DNA of 64,000 nt from Conexibacter woesei Iso977N (lineage in GTDB: Bacteria; Actinomycetota; Thermoleophilia; Solirubrobacterales; Solirubrobacteraceae), in contig NZ_AUKG01000006.1 of the NCBI RefSeq assembly GCF_000424625.1, forward strand, positions 62,001 through 126,000. Direction: 5' to 3'. The stretch's first letter is position 1. Each line of letters starts with the position of its first letter. Positions 1-64,000 of this stretch are shown in pieces. Below the pieces are notes generated by a model. That model worked only from the letters and a program-made list of their open reading frames with translations. It ran no database searches and was not told the origin of the DNA. The position numbers and the translations under genes were made by a program.

Positions 1-72
1 CGTCTGCGCCACCGGCCCCACCTGCCGGTAGAGTCTCGCCGCCATCCGCACGGAAGCAACCGGACGACGACC

Positions 73-1173
73 TTGACCCCAGAAGCGAGCTACACGCGCG
101 TCGCCGGCCTGCCGCTCGTCATCGACCGCTGTGAGCTGCTGCCGCTCGTGCGCGACACGTCGAGCGGGTTCACGAAGGTGTCGCTCGTCGTGCGGCTCGG
201 CGGCGGGTCCCACACGGGTGAGGGTGAGGACATCACCTGGGACCAGATCGACCAGATCGAGCTGCTCCGCGGCGCCGGCGACCTCAGCTGGCTGCACGGC
301 GCGCGCACGTTCGACGAGCTGTCCACCTTGCTCGGGCTCGCGAACCTGTTCCCGGTCGAGCCGATCCGCGAGAGCGCCCGCTTCTACCGCCGCTGGGCGT
401 TCGAGAGCGCCGCGCTCGACCTTGCGCTGCGCCAGAACGGCCTCTCGCTCCAGGACGCCGTCGGGCGCGAGGCGCGCCCGGTCAACTTCGTGGCCTCGGT
501 CCGGATCGGCGACCCGCCGAGCCTGCGCGGGCTGCGCGCGTGGCTGGCGCAGAACCCGGGCCTGCGCTTCAAGCTCGACCCGACGCCGAGCTGGGACGAC
601 GAGCTCGTCGCCGAGCTGGCGGGTCTCGGCCGCGTCGACGTCATCGACCTGAAGGGCTCCTACCGCAACCTCACGGTCGCGATGGAGCCGGAGGCCGGCC
701 TCTACCGGCGCGTGATCGAGGGGCTGCCGGACGCGTGGATCGAGGATCCGGCGCTCGTGCCCGCGACCACGGCGCTGCTGGAGAGCCACCGCGACCGGAT
801 CACCTGGGACGAGCCGATCCACGCGATCGCCGACGTCGAGGCGCTCGCCTGGCGGCCGCGGATGCTGAACGTCAAGCCCGCCCGCTTCGGGAGCGTTCGC
901 GCACTACTGGACACCTACGACTACTGCGCGACGCACAGCATCGGCGTCTACGGCGGCGGGATGTTCGAGCAGGGCCCGGGCCGCGGCCAGCTCCAGTACC
1001 TCGCGTCGCTGTTCCACCCGGACACGCCGAACGACATCGCGCCGCCCGAGTACAACCTCCAGGTCGTCCCGCACGACCTCCCCCACGCCCCGCTCGCGCC
1101 GGAGCCCCATCCGACCGGATTCCGTTGGGGCACTTACGACGAACGCCGCACGATCCGCGAGCGGCGCGGATAG
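73..1173 (+). CDS. Enolase-superfamily enzyme (muconate cycloisomerase / o-succinylbenzoate synthase / epimerase type)
   Basis: This 366-residue protein has the order of acid/base and metal residues of the enolase superfamily. The helix of the N-terminal half reads ESAALDLAL (111-119). The barrel carries FKLD (Lys167), IDLKG (Asp192), WIEDP (Glu224), TWDEP (Asp246) and NVKPAR (Lys268). Asp192/Glu224/Asp246 fit the Mg ligands, and Lys167/Lys268 fit the two facing catalytic lysines. The family abstracts a proton next to a carboxylate; the substrate cannot be read from this sequence. The start used is TTG at 73. The frame stays open to the window edge with no ATG or GTG upstream, so the true start could lie outside the window. 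A cyclase-fold gene follows after 12 bp. Confidence 0.7.
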   Translation: MTPEASYTRVAGLPLVIDRCELLPLVRDTSSGFTKVSLVVRLGGGSHTGEGEDITWDQIDQIELLRGAGDLSWLHGARTFDELSTLLGLANLFPVEPIRESARFYRRWAFESAALDLALRQNGLSLQDAVGREARPVNFVASVRIGDPPSLRGLRAWLAQNPGLRFKLDPTPSWDDELVAELAGLGRVDVIDLKGSYRNLTVAMEPEAGLYRRVIEGLPDAWIEDPALVPATTALLESHRDRITWDEPIHAIADVEALAWRPRMLNVKPARFGSVRALLDTYDYCATHSIGVYGGGMFEQGPGRGQLQYLASLFHPDTPNDIAPPEYNLQVVPHDLPHAPLAPEPHPTGFRWGTYDERRTIRERRG

Positions 1174-1185
1174 GATCGGCGCACG

Positions 1186-1899
1186 ATGGCGTCAGAACGC
1201 ACACTGCTCCTGATCGCCGACATCGGCGGCTACACCGACTACATGCGGACCCACCGGATGAGCCTCGCCCATGCCGAGGTCAACACCGCGCGGCTGCTGG
1301 AGGCCGTCATCGACGCGGCCGGCGACTTCGACCTGATCGAGATCGAGGGCGACGCCGCGTTCCTCTCGCGCCCCGCGGACGCCCTCGACGACGACGCGAC
1401 GGCGGCGGCCATGACCGCGGCGGTCGCCGCGATGCACCGCGCGTTCCACGTCGAGCGCCGCTACGTCGCGACCAACCTGTGCCCGTGCGACGCCTGCGAG
1501 CAGGCCGAGAACCTCAAGCTGAAGTTCGTCGCCCACGTCGGCGAGGTCGCGACCCAGACGATCCGCGACCGGCGCAAGCTCGTCGGGATCGACGTGATCC
1601 TCGTGCACCGGCTGCTGAAGAACCCGGTGCAGGACCCCGAGTACGTGCTCTTCTCGGAGGACCTCTACCGCTCCGGCGGGACGGCGTTCGACCCGGTGCG
1701 CGAGCTGCCGCAGGACCTGGAGGGCATCGGCCCGGTGCTGACCTACGTCGCCGGCATCGAGGGCGTCGCGGGCTCAGCCCCCGCGCTGCCGGACCCAGGC
1801 TGGCTCGAGCGCCTCGGCCGGACCGCGGGCGTCGCCGGCCGCGGGTTGCCCTACATGTTGGGGTTGAAGCGCACCCGCCGCGTCGCCTCCGGCGGCTGA
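1186..1899 (+). CDS. DUF2652 protein with class III nucleotidyl-cyclase-like fold
   Basis: The protein has 237 residues. It opens with LLIADIGGYTDYM (8-20), which matches the first strand and metal aspartate of class III adenylyl/guanylyl cyclases, and continues with IEGDAAFL carrying a second aspartate (Asp56). These are the two metal-binding positions of catalytic cyclase domains, and both are kept. A CPCDAC cysteine cluster lies near residues 96-101. The DUF2652 assignment rests on the N-terminal block and length. Whether it makes a cyclic nucleotide is unknown. It may form a short operon with the upstream enolase-superfamily gene. Its 3' end runs tail-to-tail into, and by reading frame overlaps, an MFS transporter carrying a cyclic-nucleotide-binding domain. 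Confidence 0.65.
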   Translation: MASERTLLLIADIGGYTDYMRTHRMSLAHAEVNTARLLEAVIDAAGDFDLIEIEGDAAFLSRPADALDDDATAAAMTAAVAAMHRAFHVERRYVATNLCPCDACEQAENLKLKFVAHVGEVATQTIRDRRKLVGIDVILVHRLLKNPVQDPEYVLFSEDLYRSGGTAFDPVRELPQDLEGIGPVLTYVAGIEGVAGSAPALPDPGWLERLGRTAGVAGRGLPYMLGLKRTRRVASGG

Positions 1900-3528
1900 G
1901 CGCCGTCGCGCGGCGTCGGCCCCCAGGCGGGCGGTGACGAGCACGTCGCCCGCGGCCGCGGCCGCCGGGTAGCCGGTCACGGCGGTCAGGTAGGCGCTGC
2001 GGCGCAGGCGGCTGACGTGCAGCCGCGTGGCGCCGGCGGCGCGCACGGTCGCGGTGCGCGGCTGGTCGTGCAGAAGGGCGATCTCCCCGAAGCACTCGCC
2101 GTCGCCGAGCGTTCGCACGATCCGATCGTCCTGGAGCACGTCCACGCTGCCGGACCGCACGATGTAGAAGAACTCGCCGCGCTCGCCCTGGCGGAACAGC
2201 GTGTGCCCGGGCTCGACCTCGGCGTGCTCCAGCGCCCCGGCGAGCTGCTCGATCGTGGCGACCGGCAGCGCGCCGAGCATCTCGATCGCGCGCATCGTGT
2301 CGATGTCGGTGTCGCGCACCGTCATGTCGGCGTCCAGGCGCCGCAGCGCCGGGCGGCGCGCGAGGACCGCCAGCGGCGCGAGCAGGCCGATCACGACGAG
2401 CGCGAGCCGGACGCCGAGCAGGTCGACGACCAGCGGCGTCACGAGGCTGCCGGCCGCCGCGCCGAGCGTGAGGATCGCCTCGAAGCCGGCGAACATCCGG
2501 GCCAGGACGGCCTCGTCGGCGAGCCGGGCGAGCAGCGTGAAGCCCGCGACGTCGATCAGCGCGTTGCCGATCCCGACGACGCCGAGCAGGACGATCGCCG
2601 CGGCCTCCCCGGGGATCGCGCCGATCAGGACCAGCGGCGCGCCGAAGAGCGCGACGCCGATCCCGAACCAGAGCGCGAGCCGGCCGCGGCCGACGAGGCC
2701 GAACGCGAGCAGCGAGCCCAGCAGGCCGCCCGCGCCGACCGCCGCGGTCAGGACGCCCACCCCGGCGTCGCCCGCACCGACGAGGTCGATCGCGACCGCG
2801 ACGGTGAGCACGGTCAGGCAGCCGCGCGTGAAGGTCTGGACGAGGCCGAGGCCGGTGATCAGCGCGAGCCCGCGGTCGGCGGCGATCGTCCGGAAGCCCT
2901 CCAGGACGGCGCGCCCGCGCCCCGAGCCACCGCCGGCTGCCGTCGCCGGTGCGGGCCGCGGCGGCGCGTCGTAGGCGAGCCCGACCACCACGAGCCCGCC
3001 GAGCAGCGACGCGCCCGCGCAGACGCCGAACACCGCCGCCGGCCCGCTGACCGCCAGCAGGACCGCCGCGACCGCGGGCCCACCGAGCGTCGCCGCCGAG
3101 TCGAGCAGCCCGCGGACCGCGTTGGCGCGCGTCAGCTGCTGGGGCGACGTGCACAGCGCGGGCAGCAGGGCCGCGTGCGCCGGGCGGAACAGCGCGAGCG
3201 CGACCGTGCTGACGACGGCCAACATGTAGGTCACGACCGTCGGGCCGCCGCCCGCGGTGACGACCGCCGCGCCCGCCAGCGCCGCGGCCCGGGTCAGCCC
3301 GACACCGGTGAGGACCCGTTCGCGGCGCACGCGATCGGCGATCGTCGCCAGCCATGGCGCCAGCAGCGCGGCCGCCGCCATCCGCACGGCCGCGACGACG
3401 CCCACCGCGGCGATCCCGCCGTCCCGGAACGCGACGACGGCCAAGGCCACCATGAACGCGACCTCGCTGGCCCAGACCGCGCAGAACGAGAGCTGGGCAC
3501 GCGGGATCGACGCGACACGTCCGAGCAC
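1774..3528 (-). CDS. MFS transporter fused to a C-terminal cyclic-nucleotide-binding domain
   Basis: The first ~390 residues form a multi-helix major-facilitator permease with about 10-12 hydrophobic segments. A helical linker follows, then a cNMP-binding domain whose phosphate-binding cassette reads FGEIALL followed by RTATVRA. FFYIVRSGSVDVLQDD is the preceding beta-roll. I start at GTG 3528, because further upstream the frame runs back into the B12 riboswitch on the other strand and the residues look non-coding. That gives 584 residues. The last ~45 residues are low-complexity and overlap the facing DUF2652 gene by 126 bp, so the natural C-terminus is uncertain; a frameshift or a true long overlap are both possible. 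Substrate unknown. The fusion implies that transport or its control is gated by a nucleotide or related ligand. Confidence 0.8.
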   Translation of the reverse strand: MLGRVASIPRAQLSFCAVWASEVAFMVALAVVAFRDGGIAAVGVVAAVRMAAAALLAPWLATIADRVRRERVLTGVGLTRAAALAGAAVVTAGGGPTVVTYMLAVVSTVALALFRPAHAALLPALCTSPQQLTRANAVRGLLDSAATLGGPAVAAVLLAVSGPAAVFGVCAGASLLGGLVVVGLAYDAPPRPAPATAAGGGSGRGRAVLEGFRTIAADRGLALITGLGLVQTFTRGCLTVLTVAVAIDLVGAGDAGVGVLTAAVGAGGLLGSLLAFGLVGRGRLALWFGIGVALFGAPLVLIGAIPGEAAAIVLLGVVGIGNALIDVAGFTLLARLADEAVLARMFAGFEAILTLGAAAGSLVTPLVVDLLGVRLALVVIGLLAPLAVLARRPALRRLDADMTVRDTDIDTMRAIEMLGALPVATIEQLAGALEHAEVEPGHTLFRQGERGEFFYIVRSGSVDVLQDDRIVRTLGDGECFGEIALLHDQPRTATVRAAGATRLHVSRLRRSAYLTAVTGYPAAAAAGDVLVTARLGADAARRRSAAGGDAAGALQPQHVGQPAAGDARGPAEALEPAWVRQRGG

Positions 3529-3592
3529 GGGCCGAGTGTCCCACAGCGCCCGAGCGCCGCGCACGCGCCGCCACGCCGTCGCGCGCGGCGGG

Positions 3593-3598
3593 TATGAT
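3593..3598 (+). promoter_or_regulatory. Possible -10 element (TATGAT) ahead of the cobalamin riboswitch
   Basis: TATGAT matches the housekeeping -10 consensus at five of six positions and sits just before the riboswitch fold, where a leader transcript should begin. No convincing -35 hexamer is visible 16-18 bp upstream in this G+C-rich sequence, so the call is tentative. Confidence 0.35.
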
Positions 3599-3602
3599 GC
3601 CC

Positions 3603-3700
3603 GCGCGTGGGGTTGCGAGGAAGCCGGTTGAAGTCCGGCGCGGTCGCGCCACTGTGACCGGGAGCAGCGCTCCCGGAAGCCAGACACTCGGCCCCGCGAT
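3603..3700 (+). promoter_or_regulatory. Cobalamin (B12) riboswitch
   Basis: The leader holds the conserved cobalamin-riboswitch core: GAAGCCGG and GTCCGGCGCGGTCGCGCC, then ACTGTGA, then an 8-bp stem (3658-3665 with 3669-3676, loop AGC), then GGAAGCCAGAC. A G/C-rich P1-like pairing (GGGG near 3609 with CCCC near 3691) closes the fold. It lies about 50 bp before cbtB on the same strand, the usual place for control of cobalt/B12 transport. Adenosylcobalamin or cobalamin binding is expected to reduce expression of cbtB-cbtA. No clear run of T follows, so control is more likely by ribosome-site sequestration than by a classical intrinsic terminator. Confidence 0.93.
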
Positions 3701-3747
3701 GTCTTCTAAAACGCACGGGACGCACGATCCCGAGAAGGAGCCACCGC

Positions 3748-3972
3748 ATGTCTGACGTCGCTCTCGAGCGCCGCGCCGGAGCCGAAGTCGCACCGAAGCC
3801 GATCGCTTCGGCCCGCGAGCTGCTGCCGTTCGTCCTGTTCGCAGGGCTGGTCCTGATGTTGTTCATCTACTTCGTGGGCGCCGAGGAAGGCGCGACGTCG
3901 CTGATCGGCGGCAGCTCGGTCCACGAGTTCGTGCACGACGCCCGGCACCTGCTGGGCTTCCCCTGCCACTAG
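3748..3972 (+). CDS. cbtB: Cobalt transporter subunit CbtB
   Basis: This 74-residue protein has one membrane helix (about residues 27-43) and ends in the CbtB signature VHEFVHDARHLLGFPCH. The histidine-rich tail (His59, His63, His66 and the terminal His) is the proposed metal-binding site. CbtB is the small partner of CbtA in cobalt uptake for B12 synthesis. The start has a good AAGGAG ribosome site 8-10 bp upstream. It is the first gene behind the B12 riboswitch, and cbtA follows after 18 bp. Confidence 0.93.
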   Translation: MSDVALERRAGAEVAPKPIASARELLPFVLFAGLVLMLFIYFVGAEEGATSLIGGSSVHEFVHDARHLLGFPCH

Positions 3973-3990
3973 GCGATCGAGACCTACAAC

Positions 3991-4746
3991 ATGGTTCGTT
4001 CCCTGCTCATCCGCGGGATGCTGGTCGGTGCCGCCGCCGGCTTCCTCGCGTTCCTCTTCGCCCACCACTTCGGTGAGCCGCAGGTCGCCCACGCGATCGC
4101 GTTCGAGGACCACCTCGCCAAGCTGCACCACGACCCGGCCGAGGCCGAGATCGTCTCCCGCGGCACGCAGCGCACGTGGGGCCTGCTGACCGGCACGCTC
4201 GCGATGGGCACCGCCCTCGGCGGCCTGTTCGCGCTCGCGTTCGCGTGGGCCTACGGCCGGATCGGCAGCTGGGGGCCGCGGGCGACCGCGGCGATCCTGG
4301 CGGCCGCCGCGTACCTGACGATCGTGCTCGTGCCGTTCACCAAGTACCCGGCCAACCCGCCGACGGTCGGCAACCCGGACACGATCGGGCGCCGCACGGT
4401 CCTGTACTTCGTGATGATCGTCATCTCGCTCGCCGCGGCGCTGGCCGCGGGCCGGATCCGGCGCTCGCTGCTCCCGCGCCTCGGCGCGTGGAACGCGGCG
4501 ACGGTCGCCGTCGCGGCGTTCGTGGTCCTGGTCGCGGTCGCGCAGCTCCTGCTGCCGGTCGTCCACGAGACGCCCGCCGGCTTCCCGGCCGACGTGCTCT
4601 ACCGGTTCCGGCTGGCCTCGCTGGGGATCAACGCGACGATCTGGCTGGCCGTCGGCCTCGGCTTCGGCTACGCCGCCGAGCGGCTGCTGAGCCCGGCCGC
4701 GCGCAGGGCCCCGGCCGCCCCCGCGGCGGCCACGCAGCACCCCTGA
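3991..4746 (+). CDS. cbtA: Cobalt transporter subunit CbtA
   Basis: A 251-residue membrane protein with about five to six hydrophobic segments. It matches CbtA in the N-terminal MVRSLLIRGMLVGAAAGFLA segment, the FEDHLAKLHH acidic/histidine stretch after the first helix, the FTKYPANPPTVGNPDT loop and the C-terminal helices. CbtA forms the membrane channel with CbtB and imports cobalt in the inner membrane. The gene is cotranscribed with cbtB and therefore under the cobalamin riboswitch. The C-terminus is an alanine/proline-rich tail with no recognisable role. Confidence 0.92.
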   Translation: MVRSLLIRGMLVGAAAGFLAFLFAHHFGEPQVAHAIAFEDHLAKLHHDPAEAEIVSRGTQRTWGLLTGTLAMGTALGGLFALAFAWAYGRIGSWGPRATAAILAAAAYLTIVLVPFTKYPANPPTVGNPDTIGRRTVLYFVMIVISLAAALAAGRIRRSLLPRLGAWNAATVAVAAFVVLVAVAQLLLPVVHETPAGFPADVLYRFRLASLGINATIWLAVGLGFGYAAERLLSPAARRAPAAPAAATQHP

Positions 4747-4788
4747 GCAAACAGCCGCCCGGCTTGCGCTGCGCGATACGGTGGCGAC

Positions 4789-5271
4789 GTGGATCGCCAT
4801 CTCGCCCAGCTCAACGTCGGGCGGCTGCTCGCCCCGCGCGAGGACCCGATGATCGCCGACTTCATGGCCGGCCTCGACCACGTCAACGCGCGCGCCGACG
4901 CCGCGCCCGGGTTCGTCTGGCGTCTGCAGACCGACGAGGGCAACGCCACGTCGATCACGCCCACCGAGGACCCGCTGTTCCTGGTGAACATGAGCACCTG
5001 GACCGGCCTCGACGCACTGCGCGAGTACGTCTACCGCGACCCGGAGCACCTGCGCTACATGCGCCGCCGGCGCGAGTGGTTCGAGAAGGTCGACCTGATC
5101 CTCGTGCTCTGGTGGGTCCCGGCGGGGCACCGGCCGTCGGTGGCCGAGGCGCTCGAGCGGCTGGAGCACCTGCGCGAGCACGGGCCGACGCCGCACGCGT
5201 TCACGTTCCGCACCGCGTTCGACGAGGCGGACGCGGGGCCGGTCCTCAGCGACGACCGCTGCCTGGCCTGA
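4789..5271 (+). CDS. DUF3291 domain protein
   Basis: A 160-residue soluble protein starting at GTG. The pattern HLAQLNVGRLLAP, then GFVWRLQTDEGNAT, VNMSTWTGLDALREYVY, and HLRYMRRRREWFEK with VLWWVPAGHRPSVAEALERLEHL, is that of DUF3291, an antibiotic-biosynthesis-monooxygenase-like (ferredoxin-like) fold. No catalytic role is established for the family. It lies 42 bp after cbtA and 14 bp before lgt on the same strand and may simply be cotranscribed. Confidence 0.75.
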   Translation: MDRHLAQLNVGRLLAPREDPMIADFMAGLDHVNARADAAPGFVWRLQTDEGNATSITPTEDPLFLVNMSTWTGLDALREYVYRDPEHLRYMRRRREWFEKVDLILVLWWVPAGHRPSVAEALERLEHLREHGPTPHAFTFRTAFDEADAGPVLSDDRCLA

Positions 5272-5285
5272 TCCTGCCTGCCAGG

Positions 5286-6221
5286 ATGAGGGTCGTGACC
5301 CTCGCCGCGATCCCCAGCCCCTCCGAGAGCGGTGTCCGTCTCGGCCCGCTGTTCGTGCACGCCTACGGGTTGATGTACGTGATCGGCGTCCTGGCCGCCG
5401 TCGCGCTGACGCGCGCGCTCTGGACCCGCCGCGGCGGCGACCGCGACGTCGTCGCCGACGTCGCGCTGTGGGGCTTCCCGGCCGGGCTGATCGGCGGGCG
5501 GCTGTACTTCCTGGCGACGAGCTGGAACGAGGTGCCGAACCACTGGTGGGGGCCGCTGGCGATCTGGAAGGGCGGCCTCGGGATCTGGGGCGGGATCGCG
5601 CTCGGGACGCTCGTGGGCATCTGGCGGCTGCGGCGCGCCGGGGTCGACGTCGCGGCGTTCATGGACTGCGCCGCGCCCGGGCTGCTGGTCGCGCAGGCGA
5701 TCGGCCGGGTGGGCAACTACTTCAACCAGGAGCTGTTCGGCGGGCCGACGTCGCTGCCCTGGGGCCTGCGGATCGACGCCGCGCACCGCCCGGACGGGTA
5801 CGGCGCGTTCTCCACCTTCCAGCCGACGTTCCTGTATGAGTTGATCTTCAACCTCATGTTGGCCGCGTTGTTGGTGGTGTTGGTCCGGCGCGGCCGCATC
5901 CGGGCGCCCGGCGTCTTCGCGCTCTACGTCGCCGGCTACAGCGGCTTCCGCATCTTCGAGGAGTCGTTGCGCATCGACCCGGCCCACCACATCCTCGGCC
6001 TGCGCCTCAATTTCTTCGTGGCGATCACGCTCTGCGCGACCGGCCTCGCCTGGTTCGCCTGGACCCAGCGCACCCGCTTCACCCGCCGCACGGCCCGCCG
6101 CGGCGGCGCGCTGCTGGCCGCGGGCTGGGCGACGCTGTCGATGGCCGCCTGCGGCCACGACCACCACCGCCACGACGGCGCCACGCCCGCGGCGCCCGCC
6201 GCGGTCATCGCGCAGCGCTAG
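5286..6221 (+). CDS. lgt: Prolipoprotein diacylglyceryl transferase
   Basis: Lgt transfers diacylglycerol from phosphatidylglycerol to the lipobox cysteine of prelipoproteins in the cytoplasmic membrane. The 311-residue protein has about seven membrane helices and the family blocks HAYGLMYVIG, AGLIGGRLYF, GGLGIWGGIALG and the signature GRVGNYFNQELFGGPT, followed by a C-terminal FRIFEESLRIDP block. After the last helix it carries an unusual tail containing a CGHDHHRHDG run, which resembles a metal-binding stretch. ATG 5286 is used; GTG 5295, with GAGGATGAGGG just ahead, is a credible alternative. The stop codon shares CTAG with the facing purK stop. Confidence 0.95.
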   Translation: MRVVTLAAIPSPSESGVRLGPLFVHAYGLMYVIGVLAAVALTRALWTRRGGDRDVVADVALWGFPAGLIGGRLYFLATSWNEVPNHWWGPLAIWKGGLGIWGGIALGTLVGIWRLRRAGVDVAAFMDCAAPGLLVAQAIGRVGNYFNQELFGGPTSLPWGLRIDAAHRPDGYGAFSTFQPTFLYELIFNLMLAALLVVLVRRGRIRAPGVFALYVAGYSGFRIFEESLRIDPAHHILGLRLNFFVAITLCATGLAWFAWTQRTRFTRRTARRGGALLAAGWATLSMAACGHDHHRHDGATPAAPAAVIAQR

Positions 6222-7354
6222 GCGCTGCCCAGCGCGTCGGCGACGGCGCGGGCGTGGTGAAGGGCTTCGTGGGGTGTGGTGGCGATGGCGTTGACGTGGC
6301 CGAGCTTGCGGCCGGGGCGGTGGGACTTGCCGTAGAGGTGCAACGTCGTGTCCTCGACGGCGAGCGCGGCGGCGAGGCGCGAGGCGTCCCAGGCGGAGGC
6401 ACCGCCCAAGATGTTCACCATCGCCGCGGCGGGCACGATGGAGGACGTGTCGCCCAAGGGCAGGTCGAGGACCGCGCGGAGGTGCTGCTCGAACTGGCCG
6501 GTGATGCAGGCGTCCATCGTCACGTGACCGGAGTTGTGGGGGCGGCAGGCGATCTCGTTGATGATGATGTCGCCCCCACCGGTGACGAAGAGCTCGACGG
6601 CCATCACACCGGAGAGGTCGAGCTGGGTGGCGAGGTCGAGGGCGAGCGTGACCGCCGCCTGCTCCGACGTGGTCGCGGGAGACGCGATCGTCACGTCGGT
6701 GCAGATGCCGTCGACCTGCGTCGTCCGGAACGGCGGCCAGGCACGGACCTCGCCGCTGGGCCGCCGCGCGACCATGACGGCGAGCTCGTGGTCGATGGCG
6801 ACCCGCTCCTCGGCCAGGAACGTGCCGCCGGAGGCGAGCACCTCCGCGCCCTCCGCGGCATCGCCCTCCCCCAGGATCCAGACGCCGCGCCCGTCGTAGC
6901 CGCCGCGCGCGGACTTCAGCACGACGGGCCAGCCGTGGCCGGACGCGAAGGCGGTCACCTCGTCCCACGTGGCGACCTCCGCGAACGCGGGCACGGCCAG
7001 CCCCAGCGCCGCGAACGTCCTCCGCGCGTGGAGCTTGTCCTGTGCCGCCAGCTTGGTCGCCGGCGCCGGCCGCACCGGGACCGGCGACTGCGCCTCCAAC
7101 GCCAACAGGTCCTCCGGCGCCGACAGCTCGTGGTCGAACGTCACGACGTCGACCCCCGACCGCGCGAAGGCGACCAGGTCGTCCGCCGACGTCCACGTCC
7201 CGTCGACCCGCCGCGCGCCCGCCAGCGCCGCCGAGCACTCCGGGTCCGGATCGAGGACGACAACCTGCACACCGAGGCTGATCGCCGCCTGGTGCAGCAT
7301 GCGCGCCAGCTGCCCGCCGCCGACGACACCGACCACGGGCACGTCGTCGCTCAT
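6218..7354 (-). CDS. purK: 5-(carboxyamino)imidazole ribonucleotide synthase PurK
   Basis: ATP-grasp enzyme that carboxylates aminoimidazole ribonucleotide to N5-CAIR in purine synthesis. The 378 residues begin with [13 protein letters not shown] (the PurK nucleotide-binding start) and continue with [24 protein letters not shown] (ATP-grasp), [15 protein letters not shown] and [13 protein letters not shown] near the metal site; here Cys replaces the common Pro of NEIAPRPHNSGH. The start is fixed by an ATGA overlap with the purE stop, so the pair is translationally coupled. Confidence 0.96.
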
Positions 7355-7869
7355 GCGTTCCTCAGCTCGTCCTGGAGCCGCTCGTCCTTCGCGCGCGCCT
7401 GCTCGGCGAGCGTCTCCTGGAACTCGAGCATCGCCCCGCGCAGCCCCGGATCGCCGGCCGCCAGGATCCGCACCGCCAGCAGCCCGGCGTTGCGCGCGCC
7501 GTCGACGGCGACCGTCGCGACCGGCACGCCCGCGGGCATCTGGACGATCGACAGCAGCGCGTCCATCCCATCGAGCTTGGTGATCGCGACCGGCACGCCG
7601 ATCACCGGCAGCGGCGTCAGCGACGCGACCATGCCCGGCAGGTGCGCGGCCCCGCCGGCGCCCGCGACGATCACCTCGATGCCGCGGTCGGCCGCGCCGC
7701 GCGCGAAGGCCACCATGTCCTCCGGCGTCCGGTGGGCGGAGACGACCCGCGCCTCCCACCCCACGCCGAACTCGCCGACGGCCTCGCCGGCCGCGCGCAT
7801 GACCGGCCAATCCGAGTCCGACCCCATGATGATCGCCACACGCGGCGGCACGTCGTTGTTGGGCTCCAC
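7351..7869 (-). CDS. purE: N5-carboxyaminoimidazole ribonucleotide mutase PurE
   Basis: PurE class I mutase converts N5-CAIR to CAIR, directly after PurK. The protein has 172 residues from GTG 7869. Motifs are [10 protein letters not shown] (substrate loop), VSAHRTPE with the catalytic histidine, and [13 protein letters not shown]-terminal helix (about residues 150-172) extends past the usual ~160 residues. ATGA overlap with purK. The 68 bp upstream, between it and the permease end, contain no gene. Confidence 0.96.
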
Positions 7870-7937
7870 GCGTCGCGACACTAGCCCAAATGAGCCAGAA
7901 TGGCGCACGATTGCGCCAATTTCGCTCACCCGCCGCC

Positions 7938-9497
7938 CTAGGCGCTGAGGCTCGCCTCCGGCTCGGCCGCCACGACCACCGCGCCCTCCTCCACGAGCCC
8001 CTCGCGCCGCCGCTCGGCGCGCCCCGCGGCCAGCCCGACGAGCGTCAGCACGACGATCACCGCGACCGTCCCGAGCGTCAGCAGCTCGAACCGCGCGCGC
8101 GACACGCCCCACGTCTCGTGGAAGTCGTAGTCGACGCCGAGCAGCGACTCCAGCGTCCCCGGGAACAGCGCGACCCACGACCCGAGCAGCGCGAAGAACG
8201 TCGCCGCGCCCGTCGCCAAGCGCAGCCCGGTCATGCCGTACGGCACGACGAACGGCCGCGGCACGTCCGGCATCGTGCGCCGCAGCACGAGCACCGACGG
8301 GTAGATGATCAGGTAGGACATCAACACGGTCGAGATCGCCACCGTCAGCACGATCGCGAACGTCGTCCCCGCGTCACCGGACGTGAGGTTCTGCGCGACG
8401 ATCACGAACGCCGTCGCGACCGCGCCCGAGAACAGGTTCACGCGCACCGGTGTCCCCAGCCGCGGGTGGAACTCGCCGATCCAGCGCGGGAACGTCCCGT
8501 CGATCCCGGCCGCCGCCAGCACGCGGTCCGAGCCCATCATCCACGCGGCGCCCTGCGTCAGCAGCGTGAAGATGAAGGCCAGCCCGGCCAGCTTGACGAG
8601 CGCGTCCTGCGCGCCGCCGTAGACGCTGAAGGTCGTCGAGACCGCGTCCATGAACCCCGCGACGCCGGTGATCTTGCTCGCCGGCACGACCAGCAGCACG
8701 GCCAGCACCGGGATCAGGTAGCAGAGCACCGAGATCGAGGCCGACCTCATGATGTACACCGGCCCGTCACGGCGCGCGTCCTCCATCTCGTCGCTGGCCG
8801 CGGTCCCGCACTCGAAGCCGCTCAAAGCGAACACGAGCACCGGCACGGCGCCGAGGAAGCCCGCGGCGGTCGGCGAGAAGAAGTCCTTCAGCGCGTAGCC
8901 GTGCACGCCGTGCTTGATCGCGTAGATCACGACGGTCACCGACACGATCGCGACCAGCCCGATCTTCACGAACGCGCCGACCGACGGGATCCACTTGCCG
9001 CGCCGCAGCGACATCACCGCGACGAGGATCCCGACCCACACGAACCCCAGCTTGAACACGTAGTCCAACAACGACCCCGACGCCAGGTGCGAGATCTGCG
9101 AGCTGAACGTCTCGGTCGCGATGAAGCACAGCGAGCCGCCCAACCACAAGGGGTTGGTGATCCAGTACAACACGGCGCCGAGCCCGGCCCAGCCGCGGCC
9201 GAAGGCCAGCCGCATCCAGTAGTACGGGCCGCCCTCCTGCGCGAAGGCGCCGCTCATCTCGGACATGATCCAGGCGTAGGGCACCACGAACAGCGGCACC
9301 AGGAGCAACATCCAGGTGAACGTCTCGGCGCCGAAGCTGGAGATCTGGCCGATCGTGTCCAGCGACACGACCGTCGCGATGCCGAAGAAGATCAGGTCGA
9401 AGAGCCTCAGGCTCTTGACCATCCGGTGGCGCTGCTCGTCGGCGAACGCGTCGCCGCCGCCCGCGCCGGGGCGTGCCTCCTGGGCCTCGCTGCTCAC
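7938..9497 (-). CDS. APC-family amino acid/amine permease
   Basis: A 519-residue inner-membrane transporter with about 12 hydrophobic helices. The first helix contains [13 protein letters not shown], matching the substrate-binding unwound helix of APC transporters, followed by [45 protein letters not shown] is the helix-6 signature. The start is GTG, in a GTGA overlap with the upstream aminotransferase, so the two are coupled and likely act on the same amine or amino acid. Exact substrate not predictable. Confidence 0.88.
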
Positions 9498-10852
9498 GAC
9501 CAGCTCCCGTCGGGCTGCAGGCGGCGCAGGACCGACTCGAGCGCGCCGACCAGCTCGTCGGCCTCGGCGATCGTCATCGACAGCGGCGGCGACAGCACGA
9601 CGTTGTGGCCGCAGTTGCGCACGATCACGCCGGTGTCCCTGCGTGCGACGTCCTCGACCGGCGGCGACACGACCAGCGGCTCACGCGTCTCCTTCGACGT
9701 CACCAGCTCCAAGGCCAACATCATGCCCACGCCGCGGACCTCGCCGACGATCTCCAGCTCGTCGGCCAGCGGCGTCAACTTGTCCAACAAGTACTTCCCG
9801 GTGGACTTGGCCTTCCCGAGCAGGTCCTCGCGCTCGATGATGTCGAGGTTGGCCAGCGCCACCGCGCACGCGGTCGGGTGGCCGTTGTAGGTGTAGCCCA
9901 TCGGGAACCCGTGGTCCTGGCCGAGCACCTCGGCGACCGCGCCCGAGACGAGCACCGCGCCCTGGGGCATGTACCCGGACGTCAGGCCCTTGGCCGTGAC
10001 GATGATGTCGGGCTCGATGCCGAAGTGCTGGGCGGCGAACCACGAGCCGGTCCGGCCGTAGGCGGTCACGACCTCGTCGAAGATCAGCAGGATCCCGTGG
10101 CGGGAGAGCAGCTCGCGCACGCGCGTCCAGTAGCCCTCCGGCGGGATGATCATGCCCGCGACGCCCATGATCGGCTCGCCGATCATCGCGGCGATCCTGT
10201 CGGCGCCGATCGTGTCGATGGTGTCCTCGAGCTCGCGCAGGAGGAAGTCCGTGGGGTCCTCGCCGCCGAACAGCTCGCTGCGGTAGGGCCACGGCGTGGT
10301 CAGGTGCTTCACGTTGGGCAGCATCGGCCCGAAGCCCTCGTGGTAGATCGGGAACCCGGTCGCGCTGCCCGAGCCGTAGCCGACGCCGTGGTAGGCCTGG
10401 TCGCGGGCGAGGATCCAGTTGCGCTCGGTGTCGCCGCGGCGGTGGTGGAAATACCGCGCCATCTTGATCGCGGCCTCGTTGCCCTCCGACCCGCCGCTCG
10501 TGAAGTACACGTGGTCGACGCCGTCCGGCGAGATCGCCACGAGCCGGTCGGCCAGCTCGATCGCGCGCTCGTTGGAGAACTCCCAGAACGACATGAAGTA
10601 CTCGAGCTGCTCCATCTGCGCGCGGGCCGCCTCGGCGATCTCCCTGCGCCCGTGGCCGACCTGCGCCAGCCACAGCCCGCCGGTCGCGTCGAGGTACTCG
10701 CGCCCCGCGACGTCCCACAGCCGGCAGCCCTCGCCGCGCTGCATGATCACGCGCTCCTGCACGCTCGTCGGCAGGTACGGGTGGATCAGCAGGTCGCGGT
10801 CGCGCTGGACCAGCGCTTCGGCGCCGCTGAGCGTGGGGGTCGAGTCGAGCAT
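9494..10852 (-). CDS. Class III pyridoxal-phosphate aminotransferase (omega-amine/GABA type)
   Basis: 452 residues with the fold-type I class III pattern: LDATGGLWLAQVGHGRREI, TSGGSEGNEAAIKMAR, DQAYHGVGYGS, LIFDEVVTAYGRTG (PLP aspartate), TAKGLTSGYMPQGAVL with the Schiff-base lysine, and YTYNGHPTACAVALAN. The family moves terminal amino groups of beta-alanine, GABA, putrescine or similar amines to a keto acid. GTGA overlap with the permease downstream, and an aldehyde dehydrogenase and M20 deacylase sit upstream, suggesting amine catabolism. ATG 10852 is chosen; an in-frame ATG 30 bp upstream is possible. Confidence 0.9.
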   Translation of the reverse strand: MLDSTPTLSGAEALVQRDRDLLIHPYLPTSVQERVIMQRGEGCRLWDVAGREYLDATGGLWLAQVGHGRREIAEAARAQMEQLEYFMSFWEFSNERAIELADRLVAISPDGVDHVYFTSGGSEGNEAAIKMARYFHHRRGDTERNWILARDQAYHGVGYGSGSATGFPIYHEGFGPMLPNVKHLTTPWPYRSELFGGEDPTDFLLRELEDTIDTIGADRIAAMIGEPIMGVAGMIIPPEGYWTRVRELLSRHGILLIFDEVVTAYGRTGSWFAAQHFGIEPDIIVTAKGLTSGYMPQGAVLVSGAVAEVLGQDHGFPMGYTYNGHPTACAVALANLDIIEREDLLGKAKSTGKYLLDKLTPLADELEIVGEVRGVGMMLALELVTSKETREPLVVSPPVEDVARRDTGVIVRNCGHNVVLSPPLSMTIAEADELVGALESVLRRLQPDGSWS

Positions 10853-10923
10853 GGCGGCAGTATCTTCGCGCCTTCGCTCCATGTGAATCCGCATGCGCGG
10901 ACTGCTGGTTCGGCCCTGCCGAT

Positions 10924-12093
10924 TCAACCGCGCAGGCGCGCGATCAGCCCGGCCACGAACGCCTCGCCGGCGGTCAGCTCGGCGACCGTCAGGTACTCGT
11001 CGGGCGTGTGGCCCTGGGCCATCGAGCCGGGGCCGCAGACGACGACCGGGACGCCGAGGCGCTGCTGGTAGAGGCCGGCCTCGGTGCCGAAGTCGACCGC
11101 GCCGCCGCTGCCGCGACCGGCCACCGTGCCGACGTGGGCAGCGAACGCGGCGCCCGCGGGATCCGGTGCCAGCGCCGGGTAGCCCGCGACCTGCCGGACC
11201 GCGACCACCGCCTCGGGGGCGCGCGCCTGCAGCTCGGTTTCGAGCGCAGCGGCGACCGCCTCGATCCGGCCGACGATCCCGTCGAGCGGCTGGCCGGGGA
11301 GCACGCGCGTCTCGACCTTCAGCGTGCACGTGTCCGGGACGATGTTGACGGCCACGCCGCCCGCGATCGGGCCGATCCCGATCGTCGCGTGCGGGACCGA
11401 GAACGCGGCGTCGGTCGCCTCGCCGGCCAGCTCGCTCCCGAGCGCTTCGAGCTGCCCGACCAGCTGCGCCGTCGCGACGACCGCGTTGACGCCCGCGGCC
11501 GGCGTGGCGCTGTGCGCGGCGCGGCCGCGCACGGTGATGTCCAGCGCCGCCTTGCCCTTGTGGCGGTCGACGACGCGCAGCGCGGTCGGCTCCCCCACCA
11601 CCACACCCGCCAGCGGGGCCGGGAGCAGGTTGTCGCCCAACGCGTCGAGCAGCGGCCCGATGCCCGCGCAGCCCAGCTCCTCGTCGTGGGACAGCGCGAG
11701 GTGCAGCGGCGCGCGCAGGGCCGACGGGTCGCTCGCGCGCACCGCCGCCAGCGCCGCCGCGAGGAACCCCTTCATGTCGGTCGCGCCGCGGCCGTGGAGC
11801 CGGCCGTCGGACTCGCACAGGCTGAAGGGGTCGCTCGTCCAGCGCTGGCCCGCGACGTCGACGACGTCGCCGTGCGCGGCGAGCAGCAGCCCGCCCGCGG
11901 CGTCGGCGGGGCCGAGCACCGCGTGCAGGACCGATACGCCGGAACGCGTGCCGTCAAGGACATGCACAACCGCGCCCGCGCCCTCCAGCACGTGCGCCAC
12001 CTCGGCGATCAGCTCGCCGTTGCCGCCGCCCGCGATCGACCGGCACGCGACGAGCCGCGCCAGCAGCGCGACCGCGCCGCGGTCAGGCGCCAT
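10924..12093 (-). CDS. M20 metallopeptidase, acetylornithine deacetylase (ArgE)-like
   Basis: 389 residues with all M20 dizinc ligands: AAHGDVVDV (His/Asp), GRGATDMKG (bridging Asp), SHDEELGC (catalytic Glu pair), VVVGEPT and a C-terminal QGHTPDEY histidine. The middle block with RGRAAHSATPAAGVNAV is the dimerisation (lid) domain. ArgE-type enzymes remove acyl groups from the amino group of amino acids. No other arginine genes are near, and the setting with aminotransferase and permease suggests a catabolic N-acyl or amide substrate instead. It overlaps the LysR gene by 11 bp. Confidence 0.85.
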   Translation of the reverse strand: MAPDRGAVALLARLVACRSIAGGGNGELIAEVAHVLEGAGAVVHVLDGTRSGVSVLHAVLGPADAAGGLLLAAHGDVVDVAGQRWTSDPFSLCESDGRLHGRGATDMKGFLAAALAAVRASDPSALRAPLHLALSHDEELGCAGIGPLLDALGDNLLPAPLAGVVVGEPTALRVVDRHKGKAALDITVRGRAAHSATPAAGVNAVVATAQLVGQLEALGSELAGEATDAAFSVPHATIGIGPIAGGVAVNIVPDTCTLKVETRVLPGQPLDGIVGRIEAVAAALETELQARAPEAVVAVRQVAGYPALAPDPAGAAFAAHVGTVAGRGSGGAVDFGTEAGLYQQRLGVPVVVCGPGSMAQGHTPDEYLTVAELTAGEAFVAGLIARLRG

Positions 12094-13009
12094 CGCCCAG
12101 CCCGGCCACCGCGCCGCTGGCGATCGCCGCGCGCGCGTGCTGCTCGAAGGCCTCGACCAGCCGCGTCGGCCGCAGCGCGTCCAGCCGCGCCAACCCCATG
12201 ATCATCGGGCGCGCGTCGCCCGCGATCGGCCGCGTCACCAGCGGCCGGCCGTCGAGCGCGACGTCCACCCGCGGGCGCGCGTTGATGATGGTGTAGCCGA
12301 AGTCGTTGGCGACCATCGTCCGGATCACCTCCGGGTGCACCGAGCGGTGCGCGACCGCCGGCTCGACGCCCGCCGCGGCGAACAGCGCCCGGAAGTAGTC
12401 GCGCGAGTGCGGCAGGTCGAGCAGGACCAGCGGCTCGGCGGCCAGCTGCTCCATCGTCACGGTCTCCTGCGCGGCGAGCGGATGGCCGGCGGCGAAGCAC
12501 GCGCGCGGCGGCAGCGAGGCCAGCGGCGCGAACGTCAGGTCGCCCGTCAGCGCCAGGTCATAGGTCAACGCGACGCTGAGCTTGCCCGACCGCAGCCCGG
12601 CGACGAGGTCGTCCTGGCCCGCCTCGACCAGGTCGACGCTGACCTCCGGGTGCTGCTCGCGGAAGCTCTGGCCCAGCCGCGGCGTCACCAGCGGCGCGAG
12701 CGTCACGAGGCAGCCGAGGTGCAGCGTCCCGCTCAGCTCCGCCGTCAGCTCGGAGGCGAAGCGCTCCAGCTCGTCGGCGTCGCGCAGCAGCGCCCGCGCC
12801 CGCGCGAGGAACTGCCGGCCCTCCGCGGTCGGCGAGATCCCCTGCGCGTGGTGGCGGATCAGCAGCTGGACGCCGAGCGCGGCCTCCAGCTGGGAGATCG
12901 CCGCCGACACGGAGGACTGCGCCACGGGGATGTTCTGGGCGGCGTCGGTGACGCTCCCGGCATCCGCCGCGGCGACGAAGTACTCCAACTGGCGCAGCGT
13001 GAAGCGCAT
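12083..13009 (-). CDS. LysR-family transcriptional regulator
   Basis: 308 residues. The N-terminal winged helix reads LRQLEYFVAAADAGSVTDAAQNIPVAQSSVSAAISQLE in pieces typical of LysR (about residues 5-65), and a two-lobed periplasmic-binding-protein-like effector domain follows from about residue 90. It is unusual in lying inside the minus-strand gene row rather than divergent: its 3' end overlaps the M20 gene and 38 bp separate it from the aldehyde dehydrogenase. Probably controls this amine-utilisation group; effector unknown. Confidence 0.88.
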   Translation of the reverse strand: MRFTLRQLEYFVAAADAGSVTDAAQNIPVAQSSVSAAISQLEAALGVQLLIRHHAQGISPTAEGRQFLARARALLRDADELERFASELTAELSGTLHLGCLVTLAPLVTPRLGQSFREQHPEVSVDLVEAGQDDLVAGLRSGKLSVALTYDLALTGDLTFAPLASLPPRACFAAGHPLAAQETVTMEQLAAEPLVLLDLPHSRDYFRALFAAAGVEPAVAHRSVHPEVIRTMVANDFGYTIINARPRVDVALDGRPLVTRPIAGDARPMIMGLARLDALRPTRLVEAFEQHARAAIASGAVAGLGDGA

Positions 13010-13047
13010 CGCGGTCACGGTCGCCAGTGTCGCACGGCGTTCGCCGA

Positions 13048-14541
13048 TCACGGCGTGTCCCGGAACCTGATCCAGGTCGTCTTCAGCGCGGTGTACTGCT
13101 CCAGCGCGTGCAGCGAGAGGTCGCGGCCGAAGCCGGAGCCGCGCACGCCGCCGAACGGCGTCTGCGGGCTGAGCGCGTCGACCGTGTTGACGGAGACCGT
13201 GCCGACCTTCAGCCGCGGCGCGACGCGGTGGGCGCGGTCCAGCGACGACGTCCACAGCGACGCGGCCAGGCCGTAGTCGCTGTCGTTGGCCAACATGATG
13301 GCCTCGGCCTCGGTGTCGAACGCCAGCACCGCGAGGACCGGGCCGAAGACCTCCTCGCGCGCGATCCGCGCCGACGGCGCGACGTCGCGGAAGACCGCCG
13401 GCTCGACGTAGCAGCCGCGGCGCTCGCCGCCGGCCACGAGCGTCGCCTCGCCGCGGCCGATGTTGATGTAGTCGCTCACGCGGTCTGCGTGCTCGGCGGA
13501 GACGAGCGGCCCCAGCCGTGTGGCGGGGTCCAGCGGATCGCCCGGGACCAGCGCGCGTGCGCGGGTGACGACGCGCTCCAGCAGCTCGTCGTGGATCTCG
13601 CGCTGGACGAGCAGGCGCGAGTTGGCCGAGCAGACCTGGCCGGCGTTGAAGAAGATCGCCTGACAGGCGGCGTCGGCCGCGGCGTCGAGGTCGTCGACAT
13701 CGGCGAAGACCAGGTTGGGGCTCTTGCCCCCGCACTCCAGCGCGACGCGCTTGAGGTTCGAGCGCCCGGCGTACTGCAGGAACAGCTTGCCGACCTCGGT
13801 CGAGCCGGTGAACGTGAGGCAGTCGACGTCCATGTGCAGCCCGAGCGCGGCGCCCGCGCCCGGCCCGTCGCCGGGGACGACGTTGAGCACGCCGTCCGGG
13901 AGCCCGGCCTCGGTCGCCAGCTCGGCGAGCCGCAGGACCGACAGCGGCGACTGCTCGGCGGGCTTGACGACCACGCTGTTGCCCGCGGCCAGGGCCGGCC
14001 CGAGCTTCCACGACGCGAGGTCGAGCGGGAAGTTCCACGGGACGACCGCGCCGATCACGCCGAGCGGCTCGCGCCGGACGAGCGCGAGGTCGCCGGGACC
14101 GGTCGGGGCGACCTCGTCGTAGAGCTTGTCGATCGCCTCGGCGTAGAACGAGAAGACGGCGGCAGCGCCCGGCACGTCGATGGTGTAGGCCTCGGTCACC
14201 GGCTTGCCCATGTCGAGCGAGTCGAGCAGCGCCAGCTCGTGCGCGTGCTCGCCGATCAGCGCGACGAGGCGCAACATGATGGCCTTGCGCTCGCCCGGCG
14301 CCGTGCGCGACCAGACGCCGGACTCGAAGGCGGCGCGGGCCGAGCGGACCGCGTCGTCGACGTCGGCCGCGTCGCCCGCCGCGACGTCGACGATGACCTG
14401 CTCGGTGGCGGGGTTGACCGACGCGAACGTCTGCCCGGAGCGCGCGTCGCGGAACGCGCCGTCGATGTAGATCCCGGCGCGCGGCGTCAGCCCGGCGGCG
14501 CGCTCGGTCCAGGTCCGGGTGTCCTCTTCGAGCAGCGTCAT
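13048..14541 (-). CDS. NAD(P)-dependent aldehyde dehydrogenase (PuuC/BetB-like)
   Basis: 497 residues. Key sites are VPWNFPLDLASWKLGPALAAGN (NAD and oxyanion Asn), FTGSTEVGK, LECGGKSPNLVF with the general-base Glu, FFNAGQVCSANSR with the catalytic Cys, and EEVFGPVLAVL. This subgroup oxidises amino-aldehydes such as gamma-glutamyl-aminobutyraldehyde or betaine aldehyde; the FFNAGQVCSA motif is close to PuuC. The start is set by an ATGA overlap with the DUF1028 gene. The upstream and downstream genes (RidA, aminotransferase, permease) fit amine breakdown. Confidence 0.9.
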   Translation of the reverse strand: MTLLEEDTRTWTERAAGLTPRAGIYIDGAFRDARSGQTFASVNPATEQVIVDVAAGDAADVDDAVRSARAAFESGVWSRTAPGERKAIMLRLVALIGEHAHELALLDSLDMGKPVTEAYTIDVPGAAAVFSFYAEAIDKLYDEVAPTGPGDLALVRREPLGVIGAVVPWNFPLDLASWKLGPALAAGNSVVVKPAEQSPLSVLRLAELATEAGLPDGVLNVVPGDGPGAGAALGLHMDVDCLTFTGSTEVGKLFLQYAGRSNLKRVALECGGKSPNLVFADVDDLDAAADAACQAIFFNAGQVCSANSRLLVQREIHDELLERVVTRARALVPGDPLDPATRLGPLVSAEHADRVSDYINIGRGEATLVAGGERRGCYVEPAVFRDVAPSARIAREEVFGPVLAVLAFDTEAEAIMLANDSDYGLAASLWTSSLDRAHRVAPRLKVGTVSVNTVDALSPQTPFGGVRGSGFGRDLSLHALEQYTALKTTWIRFRDTP

Positions 14542-15242
14542 CGGACGGCCTCCTCGTCGTTGTTGATGGGGTCGCCCGGCACGCCGTAGGCCGGCGCCGC
14601 TTCCGGGTCCAACGCGCGCGTGACGTAGTCGTCGCGCTGCGGCGCCCAGACGTCCCAGAGCGCGGCGAGCGCCGCGATCGGGTCGTCGTCGGTCCAGTCG
14701 ACGCGCAGGCTCGTCTCCGGCCACGGGACCGCGCCCGCGACGAGCAGGCCCGCCGAGTGCAGCGGTCCCTCCTCCCCGCCGGCCGCGACCGCCGCGGCCA
14801 TGGCGCGGAGCAGCCGCGCCTCCAGCTCGTCATCCGAGTTGTCCATGAACGCCGCGCCGACCGCGTCGAGGACGTCCTCGCCCGCGAGCATGTTGCCCGC
14901 GGCCGCCCAGCCCTCCCCCGTGCGCGTGCCGTGGGTCCCGAGCGCGCGGGTGCCGGACCACGCCGCGCTCGCGCCGCTCGCGTCGACCACCGCAAGCTGG
15001 CGGTGCTCCGCGTGGTCGGCCTGCGCGGCGACCGCGCCGACCGCGCCCTCGGCCGAGACGCCGGACGCCAGCGCGTCCAGCAGCGCCGGGCCCAGGCGCG
15101 GGTCGGTCACGTTCTGCGACGCCGCCACGCCGACGCCCGCGCGGACGAACGCGCAGCGCGCGGCGACGGCCGGCGAGGACGACGAGATCGCCAGGCCGAG
15201 CCGGCCGGTCCGGCCGCAGCGGCCGAGGATCGAGAACGTCAC
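14538..15242 (-). CDS. DUF1028 protein (Ntn-hydrolase-like)
   Basis: 234 residues from GTG 15242. It starts TFSILGRCGRTGRLGLAISS and continues with RAGVGVAASQNVTDPRLGPALLDAL, VVDASGASAAWSGTRALG, AAGNMLAGEDVLDAV and an AGG..G.LHSAGLLVAG block, the DUF1028 pattern. DUF1028 proteins look like self-processing N-terminal-nucleophile hydrolases, often encoded beside amidases and RidA proteins. Here the stop overlaps the aldehyde dehydrogenase start (ATGA) and the start overlaps the RidA stop (GTGA). A hydrolase of an amide or gamma-glutamyl intermediate is an inference from context only. Confidence 0.82.
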   Translation of the reverse strand: MTFSILGRCGRTGRLGLAISSSSPAVAARCAFVRAGVGVAASQNVTDPRLGPALLDALASGVSAEGAVGAVAAQADHAEHRQLAVVDASGASAAWSGTRALGTHGTRTGEGWAAAGNMLAGEDVLDAVGAAFMDNSDDELEARLLRAMAAAVAAGGEEGPLHSAGLLVAGAVPWPETSLRVDWTDDDPIAALAALWDVWAPQRDDYVTRALDPEAAPAYGVPGDPINNDEEAVR

Positions 15243-15652
15243 GAGCCGAGCACCGCGGTCGCGTCGATCTCGACCAGCCACTCGGGCCGCGCCAGCGCGC
15301 TGACGACGATGCCGGTCGAGACCGGGTGCACGCCCCTCAGCCACTTGCCCATCACGCGGTAGACGGGCTCGCGGTAGCGCGGGTCGACCAGGTAGACGGT
15401 GACCTTGACGATGTGCTCGAGGCCGCCGCCGGCCTCCTCCATCAGCAGCTTGATGTTCTTCATCGCCTGCTCGGCCTGGGCCTCGACGTCGCCGACGCCG
15501 ACGTTCCCCGAGCTGTCGAGGTCCTGGCCGATCTGGCCGCGCAGGTAGACCGTGTCGCCCGCGACGACGGCCTGGCAGAGGTCGTTGTCGAGCCTCTGCT
15601 CGGGGTAGGTGTCCGCGGTGTTGAACATGCGGATGCGCTTGTGGGTGGTCAT
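15239..15652 (-). CDS. RidA-family (YjgF/YER057c/UK114) protein, divergent
   Basis: 137 residues with the RidA trimer fold pattern: CQAVVAGDTVYLRGQIGQD, QAEQAMKNIKLLMEEAGGGLEHIVKVTVYLVD and VEIDATAVLG at the end. RidA enzymes hydrolyse reactive enamine/imine intermediates. The arginine that binds the substrate carboxylate in RidA proper (in the strand before the conserved E.A block) appears to be replaced: the segment reads HPVSTGIVVSALARPEW. So this is likely a divergent subfamily with another substrate or function. ATGA overlap upstream and GTGA overlap downstream place it inside a coupled catabolic operon. Confidence 0.85.
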   Translation of the reverse strand: MTTHKRIRMFNTADTYPEQRLDNDLCQAVVAGDTVYLRGQIGQDLDSSGNVGVGDVEAQAEQAMKNIKLLMEEAGGGLEHIVKVTVYLVDPRYREPVYRVMGKWLRGVHPVSTGIVVSALARPEWLVEIDATAVLGS

Positions 15653-16932
15653 GCGGACACCTCGACCTTCGTGCTCGTGCGGGAGTTGTTGTCGTACATC
15701 AGGTAGGAGCGCTGGGTCTCGATGTGGCCGGCGAGGTGCTTGGCGTCGTGCCACACGCCCCAGATGAACGTCGAGCCGCGCCGCGACTGCCACGGCAGCC
15801 CGAGGAAGTAGACGCCCGGCTCGGACGACACGCCGCGGCGGTGGCGCGGGCGGCCGGCGGCGTCGAAGGCGTCGACCTGCAGCCAGGACCAGTCGCTCGT
15901 GAACCCCGTGGCCCAGACGATCGACGTCACGCCCGCGGCGGCGAGGTCCAGCTCGCGCAGCGGGTCGACCGCGGCGGCGGGCAGCGGGCCGAGCGCGCGC
16001 GCCTCGGGCTCCTGCGGCAGGTCGGCGCCCATGCGCGAGATGTAGGCGTCGGCCTCGTCGAGCAGCGACAGGTAGCTGGCGTCGCCGTTGTTGATGTTCT
16101 CGGCGAGGTCGGGCGCGAAGCTGATCACGCCGTCGGCGTAGGACGTCATGAACCCGACGAGGTCCATCCCGCGCGCGGCGAGGTCGCGGAAGTCGACGGT
16201 GTGCCCGCCGCGCGCGCCGCTGACGGCGATCGTCACGTGCTCGGCGCCGGCGGCCGGCGTCTCCATGTCCCACTGGTTCAGTACGCCCAGCCACCAGCAG
16301 AAGTCGCGCCCGCGGTAGCTGCGCGGCGGGCGCTCGTGCGGCCCGACCGACAGGAACACGCGCCGCCCGGCGCGCAGCAGCTCGTCGGCGATCTGGACGC
16401 CGGACGAGCCGGCCCCGACGACGAGCACCGCGCCGTCCGGCAGCTGCTCCGGGTTCTTGTAGGCACTGGAGTGCAGCTGCTGCACGGGCGCGCCGGCCGG
16501 GACCAGCGGCGGGATCGACGGCTGCTGGAACGCGCCGGTCGCGGCGACGACGTAGCGCGCCTCGATCGTGCCGTCGCTCGTCTGCGCGGTGAAGCCCGGG
16601 CGCCCGTCGTTGCGGCGCACCGACAGCACCTCGACGCCGCAGCGCACGGGCGCGTCGAACTTCGACGCGTAGGCGACGAAGTAGTCGGCGACCTGCTCCT
16701 TGGTCGCGAAGCCGTCCGGGTCGACGTCGCCGAACTCGAGGCCCGGGAAGCGGTCGTGCCACGCCGGGCCGTTGGCGACCAGCGAGTCCCAGCGCGCCGA
16801 GCGCCAGCGCTCGGCGATCCGGCCGCGCTCCAGGACCACGTGCGAGAGCCCGCACGCGCGCAAGTGCTCGCTCATCGCCAGGCCGGCCTGGCCGCCGCCG
16901 ACGACCAGCACCTGGACAGCTTCGTTGGACAT
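15649..16932 (-). CDS. Flavin-containing monooxygenase-like NAD(P)/FAD oxidoreductase
   Basis: 427 residues with two Rossmann dinucleotide sites: VLVVGGGQAGLAMSEHL at the N-terminus for FAD and VLVVGAGSSGVQIADELL near residue 170 for NADPH, with VAATGAFQQPSIP between. SIVWATGF is the later FMO-type block. The family (often annotated CzcO-like) adds oxygen to N, S or ketone carbons. It heads a coupled run with RidA, DUF1028 and aldehyde dehydrogenase; oxidation of an amine to an imine or aldehyde followed by RidA and ALDH steps would fit, but is an inference. Confidence 0.85.
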   Translation of the reverse strand: MSNEAVQVLVVGGGQAGLAMSEHLRACGLSHVVLERGRIAERWRSARWDSLVANGPAWHDRFPGLEFGDVDPDGFATKEQVADYFVAYASKFDAPVRCGVEVLSVRRNDGRPGFTAQTSDGTIEARYVVAATGAFQQPSIPPLVPAGAPVQQLHSSAYKNPEQLPDGAVLVVGAGSSGVQIADELLRAGRRVFLSVGPHERPPRSYRGRDFCWWLGVLNQWDMETPAAGAEHVTIAVSGARGGHTVDFRDLAARGMDLVGFMTSYADGVISFAPDLAENINNGDASYLSLLDEADAYISRMGADLPQEPEARALGPLPAAAVDPLRELDLAAAGVTSIVWATGFTSDWSWLQVDAFDAAGRPRHRRGVSSEPGVYFLGLPWQSRRGSTFIWGVWHDAKHLAGHIETQRSYLMYDNNSRTSTKVEVSA

Positions 16933-16955
16933 GACCGCCAGTCTGCGGGCGGTGC

Positions 16956-16995
16956 TGCATCGGCTCAATGGGAAGAGCCGACGCCGTGCATCGGC
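16956..16995. promoter_or_regulatory. Possible operator in the gap upstream of the flavin monooxygenase
   Basis: The 86-bp gap between two minus-strand monooxygenase genes holds two direct copies of TGCATCGGC (16956-16964 and 16987-16995) 31 bp apart, about three helical turns. Between them is a 6-bp inverted repeat CGGCTC/GAGCCG (16961-16966, 16975-16980). This would suit regulator binding at a promoter for the 16.9-13.0 kb operon. No -10/-35 pair is obvious. Confidence 0.35.
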
Positions 16996-17018
16996 GGTCC
17001 CGATGGGCGCGCAGCGGC

Positions 17019-18473
17019 CTAGCCGGCGGTGCCGGCCGGCTCGTAGTCGGCGGCGTCGAAGCGCGCCTGCCTGCGGTACTGGGCGCCGAGCAGCGGCCAG
17101 TTGGCGGTGATGCGGCCGTCGGCCTGGCGGTACCAGGAGGTGCAGCGGCTCCAGACGCTGCCGCGCAGCTGTTCCTGGATCCGCTCGTCGTAGGCCTGTT
17201 CGACCGCGGGCTTGACCGCCAGCGGCCGGCCGGTCGCCGCGAGGTGGGAGACGTAGTCGCCGAGGTAGGCGGCCTGGGCCTCGAGGAAGTAGATGATCGA
17301 CCCGCCGCCGGTGTTGGTGTTCGGGCCGTACAACACGAACAGGTTGGGGAAGTTCGGGACGGTCATGCCGTAGTAGGCGCGCGCCCCGTCGCGCCACTGG
17401 TCCTGGAGCGCGACGCCGCCCGCGCCGGTGATCGCCATCGGCGCGAGGAAGTCCTGAACGTTGAAGCCCGTTCCCCAGATCAGCACGTCGGCCGGGTGCT
17501 CGGTCCCGTCGGCGGTGACGACGCCGCGCGGCGTGACCGCGGTCACCGGCTGGGTGACGAGCTCGACGTTCGGCGCGGCGAGCGCCGGCAGGTAGTCGTC
17601 GGAGAACAGGATCCGCCTGCAGCCGATCGCGTAGTCGGGCCAGACCCGCTCGAACAGCCCGGGCTTCGCCCTCGTCCCGCGCCTCATGTGCCGCTTCGAC
17701 CACGCCCGGAGCGCCGCGGCCAGCGGCCTCGCGTAGACCCACGCGACGCTCAGGCCCTCGACGAGGCCGTACCAGGTGGCGCGCTCGGCCAGCTCGGTCG
17801 CGGGCACGCGCTCGAACAGGCGGTGGTGCCAGCGGCCGAACTCGCGGTCCGGGCGCGGGATGACGTAAGGCGCCGAGCGCTGGAAGACCGTCATACGCCC
17901 GACCCGCGGCTGGATCTGCGGGACGAACTGGACGGCGCTGGCGCCGGTCCCGATCACCGCGACGCGCTTGCCGGTGAGGTCGACGTCGTGGTCCCAGGTC
18001 GCGGAGTGGAACGCGGGGCCCGCGAACGTCTCCAGCCCCGGGAGGTCCGGGATCGAGGGCCTCGAGAGCTGGCCGACCGCGGAGACGAGCACGTCGGCGA
18101 CGACCGGCTCGCCGCTGCTGACCGCGACCGTCCACCTCCCGGTCACCGCGTCGAAGTCCGCGCCGGTGACCTCGGTCCCGAAGCGCACGTGGCGCCGGAT
18201 GTCATAGGTGTCGGCGACCTTGTTGATGTACTCGAGGATCGCCGGCTGGCGCGAGAAGCGGTTCGGCCAGTGCGGGTTGGGCTCGAACGAGTAGGAGTAG
18301 AACGGCGACGGGACGTCGCACGCCGCGCCCGGGTAGGTGTTCTCGCGCCAGGTGCCGCCGACGCCGTCGGCCTTCTCCAGGACGACGATGTCGTCGAAGC
18401 CGCGGCGCTTGAGCTCGATCACCGCGGCCAGGCCGCCGAAGCCGGTCCCGATGACGGCGACCGACGGGCTCAT
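17019..18473 (-). CDS. Baeyer-Villiger-type flavin monooxygenase
   Basis: 484 residues. FAD site VAVIGTGFGGLAAVIELK, BVMO/FMO blocks GGTWRENTYPGAACDVPSPFYS, the fingerprint-like FAGPAFHSATWDHD (FxGxxxHxxxW), and a second Rossmann site VAVIGTGASAVQFVPQI. NTNTGGGSIIYFLEAQ and the C-terminal W-rich block are also typical. Such enzymes turn ketones into esters or lactones with NADPH and O2. The start is set by ATGA overlap with the upstream fusion gene. Partnering with a thiolase-like/enoyl-CoA hydratase fusion suggests degradation of a cyclic or branched ketone via acyl-CoA. Confidence 0.88.
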   Translation of the reverse strand: MSPSVAVIGTGFGGLAAVIELKRRGFDDIVVLEKADGVGGTWRENTYPGAACDVPSPFYSYSFEPNPHWPNRFSRQPAILEYINKVADTYDIRRHVRFGTEVTGADFDAVTGRWTVAVSSGEPVVADVLVSAVGQLSRPSIPDLPGLETFAGPAFHSATWDHDVDLTGKRVAVIGTGASAVQFVPQIQPRVGRMTVFQRSAPYVIPRPDREFGRWHHRLFERVPATELAERATWYGLVEGLSVAWVYARPLAAALRAWSKRHMRRGTRAKPGLFERVWPDYAIGCRRILFSDDYLPALAAPNVELVTQPVTAVTPRGVVTADGTEHPADVLIWGTGFNVQDFLAPMAITGAGGVALQDQWRDGARAYYGMTVPNFPNLFVLYGPNTNTGGGSIIYFLEAQAAYLGDYVSHLAATGRPLAVKPAVEQAYDERIQEQLRGSVWSRCTSWYRQADGRITANWPLLGAQYRRQARFDAADYEPAGTAG

Positions 18474-21256
18474 CGGCCCTGCCACACGGGCTCGCGCTTC
18501 TCGACGAACGCGCGCATGCCCTCCTGCGCGTCCTGGGAGGCCATCGCCGCGCCTGCGACCTCGGCCTGGCGCTGGAACGCCTCCTCGGTGCTCCAGTCGG
18601 GCGCCGCGGCGATGATCTGCTTGCTGGCCAGCAGCGACAGCGGCGCGTTGACCGCGATCTCGGCGGCCAGCTGCAGCGCGACGTCGAGCGCGTGGCCGGG
18701 CTCGGCGAGCCGGTTGACGAGCCCGAAGCCCGCGAGCTTCTCGGCGCTCATCGGCGCGCCGGTGAGCGCGAGCTCGGTCGCGACCGCGCGCGGCAGCCGC
18801 TGCGCGAGGCGCAGCACGCCGCCCGCCGCGGCGACGAGGCCGCGCTTGGGCTCCGGGATCCCGAACGACGAGTCGCGCGCGGCGACGATCAGGTCGGCGG
18901 TCAGCGCCAGCTCGCAGCCGCCCGCGAGCGCGTGCCCCTCGACGGCGGCGATCACGGGCTTGGCGATCGGCATCCGCGTCATCCCCAGCGGCCCGCGCCG
19001 CTCGGTGATCGGGAACTGGCCGGCGGCCGCCGCCTTCAGGTCCATGCCCGCGCAGAAGCTGCCCTCGGCGCCGGTGAGGATCGCGACGGTCACGGCCGGG
19101 TCGGCCTCGAACGCGTCGATCACGCGCTCCAGCAGCTGCGCGGTCGCGAGGTCGATCGCGTTGCGGCGGTGCGGGCGGTTGAGCGTGATGATCCGGACCG
19201 GCCCGCGGTCCTCGACGAGCACGCTCGGCGGCGGCGGGCCGGGCAGCGGCGCGGCGGCGCGCTGCGTGAAGGCGATCGTGTCGGCGCCGCTCACGTCGGC
19301 CGTCCAGCCGAGGATGTCGTGGGCGACCGCATCGGCGAGCACGTCCGGCTGGCGGCTGCGGACGAGCGCCCGGGCGCCGGTCGGCGTGATCGCGCTGATG
19401 ATCGCCGCTTCGGGCTCACCGTCGCGACCGTACTGGACCGTGTAGGCCTCGACGACCGCAGGCCCGTCGTGCTCCTCGGCGACGGGGCGCGTGTGCTCCG
19501 GCGCGACGACCGGGTGCAGCGAGTGAAACGGCCGCTCCGGCGGCGTCGCGGAGTAGATCCCGATCGCGTGCTTGGTCAGGTACCAGCCCAGCGACGTCGT
19601 CAGGCCGCGGGCCTGCGGCTCGTCGCGCAGCCGCTGGACCATCGTCGCGATCGCGTGGCCGCCGTAGTTGTTGCCCGGCCCGCCCGCGAACGTCAGCCCG
19701 CCGGTCAGCGACAGCGGCCGGTCCGGGTCGCCGACCGGGAGGCCCAGCTCGGCCGCCGCGATCTGGACCGCCGCCGGGAAGCAGGAGTAGAGGTCGACGT
19801 GGTCGACCTGGTCGATCGCGACGCCCGCGTGGTCCAGCGCCGCGGCGCCGATCGTCCGGATCGCGGGCGAGGCGGCCAGCGCGCCGCGCTCGGCGACGAA
19901 CCACTCGTCGTCGGCGGCGGCGCCCGCGTGCGGGAACACCCACCGCTCCTGCGGGACGCCCGCGGCCTGCGCCGCCGCGACGCTGGTGAGGATCAGGCCG
20001 CTGGCGAGGTCGACCTGGAGGTTCGCGCACATCAGCTTGCGGTACGGCGTCGAGACCATCCGGTTGGACTCCGCGACCGTTGCGAGCTGCTGCGCGGTGA
20101 AGGCCTGCGGCTGCCAGGCGTGCTCGTTGGTCGCGCCGATCTCCGAGAGGCCGGCCCACAGCTGCGCGATCGCCGCGTCGTGCTCCTCGCGCGTCGCGCC
20201 GTTGGCCGCTCGCACCGCGGACTCGATCAACGCGTACATGTAGACCGGCGCGCCGAGCCCGGCGGCGCCCTCGGCGCGGTGGTTGGCCTCGCGCTCGCTG
20301 CCGAGCACGCGGTCCGGGCGGGTGCCCGCGGGCTGCTCGGGCCAGGCGGGCGTGCCGTCGCCCGCGCGCTGGACGGCGGCCAGCGTCGCGCCGGCCTCCG
20401 CGCCGCAGACGAGCACGACCGTCGCGTCGCCGTCGGCGATCGCCTGCGCGGCCTCGTTGACCAGGAGCTGGCCGGCGTTGCCGCCGAAGCGCGCCGACTG
20501 GACGGTCTCGCGCGGCTGCGCGCCGACCCGCTCGCCGACCAGCGCTGCCATGTCGCGGTAGGGCCACGAGGCGCTGGCGACCGCGTAGACCGCGTCGGCC
20601 TGGGCGAGCAGGCCCGTGCTCCCGGAGTCCTCCTCGGCGCGCTGCAGCGCCGCCGCGGCCAGCGCGGCCGGGTCGCGCGTCGCGTCGGGCTCGCGCTGGG
20701 CGAGCTGCCCGGCGCCGACGATCACCGGCGTCGACGGGTCCAGGCGGCGCCCGGAGGCGACATGGAGGACGGCACTGCCGGACTCCCCCGCGCCCGCGCC
20801 GCCCGCGCCGCCGGCCAGCAGCGCGGCCAGCCGCTCCAGCGACTCCTGCAGCCCGTCCTCCAGGCCACGCGCGATCGACGCGCCCATCGGGCCCTTGACC
20901 GGATCGCCGCGCAGCTCCGCGCCGATCGCGATCCGCGACCCGCCGTCGCCCGCGTCCTCGACCGTCATGTCGAACACGAACGTCAGCCCCATCGGCCCCA
21001 CGCCCGACAGGACCACGCCGGCGTCCTCGGCGCTCGACACCGTCCACTCGACATCGGCCGGGATCCCCATCAACATCACCTGCTGGATGAAGACCGTGCC
21101 CTCGGTGGCCGCGCCGGGCGGCGTGCCGCGCCAGCCGCCGTGCGTCGTCATCCACTCCGGGATCAGCGCGAGGTCGCCCAGCGCGGCGCGTGCGGCCGCG
21201 ACCGGCGCACCGGTCTCGATCGTCGCGCGGCAGGCCTGATCGGGTTGACCGTCCAT
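18470..21256 (-). CDS. Three-domain fusion: SRPBCC domain, thiolase-like protein (TLP1 type), enoyl-CoA hydratase
   Basis: One uninterrupted 928-residue frame. Residues 1-148 look like a SRPBCC/CoxG-type lipid-binding domain (WMTTHGGWRGTPPGAATEG, GSRIAIGAELRGD). A Gly/Ala linker (149-165) leads to a thiolase-fold region (about 175-590) and a small added domain (about 593-660), as in actinobacterial TLP1. The usual nucleophile-loop cysteine is absent (RFGGNAGQ, 256-263) and the HEAF-type motif reads YSCF (490-493). After a proline linker (669-677) comes a complete enoyl-CoA hydratase/isomerase (678-928) with oxyanion block FCAGMDL and both catalytic-type glutamates (Glu782 in GGCELAL, Glu802 in PEPKRG). 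No start codon with a ribosome site separates the parts. It is coupled to the flavin monooxygenase and divergent from a TetR gene. Confidence 0.82.
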   Translation of the reverse strand: MDGQPDQACRATIETGAPVAAARAALGDLALIPEWMTTHGGWRGTPPGAATEGTVFIQQVMLMGIPADVEWTVSSAEDAGVVLSGVGPMGLTFVFDMTVEDAGDGGSRIAIGAELRGDPVKGPMGASIARGLEDGLQESLERLAALLAGGAGGAGAGESGSAVLHVASGRRLDPSTPVIVGAGQLAQREPDATRDPAALAAAALQRAEEDSGSTGLLAQADAVYAVASASWPYRDMAALVGERVGAQPRETVQSARFGGNAGQLLVNEAAQAIADGDATVVLVCGAEAGATLAAVQRAGDGTPAWPEQPAGTRPDRVLGSEREANHRAEGAAGLGAPVYMYALIESAVRAANGATREEHDAAIAQLWAGLSEIGATNEHAWQPQAFTAQQLATVAESNRMVSTPYRKLMCANLQVDLASGLILTSVAAAQAAGVPQERWVFPHAGAAADDEWFVAERGALAASPAIRTIGAAALDHAGVAIDQVDHVDLYSCFPAAVQIAAAELGLPVGDPDRPLSLTGGLTFAGGPGNNYGGHAIATMVQRLRDEPQARGLTTSLGWYLTKHAIGIYSATPPERPFHSLHPVVAPEHTRPVAEEHDGPAVVEAYTVQYGRDGEPEAAIISAITPTGARALVRSRQPDVLADAVAHDILGWTADVSGADTIAFTQRAAAPLPGPPPPSVLVEDRGPVRIITLNRPHRRNAIDLATAQLLERVIDAFEADPAVTVAILTGAEGSFCAGMDLKAAAAGQFPITERRGPLGMTRMPIAKPVIAAVEGHALAGGCELALTADLIVAARDSSFGIPEPKRGLVAAAGGVLRLAQRLPRAVATELALTGAPMSAEKLAGFGLVNRLAEPGHALDVALQLAAEIAVNAPLSLLASKQIIAAAPDWSTEEAFQRQAEVAGAAMASQDAQEGMRAFVEKREPVWQGR

Positions 21257-21323
21257 GCGGCGCGACGATACTGCAAAGACGGTTTGGGTATCACCGTCTC
21301 CGGCAGCCGTTAGACTCGGACGC

Positions 21324-21971
21324 GTGGCCACGACCGACCCCACGCTGGGCCCCGCGCTCGCCCGCGCGCTCGCGCACCCCGCCGCCGCGGGCGACGAGGC
21401 CGCGATCGACGACCGCATCCTCGACGCCGCGCTGGAGCTGATCAGCGCCTTCGGCGCCGGGCGCACGAGCATCGACGACATCGCCGCCCGCGCCGGCGTC
21501 GGCCGCGCCACCGTGTTCCGCCGCTTCAAGACCAAGGACGCCGTGGTCGAGCGCCTGCTCGCGCGCGAGACCCAGCGCTTCCTGGCCCAGCTGCGCGCGG
21601 CGATCGCCGCCACGAGCGACCCCGCGACCAGCGTCGTCGAGGCGTTCTTCTTCGTCGTGCGCTACTTCACGACCCACCCGCTGCTCGACCGCCTGGCCCG
21701 GATGGAGTCCCAGGCGCTGGTCGACGCGCTGCGCGCGGGCGAGCCGTCCGCGTTCGAGATCGGGACCGACTTCGTCGCGCAGCGACTGCGGTCCGGGCAG
21801 CGCCGCGGCAAGATCCCGCAGAGCGACGCCGACCTGCTCGCCGACGCGCTCGTCCGGCTGACGCTCAGCTACCTGCTGATCCCCAGCCGCCGGATCGACC
21901 TGCGCGACGACGACGAGATCCGGGCGTTCGCCCGCACGGCGCTGGCGCCGCTGGTCACGCGGCGCTCCTAG
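21324..21971 (+). CDS. TetR/AcrR-family regulator
   Basis: 215 residues from GTG 21324. The helix-turn-helix spans about residues 25-70: ILDAALELISAFGAGRTSIDDIAARAGVGRATVFRRFKTKDAVVERLL. The helical ligand domain follows. It is divergent from the SRPBCC/thiolase/hydratase fusion gene with 67 bp between starts and probably represses it in response to a pathway acyl-CoA or ketone. A longer start at ATG 21255 would overlap the neighbour's start and is unlikely. The stop shares CTAG with the facing helicase gene. Confidence 0.9.
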   Translation: MATTDPTLGPALARALAHPAAAGDEAAIDDRILDAALELISAFGAGRTSIDDIAARAGVGRATVFRRFKTKDAVVERLLARETQRFLAQLRAAIAATSDPATSVVEAFFFVVRYFTTHPLLDRLARMESQALVDALRAGEPSAFEIGTDFVAQRLRSGQRRGKIPQSDADLLADALVRLTLSYLLIPSRRIDLRDDDEIRAFARTALAPLVTRRS

Positions 21972-24550
21972 TCCGGGAACGCCGCCGACGAGAACGACAT
22001 GGTGTGGATGACCGGCTCGCCCGCCGCGTCGGAGGCGTCGAGGTCGACGGTCGCCACGATCGCCCAATCGTGGTGGCCCTCGGGGTCGTCGACGATCTGC
22101 CGCGCGCTCCAGACGCGACGCCCGTCCTCCGCGTCGGCCGGATCGCGGTCGATCAGCAGCAGCCGCGGCGAGCGCGCGTCCGGGCCCGAGCCCATCGACT
22201 CGTGCTCGTCCCAGTAGGCGCCGAGCGCGTCCTCCCAGTCGCCGACGTTCATCGTCACGCGCGTCGGCGGGTCGGTCAGCGCCCCCGCCGCGGCGTCCAG
22301 CTCGGCCAGGTCACCGTAGCGGTCGCGCGCGGCCAGCGCGACCTTCTGGAACATCGCGTTGCGCACCATCACGGTGAACGCGCGCACGTTGGCGGTGATC
22401 GGCCGCGGCGGCGGCGGGCCCTCGCCCGCCTCCTGCGCGGCGACCGCCCGCGCGACGGCTTCCGGATCGGTCAAAGCCTCCCATTCATCCAAAAGGCTCG
22501 AGTCGGTCTGCCGGACCGTCTCCCCCAGCCAGTCGATGATGTCGTCCAGCTCGTCGGTCCGGATCGCCTCCGGCACGGTCTGGCGCAGCGCGCGGTAGGC
22601 GTTGCTCAAGTACCGCAGCACCAGCCCCTCGGAGCGCGCGAGCCCGTAGTAGGCGACGAACTCGGTGAACGTCCGCCCCCACTCGTACATGTCGCGCACG
22701 ACCGACTTCGGCGACAGGTCGGAGTCGCGCACCCACGGGTGCGTCTCGCGGAAGATCCCGAGCGCCTCGCGCAGTGGCTCGTCGAGCGGCTTGGGGTAGG
22801 TGACCTCCTCCAGCAGCTCCATGCGCTCGTCGTACTCGATGCCCTCGGCCTTCATCTCGGCGACCGCCTCGCCGCGCGCCTTGAACGCCTGGGCGCTGAG
22901 CACCGGGAACGGGTCGTCGAGGATCGCCTCGACGACCGACAGGACGTCGTAGGCGTAGGACTCGGACTCCGGGTCGATCAGCTCGAAGGCCGAGAGCGCG
23001 AACGACGCCAGCGGCTGGTTGAGCGCGAAGTTCTCCTGCAGGTCGACGGCGAGCTGGAGCGTGCGGCCGTCGGGGTCGGGCGCGGGCAGCCACTCGATGA
23101 CGCCCGCGTCGAGCAGCTCGGTCCCCAGCGCCTGGGCCTGCTCGGACAGGCGCGTGCGGCCGCGCTCGTCCTCGTGGTTGTCCTCCATCAACGCGCGCAT
23201 CGTCTCGACCGGGTCGGCGGGCTGGTTGACGACGTTGAGGATCATCGCGTGGTCGACCCGCATGCGCGAGACGAGCGCCTCCGGGACCGCGTCGCGCAGG
23301 CGCTCGAACGTCTCCTCGGTCCAGCCGACCTCGCCCTCGGGCGGCTTGCGGGTCTGGACCCTGCGGCGCTTCCTGGGGTCGTCGCCGGCCTTGGCGAGCG
23401 CGCGCGTGCGCTCGATCACGTGCTCGGGCGCCTGGACGACGACGTAGCCGGACGTGTCGAACCCGGCGCGCCCGGCGCGGCCCGCGATCTGGTGGAACTC
23501 GCGCGCCTTCAGGAGGCGCTGCCGGGTCCCGTCGAACTTCGCCAGGCCGGTGAAGAGGACCGTGCGGATCGGGACGTTGATCCCGACGCCGAGCGTGTCG
23601 GTCCCGCAGATGACCTTCAACAACCCGGTCTGCGCGAGCTGCTCGACGAGGCGGCGGTAGCGCGGGAGCATCCCGGCGTGGTGGACGCCGATGCCCGCCC
23701 GGACGAGCTTGGAGAGCGTGCGGCCGAAGCCGGCGGTGAAGCGGAAGGCGCCGATCTCGCGCGCGATCGCGTCGCGCTCCTCGCGCGTGCAGAGCTTGGC
23801 GGAGAGCAGCGACTGCGCGCGCTCCAGCGCCGCGGCCTGGGTGAAGTGCACGACGTAGACCGGCGCCTGGTCGATCGAGACGAGCTCCTCGAGCTTCTCG
23901 TGCAGCGGGTCCAGCGACCAGGAGTAGGTCAGCGGGACCGGGCGCTGGGCGTCGTCGATCGTGACGGTCTCGCGTCCGGTGCGACGCGTGAGGTCGGTCG
24001 CGATCTCACGCACGTCGCCGAGCGTGGCCGACATCAGCAGGAACTGCGCCTGGGGCAGGCTCAGCAGCGGGACCTGCCAGGCCCAGCCGCGCTGGCCGTC
24101 GGCGTAGAAGTGGAACTCGTCCATCACGACCTGGCCGGCGTCGGCGCCGCTGCCCTCGCGCAGCGCGATGTTCGCGAGCACCTCGGCCGTGCAGCAGATG
24201 ATCGGCGCGTTCGGGTTGACCGAGGCGTCGCCGGTCAGCATCCCCACGTTCTCGGCGCCGAAGACCGCGCACAGCGCGAAGAACTTCTCGGACACCAGGG
24301 CCTTGATCGGCGCGGTGTAGAACGTCCGGCGGTCCTGGGCGAGCGCCGCGAAGTGCGCGGCGATCGCGACCATCGACTTGCCCGAGCCGGTCGGCGTGGC
24401 GAGCACGACGTTGTTGTCGCTGAACAGCTCGATCGCCGCCTCCTCCTGATGCGGGTAGAGGCTCAGGCCCTGGGAGATGGCCCATTCGGTGAACGCGTCG
24501 AAGAGCGCGTCGGGGCTGGCGGTCTGGGGAAGCGCGTCGGCGAGGGACAT
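21968..24550 (-). CDS. Ski2/Mtr4-like DExH-box helicase with DUF3516 C-terminal domain
   Basis: 860 residues. Helicase motifs in order: ATPTGSGKS (Walker A), VMDEFHFY (DExH box), LLMSATLG (motif III), VHHAGMLPRYR, ICGTDTLGVGINVP and FHQIAGRAGRAGFD (motif VI). About 500 further residues, rich in acidic and aromatic positions, correspond to the DUF3516 region of actinobacterial superfamily 2 helicases. Likely an RNA helicase in RNA processing or decay; the physiological role in bacteria is not settled. ATG 24550 is used; GTG 24559 is in frame. It faces TetR with a 4-bp shared stop. Confidence 0.9.
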   Translation of the reverse strand: MSLADALPQTASPDALFDAFTEWAISQGLSLYPHQEEAAIELFSDNNVVLATPTGSGKSMVAIAAHFAALAQDRRTFYTAPIKALVSEKFFALCAVFGAENVGMLTGDASVNPNAPIICCTAEVLANIALREGSGADAGQVVMDEFHFYADGQRGWAWQVPLLSLPQAQFLLMSATLGDVREIATDLTRRTGRETVTIDDAQRPVPLTYSWSLDPLHEKLEELVSIDQAPVYVVHFTQAAALERAQSLLSAKLCTREERDAIAREIGAFRFTAGFGRTLSKLVRAGIGVHHAGMLPRYRRLVEQLAQTGLLKVICGTDTLGVGINVPIRTVLFTGLAKFDGTRQRLLKAREFHQIAGRAGRAGFDTSGYVVVQAPEHVIERTRALAKAGDDPRKRRRVQTRKPPEGEVGWTEETFERLRDAVPEALVSRMRVDHAMILNVVNQPADPVETMRALMEDNHEDERGRTRLSEQAQALGTELLDAGVIEWLPAPDPDGRTLQLAVDLQENFALNQPLASFALSAFELIDPESESYAYDVLSVVEAILDDPFPVLSAQAFKARGEAVAEMKAEGIEYDERMELLEEVTYPKPLDEPLREALGIFRETHPWVRDSDLSPKSVVRDMYEWGRTFTEFVAYYGLARSEGLVLRYLSNAYRALRQTVPEAIRTDELDDIIDWLGETVRQTDSSLLDEWEALTDPEAVARAVAAQEAGEGPPPPRPITANVRAFTVMVRNAMFQKVALAARDRYGDLAELDAAAGALTDPPTRVTMNVGDWEDALGAYWDEHESMGSGPDARSPRLLLIDRDPADAEDGRRVWSARQIVDDPEGHHDWAIVATVDLDASDAAGEPVIHTMSFSSAAFPD

Positions 24551-24608
24551 CGGTCGCACGGGACGCTAGCGAGCGCGGCGCGCGCATCGCTCTACGCTGT
24601 TGCGCGAC

Positions 24609-26039
24609 ATGGATGGCATCGCCCCCGACCGCCTCGCCGACGCGCTCCGCGTCCTGGCCGAGGTCGAGCAGCTCCCCAGCGAGCACCCCGACGCGGTGGC
24701 GGTGCGCCGCGCCGTCGGCCGCCTGTTCAAGGCGGTCAAGGAGCAGCGGCGCGCCGAGCGGCGCTCGGAGGAGCGCCGCCACGACGACGCGGTGACGGCC
24801 GCGACGGCGACCGGCGCGCCGGGACGCGTGGACGACGAGACGCGCGGGCTGGCTCTGACGTCCAGCGTCGTCTCCGGCACGCGCGCGGGAACGCTGCGGC
24901 GCGCGCGGGGCTGCTACGTCTGCAAGCAGCGCTACGTCGAGGTCGACGCGTTCTACCACCAGCTCTGCCCCGACTGCGCGGCCGAGAACCATGCGCGGCG
25001 CGACGCGCGGACCGACCTGACGGGGCGCCGAGCGCTGTTGACGGGCGGGCGCGCGAAGATCGGGATGTACATCGCGTTGCGGCTGCTGCGCGACGGCGCG
25101 CACACGACGATCACGACGCGGTTCCCGAACGACGCGGTGCGGCGCTTCGCGGCGATGGAGGACAGCGGCGAGTGGCTGCACCGGCTGCGGATCGTCGGGC
25201 TCGACATGCGCGATCCCGGGCAGGTGATCGCGCTGGCCGACGACGTCGCCGCGCAGGGGCACCTGGACATCCTCATCAACAACGCGGCCCAGACCGTGAG
25301 GCGGTCGCCCGCGGCCTACGCGCACCTGGCGGCGACCGCGCAGGTGCCGTTGCCGGAGGGGCCGCTGCCGGAGATCGTGACGCTCGGGCGTGACGGGACG
25401 GCCGCTGCCGGCGGCGCTGCGCTCGGCGATGGGGACCACTGGGCGCCGACGCCGCACGCGCTCGCCGCGCTGGCGCTGACGTCCGGGTCGGACTCGCCGG
25501 AGCGGGTCGCGGCGGGGACCGCGATCGACGCGGGCGGGCTGATCCCGGACCTGCACGCGCACAACTCGTGGAGCCAGGTGGTCGGCGAGGTCGATCCGGT
25601 CGAGCTGCTCGAGGTCCAGCTCTGCAACCAGACCGCGCCGTTCATCCTGATCAGCCGGCTGCGGCCTGCGCTCGCCGCCTCGCCCGCGCGGCGGACCTAC
25701 GTGGTCAACGTGTCGGCGATGGAGGGCCAGTTCGCGCGCGGCTACAAGGGTCCCGGCCACCCGCACACGAACATGGCCAAGGCGGCGCTGAACATGCTGA
25801 CGCGCACGAGCGCGACCGAGCTGCTGACCGACGGGATCCTGATGACCGCCGTCGACACCGGCTGGATCACCGACGAGCGGCCGCACCCGACGAAGATGCG
25901 GCTGGCGGACGATGGCTTCCACTCGCCGCTGGACCTGGTCGACGGCGCGGCGCGTGTCTACGACCCGATCGTCCGCGGCGAGGCGGGCGAGGACCTCCAC
26001 GGCGTGTTCCTGAAGGACTACAAGCCCTCGCCCTGGTAG
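24609..26039 (+). CDS. Short-chain dehydrogenase/reductase-like protein with N-terminal zinc ribbon
   Basis: 476 residues. An N-terminal charged helical part (1-60) leads to a four-cysteine ribbon (Cys102, 105, 120, 123 in CYVC and LCPDC), then a Rossmann domain starting [16 protein letters not shown] (about 142-157). NADP-binding and SDR landmarks remain ([19 protein letters not shown] with the catalytic-type Ser), but the YxxxK motif is altered to TNMAK: the lysine is present and the tyrosine replaced. A ~95-residue insert between the NNAA block and the Ser block is also unusual. A specialised or non-catalytic SDR is suggested. It is divergent from the helicase by 58 bp and overlaps hutI by 22 bp tail-to-tail. 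Confidence 0.78.
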
Positions 26040-27259
26040 CGGGAGTGGACGACCTCGCCGCCTGAGATCGTGGCCGCGACGAGGTCCATCCCCGGGCGGT
26101 AGACGAGGTGCGTCGGCGACGGCGCGTCGAGGACGACCGCGTCGCCGCGGGCGCCGATCCCGAGGTGGCCGAGGTCGGTGCGCTGGAGCGCTTTGGCACC
26201 CCCGGTCGTCGCGGCGGCGAGCGCCTCATCGACCGTCATGTGCATGTCGCGGACGGCGAGCGCGAGGCAGAACGCCATCGACTGCGTGTAGCTCGACCCC
26301 GGGTTGGTGTTCGTCGCGACGGCGACGTGCGCGCCGGCGTCGAGCAGGCGGCGCGCGTCCGGGTAGGGCTGGCGGGTGGAGAAGTCGGTGGCGGGCAGCA
26401 GGGTCGCCACCGTGTCACTCCCCGCGAGCGCCTCCACATCCGCATCGGTCAGGTAGGTGCAGTGATCGACCGACGCCGCACCCAGCTCGCACGCCAGCCG
26501 CACGCCCTCGCCGTAGCCAAGTTGATTGCCATGCACGCGGAGGCCGAGGCCGGCCTCGCGCCCCGCTTCGAGGACACGCCGCGACTGGTCGGCGTCGAAC
26601 GCCCCCTCCTCGCAGAAGACATCGATCCACTTCGCGAACGGCGCGCATGCGGCGAGCATCTCGCCGCAGACCAGATCGACATATCCATCCGGATCCTGCT
26701 CCCACTCCTTCGGCACCAGATGCGCGCCCAGGAACGTGACGTCATCCGTCAGCGCGCTCGCGGCCTCACACAGCCGCCGCTCCCCCTCGACATCGAGCCC
26801 ATAACCCGACTTGATCTCCAGATGCGTGATCCCACACCGCCACGCCTCCACCTTCCGCGCCTGCGCCAGCGCGACGAGCTCCTCGGTGCTCGCGGCCCGC
26901 GTAGCGGCAGTCGTAACACCAATGCCACCCGCCGCATACGGCGCCCCCGCCATCCGCGCCGCGAACTCCTCACCCCGGTCGCCCGCGAAGACCAGATGCG
27001 TATGCGAATCCACGAACCCCGGAACCACACACCGCCCACCGGCATCCAACCGCTCATCAGCAGCAACGCCGGACGCCCCATCGACGATCGCAGCAACCAC
27101 ACCATCTTCGACGACCACCGCCACATCCCGCCGCTCACCCAGCTCCGGATCCTGCGTAACGAGCAACCCGATGTTCTCGATCACCAGCGAGCGCTTCCTC
27201 GCGCCGCCGCCCCGCCTGGCCGGGCCGCGCGTCCTCGTGCGCCTCATCGGGTGGGTCAT
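26018..27259 (-). CDS. hutI: Imidazolonepropionase HutI
   Basis: Opens 4-imidazolone-5-propionate to N-formimino-L-glutamate in histidine breakdown. The 413 residues show [14 protein letters not shown] (HxH metal site), [26 protein letters not shown] and [10 protein letters not shown]. In the last block many HutI have Asp where Asn stands here (AxDxNPG), so a usual metal/catalytic aspartate may be changed. About 20 basic residues precede the domain. The first third uses many T-ending codons (GCT, GTT, GAT, CAT), unlike its neighbours. The start overlaps the hutF stop (ATGA). Confidence 0.92.
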
Positions 27260-28515
27260 CGCGCGATCGCCTCCGTCAGCTCGCGGGCGACGTCGATGGT
27301 GGTGTGGCGGCCGTCGCGGACGACGCGGCGGCCGGCGACGACGAGCTCGCGGACGTCGGCGGCCGTCGCGCTGAAGACCAGCGCCTCCGGTGGGGTTCCG
27401 GCGGTGCGGATGGTGTCGGTTGCGACGGTCACGAAGTCGGCCAGGGCGCCGGTCGCGAGGCGGCCGCCGTCGGGCCAGCCGAGGCAGGCGTAGCCGCCGC
27501 GGGTCGCGGCGTCGAGCAGCTCGGAGGCGCGGTGATGGCCGCGGACGCCGGTCACCAGGCGTTCGTCGAGCTCGATCGCGCGCGCCTCCTCGAACAGGTC
27601 GATCACCGTGTGCGAGTCGCTGCCGACGGACAGCCGCGCGCCCGCGCCGGCGAGCCGGCGAGCCGGGCCGACGCCGTCGGCGAGGTCGCGCTCGGTCGTC
27701 GGGCAGAGGCAGATCGTCCCCACGGAAAGTCGTTCGACGTCCTCATCGGTCAGGTGGGTCGCGTGCACGGCGGTGAAGTTCTCGGCGACCGGCAGCAGCG
27801 CGGCCGGCGTCGCACCGTACCGCTCCAGGCACTCCGCGTTCTCCCGCGGCTGCTCGGAGACGTGCGCGTGCAGCGGCCGCCCGGCCGCCCACGCGCCGAC
27901 GACCGCGGCCTCGTCCGGCTCGACCGCCCGGATCGAGTGGATCGCCGCGCCAACGCGCACGTTGTCATCGTCCTTCAGCCCATCGACGCGCTCGGCCCAC
28001 CCGTGGACGTCCGCGTCGCGGAAGCGGTCCACCCCGCCGTGCAGGTAGCACGTGTCGAGCAGCGTGATCCGGATCCCCGCCTCGGCGGCCGCGGCGATCA
28101 TCGCCCGCCCGGTCTCGTTGGGGTCGGCGTAGGGCGTGCCGTCGGGCGCGTGGTGGACGTAGTGGAACTCGCCGACGACCGTCACGCCCGCCAGCGCCAT
28201 CTCGGCGAACGCGGCGCGGGCGATCGCGTGCAGCTGGTCCGGGTCCAGGCGCGTGGCCAAGGCGTACATCTGCTCGCGCCAGGTCCAGAACGAGCCGGTG
28301 CCGGTCTGCGTGTGGCCGCGCAGCGCGCGCTGGAACGCGTGCGAGTGGGCGTTCGCCAGCCCCGGGATCGTCAGGCCGCGCAGGACCTCGTCGCCGGCCT
28401 CCCTCGCCCCCGCCGCGACCCTGGCGAGCACGCCGCCATCGACGTCCAGCACAACACCGTCGGTCACCGCCCCGTCGACCCACGCCCGCTCGCACCAGTA
28501 CCGCTGCGCGCTCAC
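27256..28515 (-). CDS. hutF: Formimidoylglutamate deiminase HutF
   Basis: Amidohydrolase that removes ammonia from N-formimino-L-glutamate, giving N-formyl-L-glutamate. 419 residues from GTG 28515. Metal-site motifs: [18 protein letters not shown] (HxH), [32 protein letters not shown] and [18 protein letters not shown]. The presence of HutF means histidine is broken down by the five-step route, which needs a separate N-formylglutamate deformylase (normally HutG); none is seen here. GTGA overlap with the peptide-deformylase-like gene upstream, ATGA overlap with hutI. Confidence 0.92.
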
Positions 28516-29090
28516 GATCCCACCCGCTCCACCAGCGCCTCGGCCCGCTTCACGAAGTCCGCGCGCCGGTGCGCGTCGAACTCCGCCCACGTCGAGAACG
28601 TCGCCGGGTCGCGCACGCGGTCCAGGAACATGACGCCGTCGAGGTGGTCGACCTCGTGCTGGAACGTCCCCGCGGTCAGGCCGCGGCGCTCCTCGTCGTG
28701 CGCGACGCCGTCGCGGTCCAGCCACTGCGCGCGCACCGTCACGAAGCGCTCGACGTCGCCGCGCAGGTCCGGGACCGACAGGCAGCCCTCGTTGATCGCG
28801 AAGCGCTCGTCACCGATCGGGGTGAGCACGGGGTTGACGATCACCGTCAGCGGGATCTCCGGCTTGTACGGGTAGCGCGGGTGCGGCTGCCGCACCTCGA
28901 TCACCGCGACGCGGCGCGTGTCGCCGACCTGGTTGGCGGCCAGGCCCGCGCCGCCCGCGTCCCGCATCGTGTCCACCAAGTCGTCGATGAACTGCTGGAA
29001 CGCGTCAGACGCCAGCTCCTCCGCCGACACCTCCCGCGCGCGCTCGCGCAGGACCGGGTGCCCGACCTGGACGATCGGCAGGACCGCCAC
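28512..29090 (-). CDS. Peptide deformylase-family metalloenzyme inside the hut operon
   Basis: 192 residues from GTG 29090. All three peptide-deformylase motifs are intact: GAGLAANQVG, EGCLSVP (metal Cys) and QHEVDHLDG (two metal His and catalytic Glu). It follows hutU with no spacing and overlaps hutF (GTGA). Two readings are possible: an ordinary Def that removes formyl from nascent proteins, or a Def relative that removes formyl from N-formyl-L-glutamate, the product of HutF, in place of HutG. The position between hutU and hutF supports the second; the family assignment is secure, the substrate is inference. Confidence 0.9.
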   Translation of the reverse strand: MAVLPIVQVGHPVLRERAREVSAEELASDAFQQFIDDLVDTMRDAGGAGLAANQVGDTRRVAVIEVRQPHPRYPYKPEIPLTVIVNPVLTPIGDERFAINEGCLSVPDLRGDVERFVTVRAQWLDRDGVAHDEERRGLTAGTFQHEVDHLDGVMFLDRVRDPATFSTWAEFDAHRRADFVKRAEALVERVGS

Positions 29091-30743
29091 CTAGGACTCC
29101 TGCATCGGGATCCGGACGCCGCGCTCGGCCGCGACCTCGATCGCCCGGTCGTAGCCCGCGTCGGCGTGGCGGATGACGCCCATCCCGGGGTCGTTGGTCA
29201 GCGCGCGCTCCAGCTTCTGGGCGGCGAGCTCGGTGCCGTCGGCGACGATCACGATCCCGCTGTGGATCGAGCGGCCGATGCCGACGCCGCCGCCGTGGTG
29301 GATCGACACCCACGTCGCGCCCGACGACGCCGCGGTCAGCGCGTTGAGCAGCGGCCAGTCGGCGATCGCGTCCGAGCCGTCCCTCATGCCCTCGGTCTCG
29401 CGGTAGGGCGAGGCGACCGAGCCGGAGTCGAGGTGGTCGCGGCCGATCACGATCGGCGCCTTGAGCTCGCCGTCGGCGACCATCCTGTTGAAGCGCAACG
29501 CGAGGCGGTGGCGCTCGCCGTAGCCGAGCCAGCAGATCCGGGCGGGCAGGCCCTGGAAGGCGACGTGCTCGCCGGCGGCCGCGATCCAGCGCGCGAGCGG
29601 CTCGTCGTCCGGGAACTCCTCCAGGACCGCGCGGTCGGTCGCGGCGATGTCGGCGGGATCGCCGGAGAGCGCGACCCAGCGGAACGGGCCCTTGCCCTCG
29701 GCGAACAGCGGGCGGATGTAGGCGGGGACGAAGCCGGGGTAGTCGAACGCGCGCTCGAAGCCGCCGAGCTTGGCCTCGGCGCGCAGCGAGTTGCCGTAGT
29801 CGAAGACCTCGGCGCCGGCGTCCTTGAAGCCGACCATCGCGGCGCAGTGGGCGGCCATCGAGCGGCGGGCGCGCTTGACGTACTCCTCGGGGTCCTCGGC
29901 GCGCAGGGCGTCGGCGTCGTCGGTGGTGTCGGGGACGTAGCCGTCGAGCGGGTCGTGGGCGCTGGTCTGGTCGGTGACGATGTCGGCCTCGAAGCCCATG
30001 TCGAGCAACTGCTGGAACATGGTCGCGGCGTTGCCGACGACGCCGACGGAGAGGGGGCGCCTGTCGCGCGCCGCGGCGCGACAGCGCTCGACGGCGTCGT
30101 TCAGATCGTCGGCGCGCTCGTCGAGGTAGCGCTCGTCGATGCGGCGCTTCAGGCGTTGTGCATCAACTTCGACGCACAGCGCGACGCCCTCGTTGAGCGT
30201 GACCGCCAGCGGCTGCGCGCCGCCCATGCCGCCGAGGCCGGCGGTCAGCGTGATCGTCCCGGCCAGCGTGCCGCCGAACCTGCGGCGGGCGATCTCGGCG
30301 AGGCACTCGTAGGTGCCCTGCAGGATGCCCTGGGTCCCGATGTAGATCCAGGAGCCGGCGGTCATCTGGCCGTACATGGTCAGGCCCTCGGCCTCGAGGC
30401 GGCGGAACTCGTCCCAGTTGGCCCAGTCGGGGACGAGGTTGGAGTTGGCGATCAGGACGCGCGGCGCCCATTCCGAGGTGCGGAAGACGCCGACGGGCTT
30501 GCCGGACTGCACGAGCAGCGTCTCGTCGTCGGCCAGGGTCTTGAGCGTGCGGACGATCGCGTCGAACGCCTCCCACGAGCGCGCGGCGCGGCCGGTGCCG
30601 CCGTAGACGACGAGGTCCTCCGGGCGCTCGGCGACCTCGGGGTCGAGGTTGTTCATCAACATGCGCATCGCGGCCTCCTGGGGCCAGGAGACGCAGGACA
30701 GCTCGGTCCCGCGGGGGGCGCGAACGGAGGCACGGCTGGTCAT
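29091..30743 (-). CDS. hutU: Urocanate hydratase HutU
   Basis: NAD-dependent hydratase converting urocanate to imidazolonepropionate. The 550 residues match urocanase throughout: [64 protein letters not shown] (NAD site), [18 protein letters not shown] with the signature Cys, and [15 protein letters not shown]. First gene of hutU-def-hutF-hutI. A divergent IclR regulator starts 79 bp upstream. No histidine ammonia-lyase (hutH) is present in this window. Confidence 0.96.
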
Positions 30744-30796
30744 GGGCGGGATTAGATGCCTCTCGCGCGTCGTGTGCCAGCGATCCGGCGCGCTTG

Positions 30797-30814
30797 TGTC
30801 TGGGATCTGAGACA
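30797..30814. promoter_or_regulatory. Candidate IclR operator between hutU and iclR
   Basis: TGTCT-N8-AGACA is a perfect 5-bp inverted repeat lying 9 bp before the iclR start in the 79-bp divergent gap. The place suits autorepression by the IclR protein and control of the hut operon. Not compared with known IclR sites. Confidence 0.4.
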
Positions 30815-30822
30815 GTGGTCCG

Positions 30823-31590
30823 GTGTCGAACGTCCCCGCCGCCACGCAGACCCTGCGAGTGCTCCAGTTCCTCGCGCGCCAGGCGGCGCCGACGCCGGCG
30901 GCGACGATCGCGCGTGAGCTGGGGTTGCCGCGGTCGACGGTGTACCACCTGCTCGGGGCGATGCGCGCGGAGGGGTTCGTCGTCCACCTGCCGGAGGAGC
31001 GGCGCTACGGGCTCGGCGTGGCGGCGTTCGAGCTGGGCTCGGCCTACGCGCGGCAGGAGCCGTTGCGGTGGCTGGCGGCGCCGGCGTTGTCACGGCTCGT
31101 GGGCGCGACGGGGCACAACGGCCACTTCGCGGTGCTGCACGGGAGCGACGTCCTGTACGTGATCGAGGAGCGGGCGCCCGGGCGGCCGAGCCTGGTGACC
31201 GACGTCGGCGTCCGCCTCCCCGCGCAGTTGACGGCGAGCGGCCTGGCGATGCTCGCGGCGCTCCCGCCCGCGCAGGTCCGGGCGCTCTTCCCCTCCAGGA
31301 CGACGATGGTCCTGCGCGAGGGCCGCGGCCCGCAGTCGGTGACCGAGCTGTCCCGCACCCTCGCCGAGACCCGCCGCCGCGGCCACGCCGTCGAAGACGG
31401 GTTGGTGACCGAGGGCTTCGCCTCCGTCGCCGCCGCCGTGATCGATCACGCCGGCCACCCCATCGCCGCCGTCGCCCTGACGTTCCCCGACGACGCCGCG
31501 CCGGACGACGCATCCCGCACCGACCTGGCGGACCACGTCTCCCGCGCCGCAGCCTCCATCGCCCGCGGCCTCGCCGGCCGCCGCACCTAG
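30823..31590 (+). CDS. IclR-family regulator of the hut operon
   Basis: 255 residues from GTG. An N-terminal winged helix ([35 protein letters not shown] in parts, about 8-45) is followed by the IclR effector domain ([70 protein letters not shown]). The segments are canonical. Divergent position suggests regulation of hutU-def-hutF-hutI with urocanate or a later intermediate as effector (inference). Stop overlaps that of the facing wHTH gene in CTAG. Confidence 0.92.
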
Positions 31591-31892
31591 CGCTTCGCCT
31601 TCAGCGCGCGGCCGAGCGCCTCGGCCTGCTTGAGGAAGCGATCGATCGCCGTCGCGTTCGTCAGCTTCCACTCGCGCGGCGGGCGGCCGGGGCCGGTCGT
31701 CGTGCGGGTCGTCTCCTCGATCACGCCGAGTCCCTGCAGCCTCGCGAGGCGCTCGTGCGCGCCGCGGTGGCTCAGCTCGGTCGCGCGGCGCAGCTCGGTC
31801 TCGGTGCGCGCGCCGTCGCGGAGCTGACGGACGAGGGCGTCGGTCCCCTCCTCCGAGATCGTGGCGATGAGCTGGCGCGCGTCGTTCCTCAT
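31587..31892 (-). CDS. Small winged-helix regulator (MarR/ArsR-like)
   Basis: 101 residues from ATG 31892. EEGTDALVRQLRDGARTETELRRATELSHRGAHERLARLQGLGVIEE (about 12-58) is a winged helix with recognition helix near SHRGAHERL, then a basic beta-wing TTTGPGRPPREWKLT and a dimerising C-terminal helix. A perfect palindrome lies 1 bp upstream of its start codon, a natural autoregulatory site also facing the divergent orphan gene. Effector and regulon unknown. Confidence 0.75.
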   Translation of the reverse strand: MRNDARQLIATISEEGTDALVRQLRDGARTETELRRATELSHRGAHERLARLQGLGVIEETTRTTTGPGRPPREWKLTNATAIDRFLKQAEALGRALKAKR

Positions 31893-31893
31893 T

Positions 31894-31905
31894 CTGTCCG
31901 GACAG
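31894..31905. promoter_or_regulatory. Perfect 12-bp palindrome CTGTCCGGACAG in a 22-bp divergent gap
   Basis: CTGTCCGGACAG equals its own reverse complement. A further half site CGGACA follows directly (31906-31911), giving one and a half sites. It lies between the starts of the small wHTH gene (31892) and the orphan gene (31915), so a dimer bound here would cover both starts. Best candidate binder is the wHTH protein. Confidence 0.6.
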
Positions 31906-31914
31906 CGGACAATA

Positions 31915-32448
31915 ATGAACAACGTGAGATCCGGCCAAGTCCTAGAACTTCATCCACCGGCGCCGCGCGCCCTCCAGCGGCTCCCGCATCGCGGCCGCCC
32001 GAGCGACCGGCTGGAGCGCTGGCCGGTCTCAGCTGCCAGCCGCGAGCTGCTGCGCGACGCCGCCGCCGAGCTCGGCCTGGCGGTCGGGACCGCGGGCTGC
32101 CTGCTGGCCGAGCACGGCCTGCTGCTGCAGGAGATCTGCCACGACGGCGTCGAGTGGCTCGACGCCTGCGCGTCCGCGGCGACCGTCCACACCGCGCTCG
32201 ACAACGCCTCGGCGCTCTACCTCCGGTCGCTGACGACGACCGCCGAGCCCGACGACCGCGATGAGGAGCTCATCCGGCTCCCCTCCCGCCTCACGAACCT
32301 CCTGACCGCCGCCGGCGGCCCCGAGATCTTCCTCTCCGGCGACCTCGACCAGGCCCGCCGCTGGGAGCAGGCCGCCGTCCTCGACGACACGACGATGACC
32401 GAGTGGGCCTACGCCACCCTGCGCGCCGAGGCGCCGCTGGACGCCTGA
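31915..32448 (+). CDS. Hypothetical protein, orphan
   Basis: 177 residues from ATG 31915. No family recognised. The sequence has no signal peptide or membrane helix. A helical stretch (ELLRDAAAELGLAVGTAGCLLAEHGLLLQEICHD, about residues 45-78, in parts) precedes a DNASALYLRSL segment and an acidic C-terminus. It sits head-to-head with the small wHTH regulator over a shared palindrome, so it is likely the regulator's main target. It faces another orphan gene with a 7-bp gap. Codon use looks coding (high third-position G+C). Confidence 0.55.
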   Translation: MNNVRSGQVLELHPPAPRALQRLPHRGRPSDRLERWPVSAASRELLRDAAAELGLAVGTAGCLLAEHGLLLQEICHDGVEWLDACASAATVHTALDNASALYLRSLTTTAEPDDRDEELIRLPSRLTNLLTAAGGPEIFLSGDLDQARRWEQAAVLDDTTMTEWAYATLRAEAPLDA

Positions 32449-32455
32449 CGCGAGG

Positions 32456-33556
32456 TCAGGCGCCGCCGTCGTCCTCGGCGCGTTCTTCGTCCTCGCCGAC
32501 GAGGACGCGCCAGCCGCTCTCCAGCGGCGCGAGGCCCAGCCGTTCCCGGTTGGTCTTCGCGGCGGCGGCGCGCAGCGTCAGGGTGAACATCGCGCGGCCG
32601 GTGTCCGGCAGGCACGCCCAGCGCGCCTCCTTCATCGCCCACCAGAGGTCGTGCGCGCGGATCTCCTCGTCGCCCCGCGGCGGCGTGCTCGCGTCGTGAG
32701 CACCGCAGTCGCAGTTGCGCAGCATGAAGAGCCGGCGCAGCGTGACCTCGTCCCCGACGCTCCCGAGGACCGCGCCGTGGTAGACGCCGTCGCCGAGACC
32801 ATGCACCGCGCCCGCCGCCCCGCGGCTCAGCGCGAGCTGCCAGAACGGGCCCGCGCCCGCGACGACGACCGGCCTGCCCGTCGCGACGCCGAGCCCGTCG
32901 ACCAGCGCCAACAGCCGCTCGACCTCGCCGGACGCCCACACGACGAAGCCATCGACGTCGACCGACGTGTAGGCATCGACCAGCTCCGCCACGTCGACAC
33001 GGTCCACCCGCACGCGAACCGAGGCGTACAACTCGCGCCGAACCGCGCGCGCGTCGCCAGCGGCCGGCTCACGCAGCGCCTTCGCCCGCACATGCTCGGC
33101 GGCCAACTCCGCCAGCTCCACATCCCGGCGCGCGACGCCGTCATGCCCCGGCGTCACCAGCAGCGTCGCGCCGCGCCGGACCTGCGCATCGACATACGCC
33201 TCGGCGAAGTCCTCGCACTCGCCCGCCGACCACGCCTCCGGCGCATGCCGTTCGCCCGCGCGGACCCACTCCAGCGCCTCGAAGCTCGCCGTCCGCAGCC
33301 CATGCCCCGGCCCCAGCTGCGCCTTCCACGCCTCACCCTCGAGCAGCAGCCCGAAACCGTCCCGCCGCGCCACACCAGCGAGCGCCGCGTCGGCCTGCGC
33401 CGTCGCGACCGTCCCGACGACCTCCCGGTCGAGCGCCGGCAGCGTCACGCCGTCCCGCTCACCCGCCCACCAGATCACCGACCGCCGCCCGGACTCGTTC
33501 ACGCGCGGGATCTTGATGCAGCCACCGGACGTGCGCCACCCGGAAGGGCGGCGCAC
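32456..33556 (-). CDS. Hypothetical protein, possibly TIM-barrel-like
   Basis: 366 residues if started at GTG 33556; GTG 33502 is an alternative. No family recognised with confidence. Alternating beta/alpha character with segments such as FVVWASGEVERLLALVDGLG, RPVVVAGAGPFWQLALSRGA and AGAVHGLGDGVYHGAVLG resembles the later strands of a (beta/alpha)8 barrel. A CDCGAH cluster follows, which could bind metal. It may be cotranscribed with ald, 19 bp upstream. Third-position G+C is somewhat lower than in its neighbours. Confidence 0.5.
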   Translation of the reverse strand: MRRPSGWRTSGGCIKIPRVNESGRRSVIWWAGERDGVTLPALDREVVGTVATAQADAALAGVARRDGFGLLLEGEAWKAQLGPGHGLRTASFEALEWVRAGERHAPEAWSAGECEDFAEAYVDAQVRRGATLLVTPGHDGVARRDVELAELAAEHVRAKALREPAAGDARAVRRELYASVRVRVDRVDVAELVDAYTSVDVDGFVVWASGEVERLLALVDGLGVATGRPVVVAGAGPFWQLALSRGAAGAVHGLGDGVYHGAVLGSVGDEVTLRRLFMLRNCDCGAHDASTPPRGDEEIRAHDLWWAMKEARWACLPDTGRAMFTLTLRAAAAKTNRERLGLAPLESGWRVLVGEDEERAEDDGGA

Positions 33557-33575
33557 GCCGAGGCCGGTGGTGCTG

Positions 33576-34709
<1,134 letters not shown>

Positions 34710-34741
34710 GGATCTCTCTCCTTCAGGAACCAGGGACTTCA

Positions 34742-34753
34742 CGCAATACTGCG
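34742..34753. promoter_or_regulatory. Candidate Lrp-type site between ald and lrp
   Basis: CGCAATACTGCG is an inverted repeat (CGCA-ATAC-TGCG) with an A/T core inside the 84-bp divergent region, otherwise G+C-rich. It lies 33 bp before the ald start. Lrp/AldR-type proteins bind such short dyads. Tentative. Confidence 0.4.
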
Positions 34754-34793
34754 CTCCTCACACCCCGTCGCACAAGGAACTTGGGAAAGCTCC

Positions 34794-35249
34794 GTGGAAA
34801 CCACAGGCCTCGACGCCACAGACTTCAAGATCCTCAACCTCCTTCGTGAGAACGGAAGAGCCTCGTACGCCTCGATCGGCGACGAGGTCGGCCTGAGCCC
34901 GCACGGTGCGGCCGACCGGATCCGCCGCCTCGAGCGCGCCGGCGTCATCACCGGCTTCACGATCACCGTCGCGCCGGAGGGCGTCGGCCGCGGCCTGGAC
35001 GCCTTCATCGACGTCAGCCTCCAGGGCCAGACCACGCCCGAGAAGTTCGAGCTGGCGATCTCGGCCCTGCCCGCCGTGCGCGAGCTGGCGTTCGTCACCG
35101 GCCGCTTCGACTACCACGTCCGCGTCGCCTGCCGCGACGCCGACGACCTCGACCACACGATCCGCGCGATCCGCCGCGAGGCCGGCGCGGCGCAGACCGA
35201 GACGCGGATCGTCCTACGCGTGAGCGCGCCGCTGCACGCGCTGGACTAG
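34794..35249 (+). CDS. Lrp/AsnC-family regulator (probable AldR)
   Basis: 151 residues from GTG. N-terminal HTH (LDATDFKILNLLRENGRASYASIGDEVGLSPHGAADRIRRLERAGVI in parts, about 5-52), then the RAM ligand domain with AFIDVSLQGQT, ALPAVRELAFVTGRFDYHVRVAC and HTIRAIRREAGA. In the family, alanine or another amino acid binds the RAM domain and changes oligomer state. It most likely controls the divergent ald gene. Stop overlaps the facing small membrane gene in CTAG. Confidence 0.93.
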   Translation: METTGLDATDFKILNLLRENGRASYASIGDEVGLSPHGAADRIRRLERAGVITGFTITVAPEGVGRGLDAFIDVSLQGQTTPEKFELAISALPAVRELAFVTGRFDYHVRVACRDADDLDHTIRAIRREAGAAQTETRIVLRVSAPLHALD

Positions 35250-35518
35250 CGCGCGCCGCGCGCCCGGTTCGTGCCCGCGTAGCCCGCCAGCTCGAACGCG
35301 AACGCCAGCGCGACCCACAACCAGCGCCCGTTGCCGAGGTGGATCACCGGCGAGTACGCCAACACGTAGATCAACGTCGTGAAGGGCAGGAAGATCAACC
35401 CCAACAACGGCAGGATCCACGGCCCGAAGGCCCGGTCGACCAGGTCCGTCGTGATCCACACGATGAACAGCGCGACACGCGGGAAGAACCCCGCGACGAT
35501 CCCGAACAGGCAGGCCAT
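35246..35518 (-). CDS. Small membrane protein
   Basis: 90 residues with three hydrophobic stretches (about 3-24, 32-55 and 65-80). WITTDLVDRAFGPWILPLLGLIFLP resembles small actinobacterial integral membrane proteins of unknown function. The C-terminus is basic. Alone between lrp (shared CTAG) and a wHTH gene starting 61 bp beyond its start. No functional inference. Confidence 0.7.
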   Translation of the reverse strand: MACLFGIVAGFFPRVALFIVWITTDLVDRAFGPWILPLLGLIFLPFTTLIYVLAYSPVIHLGNGRWLWVALAFAFELAGYAGTNRARGAR

Positions 35519-35578
35519 GCCCCCACTCTCGCCGCCGCCGCGCCGCCCGGCATCACTCGCACCGGGTGAACCGGCGCG

Positions 35579-35974
35579 CTAGCCCTGCCGCGCGGCCTCG
35601 AGCTCGGCCAGCTTCGTCCGGCCGGCCTTGGTGAGCGTGAGCCCGTTGGGCCCGCGCGTCAGGAGCTTCTGCTTGTTGGTGTACGTGGTCACCGCCGACC
35701 TCACCGACGCGGGCGCCAGGCCGGTCTGCTCGACGATCTCGCCCGGCTCGGTCGCGCCGTTGCGGACCGCGCGCAGGATCGCCGACTGGTTGGCGCCGGC
35801 CGGCCGGCGCGTCGTCGCGCCGCCCGCGCGGCGCGGCCTGGCCGCCGCGCCGAGCGCGACGAGGTCCTCCTCGATCTGCGCCAGCTCCTCCAGCGGCCCC
35901 TTGACCTGCCTCTGCAGCAGCGCCCGCCGCGCCTTCAGCTTCTTGACGGTCTCGCGGACGATCGGGCTGGCCAT
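35579..35974 (-). CDS. Coiled-coil plus winged-helix DNA-binding protein
   Basis: 131 residues. The first 45 are a charged helix likely to form a coiled coil (VRETVKKLKARRALLQRQVKGPLEELAQIEEDL in parts). An Arg/Ala linker follows, then a winged helix (about 62-125) with NQSAILRAVRNGATEPGEIVEQTGLAPASVRSAVTTYTNKQ in parts and a wing TRGPNGLTLTKAGR. Probably a dimeric regulator. The next gene upstream in the same direction lies 3 bp away. Confidence 0.65.
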   Translation of the reverse strand: MASPIVRETVKKLKARRALLQRQVKGPLEELAQIEEDLVALGAAARPRRAGGATTRRPAGANQSAILRAVRNGATEPGEIVEQTGLAPASVRSAVTTYTNKQKLLTRGPNGLTLTKAGRTKLAELEAARQG

Positions 35975-35977
35975 GGC

Positions 35978-36346
35978 TCAGCCGGCGTCGCGCAGCGCCA
36001 GGGCGCCCAGCGCGATCGCGCTCACCGCCGCGCCCGTGACGAGCGCCGCGGTGACCTTCGGCAGGTAGCCCGCACGCGCACCCGCGAGGCCGGCCACCGC
36101 GTCGGCGGCGTCGCAGCCCAGGCCGATCAGGACCCACTGACGCCGCGCGTCGCCCTCGCTCGTGAGGATCCCGACCCCCAGCGCGGCGTCGCGCACGCCG
36201 AACAGCCGCGCGAGGTACGGCGCCTGCGGGTTGGCCTCCAGATCGAGCCCGAACGCCCTCCCCGCCAACCCCGGCGTCGCGAACGCGGATCCTCCGATCG
36301 CGAGCCGCGCGATCGCCAGTGACGTGACGAGGTTGCTCTGAGCCAT
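35978..36346 (-). CDS. DUF4267-like small membrane protein
   Basis: 122 residues with four hydrophobic segments. ARLAIGGSAFATPGLAGRAFGLD followed by LARLFGVRDAALGVGIL is the pattern of small membrane proteins in the DUF4267/DoxX-like neighbourhood. GCDAADAVAGLAGARAGYLPK sits between helices. It lies 3 bp upstream of the coiled-coil/wHTH gene and 10 bp downstream of a VOC gene, in one operon. Function unknown. Confidence 0.6.
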   Translation of the reverse strand: MAQSNLVTSLAIARLAIGGSAFATPGLAGRAFGLDLEANPQAPYLARLFGVRDAALGVGILTSEGDARRQWVLIGLGCDAADAVAGLAGARAGYLPKVTAALVTGAAVSAIALGALALRDAG

Positions 36347-36356
36347 GGGCGAGACC

Positions 36357-36782
36357 CTACTTCTGCTGGGCCTCGGCCGGCGCCATCCACATGACCTGCC
36401 AGCCGTGGCCGTCGAGATCGAAGAAGGCGCGGGTGTACATGAAGCCGTGGTCCTCGGCCTCGTCGGCCTCGGTCCCGCCCGCCGCCAGCGCGGTCGCGGC
36501 GACCGTGTCGACCTCCTCGCGCGTGCCGACGCTGAACGAGAACAGCGCCAGCGCGTGCGTCGCGGGGTCGGCGAGCGGGCGCTTGGAGAGCTCCCCAACC
36601 CGCTCGCGGGTCCCGAGCATCACCGACACCTGCTCGCCGACCAGCATGCACACGGCGTCCTCGCCGCTGAACCGCGGGTCGAACGAGAACCCGAGCTCGG
36701 CGAAGAACGCCCTGCTGCGGTCGACGTCGGCCACGGGGAGGGTCACGAACAGCTGGCGGCCGGGATGCGTATCAGTGGTCAT
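36357..36782 (-). CDS. VOC-superfamily (glyoxalase-like) protein
   Basis: 141 residues of the paired beta-alpha-beta-beta-beta fold: LFVTLPVADVDRSRAFFAELGFSFDPRFSG at the start and FDLDGHGWQVMWM near the end, the YnfC-/PhnB-like glyoxalase/bleomycin-resistance pattern. Typical VOC metal positions are only partly present (no clear N-terminal His), so it may be a binding rather than catalytic member. First gene of a three-gene minus-strand group and divergent from fetA-like, 93 bp away; that gap shows no obvious dyad. Confidence 0.75.
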   Translation of the reverse strand: MTTDTHPGRQLFVTLPVADVDRSRAFFAELGFSFDPRFSGEDAVCMLVGEQVSVMLGTRERVGELSKRPLADPATHALALFSFSVGTREEVDTVAATALAAGGTEADEAEDHGFMYTRAFFDLDGHGWQVMWMAPAEAQQK

Positions 36783-36875
36783 GCGCTCAAGACCAGCCCG
36801 GCCGCCGGAACTCATCGGTGCTGCCCGGAGTCACCGGCTGGCCCCCGCCGCCCGATCTGGGAGTCTGGAGGGCCG

Positions 36876-37484
36876 GTGGCCCTTCATGTACAAGATCTCG
36901 TCGTCGTGCTCGGCGACCGGACCGTCCTGGACGGCGTCTCGGTCGACGTGCCCGGCGGCGCGGTGACGGCGCTGCTGGCGCCGTCGGGGTCGGGGAAGTC
37001 GACGCTGCTGCGGGCGCTGGTCCGGCTGGTCCCGATCGAGCGCGGCACCGTCCGGCTCGGCGACCAGGACACGAGCGCGCTCGCGCCGCCGGAGCTGCGG
37101 CGGCGCGTCGGGCTCGTCGCCCAGACGCCGGTGATGCTGCCGGGGACGGTCGCCGCGAACCTCGCCTACGGCCTGCAAGGGCTCTCCGACGGCGACCGCG
37201 GCGCCGCCCTGCGCGCCGCGGGCCTGGACGCCGAGGCGTTCGCCGGCCGCGACGCCCAGCAGCTGTCGGGCGGCGAGCGCGCCCGCGTCGCGATCGCCCG
37301 CGCGCTGACCCGCCGCCCGGAGGTCCTGCTGCTCGACGAGCCGACCGCCGCGCTCGACGGCGAGACCGCCGACCACATCGGCGCGACCCTCCGCGCGCTG
37401 GCCGCCGACGGCCTGGCGATCCTCGTCGCCTCCCACGACCGCCCCTGGTCCGCGCGCTTCGCCGACGTGGAGCACCAGCTGTGA
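36876..37484 (+). CDS. ABC transporter ATPase, FetA (YbbL)-like
   Basis: 202 residues from GTG 36876 with a CTGGAGGG ribosome site. Motifs: APSGSGKST (Walker A), LVAQTPVMLPGTVAANL (Q-loop region), LSGGERARVAIARAL (signature), VLLLDEPTAALD (Walker B) and ASHD (switch His). Short length and pairing with a UPF0014-type permease match FetA/YbbL, implicated in iron export and peroxide resistance in Escherichia coli. Translationally coupled to the permease by GTGA. Confidence 0.85.
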   Translation: MALHVQDLVVVLGDRTVLDGVSVDVPGGAVTALLAPSGSGKSTLLRALVRLVPIERGTVRLGDQDTSALAPPELRRRVGLVAQTPVMLPGTVAANLAYGLQGLSDGDRGAALRAAGLDAEAFAGRDAQQLSGGERARVAIARALTRRPEVLLLDEPTAALDGETADHIGATLRALAADGLAILVASHDRPWSARFADVEHQL

Positions 37485-38242
37485 CGACGCAGCTCGCCAC
37501 CCAGGTCGCCGCGGGCGCCGGGTTCGCGCTCGCCGCCGCGGGCGTCGCGCGCTGGGCGGGGCTGCAGCTGTCGGCCGCGATCGGCCGCGCCGCCGTGCGC
37601 GCCGCGGTGCAGCTCGCCGCCGTCGGGGCGCTGGTCGCGCTCGTCTTCTCGGTCCCGCCGCTGGCGGTCGCGTTCGTCGCGGTCATGCTGACCGCGGCCG
37701 GGATCACCTGCGGCGGCCGCCTCACCCCGCTCCCCCGCGCGCGCCGCGCCGCGGTCCTGGCGATCGGCCTCCCCGCGCTGGCCGCCACCGCGCTGGCGAT
37801 CGCCGTCGGCGCGTTCTCGTTCACGGCGCGCTCGATCGTCCCGACCGCCGGGATCCTGATCGGCGGCGCGATGGCCGCCGCGACGATCACCGGCCGCCGC
37901 CTGCTCGAGAGCCTCGCCGACGACGCGCCCGAGATCGAGGCGCGCCTCTGCCTCGGCGACCCGGCCCGCGCCGCCATCACGCCGTTCGTCCGCCGCGCGG
38001 TGACCAGCGGGCTGATCCCGGTCCTGGACCAGACCCGCAGCGCCGGCCTGGTCACGCTGCCCGGGACGTTCGTCGGCCTGATCCTCGGCGGCGCCTCGCC
38101 CGCCCGCGCGGCCGCGACGCAGCTCGTCGTCCTGCTCGCGCTGCTGCTCGTCGAGTGCTGCTCGGCCCTCCTGATCGCCGAGGCCGTGACCCGCGCGGCG
38201 ATCGCGCCCGGCGAGCGCGTCCGCCGCCCCGGCGAGCGCTGA
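37481..38242 (+). CDS. UPF0014-family permease, FetB (YbbM)-like
   Basis: 253 residues, seven predicted helices. UPF0014 features: RAAVRAAVQLAAVGALVALVF in helix 2, PTAGILIGGAMAAATITGRRLLESL, the acidic EIEARLCLGDPARAAITPFVRRAV cytoplasmic segment and GLVTLPGTFVGLILGGASPARAA. The partner ATPase lies directly upstream (GTGA). Probable metal exporter by homology to FetAB; the substrate is not proven. Confidence 0.85.
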   Translation: MTTQLATQVAAGAGFALAAAGVARWAGLQLSAAIGRAAVRAAVQLAAVGALVALVFSVPPLAVAFVAVMLTAAGITCGGRLTPLPRARRAAVLAIGLPALAATALAIAVGAFSFTARSIVPTAGILIGGAMAAATITGRRLLESLADDAPEIEARLCLGDPARAAITPFVRRAVTSGLIPVLDQTRSAGLVTLPGTFVGLILGGASPARAAATQLVVLLALLLVECCSALLIAEAVTRAAIAPGERVRRPGER

Positions 38243-38269
38243 GCCGCAACCTGCTACCTCTTCAGGGCG

Positions 38270-39001
38270 ATGCACGCAGCGCTCATCAGCGTCGACCCGT
38301 TCGGCGACCGCAGCCGGGACAGCTCGGCGGCGGCGTTCCTGTGCCTGCTCGCGTTCGTCGTCTCGTTCCTGGCGATCCGGACCAGCGCGCGGATGAGCCG
38401 CAGCGTTGCGTGGTGGCCCGGCGCGGTCCGCAGCGGCGACGTCCACATCCACCACCTCGTGTGGGGCATCTGCCTGATGATGCTGTCGGGCTTCCTCGGC
38501 TTCGCCGCCACCCCGGGGACCGCGTTCGCGCACCTGACCGCCGTCGGCTTCGGCGTCGGCGCGGGCTTCACGATGGACGAGTTCGCGCTCTGGGTCCACC
38601 TCCAGGACGTCTACTGGGAGCACGAGGGGCGGCGGTCGATCGACGCCACGATCATCGCGACCGCGTTCGCGGCGCTGGTCGTCGCGGGGACCACCCCGTT
38701 CGGCCTCGACGACCCCGGCTCGGTGACCGGGACCGCGGTCGTCGTCGGCCTCGTCGTGCTGCTGGCGGCGTTGTGCTTCGTCAAGGGCCGGATCCTGCTC
38801 GGCGTGCTCGGCCTGTTCGTCCCGATCTTCGCGCTGATCGGCGCGGTCCGGCTCGCGCAGCCCGGCTCGCCCTGGGCGCGGCGCCGCTACTCGCCCGAGC
38901 GGCTCGCGAAGGCCGAGGTCCGCTTCTCCGACGACCGCTGGATCGCCAGGCGCCGGCACCAGCTGATCGACGCGCTCACCGGCGCGATCAGCCGCCCCTG
39001 A
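38270..39001 (+). CDS. Polytopic membrane protein of unknown function
   Basis: 243 residues, about five to six helices. A conserved-looking VHIHHLVWGICLMM segment carries histidines at the membrane border, and AGFTMDEFALWVHLQDVYWEHEGRRSIDA is an acidic/aromatic loop. Basic C-terminal tail. Families with this HIHH/DEFALW pattern occur in actinobacteria without assigned role. It follows fetB-like after 27 bp and may be cotranscribed. Confidence 0.65.
   Translation: MHAALISVDPFGDRSRDSSAAAFLCLLAFVVSFLAIRTSARMSRSVAWWPGAVRSGDVHIHHLVWGICLMMLSGFLGFAATPGTAFAHLTAVGFGVGAGFTMDEFALWVHLQDVYWEHEGRRSIDATIIATAFAALVVAGTTPFGLDDPGSVTGTAVVVGLVVLLAALCFVKGRILLGVLGLFVPIFALIGAVRLAQPGSPWARRRYSPERLAKAEVRFSDDRWIARRRHQLIDALTGAISRP
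38962..38992. terminator. Stem-loop at the 3' end of the membrane protein gene
   Basis: GCTGATCG (38962-38969) pairs with CGATCAGC (38985-38992), and the stem extends inward past one bulged A to about 11 bp. It lies within the last codons of the plus-strand gene, just before a convergent gene. No T-run follows, so it may be a non-canonical terminator or chance pairing of a repeated coding motif. Confidence 0.35.
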
Positions 39002-39010
39002 CGCACCGCG

Positions 39011-40390
39011 TCACCTGCTGGTGCTGACCGTCGACAGCAGCCACAGCCCGAGGCTGGTGAAGCCGATCATGATCGCCAGCATCCAGTACTGCGAGCGCGC
39101 CGCCGCGCGGCCCTTGAACAGCACGAGCGCCCGGTCGTGCGCGAGCACCAGCCCGCCGATGTGGCCCAGGATCAGCGCCGCGACCTGGACGTACCAGATC
39201 ATGTGATTGGACAACAGCGAGTTGTTGATGGTGTCGTGCGCGGTGCCCAGGAGGTTCGCGCCGTCGCCGAGCGGGTCGGAGACCAGCGGGATCATCGCCT
39301 GGCCCTGGAACACCAGCAACGAGAAGTAGTGCGCGACCACGTAGGCCAGCGCGATCGGCGCCAGCGTGTGGGCGAAGCGCACCGGCGCCACCCTCCGGCG
39401 CACCGCGTTGGACATCGCCCGGACGCCGACGAGGTAGGCGGTCGTGACGAACGCGACCGCGACGAGCAGGCCGAACGTCCCGGCCAGCTCGTTGGCCGCC
39501 GTCGGCCCGAAGCCGAGGTCGGAGAACCAGCGCGTGATCGACGGGCCGACCTGCTTCCACAGCCCCTGCGACGCGCCGTCGAAGCTCGTCGTCCCGATCA
39601 GCACGCACACGATCGCGACCGTTCCGGGCAGCGGCTCCAGCTCGGTCAGGCCCGACAGGACCGGCCGGACGCGGAGCTCGCGCCGGTCGTCGACCGTCAC
39701 CGGCGCCAGCCGGGCGGCGAGGCCGAAGTAGGCGCCGAAGACGTCGGCGCGCTCGCTCCAGGTGTCGCGCCCGAACAGCGACATACCGCACAACTGCGTG
39801 ATCATGTAGGCGATGGCCAGCCACGCCAGCAGCGCGGGGTCGTCCCTGTTCTCGAAGACCAGCTCGCACCAGGCGAAGGCGAAGAGCCCGAGCGCGACCG
39901 GCCAGCGGCCCAGCCACGCCCGGTACGTGAGCCGCGGGCGGTTGCCGAGGCGCGCGGCGCGAGCGATCGCGCGCCATGGGTTGAACGGGCGGAAGATGTC
40001 GCCGAGCACGACCGAGGCGACCGGGATCGCCACCCAGAAGACGACGTAGACGAACGTCGGCAGGATGTTGGCCAGCGGCTCCTGGGTCCCGTGCAGGCCG
40101 CTGTAGACCAGGCCCGCGAAGGCCGCGACGCCCAACAGCCCGCACAACGGCTCCAAGAACATGGGGAACGTGAGGACCGCCCGCGACGGGTGGTGCTCCA
40201 GCCGCGGCTGCAGCCACAGCGTGCTGAGCGCGACGAACGACAGCACCAGTACGACGCCCGCCGCCCAGGCGAAGATCCAGCCCGGGACCGGCAGGTCGGT
40301 CCGGGTCGCGAGGCCGTGCGCGGACGCGGCGGCCGGGAGCGCCAGCGCGGCGACGGCCGCGCCGGCGAGCGCGAGCGTGCGGCGCCTCAC
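39011..40390 (-). CDS. Polytopic membrane protein with signal-like N-terminus
   Basis: 459 residues from GTG 40390. RRRTLALAGAAVAALALPAAASAHG looks like a cleavable signal ending AxA. About ten membrane helices follow, with loops NPWRAIARAARL, SLFGRDTWSERADVF, SDPLGDGANLLGTAHDTINNSLLSNHMIW and a final VLAHDRALVLFKG. I recall similar proteins labelled fenitrothion-hydrolase-like in databases but cannot verify it; the function should be taken as unknown. The start overlaps the stop of the DsbA-like gene (GTGA), so a role with exported thiol proteins or oxidised metal centres is possible. Confidence 0.65.
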   Translation of the reverse strand: MRRRTLALAGAAVAALALPAAASAHGLATRTDLPVPGWIFAWAAGVVLVLSFVALSTLWLQPRLEHHPSRAVLTFPMFLEPLCGLLGVAAFAGLVYSGLHGTQEPLANILPTFVYVVFWVAIPVASVVLGDIFRPFNPWRAIARAARLGNRPRLTYRAWLGRWPVALGLFAFAWCELVFENRDDPALLAWLAIAYMITQLCGMSLFGRDTWSERADVFGAYFGLAARLAPVTVDDRRELRVRPVLSGLTELEPLPGTVAIVCVLIGTTSFDGASQGLWKQVGPSITRWFSDLGFGPTAANELAGTFGLLVAVAFVTTAYLVGVRAMSNAVRRRVAPVRFAHTLAPIALAYVVAHYFSLLVFQGQAMIPLVSDPLGDGANLLGTAHDTINNSLLSNHMIWYVQVAALILGHIGGLVLAHDRALVLFKGRAAARSQYWMLAIMIGFTSLGLWLLSTVSTSR

Positions 40391-41109
40391 GAACCCAGCG
40401 CCTTGCGGACGTCGGCGGCCGACGGGCGCCGCGCGGTCACGCGGTGCAGCGCGCCGCCGGTCGGGCCGGCGAGCAGCCACGGCGTCGACCTGACGCCGTC
40501 GCGCGCCGCGGCCGCCTTGGCCGCTGCGAGCTGCGCGGTCACCGCCGCGCCGTTGGCGTCACGGCCGGTGCGTGCGACGTCGAGCCCCGGGACCGCGCCG
40601 GCGAGGCGCCGCAGGTAGGACGGTGTGACGTAGCCGCTGTTCTCGTCGCCCTGGAAGCGCGCCATCAGCGCGGCCAGCGGGAACAACCGGTCCTGCGCGC
40701 CCGCCGCGAGCAGCGTCCGGGCCGCGCGGGTCGAGTCCGGGCCGATGAACGTCAGCAGCCGCAGGTCGATGCGCAGCGTTCCCGAGCGGACCTCGTGGCG
40801 GACGAGGTCCGGCAGCGCGTCGCGCTCGAAGCGCCCGCAGAACGGGCACTGCGGGTCGGCGTACAGCACCAGCGTGCGTGGCGCGTCCGTCCGGCCCAGG
40901 ACGGTCCCGCGCTGCGGGATCCCGGCGTAGTCGCGCGCGATCGCCGCCGCGCCCGGGACCGGTCCGGTCTTCGGCAGCCCGGTCGAGCGGCCGTTGACGC
41001 GCAGCGCCAGCACGGCGATCCCGGCGACGAGCAGCAGCAGGACGGCGCTGCCGCCGAACTGCCAGCGGCGGCGCTGCAGCGGTGGTGTGGGCTCCGCGCT
41101 CACGGCCAT
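40387..41109 (-). CDS. Membrane-anchored DsbA-like thioredoxin-fold oxidoreductase
   Basis: 240 residues. An N-terminal anchor helix (about 17-37) is followed by a thioredoxin fold with active site YADPQCPFCGRFERDALP (CPFC), a helical insertion, and the cis-proline block GVRSTPWLLAG. It belongs to the extracytoplasmic DsbA/thioredoxin_4 group that forms or exchanges disulfides outside the cell membrane. ATG 41109 is chosen; ATG 41115 and GTG 41103 are alternatives. Coupled to the downstream polytopic membrane protein. Confidence 0.88.
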   Translation of the reverse strand: MAVSAEPTPPLQRRRWQFGGSAVLLLLVAGIAVLALRVNGRSTGLPKTGPVPGAAAIARDYAGIPQRGTVLGRTDAPRTLVLYADPQCPFCGRFERDALPDLVRHEVRSGTLRIDLRLLTFIGPDSTRAARTLLAAGAQDRLFPLAALMARFQGDENSGYVTPSYLRRLAGAVPGLDVARTGRDANGAAVTAQLAAAKAAAARDGVRSTPWLLAGPTGGALHRVTARRPSAADVRKALGS

Positions 41110-41189
41110 CAGCATGGCGCGGACGCGGGGTCGGCGAGGTGTGGGTACGGCAAGGGAGGTCCTCCGGAGTCGGGGTCGGCGGGTGCACG

Positions 41190-41494
41190 TCACGCACCCG
41201 CGGCGGCGCCCGGCCCGCCAGCCGCCGCGCGAGCAGCGGCCCGCCCTCACGCTCGTCCCCATGCCGTGCCGCCGGCGCGGCAACCGCGACAACAACTCGG
41301 CGCGGACGCCACGCCGCACCGCGCAGCCGCGCGATCCCGCGCTCCCCCACGTAGCGCCCGGCCAGCAGCGGCGCCGCGATCAGCAGCGCCGGCAGCAGCC
41401 CGAGCGTGGTCTCGGCATCCAGCGCGATCCCGGCCGCGAAGACGGCGACCAGCACGCAGAACGCGAGCGCCCAGCGGAAGGCGCGGAGGACCAT
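41190..41494 (-). CDS. Small membrane protein with likely frameshift or lost stop
   Basis: From ATG 41494 the frame encodes two convincing hydrophobic helices (AFRWALAFCVLVAVFAAGIAL and TLGLLPALLIAAPLLAG) and a basic tail, plausible as a ~100-residue actinobacterial membrane protein. This frame has no stop until 40559, far inside the DsbA-like gene, where it is clearly non-coding. A TGA in another frame at 41190-41192 follows a GRAPP segment, so a single-base indel near 41200 would restore a short gene. Coordinates run to that TGA. Real frameshift, sequencing error or a long overlap cannot be told apart. Confidence 0.4.
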
Positions 41495-41541
41495 GGGCCT
41501 GAGCCTAGAGGCTCGCGCCCACGGCCGTCGCGGCGCGGACC

Positions 41542-42624
41542 TTAAAGCAGCTCGTCCAGACGGCCGGCCGGGAAGCCGGGGCTGACGTGGCCGGCGCGGC
41601 CGACAACGGTCTCGCTCGCCGCCAGGACGTTGAGCACCGACTCCTCGACCGCCTGCACGACCGCCTCGTAGAGCGGGTCGATCAGTCCCCACGGCACGAA
41701 CTCCAGCTGCGCGGTGCCCGAGACGTACATGTCGCTGTCCAAGGCCCCCATGTTGGTCGCGCTGAACGCCAGGAACAGGTCGCCCGAGTAGTGGCTGCCG
41801 GTCGTCCCGGTCCGTGCCAGCCCGAGCGGGACGCGCCGGGCCAGCGCGGTGCACTGCGCGGGCAGCAGCGGCGCGTCGGTCGCCACGACGCAGATGCACG
41901 AGCCCGCGCCGGGCGGCGCGAGCGCGTAGCTGTCCTCGATCGGGTTGTCGTCGTGCGCGAGCACGCGCCCGACGCGGCGCCCGGCGATCGTCAGCTCGCG
42001 CCGCGCGCCGAAGTTCGCCTGGGTGAGCACGCCGACGGTGTGCTCGGCACCCGCGACCTCGACGACCCGCGACGCGGTGCCGGTCCCGCCCTTGTACCCG
42101 TACACGTTCATGCCCGTCCCGCCGCCGACCGATCCCTCGGCCAGCGGCCCCGGCGCCGCGCGATCGAGGGCATCGACAACGGTCTCGGCCGTCACGTGGC
42201 GGCCGTTGAGGTCGTTGAGGTAGCCGTCCCACGTCTCGCCGACGACCGGCAGCAGCCAGCGGTCGCCGAGCTCCGGCCGCTGCGCGACCGACCACTCGAC
42301 GATCCCGCGGTGCACCGGCCCGACCGCGTGCGTGTTGGTGATCCCGACCGGCAGCGCCAGCGCACCGGTCTCGGTCAGCCAGTGCGTGCCGGTCAGCTCG
42401 CCGTTGCCGTTGAGCGCCGACCAGCCCGCCGGGCAGCTGCAGCCGACGCCGTCGCGCCCCAGCGGCAGGATCGCGGTCACCCCGGTCCGGACGTCGTCGC
42501 CCTCGACGAGCGTCGCGTAGCCGACCTCCACGCCCGGCACGTCGGTGATCGCGTTGAACGTCCCCGGCGTGCCCTCCAGGTCGATCCCCAGCTCCCGGGC
42601 GCGTGCGCGCGGTCGCTCGCTCAT
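41542..42624 (-). CDS. P1-family peptidase (DmpA/BapA-type N-terminal nucleophile hydrolase)
   Basis: 360 residues. The self-cleavage/catalytic block PPGAGSCICVVATDAPLLPAQ (in parts) carries the nucleophile Ser, and NGNGELTGTHWL, PVGITNTHAVGPVHRG, VVGETWDGYLND and EGSVGGGTGMNVYGYKGGTGTASR are all family motifs. Members cleave N-terminal D- or L-residues or beta-peptides such as beta-alanyl dipeptides. The start overlaps the permease stop (ATGA), so import and cleavage of a peptide- or amide-like substrate are likely linked. Confidence 0.9.
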   Translation of the reverse strand: MSERPRARARELGIDLEGTPGTFNAITDVPGVEVGYATLVEGDDVRTGVTAILPLGRDGVGCSCPAGWSALNGNGELTGTHWLTETGALALPVGITNTHAVGPVHRGIVEWSVAQRPELGDRWLLPVVGETWDGYLNDLNGRHVTAETVVDALDRAAPGPLAEGSVGGGTGMNVYGYKGGTGTASRVVEVAGAEHTVGVLTQANFGARRELTIAGRRVGRVLAHDDNPIEDSYALAPPGAGSCICVVATDAPLLPAQCTALARRVPLGLARTGTTGSHYSGDLFLAFSATNMGALDSDMYVSGTAQLEFVPWGLIDPLYEAVVQAVEESVLNVLAASETVVGRAGHVSPGFPAGRLDELL

Positions 42625-44084
42625 GCCAGCTCCTCGTCGGCGGGCGCGGGCAGCGTCCAGCGGTCGCCGCGCCGGGGGTGCAGGTACAGGTAGTAGTACG
42701 GGAGGCCGGCGGTGAAGATCGCCGCGGCGACCACGACCGGCACCCAGTCGGCCGTCCAGGACTCGTAGCCGACGACGATCGTCGCGACCACCATCGCGCC
42801 CGGGATCACCGGCCAGCCCGGCATCCTGTAGACCGCCCGCGCGGTCGCGCCGCGCACGCGGCCGACGATCGCCGCGATCCCGACCAACCCGTAGGTGATG
42901 AGCAGGCTCGCCGACGTGACGATCAGCAGGATGTGGAACGAGACCAGCCACAGCAGCAGCGCGCCCACGACGCCGACGAGCAGCGTCGCGGCGACCGGCG
43001 TCTTGTAGCGCGGGTGGACGCGCATCAGCGGCTCGCTGATGACGTCCGGCCACGACCGGTCGCGCGCCGAGGAGTAGACGAGCCGCCCCATCTGCAGCAC
43101 GATCGCCAGCACCGCGTTGATGATCGCGATCGCGATCGCCACCGAGACGATGTCGCTCACCGTCTCCCCGCCACGGGCCCTCAAGAAGTAGGACATGGGG
43201 TCGCTCGCCCCGACCAGCCCCTGCAGGCTCGGCGTGCCGAGCAGGACGCCGGTCAGCGGGATCAGCTCGGCCGCGACCGTGATCGCCAGCGACCAGAGGA
43301 TCGCCCGGCCGATCGTGCGGGTCGCCTGCCTGGTCTCCTCCGCGTAGTAGACGGCGGTGCCGTAGCCGTTGTAGGCGAACAGCGCGGTCGCGGTGTAGGA
43401 CACCATCAACCCGGCACCGGCCGAGACCAGGACGCCGTGGTCGCCGACGGCCTGCGCGGTCCAGAGCGTCGAGACCGGCTGGTGGGCGTGGGCGAAGCCG
43501 AGCACCGACAGCACCGCGACCGCGGCCAGCTCGATGACCAGGAAGACGCCGGTCACCCACGCGTTGGTCCGGATGTTCAGGCAGCCGACGACCGCGGTGA
43601 CGAGGACCACGACGATCCCGACCCAGCTGCCCGACAGCGACGGCCAGACCGCGCCGAGGTAGATCTCCGCGCCCGAGGCGATCACGCCGAGCACGAAGAC
43701 GCCGCTGACGAGGCTCAGCACGAACAGCGCGAAGCCGACCGGCTTGCCGAGCGTGCGCGCCACGAACGCGTACTCGCCGCCCGTGATCGGGAACGCGCTC
43801 GACAGCTCCGCGTAGCAGAGCGCGACCGCGACGCCGACCAGCGCGGCGATCGCGAAGGCCAGCGCCGACGCGCCGCCGACGCCGTTGATCACCGACGGCA
43901 CGATCACGAACACGCTCGACGCGGGCGTGACCGCCGACAGCGTGATCAGCACGTTCTCGCGGAACGTCAGCGACCGCGACAGGTCCTGGTCGTACTTCGC
44001 CCCTCCGGGCGGCCCGGCGGCGGGCACCAGGCCAGGCGGCTTCATCCCCGAGACCTCGGGGACCGGCAACAGCTTCTCGCTCAT
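42621..44084 (-). CDS. APC-family amino acid permease
   Basis: 487 residues and about 12 helices. The N-terminal ITLSAVTPASSVFVIVPSVINGVGG corresponds to the unwound helix 1 of APC carriers; FPITGGEYAFVARTLGKPVGF and ALFAYNGYGTAVYYAEETRQATRTIGRAI are helices 3 and 6. Strong GGAGGAG ribosome site. Coupled to the P1 peptidase downstream and divergent from a TetR gene across a region with a perfect inverted repeat. Confidence 0.9.
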   Translation of the reverse strand: MSEKLLPVPEVSGMKPPGLVPAAGPPGGAKYDQDLSRSLTFRENVLITLSAVTPASSVFVIVPSVINGVGGASALAFAIAALVGVAVALCYAELSSAFPITGGEYAFVARTLGKPVGFALFVLSLVSGVFVLGVIASGAEIYLGAVWPSLSGSWVGIVVVLVTAVVGCLNIRTNAWVTGVFLVIELAAVAVLSVLGFAHAHQPVSTLWTAQAVGDHGVLVSAGAGLMVSYTATALFAYNGYGTAVYYAEETRQATRTIGRAILWSLAITVAAELIPLTGVLLGTPSLQGLVGASDPMSYFLRARGGETVSDIVSVAIAIAIINAVLAIVLQMGRLVYSSARDRSWPDVISEPLMRVHPRYKTPVAATLLVGVVGALLLWLVSFHILLIVTSASLLITYGLVGIAAIVGRVRGATARAVYRMPGWPVIPGAMVVATIVVGYESWTADWVPVVVAAAIFTAGLPYYYLYLHPRRGDRWTLPAPADEELA

Positions 44085-44107
44085 GGCAGGCTCTCCTCCA
44101 GCCGTTC

Positions 44108-44125
44108 TTTGACGTGCGAGTCAAA
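44108..44125. promoter_or_regulatory. TetR-type operator TTTGAC-N6-GTCAAA
   Basis: Perfect 6-bp inverted repeat with 6-bp spacer, 23 bp before the permease start in the ~150-bp divergent region. A second TTTGACG copy (about 44173-44179) and an inverted CGTATG/CATACG pair flank it, and the whole region is A/T-richer than its surroundings, as expected for two facing promoters under one repressor. Confidence 0.6.
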
Positions 44126-44237
44126 CAACTGCGGCGCATTAAGTCAAGCGTATGAAGGCCACACAGCTATTCTTTGACGCATACGGCATATCTCCATGCC
44201 GGTCGCACCGGCCGACCGGCGAGAATGCACGACGCCG

Positions 44238-44855
44238 ATGGCCCGCCCCAAAGACCAGACCGCCCGCCGCGCCCACCTGATGACCGCGGCGCTCGACGCG
44301 ATCCGCAGCCGCGGCGTCGCCTCGCTGCGCATCCGCGACGTCGCCGAGGCCGCCGGCGTCTCGACCGGGACCGTCCACTACTACTTCGACGACCTCGACC
44401 AGCTGCTGTTCGAGGTCCACACCGCCGCCTGCGACCGCTTCTACGCCGACCGCCTCGCGGCGATCTCAGAGCTCGACGACGCGCGCGACAAGCTCGCGAC
44501 GATGATCGGCTCGGGCCTGCCGACCTCGCGCGACGACGCGATGGCGATCGCGATGTACGAGATCGACGTCTACAAGCTGGGCAACCCCGTCCACGCGCTC
44601 CTGCACCGCGGCCTCTACGACCGCCAGGTCGCGCTCTACCACGGGATCCTGGAGCTCGGTCGCAGCCAGAGGCACTTCACCTTCGACAGCCCGGTCGTCG
44701 ACGTCGCGCAGAACATGGTGGCCTTGGAGGACGCCTACGGGCTGCACGTCATCTCCGGCAACCAGTCGCTGCCGGTGGACCGCTGCGCGGAGCTGATCGT
44801 CGGCTACGCGCGCACGGTCACCGGCTGCGCCGAGCTCGCGGCCGCGCCGGCCTGA
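44238..44855 (+). CDS. TetR-family regulator
   Basis: 205 residues from ATG 44238; ATG 44196 in frame would add 14 residues that do not look conserved. HTH: HLMTAALDAIRSRGVASLRIRDVAEAAGVSTGTVHYYFDDLDQLLFEV in parts (about 10-56). YYF with following DLDQLL is typical. Ligand domain of about 145 residues. Divergent from the APC permease/P1 peptidase operon, which it probably represses. Ends 1 bp from the facing SDR. Confidence 0.9.
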   Translation: MARPKDQTARRAHLMTAALDAIRSRGVASLRIRDVAEAAGVSTGTVHYYFDDLDQLLFEVHTAACDRFYADRLAAISELDDARDKLATMIGSGLPTSRDDAMAIAMYEIDVYKLGNPVHALLHRGLYDRQVALYHGILELGRSQRHFTFDSPVVDVAQNMVALEDAYGLHVISGNQSLPVDRCAELIVGYARTVTGCAELAAAPA

Positions 44856-44856
44856 C

Positions 44857-45591
44857 TCAGCGCTGGACCGTCGGGCGCACGATGATCTCGCCGACGTCGA
44901 CCGTGTCAGGCTGCTCGATCGCAAAGGCGATCGCGCGGGCGATGGCGTCCGGCGGGATGCCGATGTCGTCGCCGCCCTTGGCGATCTGGGCCCGGATGGC
45001 GGGGTCGGTCACCGAGTCGGCGAAGTTCGTCGACACGTAGCCGGGCGTGACGACCGAGACGCGGACGCCCGGGCCGGCCTCCTGGCGCAGGCCCTCGGCC
45101 ACCACGTTGACCGCGGTCTTGGTCGCGGCGTAGACGGCCATCGTCGGGACGATCCGGTGCGCGGCGGTCGAGGACGTGAACACCATGTGCCCGGACTGCT
45201 GCTCGTCGAAGACCGGCAGCGCCGCGGCGATCCCGTGCAGCGCGCCCTTGAGGTTGATGTCGATCATGTCGTCCCAGTCCTCGACGCGCAGCGCGTCCAG
45301 GCGCGAGATCGGGCCGACGCCCGCGTTGTTGATCAGCACGTCGAGGCGCCCGTGGCGCTCGCGGGCCAGCGCGACGAGCGCCGCGACGTCCTCACGGCGG
45401 CGCACGTCGGTCACGCGGTAGGACGCGGCGTCGCCGATCCGCTGCGCCAGCGCACGCAGTGGCTCCTCGCGCCGAGCGCCCAGGACGACCCGCGCCCCGC
45501 GCGCGGCCAGCAGCTCCGCGGTCGCCGCGCCGATCCCGCTGCTCGCGCCGGTGATGGCGATGATCTTGCCGTCGATGTCAGTCACAGACAT
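44857..45591 (-). CDS. Classical short-chain dehydrogenase/reductase
   Basis: 244 residues: AITGASSGIGAATAELLAARG (TGxxxGxG), VTDVRRRED, INNAGVG, FTSSTAAHRIVPTMAVYAATKTAV with the Ser/Tyr/Lys catalytic set, and VVTPGYVSTNF. NAD(P)-dependent alcohol or carbonyl oxidoreductase of the YdfG/DltE-like group. Its first seven codons lie inside a dyad repeated upstream, so a repressor bound there would block it directly. Divergent from a TetR gene. Confidence 0.92.
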   Translation of the reverse strand: MSVTDIDGKIIAITGASSGIGAATAELLAARGARVVLGARREEPLRALAQRIGDAASYRVTDVRRREDVAALVALARERHGRLDVLINNAGVGPISRLDALRVEDWDDMIDINLKGALHGIAAALPVFDEQQSGHMVFTSSTAAHRIVPTMAVYAATKTAVNVVAEGLRQEAGPGVRVSVVTPGYVSTNFADSVTDPAIRAQIAKGGDDIGIPPDAIARAIAFAIEQPDTVDVGEIIVRPTVQR

Positions 45592-45592
45592 C
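45574..45592. promoter_or_regulatory. Operator copy 1 overlapping the SDR start codon
   Basis: GATGTCAGTCACAGACATC, a dyad with arms GATGTC/GACATC. It differs at two positions from the copy at 45607. It spans the ATG and the codons for MSVTDID of the SDR gene, so part of the protein's N-terminus is dictated by the operator. Confidence 0.6.
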
Positions 45593-45606
45593 ACGCTAGC
45601 AGCACC

Positions 45607-45625
45607 GATGTCAGTCGCTGACATC
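45607..45625. promoter_or_regulatory. Operator copy 2, perfect 8-bp-arm dyad
   Basis: GATGTCAG-TCG-CTGACATC is a perfect inverted repeat with 8-bp arms, centred 33 bp (about three helical turns) from copy 1. It lies between the SDR and TetR starts (54-bp gap), 20 bp before the TetR start. Two same-face sites suggest cooperative repression and autoregulation. Confidence 0.7.
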
Positions 45626-45645
45626 GCAGCCGCTAGGCTGTCCGC

Positions 45646-46197
45646 GTGGCCCGCTGGGAACCCGACGCACGCCGTCGCCTGCAGGACGCCGCGCTCGCGC
45701 TGTTCGCCGAGCACGGCTTCGAGCAGACGACCGCCCGCCAGATCGCCGAGCGCGCCGGGCTGACCGAGCGCACGTTCTTCCGCCACTTCGGCGACAAGCG
45801 CGAGGTGCTGTTCGGCAACGAGGCCGCGGTGACCGCGGCGCTGGTCGACGGCGTCAGCGGGGCTCCGGCGCGGGCGTCGATCGCGAAGGCGGTCGAGGCC
45901 GGCCTGCGCGCCGCGAGCCGGGACATGCAACCGCGCCGCGCGTTCCTGCGCCGCTTCGCCGCGCTGGTCGACGAGCACCCGGAGCTCCAGGAGCGCGAGC
46001 TGATCAAGCAGCGCACGATGTCGTCCGCGCTGGCCGAGGCGCTGGCCGCGCGGGGTCTCGACGCGATCGAGGCCCAACTCGCCGCCGAGTTCGCCATCGT
46101 CGTCATGCGCGTGTCGTTCGAGCAGTGGCTCGCGCGCGGCGAGAGGCGCCCGCTGGAGGAGATCGCGGCCGACGTGCTCGCACGCCGGCCGCTGTAG
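45646..46197 (+). CDS. TetR-family regulator of the adjacent SDR gene
   Basis: 183 residues from GTG 45646. HTH: RLQDAALALFAEHGFEQTTARQIAERAGLTERTFFRHFGDKREVLFG in parts (about 11-57). The FFRHFGDK motif is typical. Short ligand domain. Very likely binds the two dyads upstream and represses the SDR and itself. Ends 1 bp from the facing aminotransferase. Confidence 0.92.
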   Translation: MARWEPDARRRLQDAALALFAEHGFEQTTARQIAERAGLTERTFFRHFGDKREVLFGNEAAVTAALVDGVSGAPARASIAKAVEAGLRAASRDMQPRRAFLRRFAALVDEHPELQERELIKQRTMSSALAEALAARGLDAIEAQLAAEFAIVVMRVSFEQWLARGERRPLEEIAADVLARRPL

Positions 46198-46198
46198 C

Positions 46199-47440
46199 TC
46201 AGGCGACCGCGTCGAGCGTCGCGCGCAGCGTCGAGACGATCTCGTCGATGTGCTCCTGGGTGATCGTCAGCGGCGGTGAGACCGCCAGGCCCTTCGCCAG
46301 CGGCCGGACGATCACGCCGCGCTCGCGCGCGCCGAGGAACACGTCCTGGACCTTGGACGCGTCGACCAGGTCGATCGCGCCGAGCAGGCCGATCCCGCCG
46401 CGCGCCTCGGCGACCAGCGGGTGGTCGACGAGCGACTGCAGCCCCTCGAACAGCGGGCCCTCCAGCTCACGCGCGCGGTCGAGCAGGTGCTCGCGCTCCA
46501 GGATGTCCAGGTTCGCCAGCGCCGCCGCGCAGACCGTCGGGTGCCCCGCGTAGGTCGCGCCGTGCTTGAAGATCGGCCCGCCCTCCTCGAAGAACGGGTC
46601 GGACACGCGCGCGTTGACCATCACGCCGCCGAGCGGCAGGTAGCCGCTCGTGACGCCCTTGGCGAACACGATCATGTCCGGCTCCAGGCCGAAGCGCTCG
46701 ACGCCGAACCACGTGCCCAGCCGGCCGAAGCCGGAGATCACGGAGTCCGCGATGAACAGCGCGCCGTACTTGCGGCACAGCGCCTGGACGCCCTCGAGGT
46801 AGCCCGGGAGCGGCGGGTACAGCCCGCCCGCGCCGATCACCGGCTCGGCGATCACCGCCGCGACGCGCGCGCCCCCGCCCTGCTCCTCGAACGCGGCCTC
46901 CAGCGCCTCGAGCGAGTCGTGCGGGACCTGCGAGGTCTCCTTGACCATCGGGCCGAAGCCCTCGCGGTTGACCGGGATCCCCGAGACCGCGGTGCCCCAC
47001 CCGTGCGTGCCGTGGTAGCCCGACGTCCGGCTGATGACGTGCAGCCGGTCCGGCTCGCCGATCGCGGCGAAGTACCGCCGCGCCAGCTTCAGCGCCGTGT
47101 CGACGCCGTCGCCGCCGCCGGACGCCAGGAACGCCCGCCAGCCGTCACCCGGCGCGAGGTCGCTCAGCCGCTCGGCCAGCTCCATCGCCGGCCGGTTGGA
47201 GAAGTCCCCGAACGCGCTGTAGGCCGCCAGCTCCTTCATCTGCGCGGCGGCCGCATCGGCGATCTCCGCGCGGCCGTGGCCGACGTTGGCGTACCAGAGC
47301 GCGGCCGTGCCGTCCAGATAGCGCTTGCCGTCCTCGTCCCAGACCCAGACGTCGTCGGCCCGGGACAGCACCAGCTCGCCGCGACGGACAGAGCCCATCG
47401 CGGCGAACGGATGCCAGAACTTCGAGTCGGTCTGGCTCAC
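46199..47440 (-). CDS. Class III PLP aminotransferase, last gene of the 12-gene operon
   Basis: 413 residues from GTG 47440. WHPFAAMGS, YLDGTAALWYANVGHGRAEIADA, ASGGGDGVDTALKLAR, SGYHGTHGWGTA, IADSVISGFGRLGTW and FAKGVTSGYLPLGGVM (Schiff-base Lys) match class III aminotransferases. ADSVISGF replaces the usual DEV.TGF: the PLP aspartate is kept, the following Glu is Ser. The family acts on omega-amines. Coupled to the APC permease by GTGA. Confidence 0.9.
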   Translation of the reverse strand: MSQTDSKFWHPFAAMGSVRRGELVLSRADDVWVWDEDGKRYLDGTAALWYANVGHGRAEIADAAAAQMKELAAYSAFGDFSNRPAMELAERLSDLAPGDGWRAFLASGGGDGVDTALKLARRYFAAIGEPDRLHVISRTSGYHGTHGWGTAVSGIPVNREGFGPMVKETSQVPHDSLEALEAAFEEQGGGARVAAVIAEPVIGAGGLYPPLPGYLEGVQALCRKYGALFIADSVISGFGRLGTWFGVERFGLEPDMIVFAKGVTSGYLPLGGVMVNARVSDPFFEEGGPIFKHGATYAGHPTVCAAALANLDILEREHLLDRARELEGPLFEGLQSLVDHPLVAEARGGIGLLGAIDLVDASKVQDVFLGARERGVIVRPLAKGLAVSPPLTITQEHIDEIVSTLRATLDAVA

Positions 47441-48966
47441 GCCAGGTGTTCCGCCGTCTCGGTCGGTGTGCGTTCCCCGATCTCGGCGTACACCTGTGGT
47501 CTCGTCGACTTCAGCGCCCATGCCACGATCATGCCGACGATCCCGCTGCCGAACAGGACAATTGGGAGGACGATCGTCATCGTGTCCGTCGGGGCGTTCG
47601 TCGAGCTGGTGATCAGGACGTTGAAGTTCGCCACGCCCAGCACGAGGATCACGACCATCAGGATGCCCGCGATCGCCGGGGCGATCTTCGTCGACCAGGC
47701 CCCGAGGTCGTGGTCCGGACGCTTGTTGAAGTAGGCGACGACCGCGAACGACGTCACCGCCATCAGCAGCAGCACGCCGAGCGCGCCGAGGTTCGTCAGC
47801 CACGTGAACAGCTTCAGGACCGGGTCGGCGCCGGCGATCGCGAACGCGCCGACGACGACGAGCGCCAGGCCCGACTGCGCCATCGACCCGACGAACGGCG
47901 CGCCGGTCTTCGGGTGCGTCCGCGCGAACACCTTCGGGAAGACGCCCTCACGCCCGAGCGCGAACACGTAGCGCGAGACCGCGTTGTGGAAGGCCAGCAG
48001 CGCCGCGAACAGCGACGTGCAGAACAGGGCCGCCGCGGTGTCGCCCCAGACGCGGCCGAGCGTCGCGGTGCCCGAGCCGACCAGGACGGTCGTCGGGTCC
48101 GGGAAGCCCGCCTTGGCCAGCAGGTCCGGGTTGGTCATCGTGGTCGGGCCGACGGAGTTGGCCAGCAGCCACGACGACACGGCGTAGAAGACGCCGATCA
48201 GCGCGACCGCGATGAACGTCGCCCGCGCGACCGTCTTCTTGGGGTCCTTGCACTCCTCGGAGTAGATCGCCGCCGACTCGAAGCCGACGAACGACGCCAC
48301 GCAGAACGTCAGCGCCGCGCCCATAGCGCTGCCGGTCGCCGCGCTGGGGCTCCAGCCGACGGTCGTCAGGCCCTCGGGGCCCGGCGAGGAGATCACGCCG
48401 AGGTCGAAGATCACGACGACGATGACCTCGAGGATCAACGCGACGCCGAGCACGCGCGCGTTGAGGTCGATCTTCAGGACGCCGAGGACCGCGATGATCG
48501 CCCCACCGATCAGGCACCACCACTGCCAGTCGAGCGTGATGCCGATCTTGTCGGCCATGAAGCCCGCGGTCGCCACGCCGAACAGGCCGTAGATCCCGAT
48601 CTGCATCGCGTTGTAGGACACCAGCGCCACGAACGCGACGCCGACGCCTGGAATGCGGCCCAGCCCGCGCACCACGTAGGTGTAGAACGCGCCCGCGTCG
48701 GCGACGTGGCGGCTCATCGCCGCGTAGCCGACCGCGAAGATGCCGAGCACGATCGCCAGCGGGATGAACAGGAACGGGATGCCCTTGTTCCCGGTCACCA
48801 GGTACGTCGCGGCCTGCCCGCCCGCGACCGCGGTCAACGGCGCGGACGCCGCAACGATGAAGAACACCAGGTCGGGCACGCCCAGCGCGCGCCGATGCAA
48901 CTGCCCGCTCGCGGGTCCTGCCCCGGTCGGCGCCGCGGGTGCGGCGGCCGGCTCGATGACTGACAT
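47437..48966 (-). CDS. APC-family amino acid/amine permease in the 12-gene operon
   Basis: 509 residues, about 12 helices. VFFIVAASAPLTAVAGGQAATYLVTGN is the helix 1 binding region, ADAGAFYTYVVRGLGRIPGVG helix 3, and ASFVGFESAAIYSEECKDPKKTVARAT the helix 6 signature. A good ribosome site (GGAGGAG) lies inside the end of the upstream M20 gene, whose TAA shares one base with this ATG. Presumed importer for the operon's amine substrate. Confidence 0.9.
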   Translation of the reverse strand: MSVIEPAAAPAAPTGAGPASGQLHRRALGVPDLVFFIVAASAPLTAVAGGQAATYLVTGNKGIPFLFIPLAIVLGIFAVGYAAMSRHVADAGAFYTYVVRGLGRIPGVGVAFVALVSYNAMQIGIYGLFGVATAGFMADKIGITLDWQWWCLIGGAIIAVLGVLKIDLNARVLGVALILEVIVVVIFDLGVISSPGPEGLTTVGWSPSAATGSAMGAALTFCVASFVGFESAAIYSEECKDPKKTVARATFIAVALIGVFYAVSSWLLANSVGPTTMTNPDLLAKAGFPDPTTVLVGSGTATLGRVWGDTAAALFCTSLFAALLAFHNAVSRYVFALGREGVFPKVFARTHPKTGAPFVGSMAQSGLALVVVGAFAIAGADPVLKLFTWLTNLGALGVLLLMAVTSFAVVAYFNKRPDHDLGAWSTKIAPAIAGILMVVILVLGVANFNVLITSSTNAPTDTMTIVLPIVLFGSGIVGMIVAWALKSTRPQVYAEIGERTPTETAEHLA

Positions 48967-50264
48967 TACGACTCTCCTCCTCGATGTGCCGGCGCCCCCA
49001 GCGCCGGCGTGGTTTGTGCTCCCCCGCACCAGTCCATGACGAAGTGGGCCAGGACCGTGGCCACCTGCGTCATGGAGGTCATCGACACGCGTTCGTCGAT
49101 GCCGTGGATGTCCTCGGCCCAGGGGCCGAAGCAGATCGCCGGGATGCCGCGGCGCACGAAGTGGCGCGCATCCGTCGTGGCGGTGGTCGCGCGCAGCTCG
49201 GGCGCAGCGCCGCCGTGGACCATCTTGTAGGCGTCGCTCAGCGCGAGCACGACCGGCTCGTCGCGGGCGACCTCCGAGCCCTCGCAGCGGAAGCCGTCGT
49301 AGCGGACGGTCGCGCCGACGTCGGCGCGTTCCACTGCGGCCTCGACGCGGCGCTGCAGGTCCGCGGGCTCCTGGCCCGGGTAGAGCGCCAGGCGGCAGGA
49401 CAGCGTCGCCTCGGCCGGGACCGTCGAGGTCCAGTCGCCGCCGGACAGCACGCCGGGGTTCAAGTTGATGGGGTGCTCGAGGTCGGCGTACCAGGCGTGG
49501 TCGCCGCGCTGCGCGTTGAGCTCGGCCTCGAGGACGCGCAGCTCGCGCAGGACCGCCTGGGTCGCGTCGAGCGCGTTGTACCCCAAGCTGCTCGCGCGCG
49601 CCGCGTGGGCCGGGACGCCGCGCACGTCCACGTGGAACCACAGAACACCGACCTGGGCCAAGGTGAAGTGGTCGTGGTGGGGCTCGGTCAGGACCGCGGC
49701 GTGCGCCCCGTCCCCGGACCCTGAGAGCAGGCACTGCAGCGTGCCATTGCCCGTGCACTCCTCCTCGACGACCGACTGCAGCGTCACGTCGCCGGCCAGC
49801 TGCACGCCCGCCGCGCGGAGCGCACGGACCGCGCCGGTCATCGCGACCAGCCCGGCCTTCATGTCGCCCGCGCCGCGCCCGTAGAGCCAGTCGCCGTCGC
49901 GCCGCGCGGTGAACGGCGGCGAGGTCCACAGTGACTCGCTCGCGGGCGGAACCACATCAACATGACCGTTCAACACCAACGACTTGCCCTCGCCTCCGGT
50001 GCCGCGCCAGGTCGCCGTGACGTTGCGCTTGCTCGTCACGTCCCACGAGAACGGCGAGTGGTGTGGATCCGCGCGGATCGCCGCCGCGTCGAGCGCGATG
50101 CTCTCCGGCTCAAGCCCGCAGTCGGCGAACGCGCGCTCCATCAGCGCCTGGCCCGGCTCCTCGGCGCCGAGCACGGTCGGCGCCTGCACCAGCGCGACGA
50201 GCAGGTCCTCCATCCAGGAGGCCTGCTCGGCCACGGCGCGCTCGATGACGGCGCGCTGGGTCAC
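48966..50264 (-). CDS. M20 metallopeptidase/deacylase (ArgE/DapE-like)
   Basis: 432 residues from GTG 50264. Zinc sites LNGHVDVVP, YGRGAGDMKAG (bridging Asp), SVVEEECTGNG (catalytic Glu pair), ATTDARHF and the C-terminal GIDERVSM segment; the lid domain contains VRGVPAHAARASSLGYNAL. Close to acetylornithine/succinyldiaminopimelate deacylases in fold. Within this operon a role in cleaving an N-acyl or amide intermediate is more likely than arginine or lysine synthesis. GTGA overlap with the aldehyde dehydrogenase. Confidence 0.87.
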   Translation of the reverse strand: MTQRAVIERAVAEQASWMEDLLVALVQAPTVLGAEEPGQALMERAFADCGLEPESIALDAAAIRADPHHSPFSWDVTSKRNVTATWRGTGGEGKSLVLNGHVDVVPPASESLWTSPPFTARRDGDWLYGRGAGDMKAGLVAMTGAVRALRAAGVQLAGDVTLQSVVEEECTGNGTLQCLLSGSGDGAHAAVLTEPHHDHFTLAQVGVLWFHVDVRGVPAHAARASSLGYNALDATQAVLRELRVLEAELNAQRGDHAWYADLEHPINLNPGVLSGGDWTSTVPAEATLSCRLALYPGQEPADLQRRVEAAVERADVGATVRYDGFRCEGSEVARDEPVVLALSDAYKMVHGGAAPELRATTATTDARHFVRRGIPAICFGPWAEDIHGIDERVSMTSMTQVATVLAHFVMDWCGGAQTTPALGAPAHRGGES

Positions 50265-51724
50265 GCGACGGAGCCGTCCAGGATCTGCAGCGTCTTGAGG
50301 TCCGAGTAGAAGTCCAGCGCGTAGTCGCCGCCCTCGCGGCCGATGCCAGAGTTGCCGACCCCGCCGAACGGCGCGGTGAGGTCGCGGACCAGGAACGTGT
50401 TGACCCACACGACGCCGGCGCGGACCGCGCGGCCGATGCGATCGGCGCGGCCCATCGACGACGTGTAGACGATGCCGCTCAACCCGTAGTTGGTGGAGTT
50501 GGCCAACCTGATGGCCTCGTCCTCGTCGGCGAACGTCTGGTAGGTCAGGACCGGGCCGAAGACCTCGTTCTGGACGATCTCGGCGTCGTTGCCGGTCGGT
50601 TCGATCAGCGTCGGCTCGTAGAACAGGCCCTCGCCGCGCTGCCCGCCGCGGACGATCCGCTGGCCGCTCTCGCGCGCCCGGTCCACGAAGCCCGCGACGC
50701 GCGCGACGTGGTCGGGGTGGATCATCGGCGCCACGGTCGTGGCGTCCTCGCGCGGGTCGCCGAGCACGTGCGCGTCGGTCGCCGCGTGGAACTTCTCCAG
50801 GAACGTGTCGAGCACGGACTCCTCGATCAGCAGCCGCGTCCCGGACAGGCAGACCTGGCCGGCGTCGTCGTACTGGCCGGCGGCCTTCGCGGCCGCCGCG
50901 TCGAGGTCGGCGTCGGCGAAGACGATCAGCGGGTTCTTGCCGCCCAGCTCGGCGGTGAACGGCGTGATGTTGCGCGCGGCGGACTGGCCGATCTCGCGCG
51001 CGGCGCGCGTCGAGCCGGTGAACGACACGCGCCGGATCAGCGGGTGGGCGACGAGCGCGGCGCCCGCCTCGGCGCCGATGCCCTGCAGGACGTTGAAGAC
51101 GCCCGGCGGGATCCCGGCCTCGTCGGCCAGCGACGCCAGCAGCGAGCACGAGAGCGGCGACCACTCGGCGGGCTTGAGCACGACCGTGCAGCCCGCGGCC
51201 AGCGCCGGCGCGGTCTTCCACGTCGACAGCATGAACGGCGCGTTCCACGGCGTGATCACCGCGGCCGGCCCGGCGGGCATCCGCTGGACGCGGTTCCACG
51301 TGCCCTTGGAGTGCCAGTCGCGCTCCTCGTAGGCGACCGCGAGGTCGGCGTAGTTGCGGTAGTTCAAGGCACCGCGCGCGATCACGCGGGCCCGGAGCGA
51401 CCGCAACAACATGGCCATGTCGGCGCACTCGACCTGGGCGAGCGGCTCGATGTTCTTGTCGATCAGGTCCGCGAGCTTGTGCAGGTACCTGCCGCGCTCG
51501 ACCGCGCCGAGCGCGGCCCAGGCCGGGAACGCGTCGTGGGCGGCCTGGACGGCGAGGTCGACGTCGCCGACGCTCGCACGCGAGACCTCGGCCAGGACCG
51601 ACTCGTCGATCGGCGAGATCGTGGTGAACGTCTGCGCGCTCTGGACGCGCTCGCCGTTGATGTAGTGGTCGGTCGGAACCTCGACCCCGGCCACCGTCGC
51701 GGTTCTGCTCGCGGTCGCGCTCAT
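50261..51724 (-). CDS. Aldehyde dehydrogenase, HpaE-like
   Basis: 487 residues. ITPWNAPFMLSTWKTAPALAAG, FTGSTRAAREI, ELGGKNPLIVFADADLDAA (general-base Glu) and DAGQVCLSGTRLLIEE (catalytic Cys) are seen. The MPAGPAAVITPWNAP and YEERDW..KGTWNRVQR style resembles 5-carboxymethyl-2-hydroxymuconate-semialdehyde dehydrogenase (HpaE) and 2-hydroxymuconate-semialdehyde dehydrogenases, which act after extradiol ring cleavage. The nearby extradiol-type gene supports that reading. ATGA and GTGA overlaps on both sides. Confidence 0.85.
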   Translation of the reverse strand: MSATASRTATVAGVEVPTDHYINGERVQSAQTFTTISPIDESVLAEVSRASVGDVDLAVQAAHDAFPAWAALGAVERGRYLHKLADLIDKNIEPLAQVECADMAMLLRSLRARVIARGALNYRNYADLAVAYEERDWHSKGTWNRVQRMPAGPAAVITPWNAPFMLSTWKTAPALAAGCTVVLKPAEWSPLSCSLLASLADEAGIPPGVFNVLQGIGAEAGAALVAHPLIRRVSFTGSTRAAREIGQSAARNITPFTAELGGKNPLIVFADADLDAAAAKAAGQYDDAGQVCLSGTRLLIEESVLDTFLEKFHAATDAHVLGDPREDATTVAPMIHPDHVARVAGFVDRARESGQRIVRGGQRGEGLFYEPTLIEPTGNDAEIVQNEVFGPVLTYQTFADEDEAIRLANSTNYGLSGIVYTSSMGRADRIGRAVRAGVVWVNTFLVRDLTAPFGGVGNSGIGREGGDYALDFYSDLKTLQILDGSVA

Positions 51725-52527
51725 CCAAGTTCCTTAACTGTCTCGAGGTCGTCGACGGTGTAGCCGAACGTGAAGCGGTAGCCGCGGCCGACCGACACCG
51801 GCGCGAGCAGCGCGTGCTCCTCGCCCGGCGCGTCGAACAGCTCCAGCTCGGCCGCGCCCTCCCAGATCTCGGACACGCCGCGGTCACGCGAGCGCGAGCG
51901 GACCAACTCGTGGACCTGCGGGTCGTCGTGGTGGCCGGCGGCCAGCCGCGGGAAGTGCCGGACGTTGACGATCGGCGGGTCGGTGTGCAGCGAGCCGGAG
52001 TCGCTCCTGGCCTCCAGCGTCACCCGCGCGCGTGCGACCTCGCGGCCGCGCGCGTGGCAGGTCGCGCCGAACTTCGACCCGGACGCGATCGCCGGCGCGG
52101 CGGGCGTATCGAGGTTGAACGTCCGGGTCATCCAGACCTGGCCGAGCTTCTTCGGGAAGCCCTGGATCCACCCGCGGGCCATCGCGAAGTCCTGGTCGAC
52201 CCAGATGAACGTGCAGTAGGTGACCGGCGCGCCGTCGAGCAGCGCGTTGACCACGATGTACATCTCCTTGTACTGCGAGCGCGCGGGATCGAGCAGCTCG
52301 TCGCCGCCCTCGGAGTACGACTGCCAGTCGGCGAAGACCGCGGCGCAGCGGCCCGGGTCGTCGGCGAACGGCTCCAGCCCTTCGGGCAGCAGCGACGTCG
52401 CCGCGTCCGGGTCGGCGTGGAAGTCGACGACGAGGAAGTCGCCGACGTAGTGCCACGGCGGCGGCGGGACCAGCCCGGCGCGGCCGCTCGGCGTGCGCGG
52501 CGTGGTGAAGCCCTTCAGGTCGGTCAC
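51721..52527 (-). CDS. Acetoacetate decarboxylase-fold protein
   Basis: 268 residues from GTG 52527. The ADC-like beta-cone pattern includes VVDFHADPDAATSLLPEGLEPF, YKEMYIVVNALLDGAPVTYCTFIWVDQDFAMARGWIQGFPKKLGQ. GFPKKLG carries the lysine pair that forms the Schiff base in acetoacetate decarboxylase. Family members include decarboxylases and aldolase-dehydratases. In this operon it could act on an oxo- or enol-acid from ring cleavage. Overlaps on both sides (GTGA, ATGA). Confidence 0.85.
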   Translation of the reverse strand: MTDLKGFTTPRTPSGRAGLVPPPPWHYVGDFLVVDFHADPDAATSLLPEGLEPFADDPGRCAAVFADWQSYSEGGDELLDPARSQYKEMYIVVNALLDGAPVTYCTFIWVDQDFAMARGWIQGFPKKLGQVWMTRTFNLDTPAAPAIASGSKFGATCHARGREVARARVTLEARSDSGSLHTDPPIVNVRHFPRLAAGHHDDPQVHELVRSRSRDRGVSEIWEGAAELELFDAPGEEHALLAPVSVGRGYRFTFGYTVDDLETVKELG

Positions 52528-53453
52528 GCGTTGATCTCCTCGTTGGTGGGAGCGGGCGGCAGCGGGATCCCCTGCGCCTCCAGCGACTCGCGCTCGCTCT
52601 CGACGGCGGCGGTGTCGAAGCGGAAGTAGGAGCGCGGCGGCAGCGGGCCCCAGGTGTTGGACGAGTAGCGGTCGTCGGGCCAGACGCGCGGCTCGTGGTC
52701 GGCGTCGAGCTGCTCCATGTCGCAGTACAGCTCGACGAAGCACGCCTCCTCGACGATCCGGACGTAGGACGCGATGTTGCCGCCGACGCCGTGGCGCGTC
52801 GGGCCCCAGCCCAGCCAGCGGCCGTGGCGGCCGAGGTGGTCGAGCGTGTCGCGCATCTGCCCGATGTCCACCGTGTCGAGCGCGAGGTGGTGGAAGTGGG
52901 AGTAGCCCTTGTTCACCAACGCCATCACATGGTGTTCCGAGTTGATGGACAACCAAACGCCGCCGTCGCCGAGCCAGTCGGTCAGCCTCATCCCGAGGGC
53001 GTCGATGTAGAAGTCCTTCTGCTCGGCGATCCGACCGGTCAGGAAGTTGACGTGGCCGAGCTTGCGCGGGTGGCCGAGCGGCTGGCGGTCGGCCGGGCGC
53101 GCGTGCGCGACCAGCCGCGAGGCGGGCTCGCGGAACGGCAGCAGGTGCAGCGCGTTGCCCTCCAGGTCGGCGAGCTCGATCCGCTCCTCCCCCACGCGCG
53201 TGTGACTGACGCCGTGGGCGTCCAGGCGCGCGGTGGCGGCGTCGAGCGACACGTCGCGGCGCAGGCCCCAGGCGACATGGTCGAAGCCGGGCTCGGCGCC
53301 GCCGGCCTCGACCAGCTCCAGCGCGCAGGGCTCGTCGTCGCAGGACAGCAGCCCCGGGCCGCGCTCGGTCAGGCCGAACTGCGCGGCCCAGCGGTCGGTC
53401 GCCTCGCGCACGTCGGCCACGCGCAGCGCGACGTGCTGCAGCGAGCCGATCAC
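52524..53453 (-). CDS. Extradiol ring-cleavage dioxygenase-like VOC protein
   Basis: 309 residues in two VOC modules. The second, catalytic-type module keeps the metal triad: KLGHVNFLTG (His), SHFHHLALDT (His) and FVELYCDMEQ (Glu). The C-terminal block RYSSNTWGPLPPRSYF resembles the tail of homoprotocatechuate 2,3-dioxygenase (HPCD/MndD), which closes over the active site. The product class is therefore a meta-cleavage dioxygenase acting on a catechol, although other VOC oxygenases remain possible. GTGA overlaps with P450 upstream and ADC-like gene downstream. Confidence 0.85.
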   Translation of the reverse strand: MIGSLQHVALRVADVREATDRWAAQFGLTERGPGLLSCDDEPCALELVEAGGAEPGFDHVAWGLRRDVSLDAATARLDAHGVSHTRVGEERIELADLEGNALHLLPFREPASRLVAHARPADRQPLGHPRKLGHVNFLTGRIAEQKDFYIDALGMRLTDWLGDGGVWLSINSEHHVMALVNKGYSHFHHLALDTVDIGQMRDTLDHLGRHGRWLGWGPTRHGVGGNIASYVRIVEEACFVELYCDMEQLDADHEPRVWPDDRYSSNTWGPLPPRSYFRFDTAAVESERESLEAQGIPLPPAPTNEEINA

Positions 53454-54679
53454 GTGGTCACCTTCACCGGCAGGCGCTTGATGCCGTTGAAGAAGTTGGA
53501 GCGCAGCCGCTCCGGCGGGCCGGCCAGCTCGATCGAGTCGACGCGCGCGAGCAGCTCCTCGAACGCGATCCGGACCTCCATCTTGGCCAGGTGCGCGCCC
53601 ATGCAGTGGTGGATGCCGCCCGGGCCGAAGGCCATGTGCGGGTTCGGCGAGCGCGCGATGTCGAAGCGGTCGGGGTCGTCGAAGACCGTCTCGTCGCGGT
53701 TGCCCGAGACGAACCAGGTCGTGACCTTGTCCCCGGCCTTGATCTCCGCACCGGCCAGCTCGACGTCCTGCGCCGCGGTGCGACGGAAGTGGTGCACGGG
53801 CGTCGCCCAGCGCAGCATCTCCTCGGCGGCGGTCTTGCGCAGCGCCTCGTCGTCGCCCGCGTTGCGCAGCTTCTCCAGCTCCTCGGGGTGCTCCAACAGC
53901 CCCAACAACCCGTGGGTGATCGTGTGGCGCGTCGTCTCGTTGCCCGCGGTGGCGAGCAGGACGAAGTACACGTCGAACTCCTGCTGGGTCAGCGGCTCGA
54001 ACGCGAGCTGCGTGATGATGTCGTCCCTGGGGTGCTTGCGCCGCTCGGCGGCCAGGCGGCGCCCGAACTCGAACATCTCCAGCGCGGCCGGCGAGGAGAA
54101 CGGCAGGTGGCGGTGCGCGTCGTCGTCGGCGACCTTGTACTCCGGGTCCTGGTTGCCGAGCAGGCGGTCGCCGATCTCGATGATGATCCGGCGCTCGTCC
54201 TGCGGGACGCCGAGGATCTCGGCGAAGACCTGCATCGGGATCTCCGACGAGATCTCGCGCACGAAGTCGAACTCGCCCTTGGGGAGAGCGACATCCAGCA
54301 CTTCGCGCGTGACCTTGCGGACCTGCTCCTCCCAGACGTGTACCGCGCGCGGCGTGAAGCGGCGGGCGATCAGCCCGCGCAGCTCGTCGTGGCGCGGCGG
54401 GTCCATGTCGATCATCGACTTGCGCGCCTCGACGTACTGGGGCTCCAGGTCCTCCAGCGACGTGCCGCCCAGCTCGGACGAGAACAGCTCGACGTTGCGA
54501 TGGACGAAGCGGATGTCCTCGTAGCGCGTCACCGCCCAGAAGCCCTTGCCGCCGTCGGGCTCGGGGTTCCAGTACACGGGCGCCTCGCGGCGCAGCTCGG
54601 CGAACGCCTCGTACGGCACGCCCGGCAGGAACGCGTCGTGGTCGGAGAGGTCGATGTGGCTCAGGGTCTGGGAAGTCAT
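53450..54679 (-). CDS. Cytochrome P450 monooxygenase
   Basis: 409 residues, a soluble bacterial class I P450. I-helix LLATAGNETTRHT (oxygen-activation AGxET), K-helix EEMLR (ExxR), and heme loop FGPGGIHHCMGAHLAKME with the ligand Cys. Overall pattern (MIDMDPPRHDELRGLIARRFTPRAV) resembles CYP125/142/CYP105-like families. It requires electron donors, and a ferredoxin plus FAD ferredoxin reductase are encoded in the same operon. Likely hydroxylates the operon substrate or its gamma-glutamyl derivative. Confidence 0.95.
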   Translation of the reverse strand: MTSQTLSHIDLSDHDAFLPGVPYEAFAELRREAPVYWNPEPDGGKGFWAVTRYEDIRFVHRNVELFSSELGGTSLEDLEPQYVEARKSMIDMDPPRHDELRGLIARRFTPRAVHVWEEQVRKVTREVLDVALPKGEFDFVREISSEIPMQVFAEILGVPQDERRIIIEIGDRLLGNQDPEYKVADDDAHRHLPFSSPAALEMFEFGRRLAAERRKHPRDDIITQLAFEPLTQQEFDVYFVLLATAGNETTRHTITHGLLGLLEHPEELEKLRNAGDDEALRKTAAEEMLRWATPVHHFRRTAAQDVELAGAEIKAGDKVTTWFVSGNRDETVFDDPDRFDIARSPNPHMAFGPGGIHHCMGAHLAKMEVRIAFEELLARVDSIELAGPPERLRSNFFNGIKRLPVKVTT

Positions 54680-54694
54680 GGTGATTGCCTCGCT

Positions 54695-56056
54695 CTACAG
54701 GTGGTGCACGTACTCGGCGATCTCCCAATCGGAGACCCAGGCGCGGTGGCGTTCGACCTCGAAGCGCTTGACCGCCAGGAAGTCGCGGACGATCTCGGGG
54801 CCGAGCGCGGCGGTCAGGACCGTGTCGGCCTCGAGCGCGTCGAGCGCGTCCTCGAGGTCGTCGGGCAGGCGCGTGCCCGCGTGCTCGGGGTCGGCGCGGT
54901 AGGCGTCGCCGGTGACCGGCGCGGGCGGCGCGACCCTGCGGCGGATGCCGTCCTCGCCGGCGGCCAGGACCGCGGCGATCGCCAGGTACGGGTTCGCCGC
55001 CCCGTCGCCGACGCGCAGCTCGATCCGGGCGGCCTTGCCGCGCTCCGGCGGAACGCGCACGAACGTGGAGCGGTTGTCCCAGCCCCAGTTGGCGTGCGTC
55101 GGCGCCAGCGAGTCCGGCTGGATGCGCCGGTAGGCGTTGATGGTGGGGTTGAGGATCGCCATCAGCGCGGTCGCGTGCTCCAGCACGCCGCCGATGAACC
55201 AGCGCGCCTCGTCGCTGACGCCGTCGGCGTCGTCGGACTTGTTGAAGGCGTTGGCGCCGTCGCGGTTCAGCGACAGGTGCAGGTGCGTGCCCGAGCCGCC
55301 CTGGTCGTTGAACGGCTTGCCCATGAACGTCGCCAGCAGCCCGTTCATCGCGGCGATGTCCTTGACGGCCATCTTGAGCATGAACGCGCGGTCGGCGGCG
55401 GTCAGCGCGTCGGCGTGGCGCAGGTTGATCTCGTACTGCGAGTTCATGTACTCGTGGTTGACCGCGAAGACCTCGAGGCCCAGCTCCGCCAGCTGCTCGG
55501 TCATCCGGCGCACGAACCCGCCCGGATCGGCCTGCTGGCCGACCGTGTAGACCATCGACAGGTTGTCAACGACGCGGGCGATGCCGTTCTCGGCGTTCTC
55601 GTCGCGCTTGAGCAGGAAGAACTCCAGCTCGGGCCCGACGATCGCGTCCAGGCCCAGCTCGGACAGGCGCGCGGCCGCGCTGCGGACGGCGCCGCGCGGG
55701 TCGGAGATCGCCTCGCCGCCCTCGGCCGGCTCCAAGTTGCTGAGGCAGACCGTGACGCCCGGATCCCACGGCAGCGGCGCCATCGTCGCGAGGTCGGGGC
55801 GCGCGGTCAGGTCCGGGTAGCCCTCCTCGCCGCCGCGCACGGGCGTGTGGCGCAGGTCGGTGCCCATGACCGCCGAGCAGAAGCACAGCCCGGACTCGAT
55901 CGCGTGGTCGAACTCACCGATCGGGATGTCCTTGCCGCGGGCGACGCCGTGGAGGTCGGGGTACAGGACGCGGATCGAGGTGGTCGGCACGGCCGCCGGC
56001 TCCGGCGGGTTCGCGCTGCCGTTGAGCTGCACCGCGGACGACGCTGTGGTCTGCAT
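54695..56056 (-). CDS. Glutamine synthetase-like gamma-glutamyl-amide ligase (PuuA/AtdA1/IpuC type)
   Basis: 453 residues, a GSI-fold ATP-dependent ligase. GPELEFFLLKR (metal Glu pair), VNHEYMNSQYEINLRHADAL, GSGTHLHLSL (His), NPTINAYRRIQP, NRSTFVRVP (Arg) and ELRVGDGAANPYLAIA (Glu/Arg) are all present. Paired directly with a class I amidotransferase, it fits enzymes that join glutamate to an amine rather than to ammonia: PuuA for putrescine, AtdA1/TdnQ for aniline, IpuC for isopropylamine. ATG 56056 has a textbook AAGGAGGAG site; ATG 56074 (459 residues, ATGA overlap) is an alternative. Confidence 0.88.
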   Translation of the reverse strand: MQTTASSAVQLNGSANPPEPAAVPTTSIRVLYPDLHGVARGKDIPIGEFDHAIESGLCFCSAVMGTDLRHTPVRGGEEGYPDLTARPDLATMAPLPWDPGVTVCLSNLEPAEGGEAISDPRGAVRSAAARLSELGLDAIVGPELEFFLLKRDENAENGIARVVDNLSMVYTVGQQADPGGFVRRMTEQLAELGLEVFAVNHEYMNSQYEINLRHADALTAADRAFMLKMAVKDIAAMNGLLATFMGKPFNDQGGSGTHLHLSLNRDGANAFNKSDDADGVSDEARWFIGGVLEHATALMAILNPTINAYRRIQPDSLAPTHANWGWDNRSTFVRVPPERGKAARIELRVGDGAANPYLAIAAVLAAGEDGIRRRVAPPAPVTGDAYRADPEHAGTRLPDDLEDALDALEADTVLTAALGPEIVRDFLAVKRFEVERHRAWVSDWEIAEYVHHL

Positions 56057-56070
56057 CGGGGTCTCCTCCT

Positions 56071-56748
56071 TCATGTCTGCGCTCTCCGCCAGAAGGCATC
56101 GAAGAGGTCGAACGCCGCCGTGGCGGCGGCGTCCGCGTGGTCGCGGCCGTCCTCGAGCAGCTGCTCGCGGTCGGCGACGCTCAGGTCTTCCAGGCGCGCG
56201 TCCTCGGCGTGCGCCCACTGCATGACGATGTCGATCGTGCTCTCGGGGTGGAACTGGACACCGAGGTGGCGCCCGTGGGCGAAGGCCTGGACGCCCGCGG
56301 GCGAGGACGCGAGCTGCTGCGCGCCGGGCGGCAGCGTGAAGCGGTCGAAGTGCCACTGCAGCCAGGGGCCTTCGGGGATCTGCTCCGTGTCGGTGGAGTC
56401 GATCCGGTGCCAGGCGATCTCGCGCCTGGGCGCGGTCTCGACGGTCCCGCCGAGCGCGCTGGAGAGCATCTGGCCGCCGAAGCAGAGGCCGAGCACGGGG
56501 ATGTCCTGCGCGACGGCGTCCTGCAGGTACCCCAACTCGGCGGCGACTTCCGGGACGTCCGTGTCGTTGGGGTTGTGCGGCGAGCCGAGCGAGGCGATGA
56601 ACAACTGACCGTTGAGCTCGGGCAGCGGCGCGCCGTGCTTGGCGTGGTGGACGTCGTAGGCGATGCCGCGCGCGTCGGCCCACTCGGCGAGCAGGCCGGG
56701 CGGGCCCCAGTCGCCGTGCTGCAAGAACAAGGCCTTGCTCTGACTCAC
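56071..56748 (-). CDS. Class I glutamine amidotransferase-like hydrolase (PuuD/AtdA2-type)
   Basis: 225 residues from GTG. VLGLCFGGQML holds the nucleophile Cys in the nucleophile elbow, and LGVQFHPEST gives the catalytic His and Glu. There is no synthetase domain attached. Such stand-alone proteins hydrolyse gamma-glutamyl amides (PuuD) or accompany gamma-glutamylanilide synthase (AtdA2/TdnT). It lies directly before the glutamine-synthetase-like gene, strongly suggesting removal of the glutamyl mask. GTGA overlap with the reductase upstream. Confidence 0.88.
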   Translation of the reverse strand: MSQSKALFLQHGDWGPPGLLAEWADARGIAYDVHHAKHGAPLPELNGQLFIASLGSPHNPNDTDVPEVAAELGYLQDAVAQDIPVLGLCFGGQMLSSALGGTVETAPRREIAWHRIDSTDTEQIPEGPWLQWHFDRFTLPPGAQQLASSPAGVQAFAHGRHLGVQFHPESTIDIVMQWAHAEDARLEDLSVADREQLLEDGRDHADAAATAAFDLFDAFWRRAQT

Positions 56749-57905
56749 GCCGCCACCGCCTCGGTCGCGAGCTGGCGGCGGTAGGCCGCGAGCTTCTTGG
56801 CGTTGTTGAAGGCGATGGCGCCGACGAGGCGGCCGGAGGCGTCGCGGGCCTCGGCGATCAGCCGCGGGCCGTCCTCCTCGACGATCTCCAGCGTCGCGGC
56901 GCGGGCCGGGAAGCCGACGGCCTGGATCTTGATGTCGTACTGGTCGGACCAGAAGTACGGCGGTGCGACGTGGCCGCTGCGCTCGCCCGCGTTGGCCATC
57001 ACGTTGCGTCCGGCCAGCGCGCCGTGCTCGGCGGCGACCGTCCAGTGCTCGACGCGCACGACGTCGCCGCCCGCGAGCGGGTGCGGCCAGGAGACGACGT
57101 CGCCCGCGGCCAAGATGTCGTCGTCGTTGACCGACGTGAGCGTGCCGTCGCAGAGGATGCCGCCGCGCTCGTCGAGCGCAAGGCCGGAGTCCTGCAGCCA
57201 CTCGGTGTTGGGGATCGCGCCGAGCGCCACCAGCACGGCCTCGGCGTCGACGCGGTCGCCGCCGGCGAGCGTGACGCCCGCGGCGTCGACCGCCGCGACG
57301 CCCTCGCCGAGGCGCAGGTCGACCCCGTGCTCGCGGTGCAGCTGGGCCGCGCGGGCGCCGAGCTCCGGCCCGAGCGGCAGCAGCGGCTGCGCCGCGACGT
57401 CGATCAGCGTCACCGCGACGCCCGCCCTGCGCGCGGTCGCCGCGACCTCGCAGCCGACGAACCCGGCGCCGACGATCGCGATCCGCGACGGCCTGGCGTC
57501 GAGCGCGGCGCGCAGCGCCAGGGCGTCCTCCACCCCGCGCAGCGTGTGCACGCCGTCGACCTGATCCGGCCAGGTCCGCGCGCGGGCGCCGGTGGCGACG
57601 ATCAGGCGGTCGTAGTTGATGGTCTCGCCGTCGGCCAAGGCAAGGACCTTGCCCTCCCGGTCGAGCCCGGTCGCCGCGGCGCCCAGGCGCCACTCGCAGT
57701 CGACCGCGTCGGCACCCGGGAACGCGCAGTCGGCGTGCTCCTGCTCGCCCGCGAGCAACTGCTTGCTCAACGGCGGCCGCGTGTACGGCAGGTGCGCCTC
57801 GTCACCGACGACGACCAGCGTGCCGGTGTGGCCCGCCGAGCGCACGGCCTGCGCGGCGCGGAGCCCCGCGAGCGAGGCACCGACGATGACGACGCGGTCG
57901 GGCAC
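56745..57905 (-). CDS. NAD(P)H-dependent FAD ferredoxin reductase
   Basis: 386 residues from GTG 57905. RVVIVGASLAGLRAAQAVR (FAD), YTRPPLSKQLL, LIVATGARAR, IAIVGAGFVGCEVAATARRAG (NAD), and the FAD-contact ILAAGDVVSWPHPL with VEHWTVAAEHGALAGRN. This is the putidaredoxin reductase/ThcD/BphA4 type that feeds electrons to a ferredoxin. It lies 3 bp from the ferredoxin gene and completes the P450 electron chain. Confidence 0.95.
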   Translation of the reverse strand: MPDRVVIVGASLAGLRAAQAVRSAGHTGTLVVVGDEAHLPYTRPPLSKQLLAGEQEHADCAFPGADAVDCEWRLGAAATGLDREGKVLALADGETINYDRLIVATGARARTWPDQVDGVHTLRGVEDALALRAALDARPSRIAIVGAGFVGCEVAATARRAGVAVTLIDVAAQPLLPLGPELGARAAQLHREHGVDLRLGEGVAAVDAAGVTLAGGDRVDAEAVLVALGAIPNTEWLQDSGLALDERGGILCDGTLTSVNDDDILAAGDVVSWPHPLAGGDVVRVEHWTVAAEHGALAGRNVMANAGERSGHVAPPYFWSDQYDIKIQAVGFPARAATLEIVEEDGPRLIAEARDASGRLVGAIAFNNAKKLAAYRRQLATEAVAA

Positions 57906-57908
57906 GTC

Positions 57909-58097
57909 CTAGCCCTCGATGCGGATCGCCATCATGGGGCACGCGTTGACCGCGGCCTCCACGTCGGCGCGGCGCGACTCGTCGACGTCTTCCTTCCAGA
58001 CGAGGACGTCGTCGTCGCCCAGCTCGAAGATGTCGGGCGCCGGGAAGACGCACTCCCCGTGCGACTGGCACAGGTTCATGTCCACGTGGACCTTCAT
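57909..58097 (-). CDS. P450-type single-cluster ferredoxin
   Basis: 62 residues. Cluster ligands: Cys10 and Cys16 in LCQSHGECVF and the Cys of NACPMM, with His at the position of a fourth cysteine (CxxHxxC pattern). This is the [3Fe-4S] or His-variant ferredoxin seen next to actinobacterial P450s. Expected to pass electrons from the adjacent FAD reductase to the P450. The start shares bases with the upstream stop (TGATG). Confidence 0.92.
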   Translation of the reverse strand: MKVHVDMNLCQSHGECVFPAPDIFELGDDDVLVWKEDVDESRRADVEAAVNACPMMAIRIEG

Positions 58098-58960
58098 CAG
58101 ACCTTGCTCCTCTCGGCAGCCATGCGCTCGGCCTCGTCCTCGGGGATCGCGAGCGCGACGTGCAGGGTGTTGGCCGACGTCTCCATCTGGTCGCCGACCT
58201 GGGTGAGGTCGACGTCCCAGTCGACCACGGTGCTCTCGACGCGGCCGAGGCCGCTGATCTCGACGGCGACGACGTCGCCGACGTCCATCGGCCGCGAGTT
58301 GGCCGGCGTGCCGCTCAGGATCACGTCGCCCGGCTCCAGCGTGATCAGCCGGTTGAGGTCGGCGAGCTGGTAGGCGACGCCCCAGATCAGGTCGTCGGCC
58401 GTCGCCTGCTGGACCACCTCGCCGTTCAAGGTGGTGGTCAACTCGAAGTTGGTGGGGTCGAACTCGCTCGCGGGCACGACCTCCGGGCCGATCGGCAGGA
58501 AGCCGTCCTGGCCCTTGACGCGCAGCATCGCGCCGCGGTCGGCGTGGCGGAAGTCGTGCAGCCCGACGTCGTTGGCCGGCGCGTAGCCCGCCACGTGGTC
58601 GAGGACGTCGTCGACGCCGACGCCCTTCATGCGCTTGCCGATCACGACGGCCAGCTCGCCCTCGTAGTTGAGGAACTCGGCGCCGTGGGGGCGGTTGATC
58701 GTCCCGCGGTGGCCGTTGAGCGTCGTCGGCGGCTTCATGAAGTACGACGGCGCGGGCGGCGTGTTGGCCCTGTACTCGTCGACCCGCGAGCGGTACGTCA
58801 GGTGCACCGCGATGATCTTCGACGGCGTCACCGGCGCCAGGTAGGTGGCGTCGGCCTCGGCCAGGCGGCGGCCGTCGTCCAACACGATCTCGTCGCCCTC
58901 GCGGCGGCCCCAGGCAGGGGTGCCCTCGACGTCGACCCGGACTCTCCTCGCAGCGGTCAC
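58097..58960 (-). CDS. Fumarylacetoacetate hydrolase-family protein, HpaG/HpcE-like
   Basis: 287 residues from GTG 58960, first gene of the 12-gene operon. EFLNYEGELAVVIGKR holds the ExE metal site, YAPANDVGLHDF and RVKGQDGFLPIGPEVVP the substrate loop, then LNGEVVQQATADDLIWGVAYQLADL and LEPGDVILSGTP. Members hydrolyse, isomerise or decarboxylate products of aromatic ring cleavage (HpaG, 2-hydroxyhepta-2,4-diene-1,7-dioate isomerase). Fits the extradiol-type and HpaE-like genes downstream. Confidence 0.9.
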   Translation of the reverse strand: MTAARRVRVDVEGTPAWGRREGDEIVLDDGRRLAEADATYLAPVTPSKIIAVHLTYRSRVDEYRANTPPAPSYFMKPPTTLNGHRGTINRPHGAEFLNYEGELAVVIGKRMKGVGVDDVLDHVAGYAPANDVGLHDFRHADRGAMLRVKGQDGFLPIGPEVVPASEFDPTNFELTTTLNGEVVQQATADDLIWGVAYQLADLNRLITLEPGDVILSGTPANSRPMDVGDVVAVEISGLGRVESTVVDWDVDLTQVGDQMETSANTLHVALAIPEDEAERMAAERSKV

Positions 58961-59006
58961 GGGCGGCAGGATGCTCTTCCCGCGAATCGTCTTACAACAG
59001 CAACTT

Positions 59007-59022
59007 GCGCACGATTATGCGC
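59007..59022. promoter_or_regulatory. Candidate LysR box
   Basis: GCGCA-CGATTA-TGCGC, a 5-bp-arm dyad with A/T core and a T-N11-A fit, in the 84-bp gap between the FAH gene and the divergent LysR gene. The surrounding gap is A/T-richer (TTACAACAGCAACTTGC, GATAGATTG), as expected for facing promoters. Confidence 0.55.
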
Positions 59023-59044
59023 GTGGCGCGATAGATTGACTGTG

Positions 59045-59953
59045 ATGGACCTCCGCCAGCTGCGCTACTTCGTCGCCGTCGCCGAGGAGCTGCACTTCTC
59101 GCGCGCCGCCGCGCGGCTGCGGCTCGCGCAGTCCGCGCTGAGCTCGCAGATCCGCCAGCTGGAGCGGGAGATCGGCGGCCCGCTGTTCGCCCGCAGCACC
59201 CGTCGCGTCGAGCTGACGCCGGCCGGCGAGCAGCTGCTGGAGGACGCCCACGAGCTGCTCGCCGCGGCCGACGGCGCGATGGACCGCGCCCGCGCCCTGG
59301 CGCGCGGCGAAGTCGGACTGCTGACCATTGGGTCTCTCGGACCCGCGCCGGGCGAGATCCTCGCGCCGCTGCTGGCCCGCTTCAACGGGCGCCATCCGAA
59401 CCTGCGCGTCGAGATCCGGGCCTTCGACTTCAGCGACATGGCCGACGGGCTGCGCAACCCGCACGCCGACCTCGCGTTCCTGTACCTGCCGCTCGACGAT
59501 CCCGACCTGGAGATCACGCCGCTGAGCAGGGCGCCGCGGACGGTCGTGATGGCCCGGTCGCATCCGCTGGCGACGCGGAGGTCGCTGAGCCCGGCCGACC
59601 TCGCCGACGAGACGTTCATCGTCCAGCCGGAGTCGGTCCCGCAGGCGTGGCGCGACCACTGGTTGCTGGTCAAGGAGAACGGCAGGCGGCCGCAGACGTG
59701 CCCGCACACCGCCGACAAGCTCGAGGACTGGCTGCACCTGATCGCCAGCGGCGCCGGGCTCGACACCGCGCCCGCGGTGATCGCCAACTACTTCCCGTGG
59801 CCGACGATCGCGTACGTGCCGCTCGTCGACGCCGAGCCCTCGACGCTCGCGATCGCCCGCCGCCGCGACGACGACAACCCGCTCGTGACCGAGCTGATCG
59901 ACCTCGTCCTGGAGATCACGACCCTCCAGGTCGGCGAGCTGGCCTCCGCCTGA
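59045..59953 (+). CDS. LysR-family regulator of the amine/aromatic operon
   Basis: 302 residues. MDLRQLRYFVAVAEELHFSRAAARLRLAQSALSSQIRQLEREIG (in parts) is a near-canonical LysR winged helix, close to CatR/BenM types, and the effector-binding domain follows. Divergent from the 12-gene operon over a T-N11-A dyad, so it is the obvious activator, with a pathway intermediate as inducer. Confidence 0.93.
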   Translation: MDLRQLRYFVAVAEELHFSRAAARLRLAQSALSSQIRQLEREIGGPLFARSTRRVELTPAGEQLLEDAHELLAAADGAMDRARALARGEVGLLTIGSLGPAPGEILAPLLARFNGRHPNLRVEIRAFDFSDMADGLRNPHADLAFLYLPLDDPDLEITPLSRAPRTVVMARSHPLATRRSLSPADLADETFIVQPESVPQAWRDHWLLVKENGRRPQTCPHTADKLEDWLHLIASGAGLDTAPAVIANYFPWPTIAYVPLVDAEPSTLAIARRRDDDNPLVTELIDLVLEITTLQVGELASA

Positions 59954-60022
59954 CGGGTGGCGACCCCGCCGATCGGCGGGTTGCGGCGGCAGCGCGATGG
60001 CGTGCGCGACACGCTGGGGGCG

Positions 60023-61024
60023 ATGCCCACGGCTCTCCTCCGCACCGACGACCTGCCCGCCCCCGCCGTCGCGCCCGCGCGGCGCGTCCGCTGGGCGGGC
60101 ATCGCCGGCCTCGGTGCCGCGCTGCCCGCGGAGTCGGTCCCGGTGGCCGACGTCGCGGCCCGCGTCGGCGTCGAGCCGGAGTGGATCACGCGCCGCACCG
60201 GGATCCACGCCCTGCGGCGGCTGCCGCAGGACGGGACGCTGTGCGATCTCGGCGAGGCCGCCGCCCGTGAAGCGCTGGCCGACGCCGGCGTCGAGGCGTC
60301 CGAGCTGGACGCCGTCCTGGTCGCCACCGCGTCGGCCGACGCCGTGATGCCGTGCGCGGCGCCGCTGATCGCCGGCCGTCTCGGCGCGGGGCGCGCGATG
60401 GCGTGGGACGTCAACCTCGCGTGCACCGGCTTCCTCGCCGGGTTGGAGCAGGGCGCGGCGCTGATCGAGTCCGGCCGCGCGAAGTGCGTGTTGTTGATCG
60501 CCGCCGACGCGCTCGGCCGCTTCACCGACCACGACGACCGCAAGACCGCGGCGCTGTTCGCCGACGGCGCCGGTGCCGTCGTCCTGACCGCCGGTGCCGG
60601 CATGCGCCTCGGCGCATCCACGCTGTGGTCCGAGCCCGACGAGGCCGGCGCGCTGGTCGTCGGCCACGACGATCGCCTGGTCCGGATGGACGGCCAGGCC
60701 GTCTTCGCCCGCGCGGTCGACGGCATGGAGCGTTGTTGTCGCATGGTCCTGGCCGACGCCGGCCTGCATGTCAATGACATCGACCTGGTCGTCCCCCACC
60801 AGGCCAACGCCCGCATCACCCGCACGCTGTCCGAGCGCCTGTCGCTGCCCGCCGACCGCGTCGCCGACACCATCGCCCAGGTCGGCAACACCGGCGCCGC
60901 CTCCATCCCCCTCGCCCTCCACACCGCCCGCACCGAAGGCCGCATCCCGGCCCCCGGCGGCCTGATGCTCTTCACCGCCTTCGGCGCCGGCTTCGCTGCC
61001 GGCGCCGTCCTCGTCGAGTCCTGA
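60023..61024 (+). CDS. 3-oxoacyl-ACP synthase III-like (FabH family) condensing enzyme
   Basis: 333 residues from ATG 60023 with a GGGGG site; a GTG at 59957 would add 22 poor residues. Catalytic triad intact: DVNLACTGF (Cys), VPHQANARI (His) and QVGNTGAAS (Asn). EWITRRTGI, DLGEAAAREALADAG and GAGAVVL are family blocks. Starter-unit condensing enzyme of fatty-acid or a specialised acyl pathway. Follows the LysR gene by 69 bp on the same strand. Confidence 0.9.
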   Translation: MPTALLRTDDLPAPAVAPARRVRWAGIAGLGAALPAESVPVADVAARVGVEPEWITRRTGIHALRRLPQDGTLCDLGEAAAREALADAGVEASELDAVLVATASADAVMPCAAPLIAGRLGAGRAMAWDVNLACTGFLAGLEQGAALIESGRAKCVLLIAADALGRFTDHDDRKTAALFADGAGAVVLTAGAGMRLGASTLWSEPDEAGALVVGHDDRLVRMDGQAVFARAVDGMERCCRMVLADAGLHVNDIDLVVPHQANARITRTLSERLSLPADRVADTIAQVGNTGAASIPLALHTARTEGRIPAPGGLMLFTAFGAGFAAGAVLVES

Positions 61025-61054
61025 CCGCCGCGCCGGCTGTCAAGCTGGCGCGCC

Positions 61055-61963
61055 ATGGAGATCCTGCGTACCCCGGACGAGCGGTTCGAGGGGCTTGAGG
61101 GCTGGGCTCATGAGAGCCGGTATGCCGAGGTCGGCGATGGTGGGCTGCGGATGGCCTACGTCGACGAAGGCCCGCGCGACGGGCGCCCGGTGCTGCTGCT
61201 GCACGGCGAGCCGTCGTGGTCGTACCTGTACCGGTCGATGATCGCGCCGCTGGCGGACGCGGGGCTGCGGGTGATCGCGCCGGACCTGATCGGCTTCGGC
61301 CGCTCCGACAAGCCGGCCGCGCGCGAGGACTACACCTACGCGAGCCACATGATGTGGTTGACGCGGCTGGTTGTTGATGTCCTTGACTTGCAGGACGTCA
61401 CGCTCTTCGGCCAGGACTGGGGCGGGCTGCTCGGCCTCCGGCTCGCTGCCGAGCAGGAGGACCGGTTCGCCGCGATCGTCGCGTCGAACACGTTCCTGCC
61501 GACCGGGGACCGCGACCTCGGCGAGGGCTTCGAGCGCTGGCGCGACTTCGCGCTGTCGGTCCCGGAGTTCCCGGTCGGCGTGATCGTCAACGGCGGCACC
61601 GGCCGCGACCTCAGTCCCGCCGAGATCGCCGCCTACGACGCGCCGTTCCCGGACGAGTCCTACAAGTCGGGCGCGCGCCGCTTCCCGGCGCTCGTCCCCG
61701 CCTCGCCGGAGGACCCGGCCGCGCCCGCCAACCGCGCGGCCTGGGAGGTCCTCGACCGCTGGCAGAAGCCGTTCGTCTGCGCGTTCGGCGACCAGGACCC
61801 GATCACGCGCGGCGCCGACCGCGTCCTGCGCGAGCGGATCCCGGGCGCCGCCGGGCAGCCGCACGAGACGCTGACCGGCGCCGCCCACTTCTCGCAGGAG
61901 GACGCGGGCCCGCGGCTCGCGGAGATCGTCCTGGCCGTCGCGGGAGCGACGACGACCGCTTAG
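61055..61963 (+). CDS. Haloalkane dehalogenase (subfamily I-like alpha/beta hydrolase)
   Basis: 302 residues. LLHGEPSWSYLYR (oxyanion and halide region), LFGQDWGGLLGLRLA with nucleophile Asp followed by halide-binding Trp, CAFGDQDPIT (acid) and GAAHFSQED (catalytic His). The Asp nucleophile in QDWGG separates it from esterases. Such enzymes hydrolyse carbon-halogen bonds to alcohols; the natural substrate is unknown. Its stop overlaps that of the facing FAD oxidase (TTAG). Confidence 0.9.
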   Translation: MEILRTPDERFEGLEGWAHESRYAEVGDGGLRMAYVDEGPRDGRPVLLLHGEPSWSYLYRSMIAPLADAGLRVIAPDLIGFGRSDKPAAREDYTYASHMMWLTRLVVDVLDLQDVTLFGQDWGGLLGLRLAAEQEDRFAAIVASNTFLPTGDRDLGEGFERWRDFALSVPEFPVGVIVNGGTGRDLSPAEIAAYDAPFPDESYKSGARRFPALVPASPEDPAAPANRAAWEVLDRWQKPFVCAFGDQDPITRGADRVLRERIPGAAGQPHETLTGAAHFSQEDAGPRLAEIVLAVAGATTTA

Positions 61964-63351
61964 TCGTGCCGCCCGGACAGCGCCGAGGCGACCGTCGCCA
62001 GACGGCTCGTCCTGGCCGTCCCGGCCTCCATCTCGCGCCGGTCGGCGGCGCGGTACAACCCGTACACCAACCGCGAGCCGATCCACCGCAGCGGCTCCGG
62101 CTCCCAGCGCCGCGCGGCCTTGCCGACCCACGGCAGCCGCGTCAGCTCCGTGTCGGCGCCGAGCACGAGGTCGCGCAGCGTCCGCCCCGCGAGGTTCGTC
62201 GTCGCGACGCCGTTGCCGACGTAGCCGCCGGCCATCCCGATGCCGGTCGCCGGGTCCAGCGCGACGGTCGGCGACCAGTCGCGCGGCACGCCGAGCACGC
62301 CACACCACGCGTGCTCGATCGGGACCTCGCGCAACGCCGGGCCGAACATGTCGCGGACGATCCCGACGAGCTGGTCGATCGTCTGCTGCTGCGTCACGCC
62401 GTCGCGGTCGGTCTTGGACCCGAAGCGGTACGGCACGCCGCGGCCGCCCAAGGCGATCCGCCCGTCGGCCGTCCGCTGGGCGTACATGTAGGCGTGGGCG
62501 CCGTCGCCGAGCAGCTCGGCGCCCGTCCACCCCACCTGCGCCCAGGTCGCGTCGTCCAGCGGCGCGGTCGCGACCATCGCGGAGTTCAGCGGCAGCCACG
62601 TGCGCTTCTGCCCCTCGATCCCGGGCGTGAACCCCTCCAGGCACATCAGGACGTGCCGCGCCCGGACCACCGCGCCGCTGTCCGCCACCGCGCGCCCCGG
62701 CTCGATCGCGCGCACCGCGGTCTGCTCGTAGATCCTCACGCCCAGCCGCTCGACCGCCGCCGCCAGCCCCTGCACGAGCTTCGCGGGCTGGACGCGCGCC
62801 GCATGCGGCGTGAACCACCCCGACAGCCCGCCCTCGACGTGCACGCGCGCCGCGACCTCGTCGCGCGTCAAGGCAACCACATCATCTTCGCCGTCGGGCA
62901 GCCAGCGCCGGACCGCGGGCAGGCCGGCCGCCAGCCGCGCCGCCTGCGCGGGGTTGCGCGCGACGGTCAGCATCCCCCGCTTGAGCTGGTCGGCCACGAT
63001 CCCCTCGGCCTCGCAGACGCCGAGCACCTCGTCGACGGTCTCCTGCATCGCGCGCGACAGCGCGATCACCGCCGCCTCGCCGTGCCGCGCCGCCATCGCC
63101 GGCCGGGAGCCGTTGAACGCCGACGACAGCCAGCCACCGTTGCGCCCCGAAGCGCCGTAGCCCGCGAACTCGCGCTCGAGCACCACGACCTCCAGCTCCG
63201 GCCGCGCGCGCTTGAGGTAGTAGGCGGTCCACAGCCCCGTGAAGCCGCCGCCGACGATGCAGACGTCGGCCTCCGCGTCGCCGGGCAGCGGCGCGCGCCG
63301 CCGCGGGATCGCCGTCGACGCGTACCAGAACGAGACTCCGCCGTTGATCAT
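61960..63351 (-). CDS. FAD-dependent amine oxidase, DAO family (PuuB-like gamma-glutamylputrescine oxidase)
   Basis: 463 residues. ADVCIVGGGFTGLWTAYYLKRARPELEVVVLERE is the FAD Rossmann site, GYGASGRNGGWLSS is the PuuB/OrdL hallmark, with HAARVQPAKLVQGLAAAVERLG and a C-terminal GIGMAGGYVGNGVATTNLAGRTL FAD contact. In the Puu pathway this enzyme oxidises gamma-glutamyl-amines to aldehydes. The GS-like/amidotransferase pair and PuuC-like aldehyde dehydrogenase in this window would complete such a route. Followed upstream by a DUF3237 gene. Confidence 0.9.
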   Translation of the reverse strand: MINGGVSFWYASTAIPRRRAPLPGDAEADVCIVGGGFTGLWTAYYLKRARPELEVVVLEREFAGYGASGRNGGWLSSAFNGSRPAMAARHGEAAVIALSRAMQETVDEVLGVCEAEGIVADQLKRGMLTVARNPAQAARLAAGLPAVRRWLPDGEDDVVALTRDEVAARVHVEGGLSGWFTPHAARVQPAKLVQGLAAAVERLGVRIYEQTAVRAIEPGRAVADSGAVVRARHVLMCLEGFTPGIEGQKRTWLPLNSAMVATAPLDDATWAQVGWTGAELLGDGAHAYMYAQRTADGRIALGGRGVPYRFGSKTDRDGVTQQQTIDQLVGIVRDMFGPALREVPIEHAWCGVLGVPRDWSPTVALDPATGIGMAGGYVGNGVATTNLAGRTLRDLVLGADTELTRLPWVGKAARRWEPEPLRWIGSRLVYGLYRAADRREMEAGTARTSRLATVASALSGRHD

Positions 63352-63408
63352 GCGCCTCTGATCATGCCGGGCCGGGGCCCGTCGGCCTGTACAGGCCGGG
63401 CGCGCCGA

Positions 63409-63873
63409 TCAGGCCAGCGCGTAGAAGCGGATGCAGACCTGGCCCTGGTCCTCGCGGGCCAGGCCGACGAACACGGTCTCGGCCAGCCAGCGGTGGGCGG
63501 GCGCGTCGGTCCGGAAGACCGGCGCCGTCCGGTAGTACCACTGCGACGGATCGACCTCCTCGCCCGCGATCAGGCGCTGCTCCACATCCTCGCTCGCGCG
63601 CCAGAAGCCGCGGTTGACGATGTCGATCAGCGTCCCGTCGGAGGCCCGCAGCAGGTAGCGCGCGTCGAGCTCGGTGGCGTCGCCGCGCTTGGTCGACCAG
63701 TCGCCGCCACCGGCGACGACGGTCCCCTGCAAGAGGGGACCGTCGACGGTGCCGCCGGTGATCGGCGTGAACCACAGCTCCTCGCCGACCCCGTGGCCGA
63801 TGCGCTCGCTGGGTGCGACGGAGACACGGGCTTCGAAGGCGAACGTCAGCTCGGGATCGGGAAGAGCGGGCAT
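63409..63873 (-). CDS. DUF3237 protein
   Basis: 154 residues. FAFEARVSVAPSERIGHGVGEELWFTPITGGTVDGPLLQGTVVAGGGDWSTKR (in parts) and DGTLIDIVNRGFWRAS followed by YYRTAPVFRT fit DUF3237, a beta-rich family of unknown function often near aromatic or ketone degradation genes. Starts 18 bp after the stop of the partial upstream gene, so probably part of one operon. Confidence 0.75.
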   Translation of the reverse strand: MPALPDPELTFAFEARVSVAPSERIGHGVGEELWFTPITGGTVDGPLLQGTVVAGGGDWSTKRGDATELDARYLLRASDGTLIDIVNRGFWRASEDVEQRLIAGEEVDPSQWYYRTAPVFRTDAPAHRWLAETVFVGLAREDQGQVCIRFYALA

Positions 63874-63891
63874 GCCGACAACAGTATCAGT

Positions 63892-64000
63892 TTACCTGAT
63901 GATGCTCAAGGTCAGCACCGCACCCGCGTCGCCGCCGAGCACGACCGACTGGCGGTTGGGCTCGGTGTCGGCCTCCAGCCAGCGATGGCCGCCGTTGCCG
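63892..64000 (-). CDS. 3' end of a minus-strand gene (partial)
   Basis: Only the last 35 codons are inside the window: the translation is GNGGHRWLEADTEPNRQ, then SVVLGGDAGAVLTLSIIR and TAA. The codons look coding (high third-position G+C). The family cannot be recognised from this tail. Confidence 0.6.
   Translation of the reverse strand, partial: GNGGHRWLEADTEPNRQSVVLGGDAGAVLTLSIIR

What the first reader, a model, noticed from the sequence alone, without database searches (positions are those of the whole stretch)
28512..29090. Peptide deformylase relative sits where N-formylglutamate deformylase is needed
The operon is hutU-def-hutF-hutI. HutF makes N-formyl-L-glutamate, which must lose its formyl group, normally by HutG. 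No hutG is visible, and a complete peptide-deformylase family protein is inserted with zero spacing after hutU and a GTGA overlap with hutF. A deformylase recruited from protein synthesis to histidine catabolism would be a non-orthologous replacement of HutG.
Basis: partly seen in the sequence, partly recalled or inferred. Interest (0 to 1): 0.68.

Follow-up and report, generated by a model that had tools for sequence, protein, structure and literature searches.

The report
Deformylase look-alike completing histidine breakdown
A bacterial operon for breaking down histidine lacks the usual enzyme for its last step and carries in that place a specialised relative of the enzyme that trims new proteins, very probably a second, independently evolved way of finishing the pathway.

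Summary
Confirmed, and wider than one locus. ORF 28512-29090(-) is a complete peptide-deformylase (PDF) homologue in hutU-def-hutF-hutI. Of 151 genomes of the order, 45 have hutU; 23 of these carry this PDF in the hut cluster, 10 others an M20 amidohydrolase. The subfamily is also hut-linked in Acidimicrobiia and a gammaproteobacterial MAG, in five gene orders, and forms one clade of 62 rows. HutF is found in 40 of 43 carrier genomes, including 19 of 21 where no hut gene lies nearby. A substrate-pocket position that is Val/Ile/Cys in 57 of 57 other PDFs is Thr in 62 of 62. Best reading: an N-formyl-L-glutamate deformylase on the PDF fold, replacing HutG. No biochemistry exists. Against a clean replacement: 20 of 43 carriers, mostly Myxococcota, also have FGase-family genes; the five scanned fall below the HutG cut-off. 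Twelve hutU genomes of the order show no candidate in the cluster.

The parts
28512..29090 (-). PDF-fold protein proposed as N-formyl-L-glutamate deformylase (192 aa). Motif I GAGLAANQ 47-54, RYPYKP loop 72-77, motif II EGCLS 101-105, motif III HEVDH 145-149, C-terminal helix 168-190
29091..30743 (-). hutU, urocanate hydratase; its TAG is directly followed by the GTG of def
27256..28515 (-). hutF, formimidoylglutamate deiminase, which makes N-formyl-L-glutamate; GTGA overlap with def
   Evidence: family scans were made on 27256-28506, three codons short of the start
26018..27259 (-). hutI, imidazolonepropionase; ATGA overlap with hutF
30823..31590 (+). divergent IclR-family regulator, perhaps of this operon (inferred from position only)
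   Evidence: similar genes at 8 other fetched hut loci

Best explanation
The gene encodes an N-formyl-L-glutamate deformylase built on the peptide-deformylase fold. Shown: it sits in a tightly coupled hutU-def-hutF-hutI operon, keeps the PDF catalytic motifs, belongs to one clade that goes with HutF, and the genome has no HutG-family match. Inferred: HutI makes N-formimino-L-glutamate, HutF deaminates it to N-formyl-L-glutamate, and this metalloenzyme (Cys103, His145, His149 as metal ligands and Glu146 as catalytic residue, by homology) hydrolyses the formyl group to give formate and L-glutamate. The S1' pocket that holds Met in ordinary PDFs is widened (Ala48 for Ile/Val; a small residue at 141, whose place in the pocket I recall from E. 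coli PDF) and made polar (Thr142) to take the Glu side chain. The loop RYPYKP (Tyr75, Lys76; Arg72 too, but that one is shared with ordinary PDFs) and the C-terminal helix with Trp168 may close over the free carboxylates, where an ordinary PDF must leave room for a peptide. Protein deformylation is left to the other def.
For: Own genome: 0 PF05013 matches, 2 def genes, the other beside priA and fmt. Order: of 45 genomes with hutU, 23 have this PDF in the hut cluster and 1 of the 45 (G102, which also has the PDF) has an FGase. Named collection: hut genes lie in 26 of 47 subfamily loci versus 0 of 33 ordinary PDF loci from the same scan. Five gene orders: hutU-def-hutF-hutI; hutU-hutF-hutI-def; hutU-hutF-def-hutI; hutU-hutF-hutI-def-hutH; hutF-hutH-def. 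HutF in 19 of 21 carriers without hut genes nearby. Myxococcota draw: HutF in 13 of 16 carriers versus 40 of 124 others. One clade of 62 rows, SH-aLRT 99. Thr142 62/62 versus 0/57; Tyr75 62/62 versus 0/57; Lys/Arg76 62/62 (Lys in 4/57 others); Trp168 58/62 versus 0/57; Ala48 61/62 versus 7/57. Val171 (three before the metal His) and Val71 (motif I) line S1' in S. agalactiae PDF (PMC5071857, figure-legend passage). Model pLDDT 95.8, nearest solved fold Leptospira PDF.
Against: No enzyme assay, no genetics. FGase-family genes are present in 20 of 43 carriers: 16 of 21 without and 4 of 22 with hut genes nearby. The five best score 116-139 bits on HutG model TIGR02017, cut-off 278.75; the others and a known HutG as control were not scanned. 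22 of 45 hutU genomes of the order lack a hut-linked PDF; 12 have neither PDF nor same-direction M20 in the cluster. In the Myxococcota draw 3 of 16 carriers have no HutF match. The own genome has three M20 paralogues outside the operon. Ala48 also occurs in 7 of 33 ordinary PDFs. Binding mode is inferred; no distances were measured. hutH was not found on the window's contig and not sought elsewhere.
Confidence: 0.82

Rival explanations
1. It is an accessory but ordinary peptide deformylase that sits in the hut operon, for example giving tolerance to natural PDF inhibitors such as actinonin, or supporting translation during growth on amino acids.
For: The catalytic motifs are intact and NCBIfam calls it peptide deformylase. 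Accessory PDFs are common (nearly half of bacterial genomes) and some lower actinonin susceptibility (PMC12690207, abstract and passages).
Against: Hut linkage recurs in several gene orders, and HutF co-occurs without adjacency; 0 of 33 ordinary PDF loci from the same scan have hut genes. Thr142 is fixed. The Arg97-to-Tyr change tied to reduced actinonin susceptibility (PMC12690207) is absent if Arg110 is the equivalent residue, which is my own alignment: Arg in 62 of 62.
Confidence: 0.1
2. An M20 allantoate-amidohydrolase-like enzyme encoded elsewhere deformylates N-formylglutamate, and the PDF has another role.
For: A same-direction M20 gene is in the hut cluster of 10 of 45 hutU genomes of the order; three M20 paralogues are in the own genome; two hut-cluster M20 proteins scanned match, below its cut-off, the model of ErtE, an N-carbamyl-L-glutamate amidohydrolase (222-240 bits, cut-off 520).
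Against: The own M20 genes lie on other contigs than hut. By the hand-made sets no cluster has both; G110 has an M20 gene nearby, with an opposite-strand ORF between. A COG0624 protein of Streptomyces avermitilis, predicted for this role in a histidine-degradation subsystem, showed no deformylase activity (PMC3223725 Table 3, passage); that COG0624 covers the M20 genes seen here is recalled.
Confidence: 0.05
3. It acts on another N-formyl or formimino compound that accompanies histidine breakdown, while N-formylglutamate is removed by an unknown enzyme.
For: Specificity beyond a more polar S1' pocket cannot be read from sequence; many Myxococcota carriers have FGase-family genes too.
Against: HutF, encoded directly downstream, makes N-formylglutamate, and the known deformylase for it has no match in the genome.
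Confidence: 0.03

Closest known systems
Peptide deformylase of the Leptospira / 'class I type b' kind (PDB 1SV2, 1Y6H, 6JFA and others)
   Same: Fold (TM 0.84-0.87 to Leptospira PDF by query length), about 40% identity, catalytic motifs, RYP-containing loop insertion
   Different: Thr for Val/Ile/Cys in S1', Tyr-Lys/Arg in the loop, Asn/Tyr/Met/Phe before motif II where 30 of 33 such PDFs have Trp, conserved C-terminal stretch with Trp168, hut linkage
HutG, N-formylglutamate deformylase (PF05013, TIGR02017, COG3741)
   Same: Proposed reaction and pathway position after HutF
   Different: Unrelated family; no PF05013 match in the genome
M20 / COG0624 candidate 'alternative N-formylglutamate deformylase'
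   Same: An M20 gene takes a place in hut clusters of related genomes
   Different: Unrelated family; the Streptomyces avermitilis COG0624 protein was reported without deformylase activity (PMC3223725 Table 3, passage)
Accessory PDFs (Def2 of Vibrio, integron PDFs)
   Same: Extra PDF beside a housekeeping copy
   Different: Those support growth in place of the canonical PDF and lower actinonin susceptibility (PMC12690207, abstract); 'hut', 'urocanate' and 'formylglutamate' do not occur in that paper's main text

Membership tests
Peptide deformylase family by homology (PF01327) | Profile match over the whole domain | tested here: met
   149.4 bits, 2-152 of 156; TIGR00079 114.3 bits, cut-off 103.95
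Peptide deformylase family by homology (PF01327) | Motifs I, II and III with Cys, two His and Glu | tested here: met
   GAGLAANQ, EGCLS, QHEVDH; E101, C103, H145, E146, H149 invariant in 21 hut-linked rows and 19 spread rows
Peptide deformylase by function | Hydrophobic S1' pocket for formyl-Met | tested here: inconclusive
   One of the pocket positions listed for S. agalactiae PDF is Thr in 62 of 62 where the 57 others have V, I or C; the other positions were not all compared and no geometry was measured
Peptide deformylase by function | Deformylates nascent peptides | not testable with these tools
   needs assay or def complementation
HutG (PF05013 / TIGR02017) | FGase profile match | tested here: not met
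   The protein matches only PF01327 in Pfam
HutG (PF05013 / TIGR02017) | N-formyl-L-glutamate amidohydrolase activity | not testable with these tools
   needs assay
HutG (PF05013 / TIGR02017) | Encoded with HutF | tested here: met
   hutF directly downstream; the PDF is in the cluster of 22 of 28 genomes of the order with a high-scoring HutF, 0 of 15 with a low-scoring one
M20 hydantoinase/carbamoylase family (TIGR01879) | Profile match | tested here: not met
   No such match for this protein at E <= 0.001

The most novel reading that the evidence does not exclude
A previously unrecognised enzyme family, N-formyl-L-glutamate deformylase of the PDF fold, is the missing last step of the HutF-type histidine pathway in Solirubrobacterales, Acidimicrobiia and scattered other bacteria, perhaps including Myxococcota, and is named 'peptide deformylase' by current models. 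A widened, polar S1' pocket and a Tyr-Lys lid turned a peptide-processing enzyme into a catabolic one.
Probability: 0.75. Interest if true: 0.78.

Novelty: new variant of a known kind. Interest (0 to 1): 0.72.

Why it matters
PDF is a textbook essential housekeeping enzyme and drug target. A clade that left translation for amino-acid catabolism would be a clear case of non-orthologous replacement, would fill a gap where an earlier candidate family gave no activity (PMC3223725), would correct names given to such genes, and offers a set of residues with which to test how PDF specificity can be switched.

Tried and rejected
I looked for a neighbourhood shared by the subfamily copies without hut neighbours and found none common to all 22 loci examined, one of which (L173) is hut-linked. 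hutH was sought in the window and the rest of contig C6 only, and not found. All ten paper searches were looked at as listings: searches returned no paper; the longer ones show only part of their hits (15 of 50, 20 of 53, 10 of 18). None listed concerns a PDF-type N-formylglutamate deformylase; most subscription papers are not in that library. I considered a spurious GC-rich ORF and rejected it (family match, relatives in several phyla).

Rows dropped. From the tree: L070, L171 (masked letters), L177 and L181 (fragments or broken) and L002 (copy of the window gene). In one search the motif rule put 66 rows in the subfamily; L041 (RYPYKQ) fell outside the rule but scores 298.5 and is counted in.

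Weak points of the counts. The profile was built from the members it then separates. In one search adjacency of hutF makes HutF presence near-certain for most of the 22 adjacent genomes; the test is in the 21 others. The 272-bit line in the Myxococcota draw was set after seeing the gap, and its centre G151 was already a known carrier with HutF (without it 12 of 15); related genomes are not independent, so Fisher values are descriptive. The PDF and M20 sets were entered by hand; M20 counts only same-direction genes of the cluster, so G110 and G136 (M20 nearby) are not counted, and G049's M20 is cut by the contig end.

Full report
What is there. The 192-codon gene at 28512-29090 (minus strand) sits between hutU and hutF with no base between the hutU stop and its GTG, and a GTGA overlap with hutF, which overlaps hutI by ATGA. 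Family scans confirm the four genes and a divergent IclR regulator. The catalytic motifs are intact.

The genome. The window lies in a 5.70 Mb assembly, 96.55% complete, of unnamed origin. PF01327 gives two places: this one and G000:C2:1146400. The second lies beside priA, with a formyltransferase domain (fmt) and NusB/RsmB domains downstream, i.e. the ordinary def locus. PF05013 (HutG family) gives none.

The order. In 151 genomes of the order, hutU is found in 45, HutF above cut-off in 43 and PF05013 in 5; of these five only G102 has hutU, and its FGase scores 25.6 bits on the HutG model TIGR02017, cut-off 278.75. Reading the hut loci, 23 of 45 hutU genomes have this PDF in the cluster (in G058 it falls in two frames, in G102 it is cut by the contig end). 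Ten others have a same-direction M20 amidohydrolase gene. Twelve have neither in what was fetched; some of these contigs end close by, and G136 has an M20 gene on the opposite strand. HutF falls into two score classes: 22 of 28 high-scoring genomes have the PDF, 0 of 15 low-scoring ones, 9 of which have the M20 gene.

Beyond the order. One scan of genome contigs with the hut-linked alignment gave 80 loci. By motif and profile, 47 (L137-L183) are of the same subfamily and 33 are ordinary PDFs. A profile built from 66 members separates these and L041 (254 bits and more) from the rest (214 and less). Hut genes are found within the fetched locus (up to 8 kb each side) in 26 of the 47 and 0 of the 33; two of the 26 appear to repeat genomes of the order search. 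By record title the hut-linked ones include many Acidimicrobiia and one gammaproteobacterial MAG (L173). Gene orders: hutU-def-hutF-hutI; hutU-hutF-def-hutI; hutU-hutF-hutI-def-hutH (L179); hutF-hutH-def (L173); and hutU-hutF-hutI-def in G013, G066 and G069. The 21 without hut neighbours are mostly Myxococcota (Nannocystis, Polyangium, Enhygromyxa and MAGs).

Co-occurrence without adjacency. In 43 carrier genomes searched, HutF is present in 40 at E <= 1e-60 and above the family cut-off in 38. It is present in 19 of the 21 without hut neighbours, which is the real test, and in 21 of the 22 with them. In a draw of 140 Myxococcota genomes, 16 carry a full-length subfamily PDF (272.9 bits or more); 13 of these have HutF at E <= 1e-70 versus 40 of the other 124 (Fisher p = 2.3e-4, not corrected for relatedness; the centre genome was a known carrier).

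Results against a clean story. PF05013 is present in 20 of the 43 carriers: 16 of 21 without and 4 of 22 with hut neighbours. In none of the 20 does a PF05013 match lie on the same contig within 100 kb of hutF (places compared by eye; many assemblies are fragmented). The five best were scanned: 116-139 bits on TIGR02017, below its cut-off of 278.75. A known HutG was not scanned as control and the rest were not scanned. So in Myxococcota the PDF may share this role or have another. Three of the 16 Myxococcota carriers have no HutF match.

Tree. A quick maximum-likelihood tree of 119 PDFs places the 62 subfamily rows in one clade (SH-aLRT 99), holding all 42 hut-linked rows in the tree; the window gene's nearest rows are hut-linked genes of its own order, and the own housekeeping def lies far away with others of the order. 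Inside the clade many branches are weak, and the hut-linked label needs at least 3 changes, so gain and loss of linkage cannot be ordered. The tree tool warns of some long branches among the ordinary PDFs.

Residues. Comparing 62 subfamily rows with 57 other PDFs (33 from the scan, 24 from the order): Thr142 62/62 versus 0/57 (V, I or C); Tyr75 62/62 versus 0/57; Lys or Arg76 62/62 (Lys in 4/57); Trp168 58/62 versus 0/57; Ala48 61/62 versus 7/57; residue 100 before motif II is Asn, Tyr, Met or Phe, where 51 of 57 others have Trp or Glu. Arg72 and Arg110 are not specific: most of the 33 scan PDFs have them. In S. agalactiae PDF the S1' pocket for the Met side chain is Val71, Leu125, Glu129, Tyr167, Val171 and His174 (PMC5071857, figure-legend passage); Val71 is the motif I position (here Ala48) and Val171 is three before the metal His (here Thr142), by my own alignment. 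RYPYKP lies in the loop between strands 61-66 and 79-91 of the model, which I take for the CD loop; that loop is described as enlarged and mobile in Leptospira PDF (PMC3101196, passage). The model is confident (pLDDT 95.8, pTM 0.92) with a C-terminal helix at 168-190. Nearest PDB chains are Leptospira PDF, with 'class I type b' PDFs also among the best 50. No distances were measured; the lid idea is inference.

Literature. Leyn et al. name HutG (COG3741) and HutG2 (COG0010) as the two known enzymes (PMC5343134, passages). In PMC3223725 Table 3 (passage) a COG0624 family is listed under histidine degradation as predicted 'alternative form of N-formylglutamate deformylase', with no deformylase activity detected in the Streptomyces avermitilis protein; that this is the M20 gene of the hut clusters here is inferred. 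A 2025 survey of accessory PDFs (PMC12690207; abstract, sections 6 and 7, passages) does not contain the words hut, urocanate or formylglutamate in its main text; its supplement was not seen. Ten library searches gave no listed report of a PDF-type N-formylglutamate deformylase; two of them found no paper holding both 'peptide deformylase' and the N-formylglutamate terms.

Verdict. By sequence and fold the protein belongs to the PDF family; I do not file it as a functional peptide deformylase.

Noticed in passing
G113, G132, G077, G140, G131, G096, G049, G087, G051, G107 hut clusters (e.g. L134:7082-8296, L131:6612-7799): A same-direction M20 allantoate-amidohydrolase-like gene in hut clusters that lack the PDF, in 9 of 10 with a separate low-scoring HutF class; its function is open.
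   Followed up: partly
G113:C1:212389-216330 and G139:C23:6074-10015: A second, lower-scoring urocanase next to an M20 gene; perhaps a thiourocanate or ergothioneine degradation cluster. These genes were not scanned.
   Followed up: no
L121 (G063), L122 (G147), L123 (G119): hutH-hutU-hutF-hutI clusters of one genus with no PDF or M20 in the cluster and no PF05013 match in the genomes: the deformylase step is unassigned there.
   Followed up: partly
L185:6116-6673 and 8 Myxococcota genomes at 203-238 bits: PDFs scoring between ordinary ones and the hut subfamily (L185 has RYPNKEH and no Trp at 168): possible intermediates. The eight were not read.
   Followed up: no
L018:1492-2013, L022, L125:3133-3654: A very divergent third PDF type (173 aa in L018, DHCVGLAAPQ) in three genomes of one genus of the order, on a long branch in the tree; role unknown.
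   Followed up: no
G000 contig C6 (window plus L292-L297): No hutH found on the window's contig, whereas many relatives have hutH beside hutU; it was not sought on the other contigs.
   Followed up: partly
window 30823-31590: Divergent IclR-family regulator beside hutU; similar genes at 8 other fetched loci of the order. HutC was not searched for.
   Followed up: no
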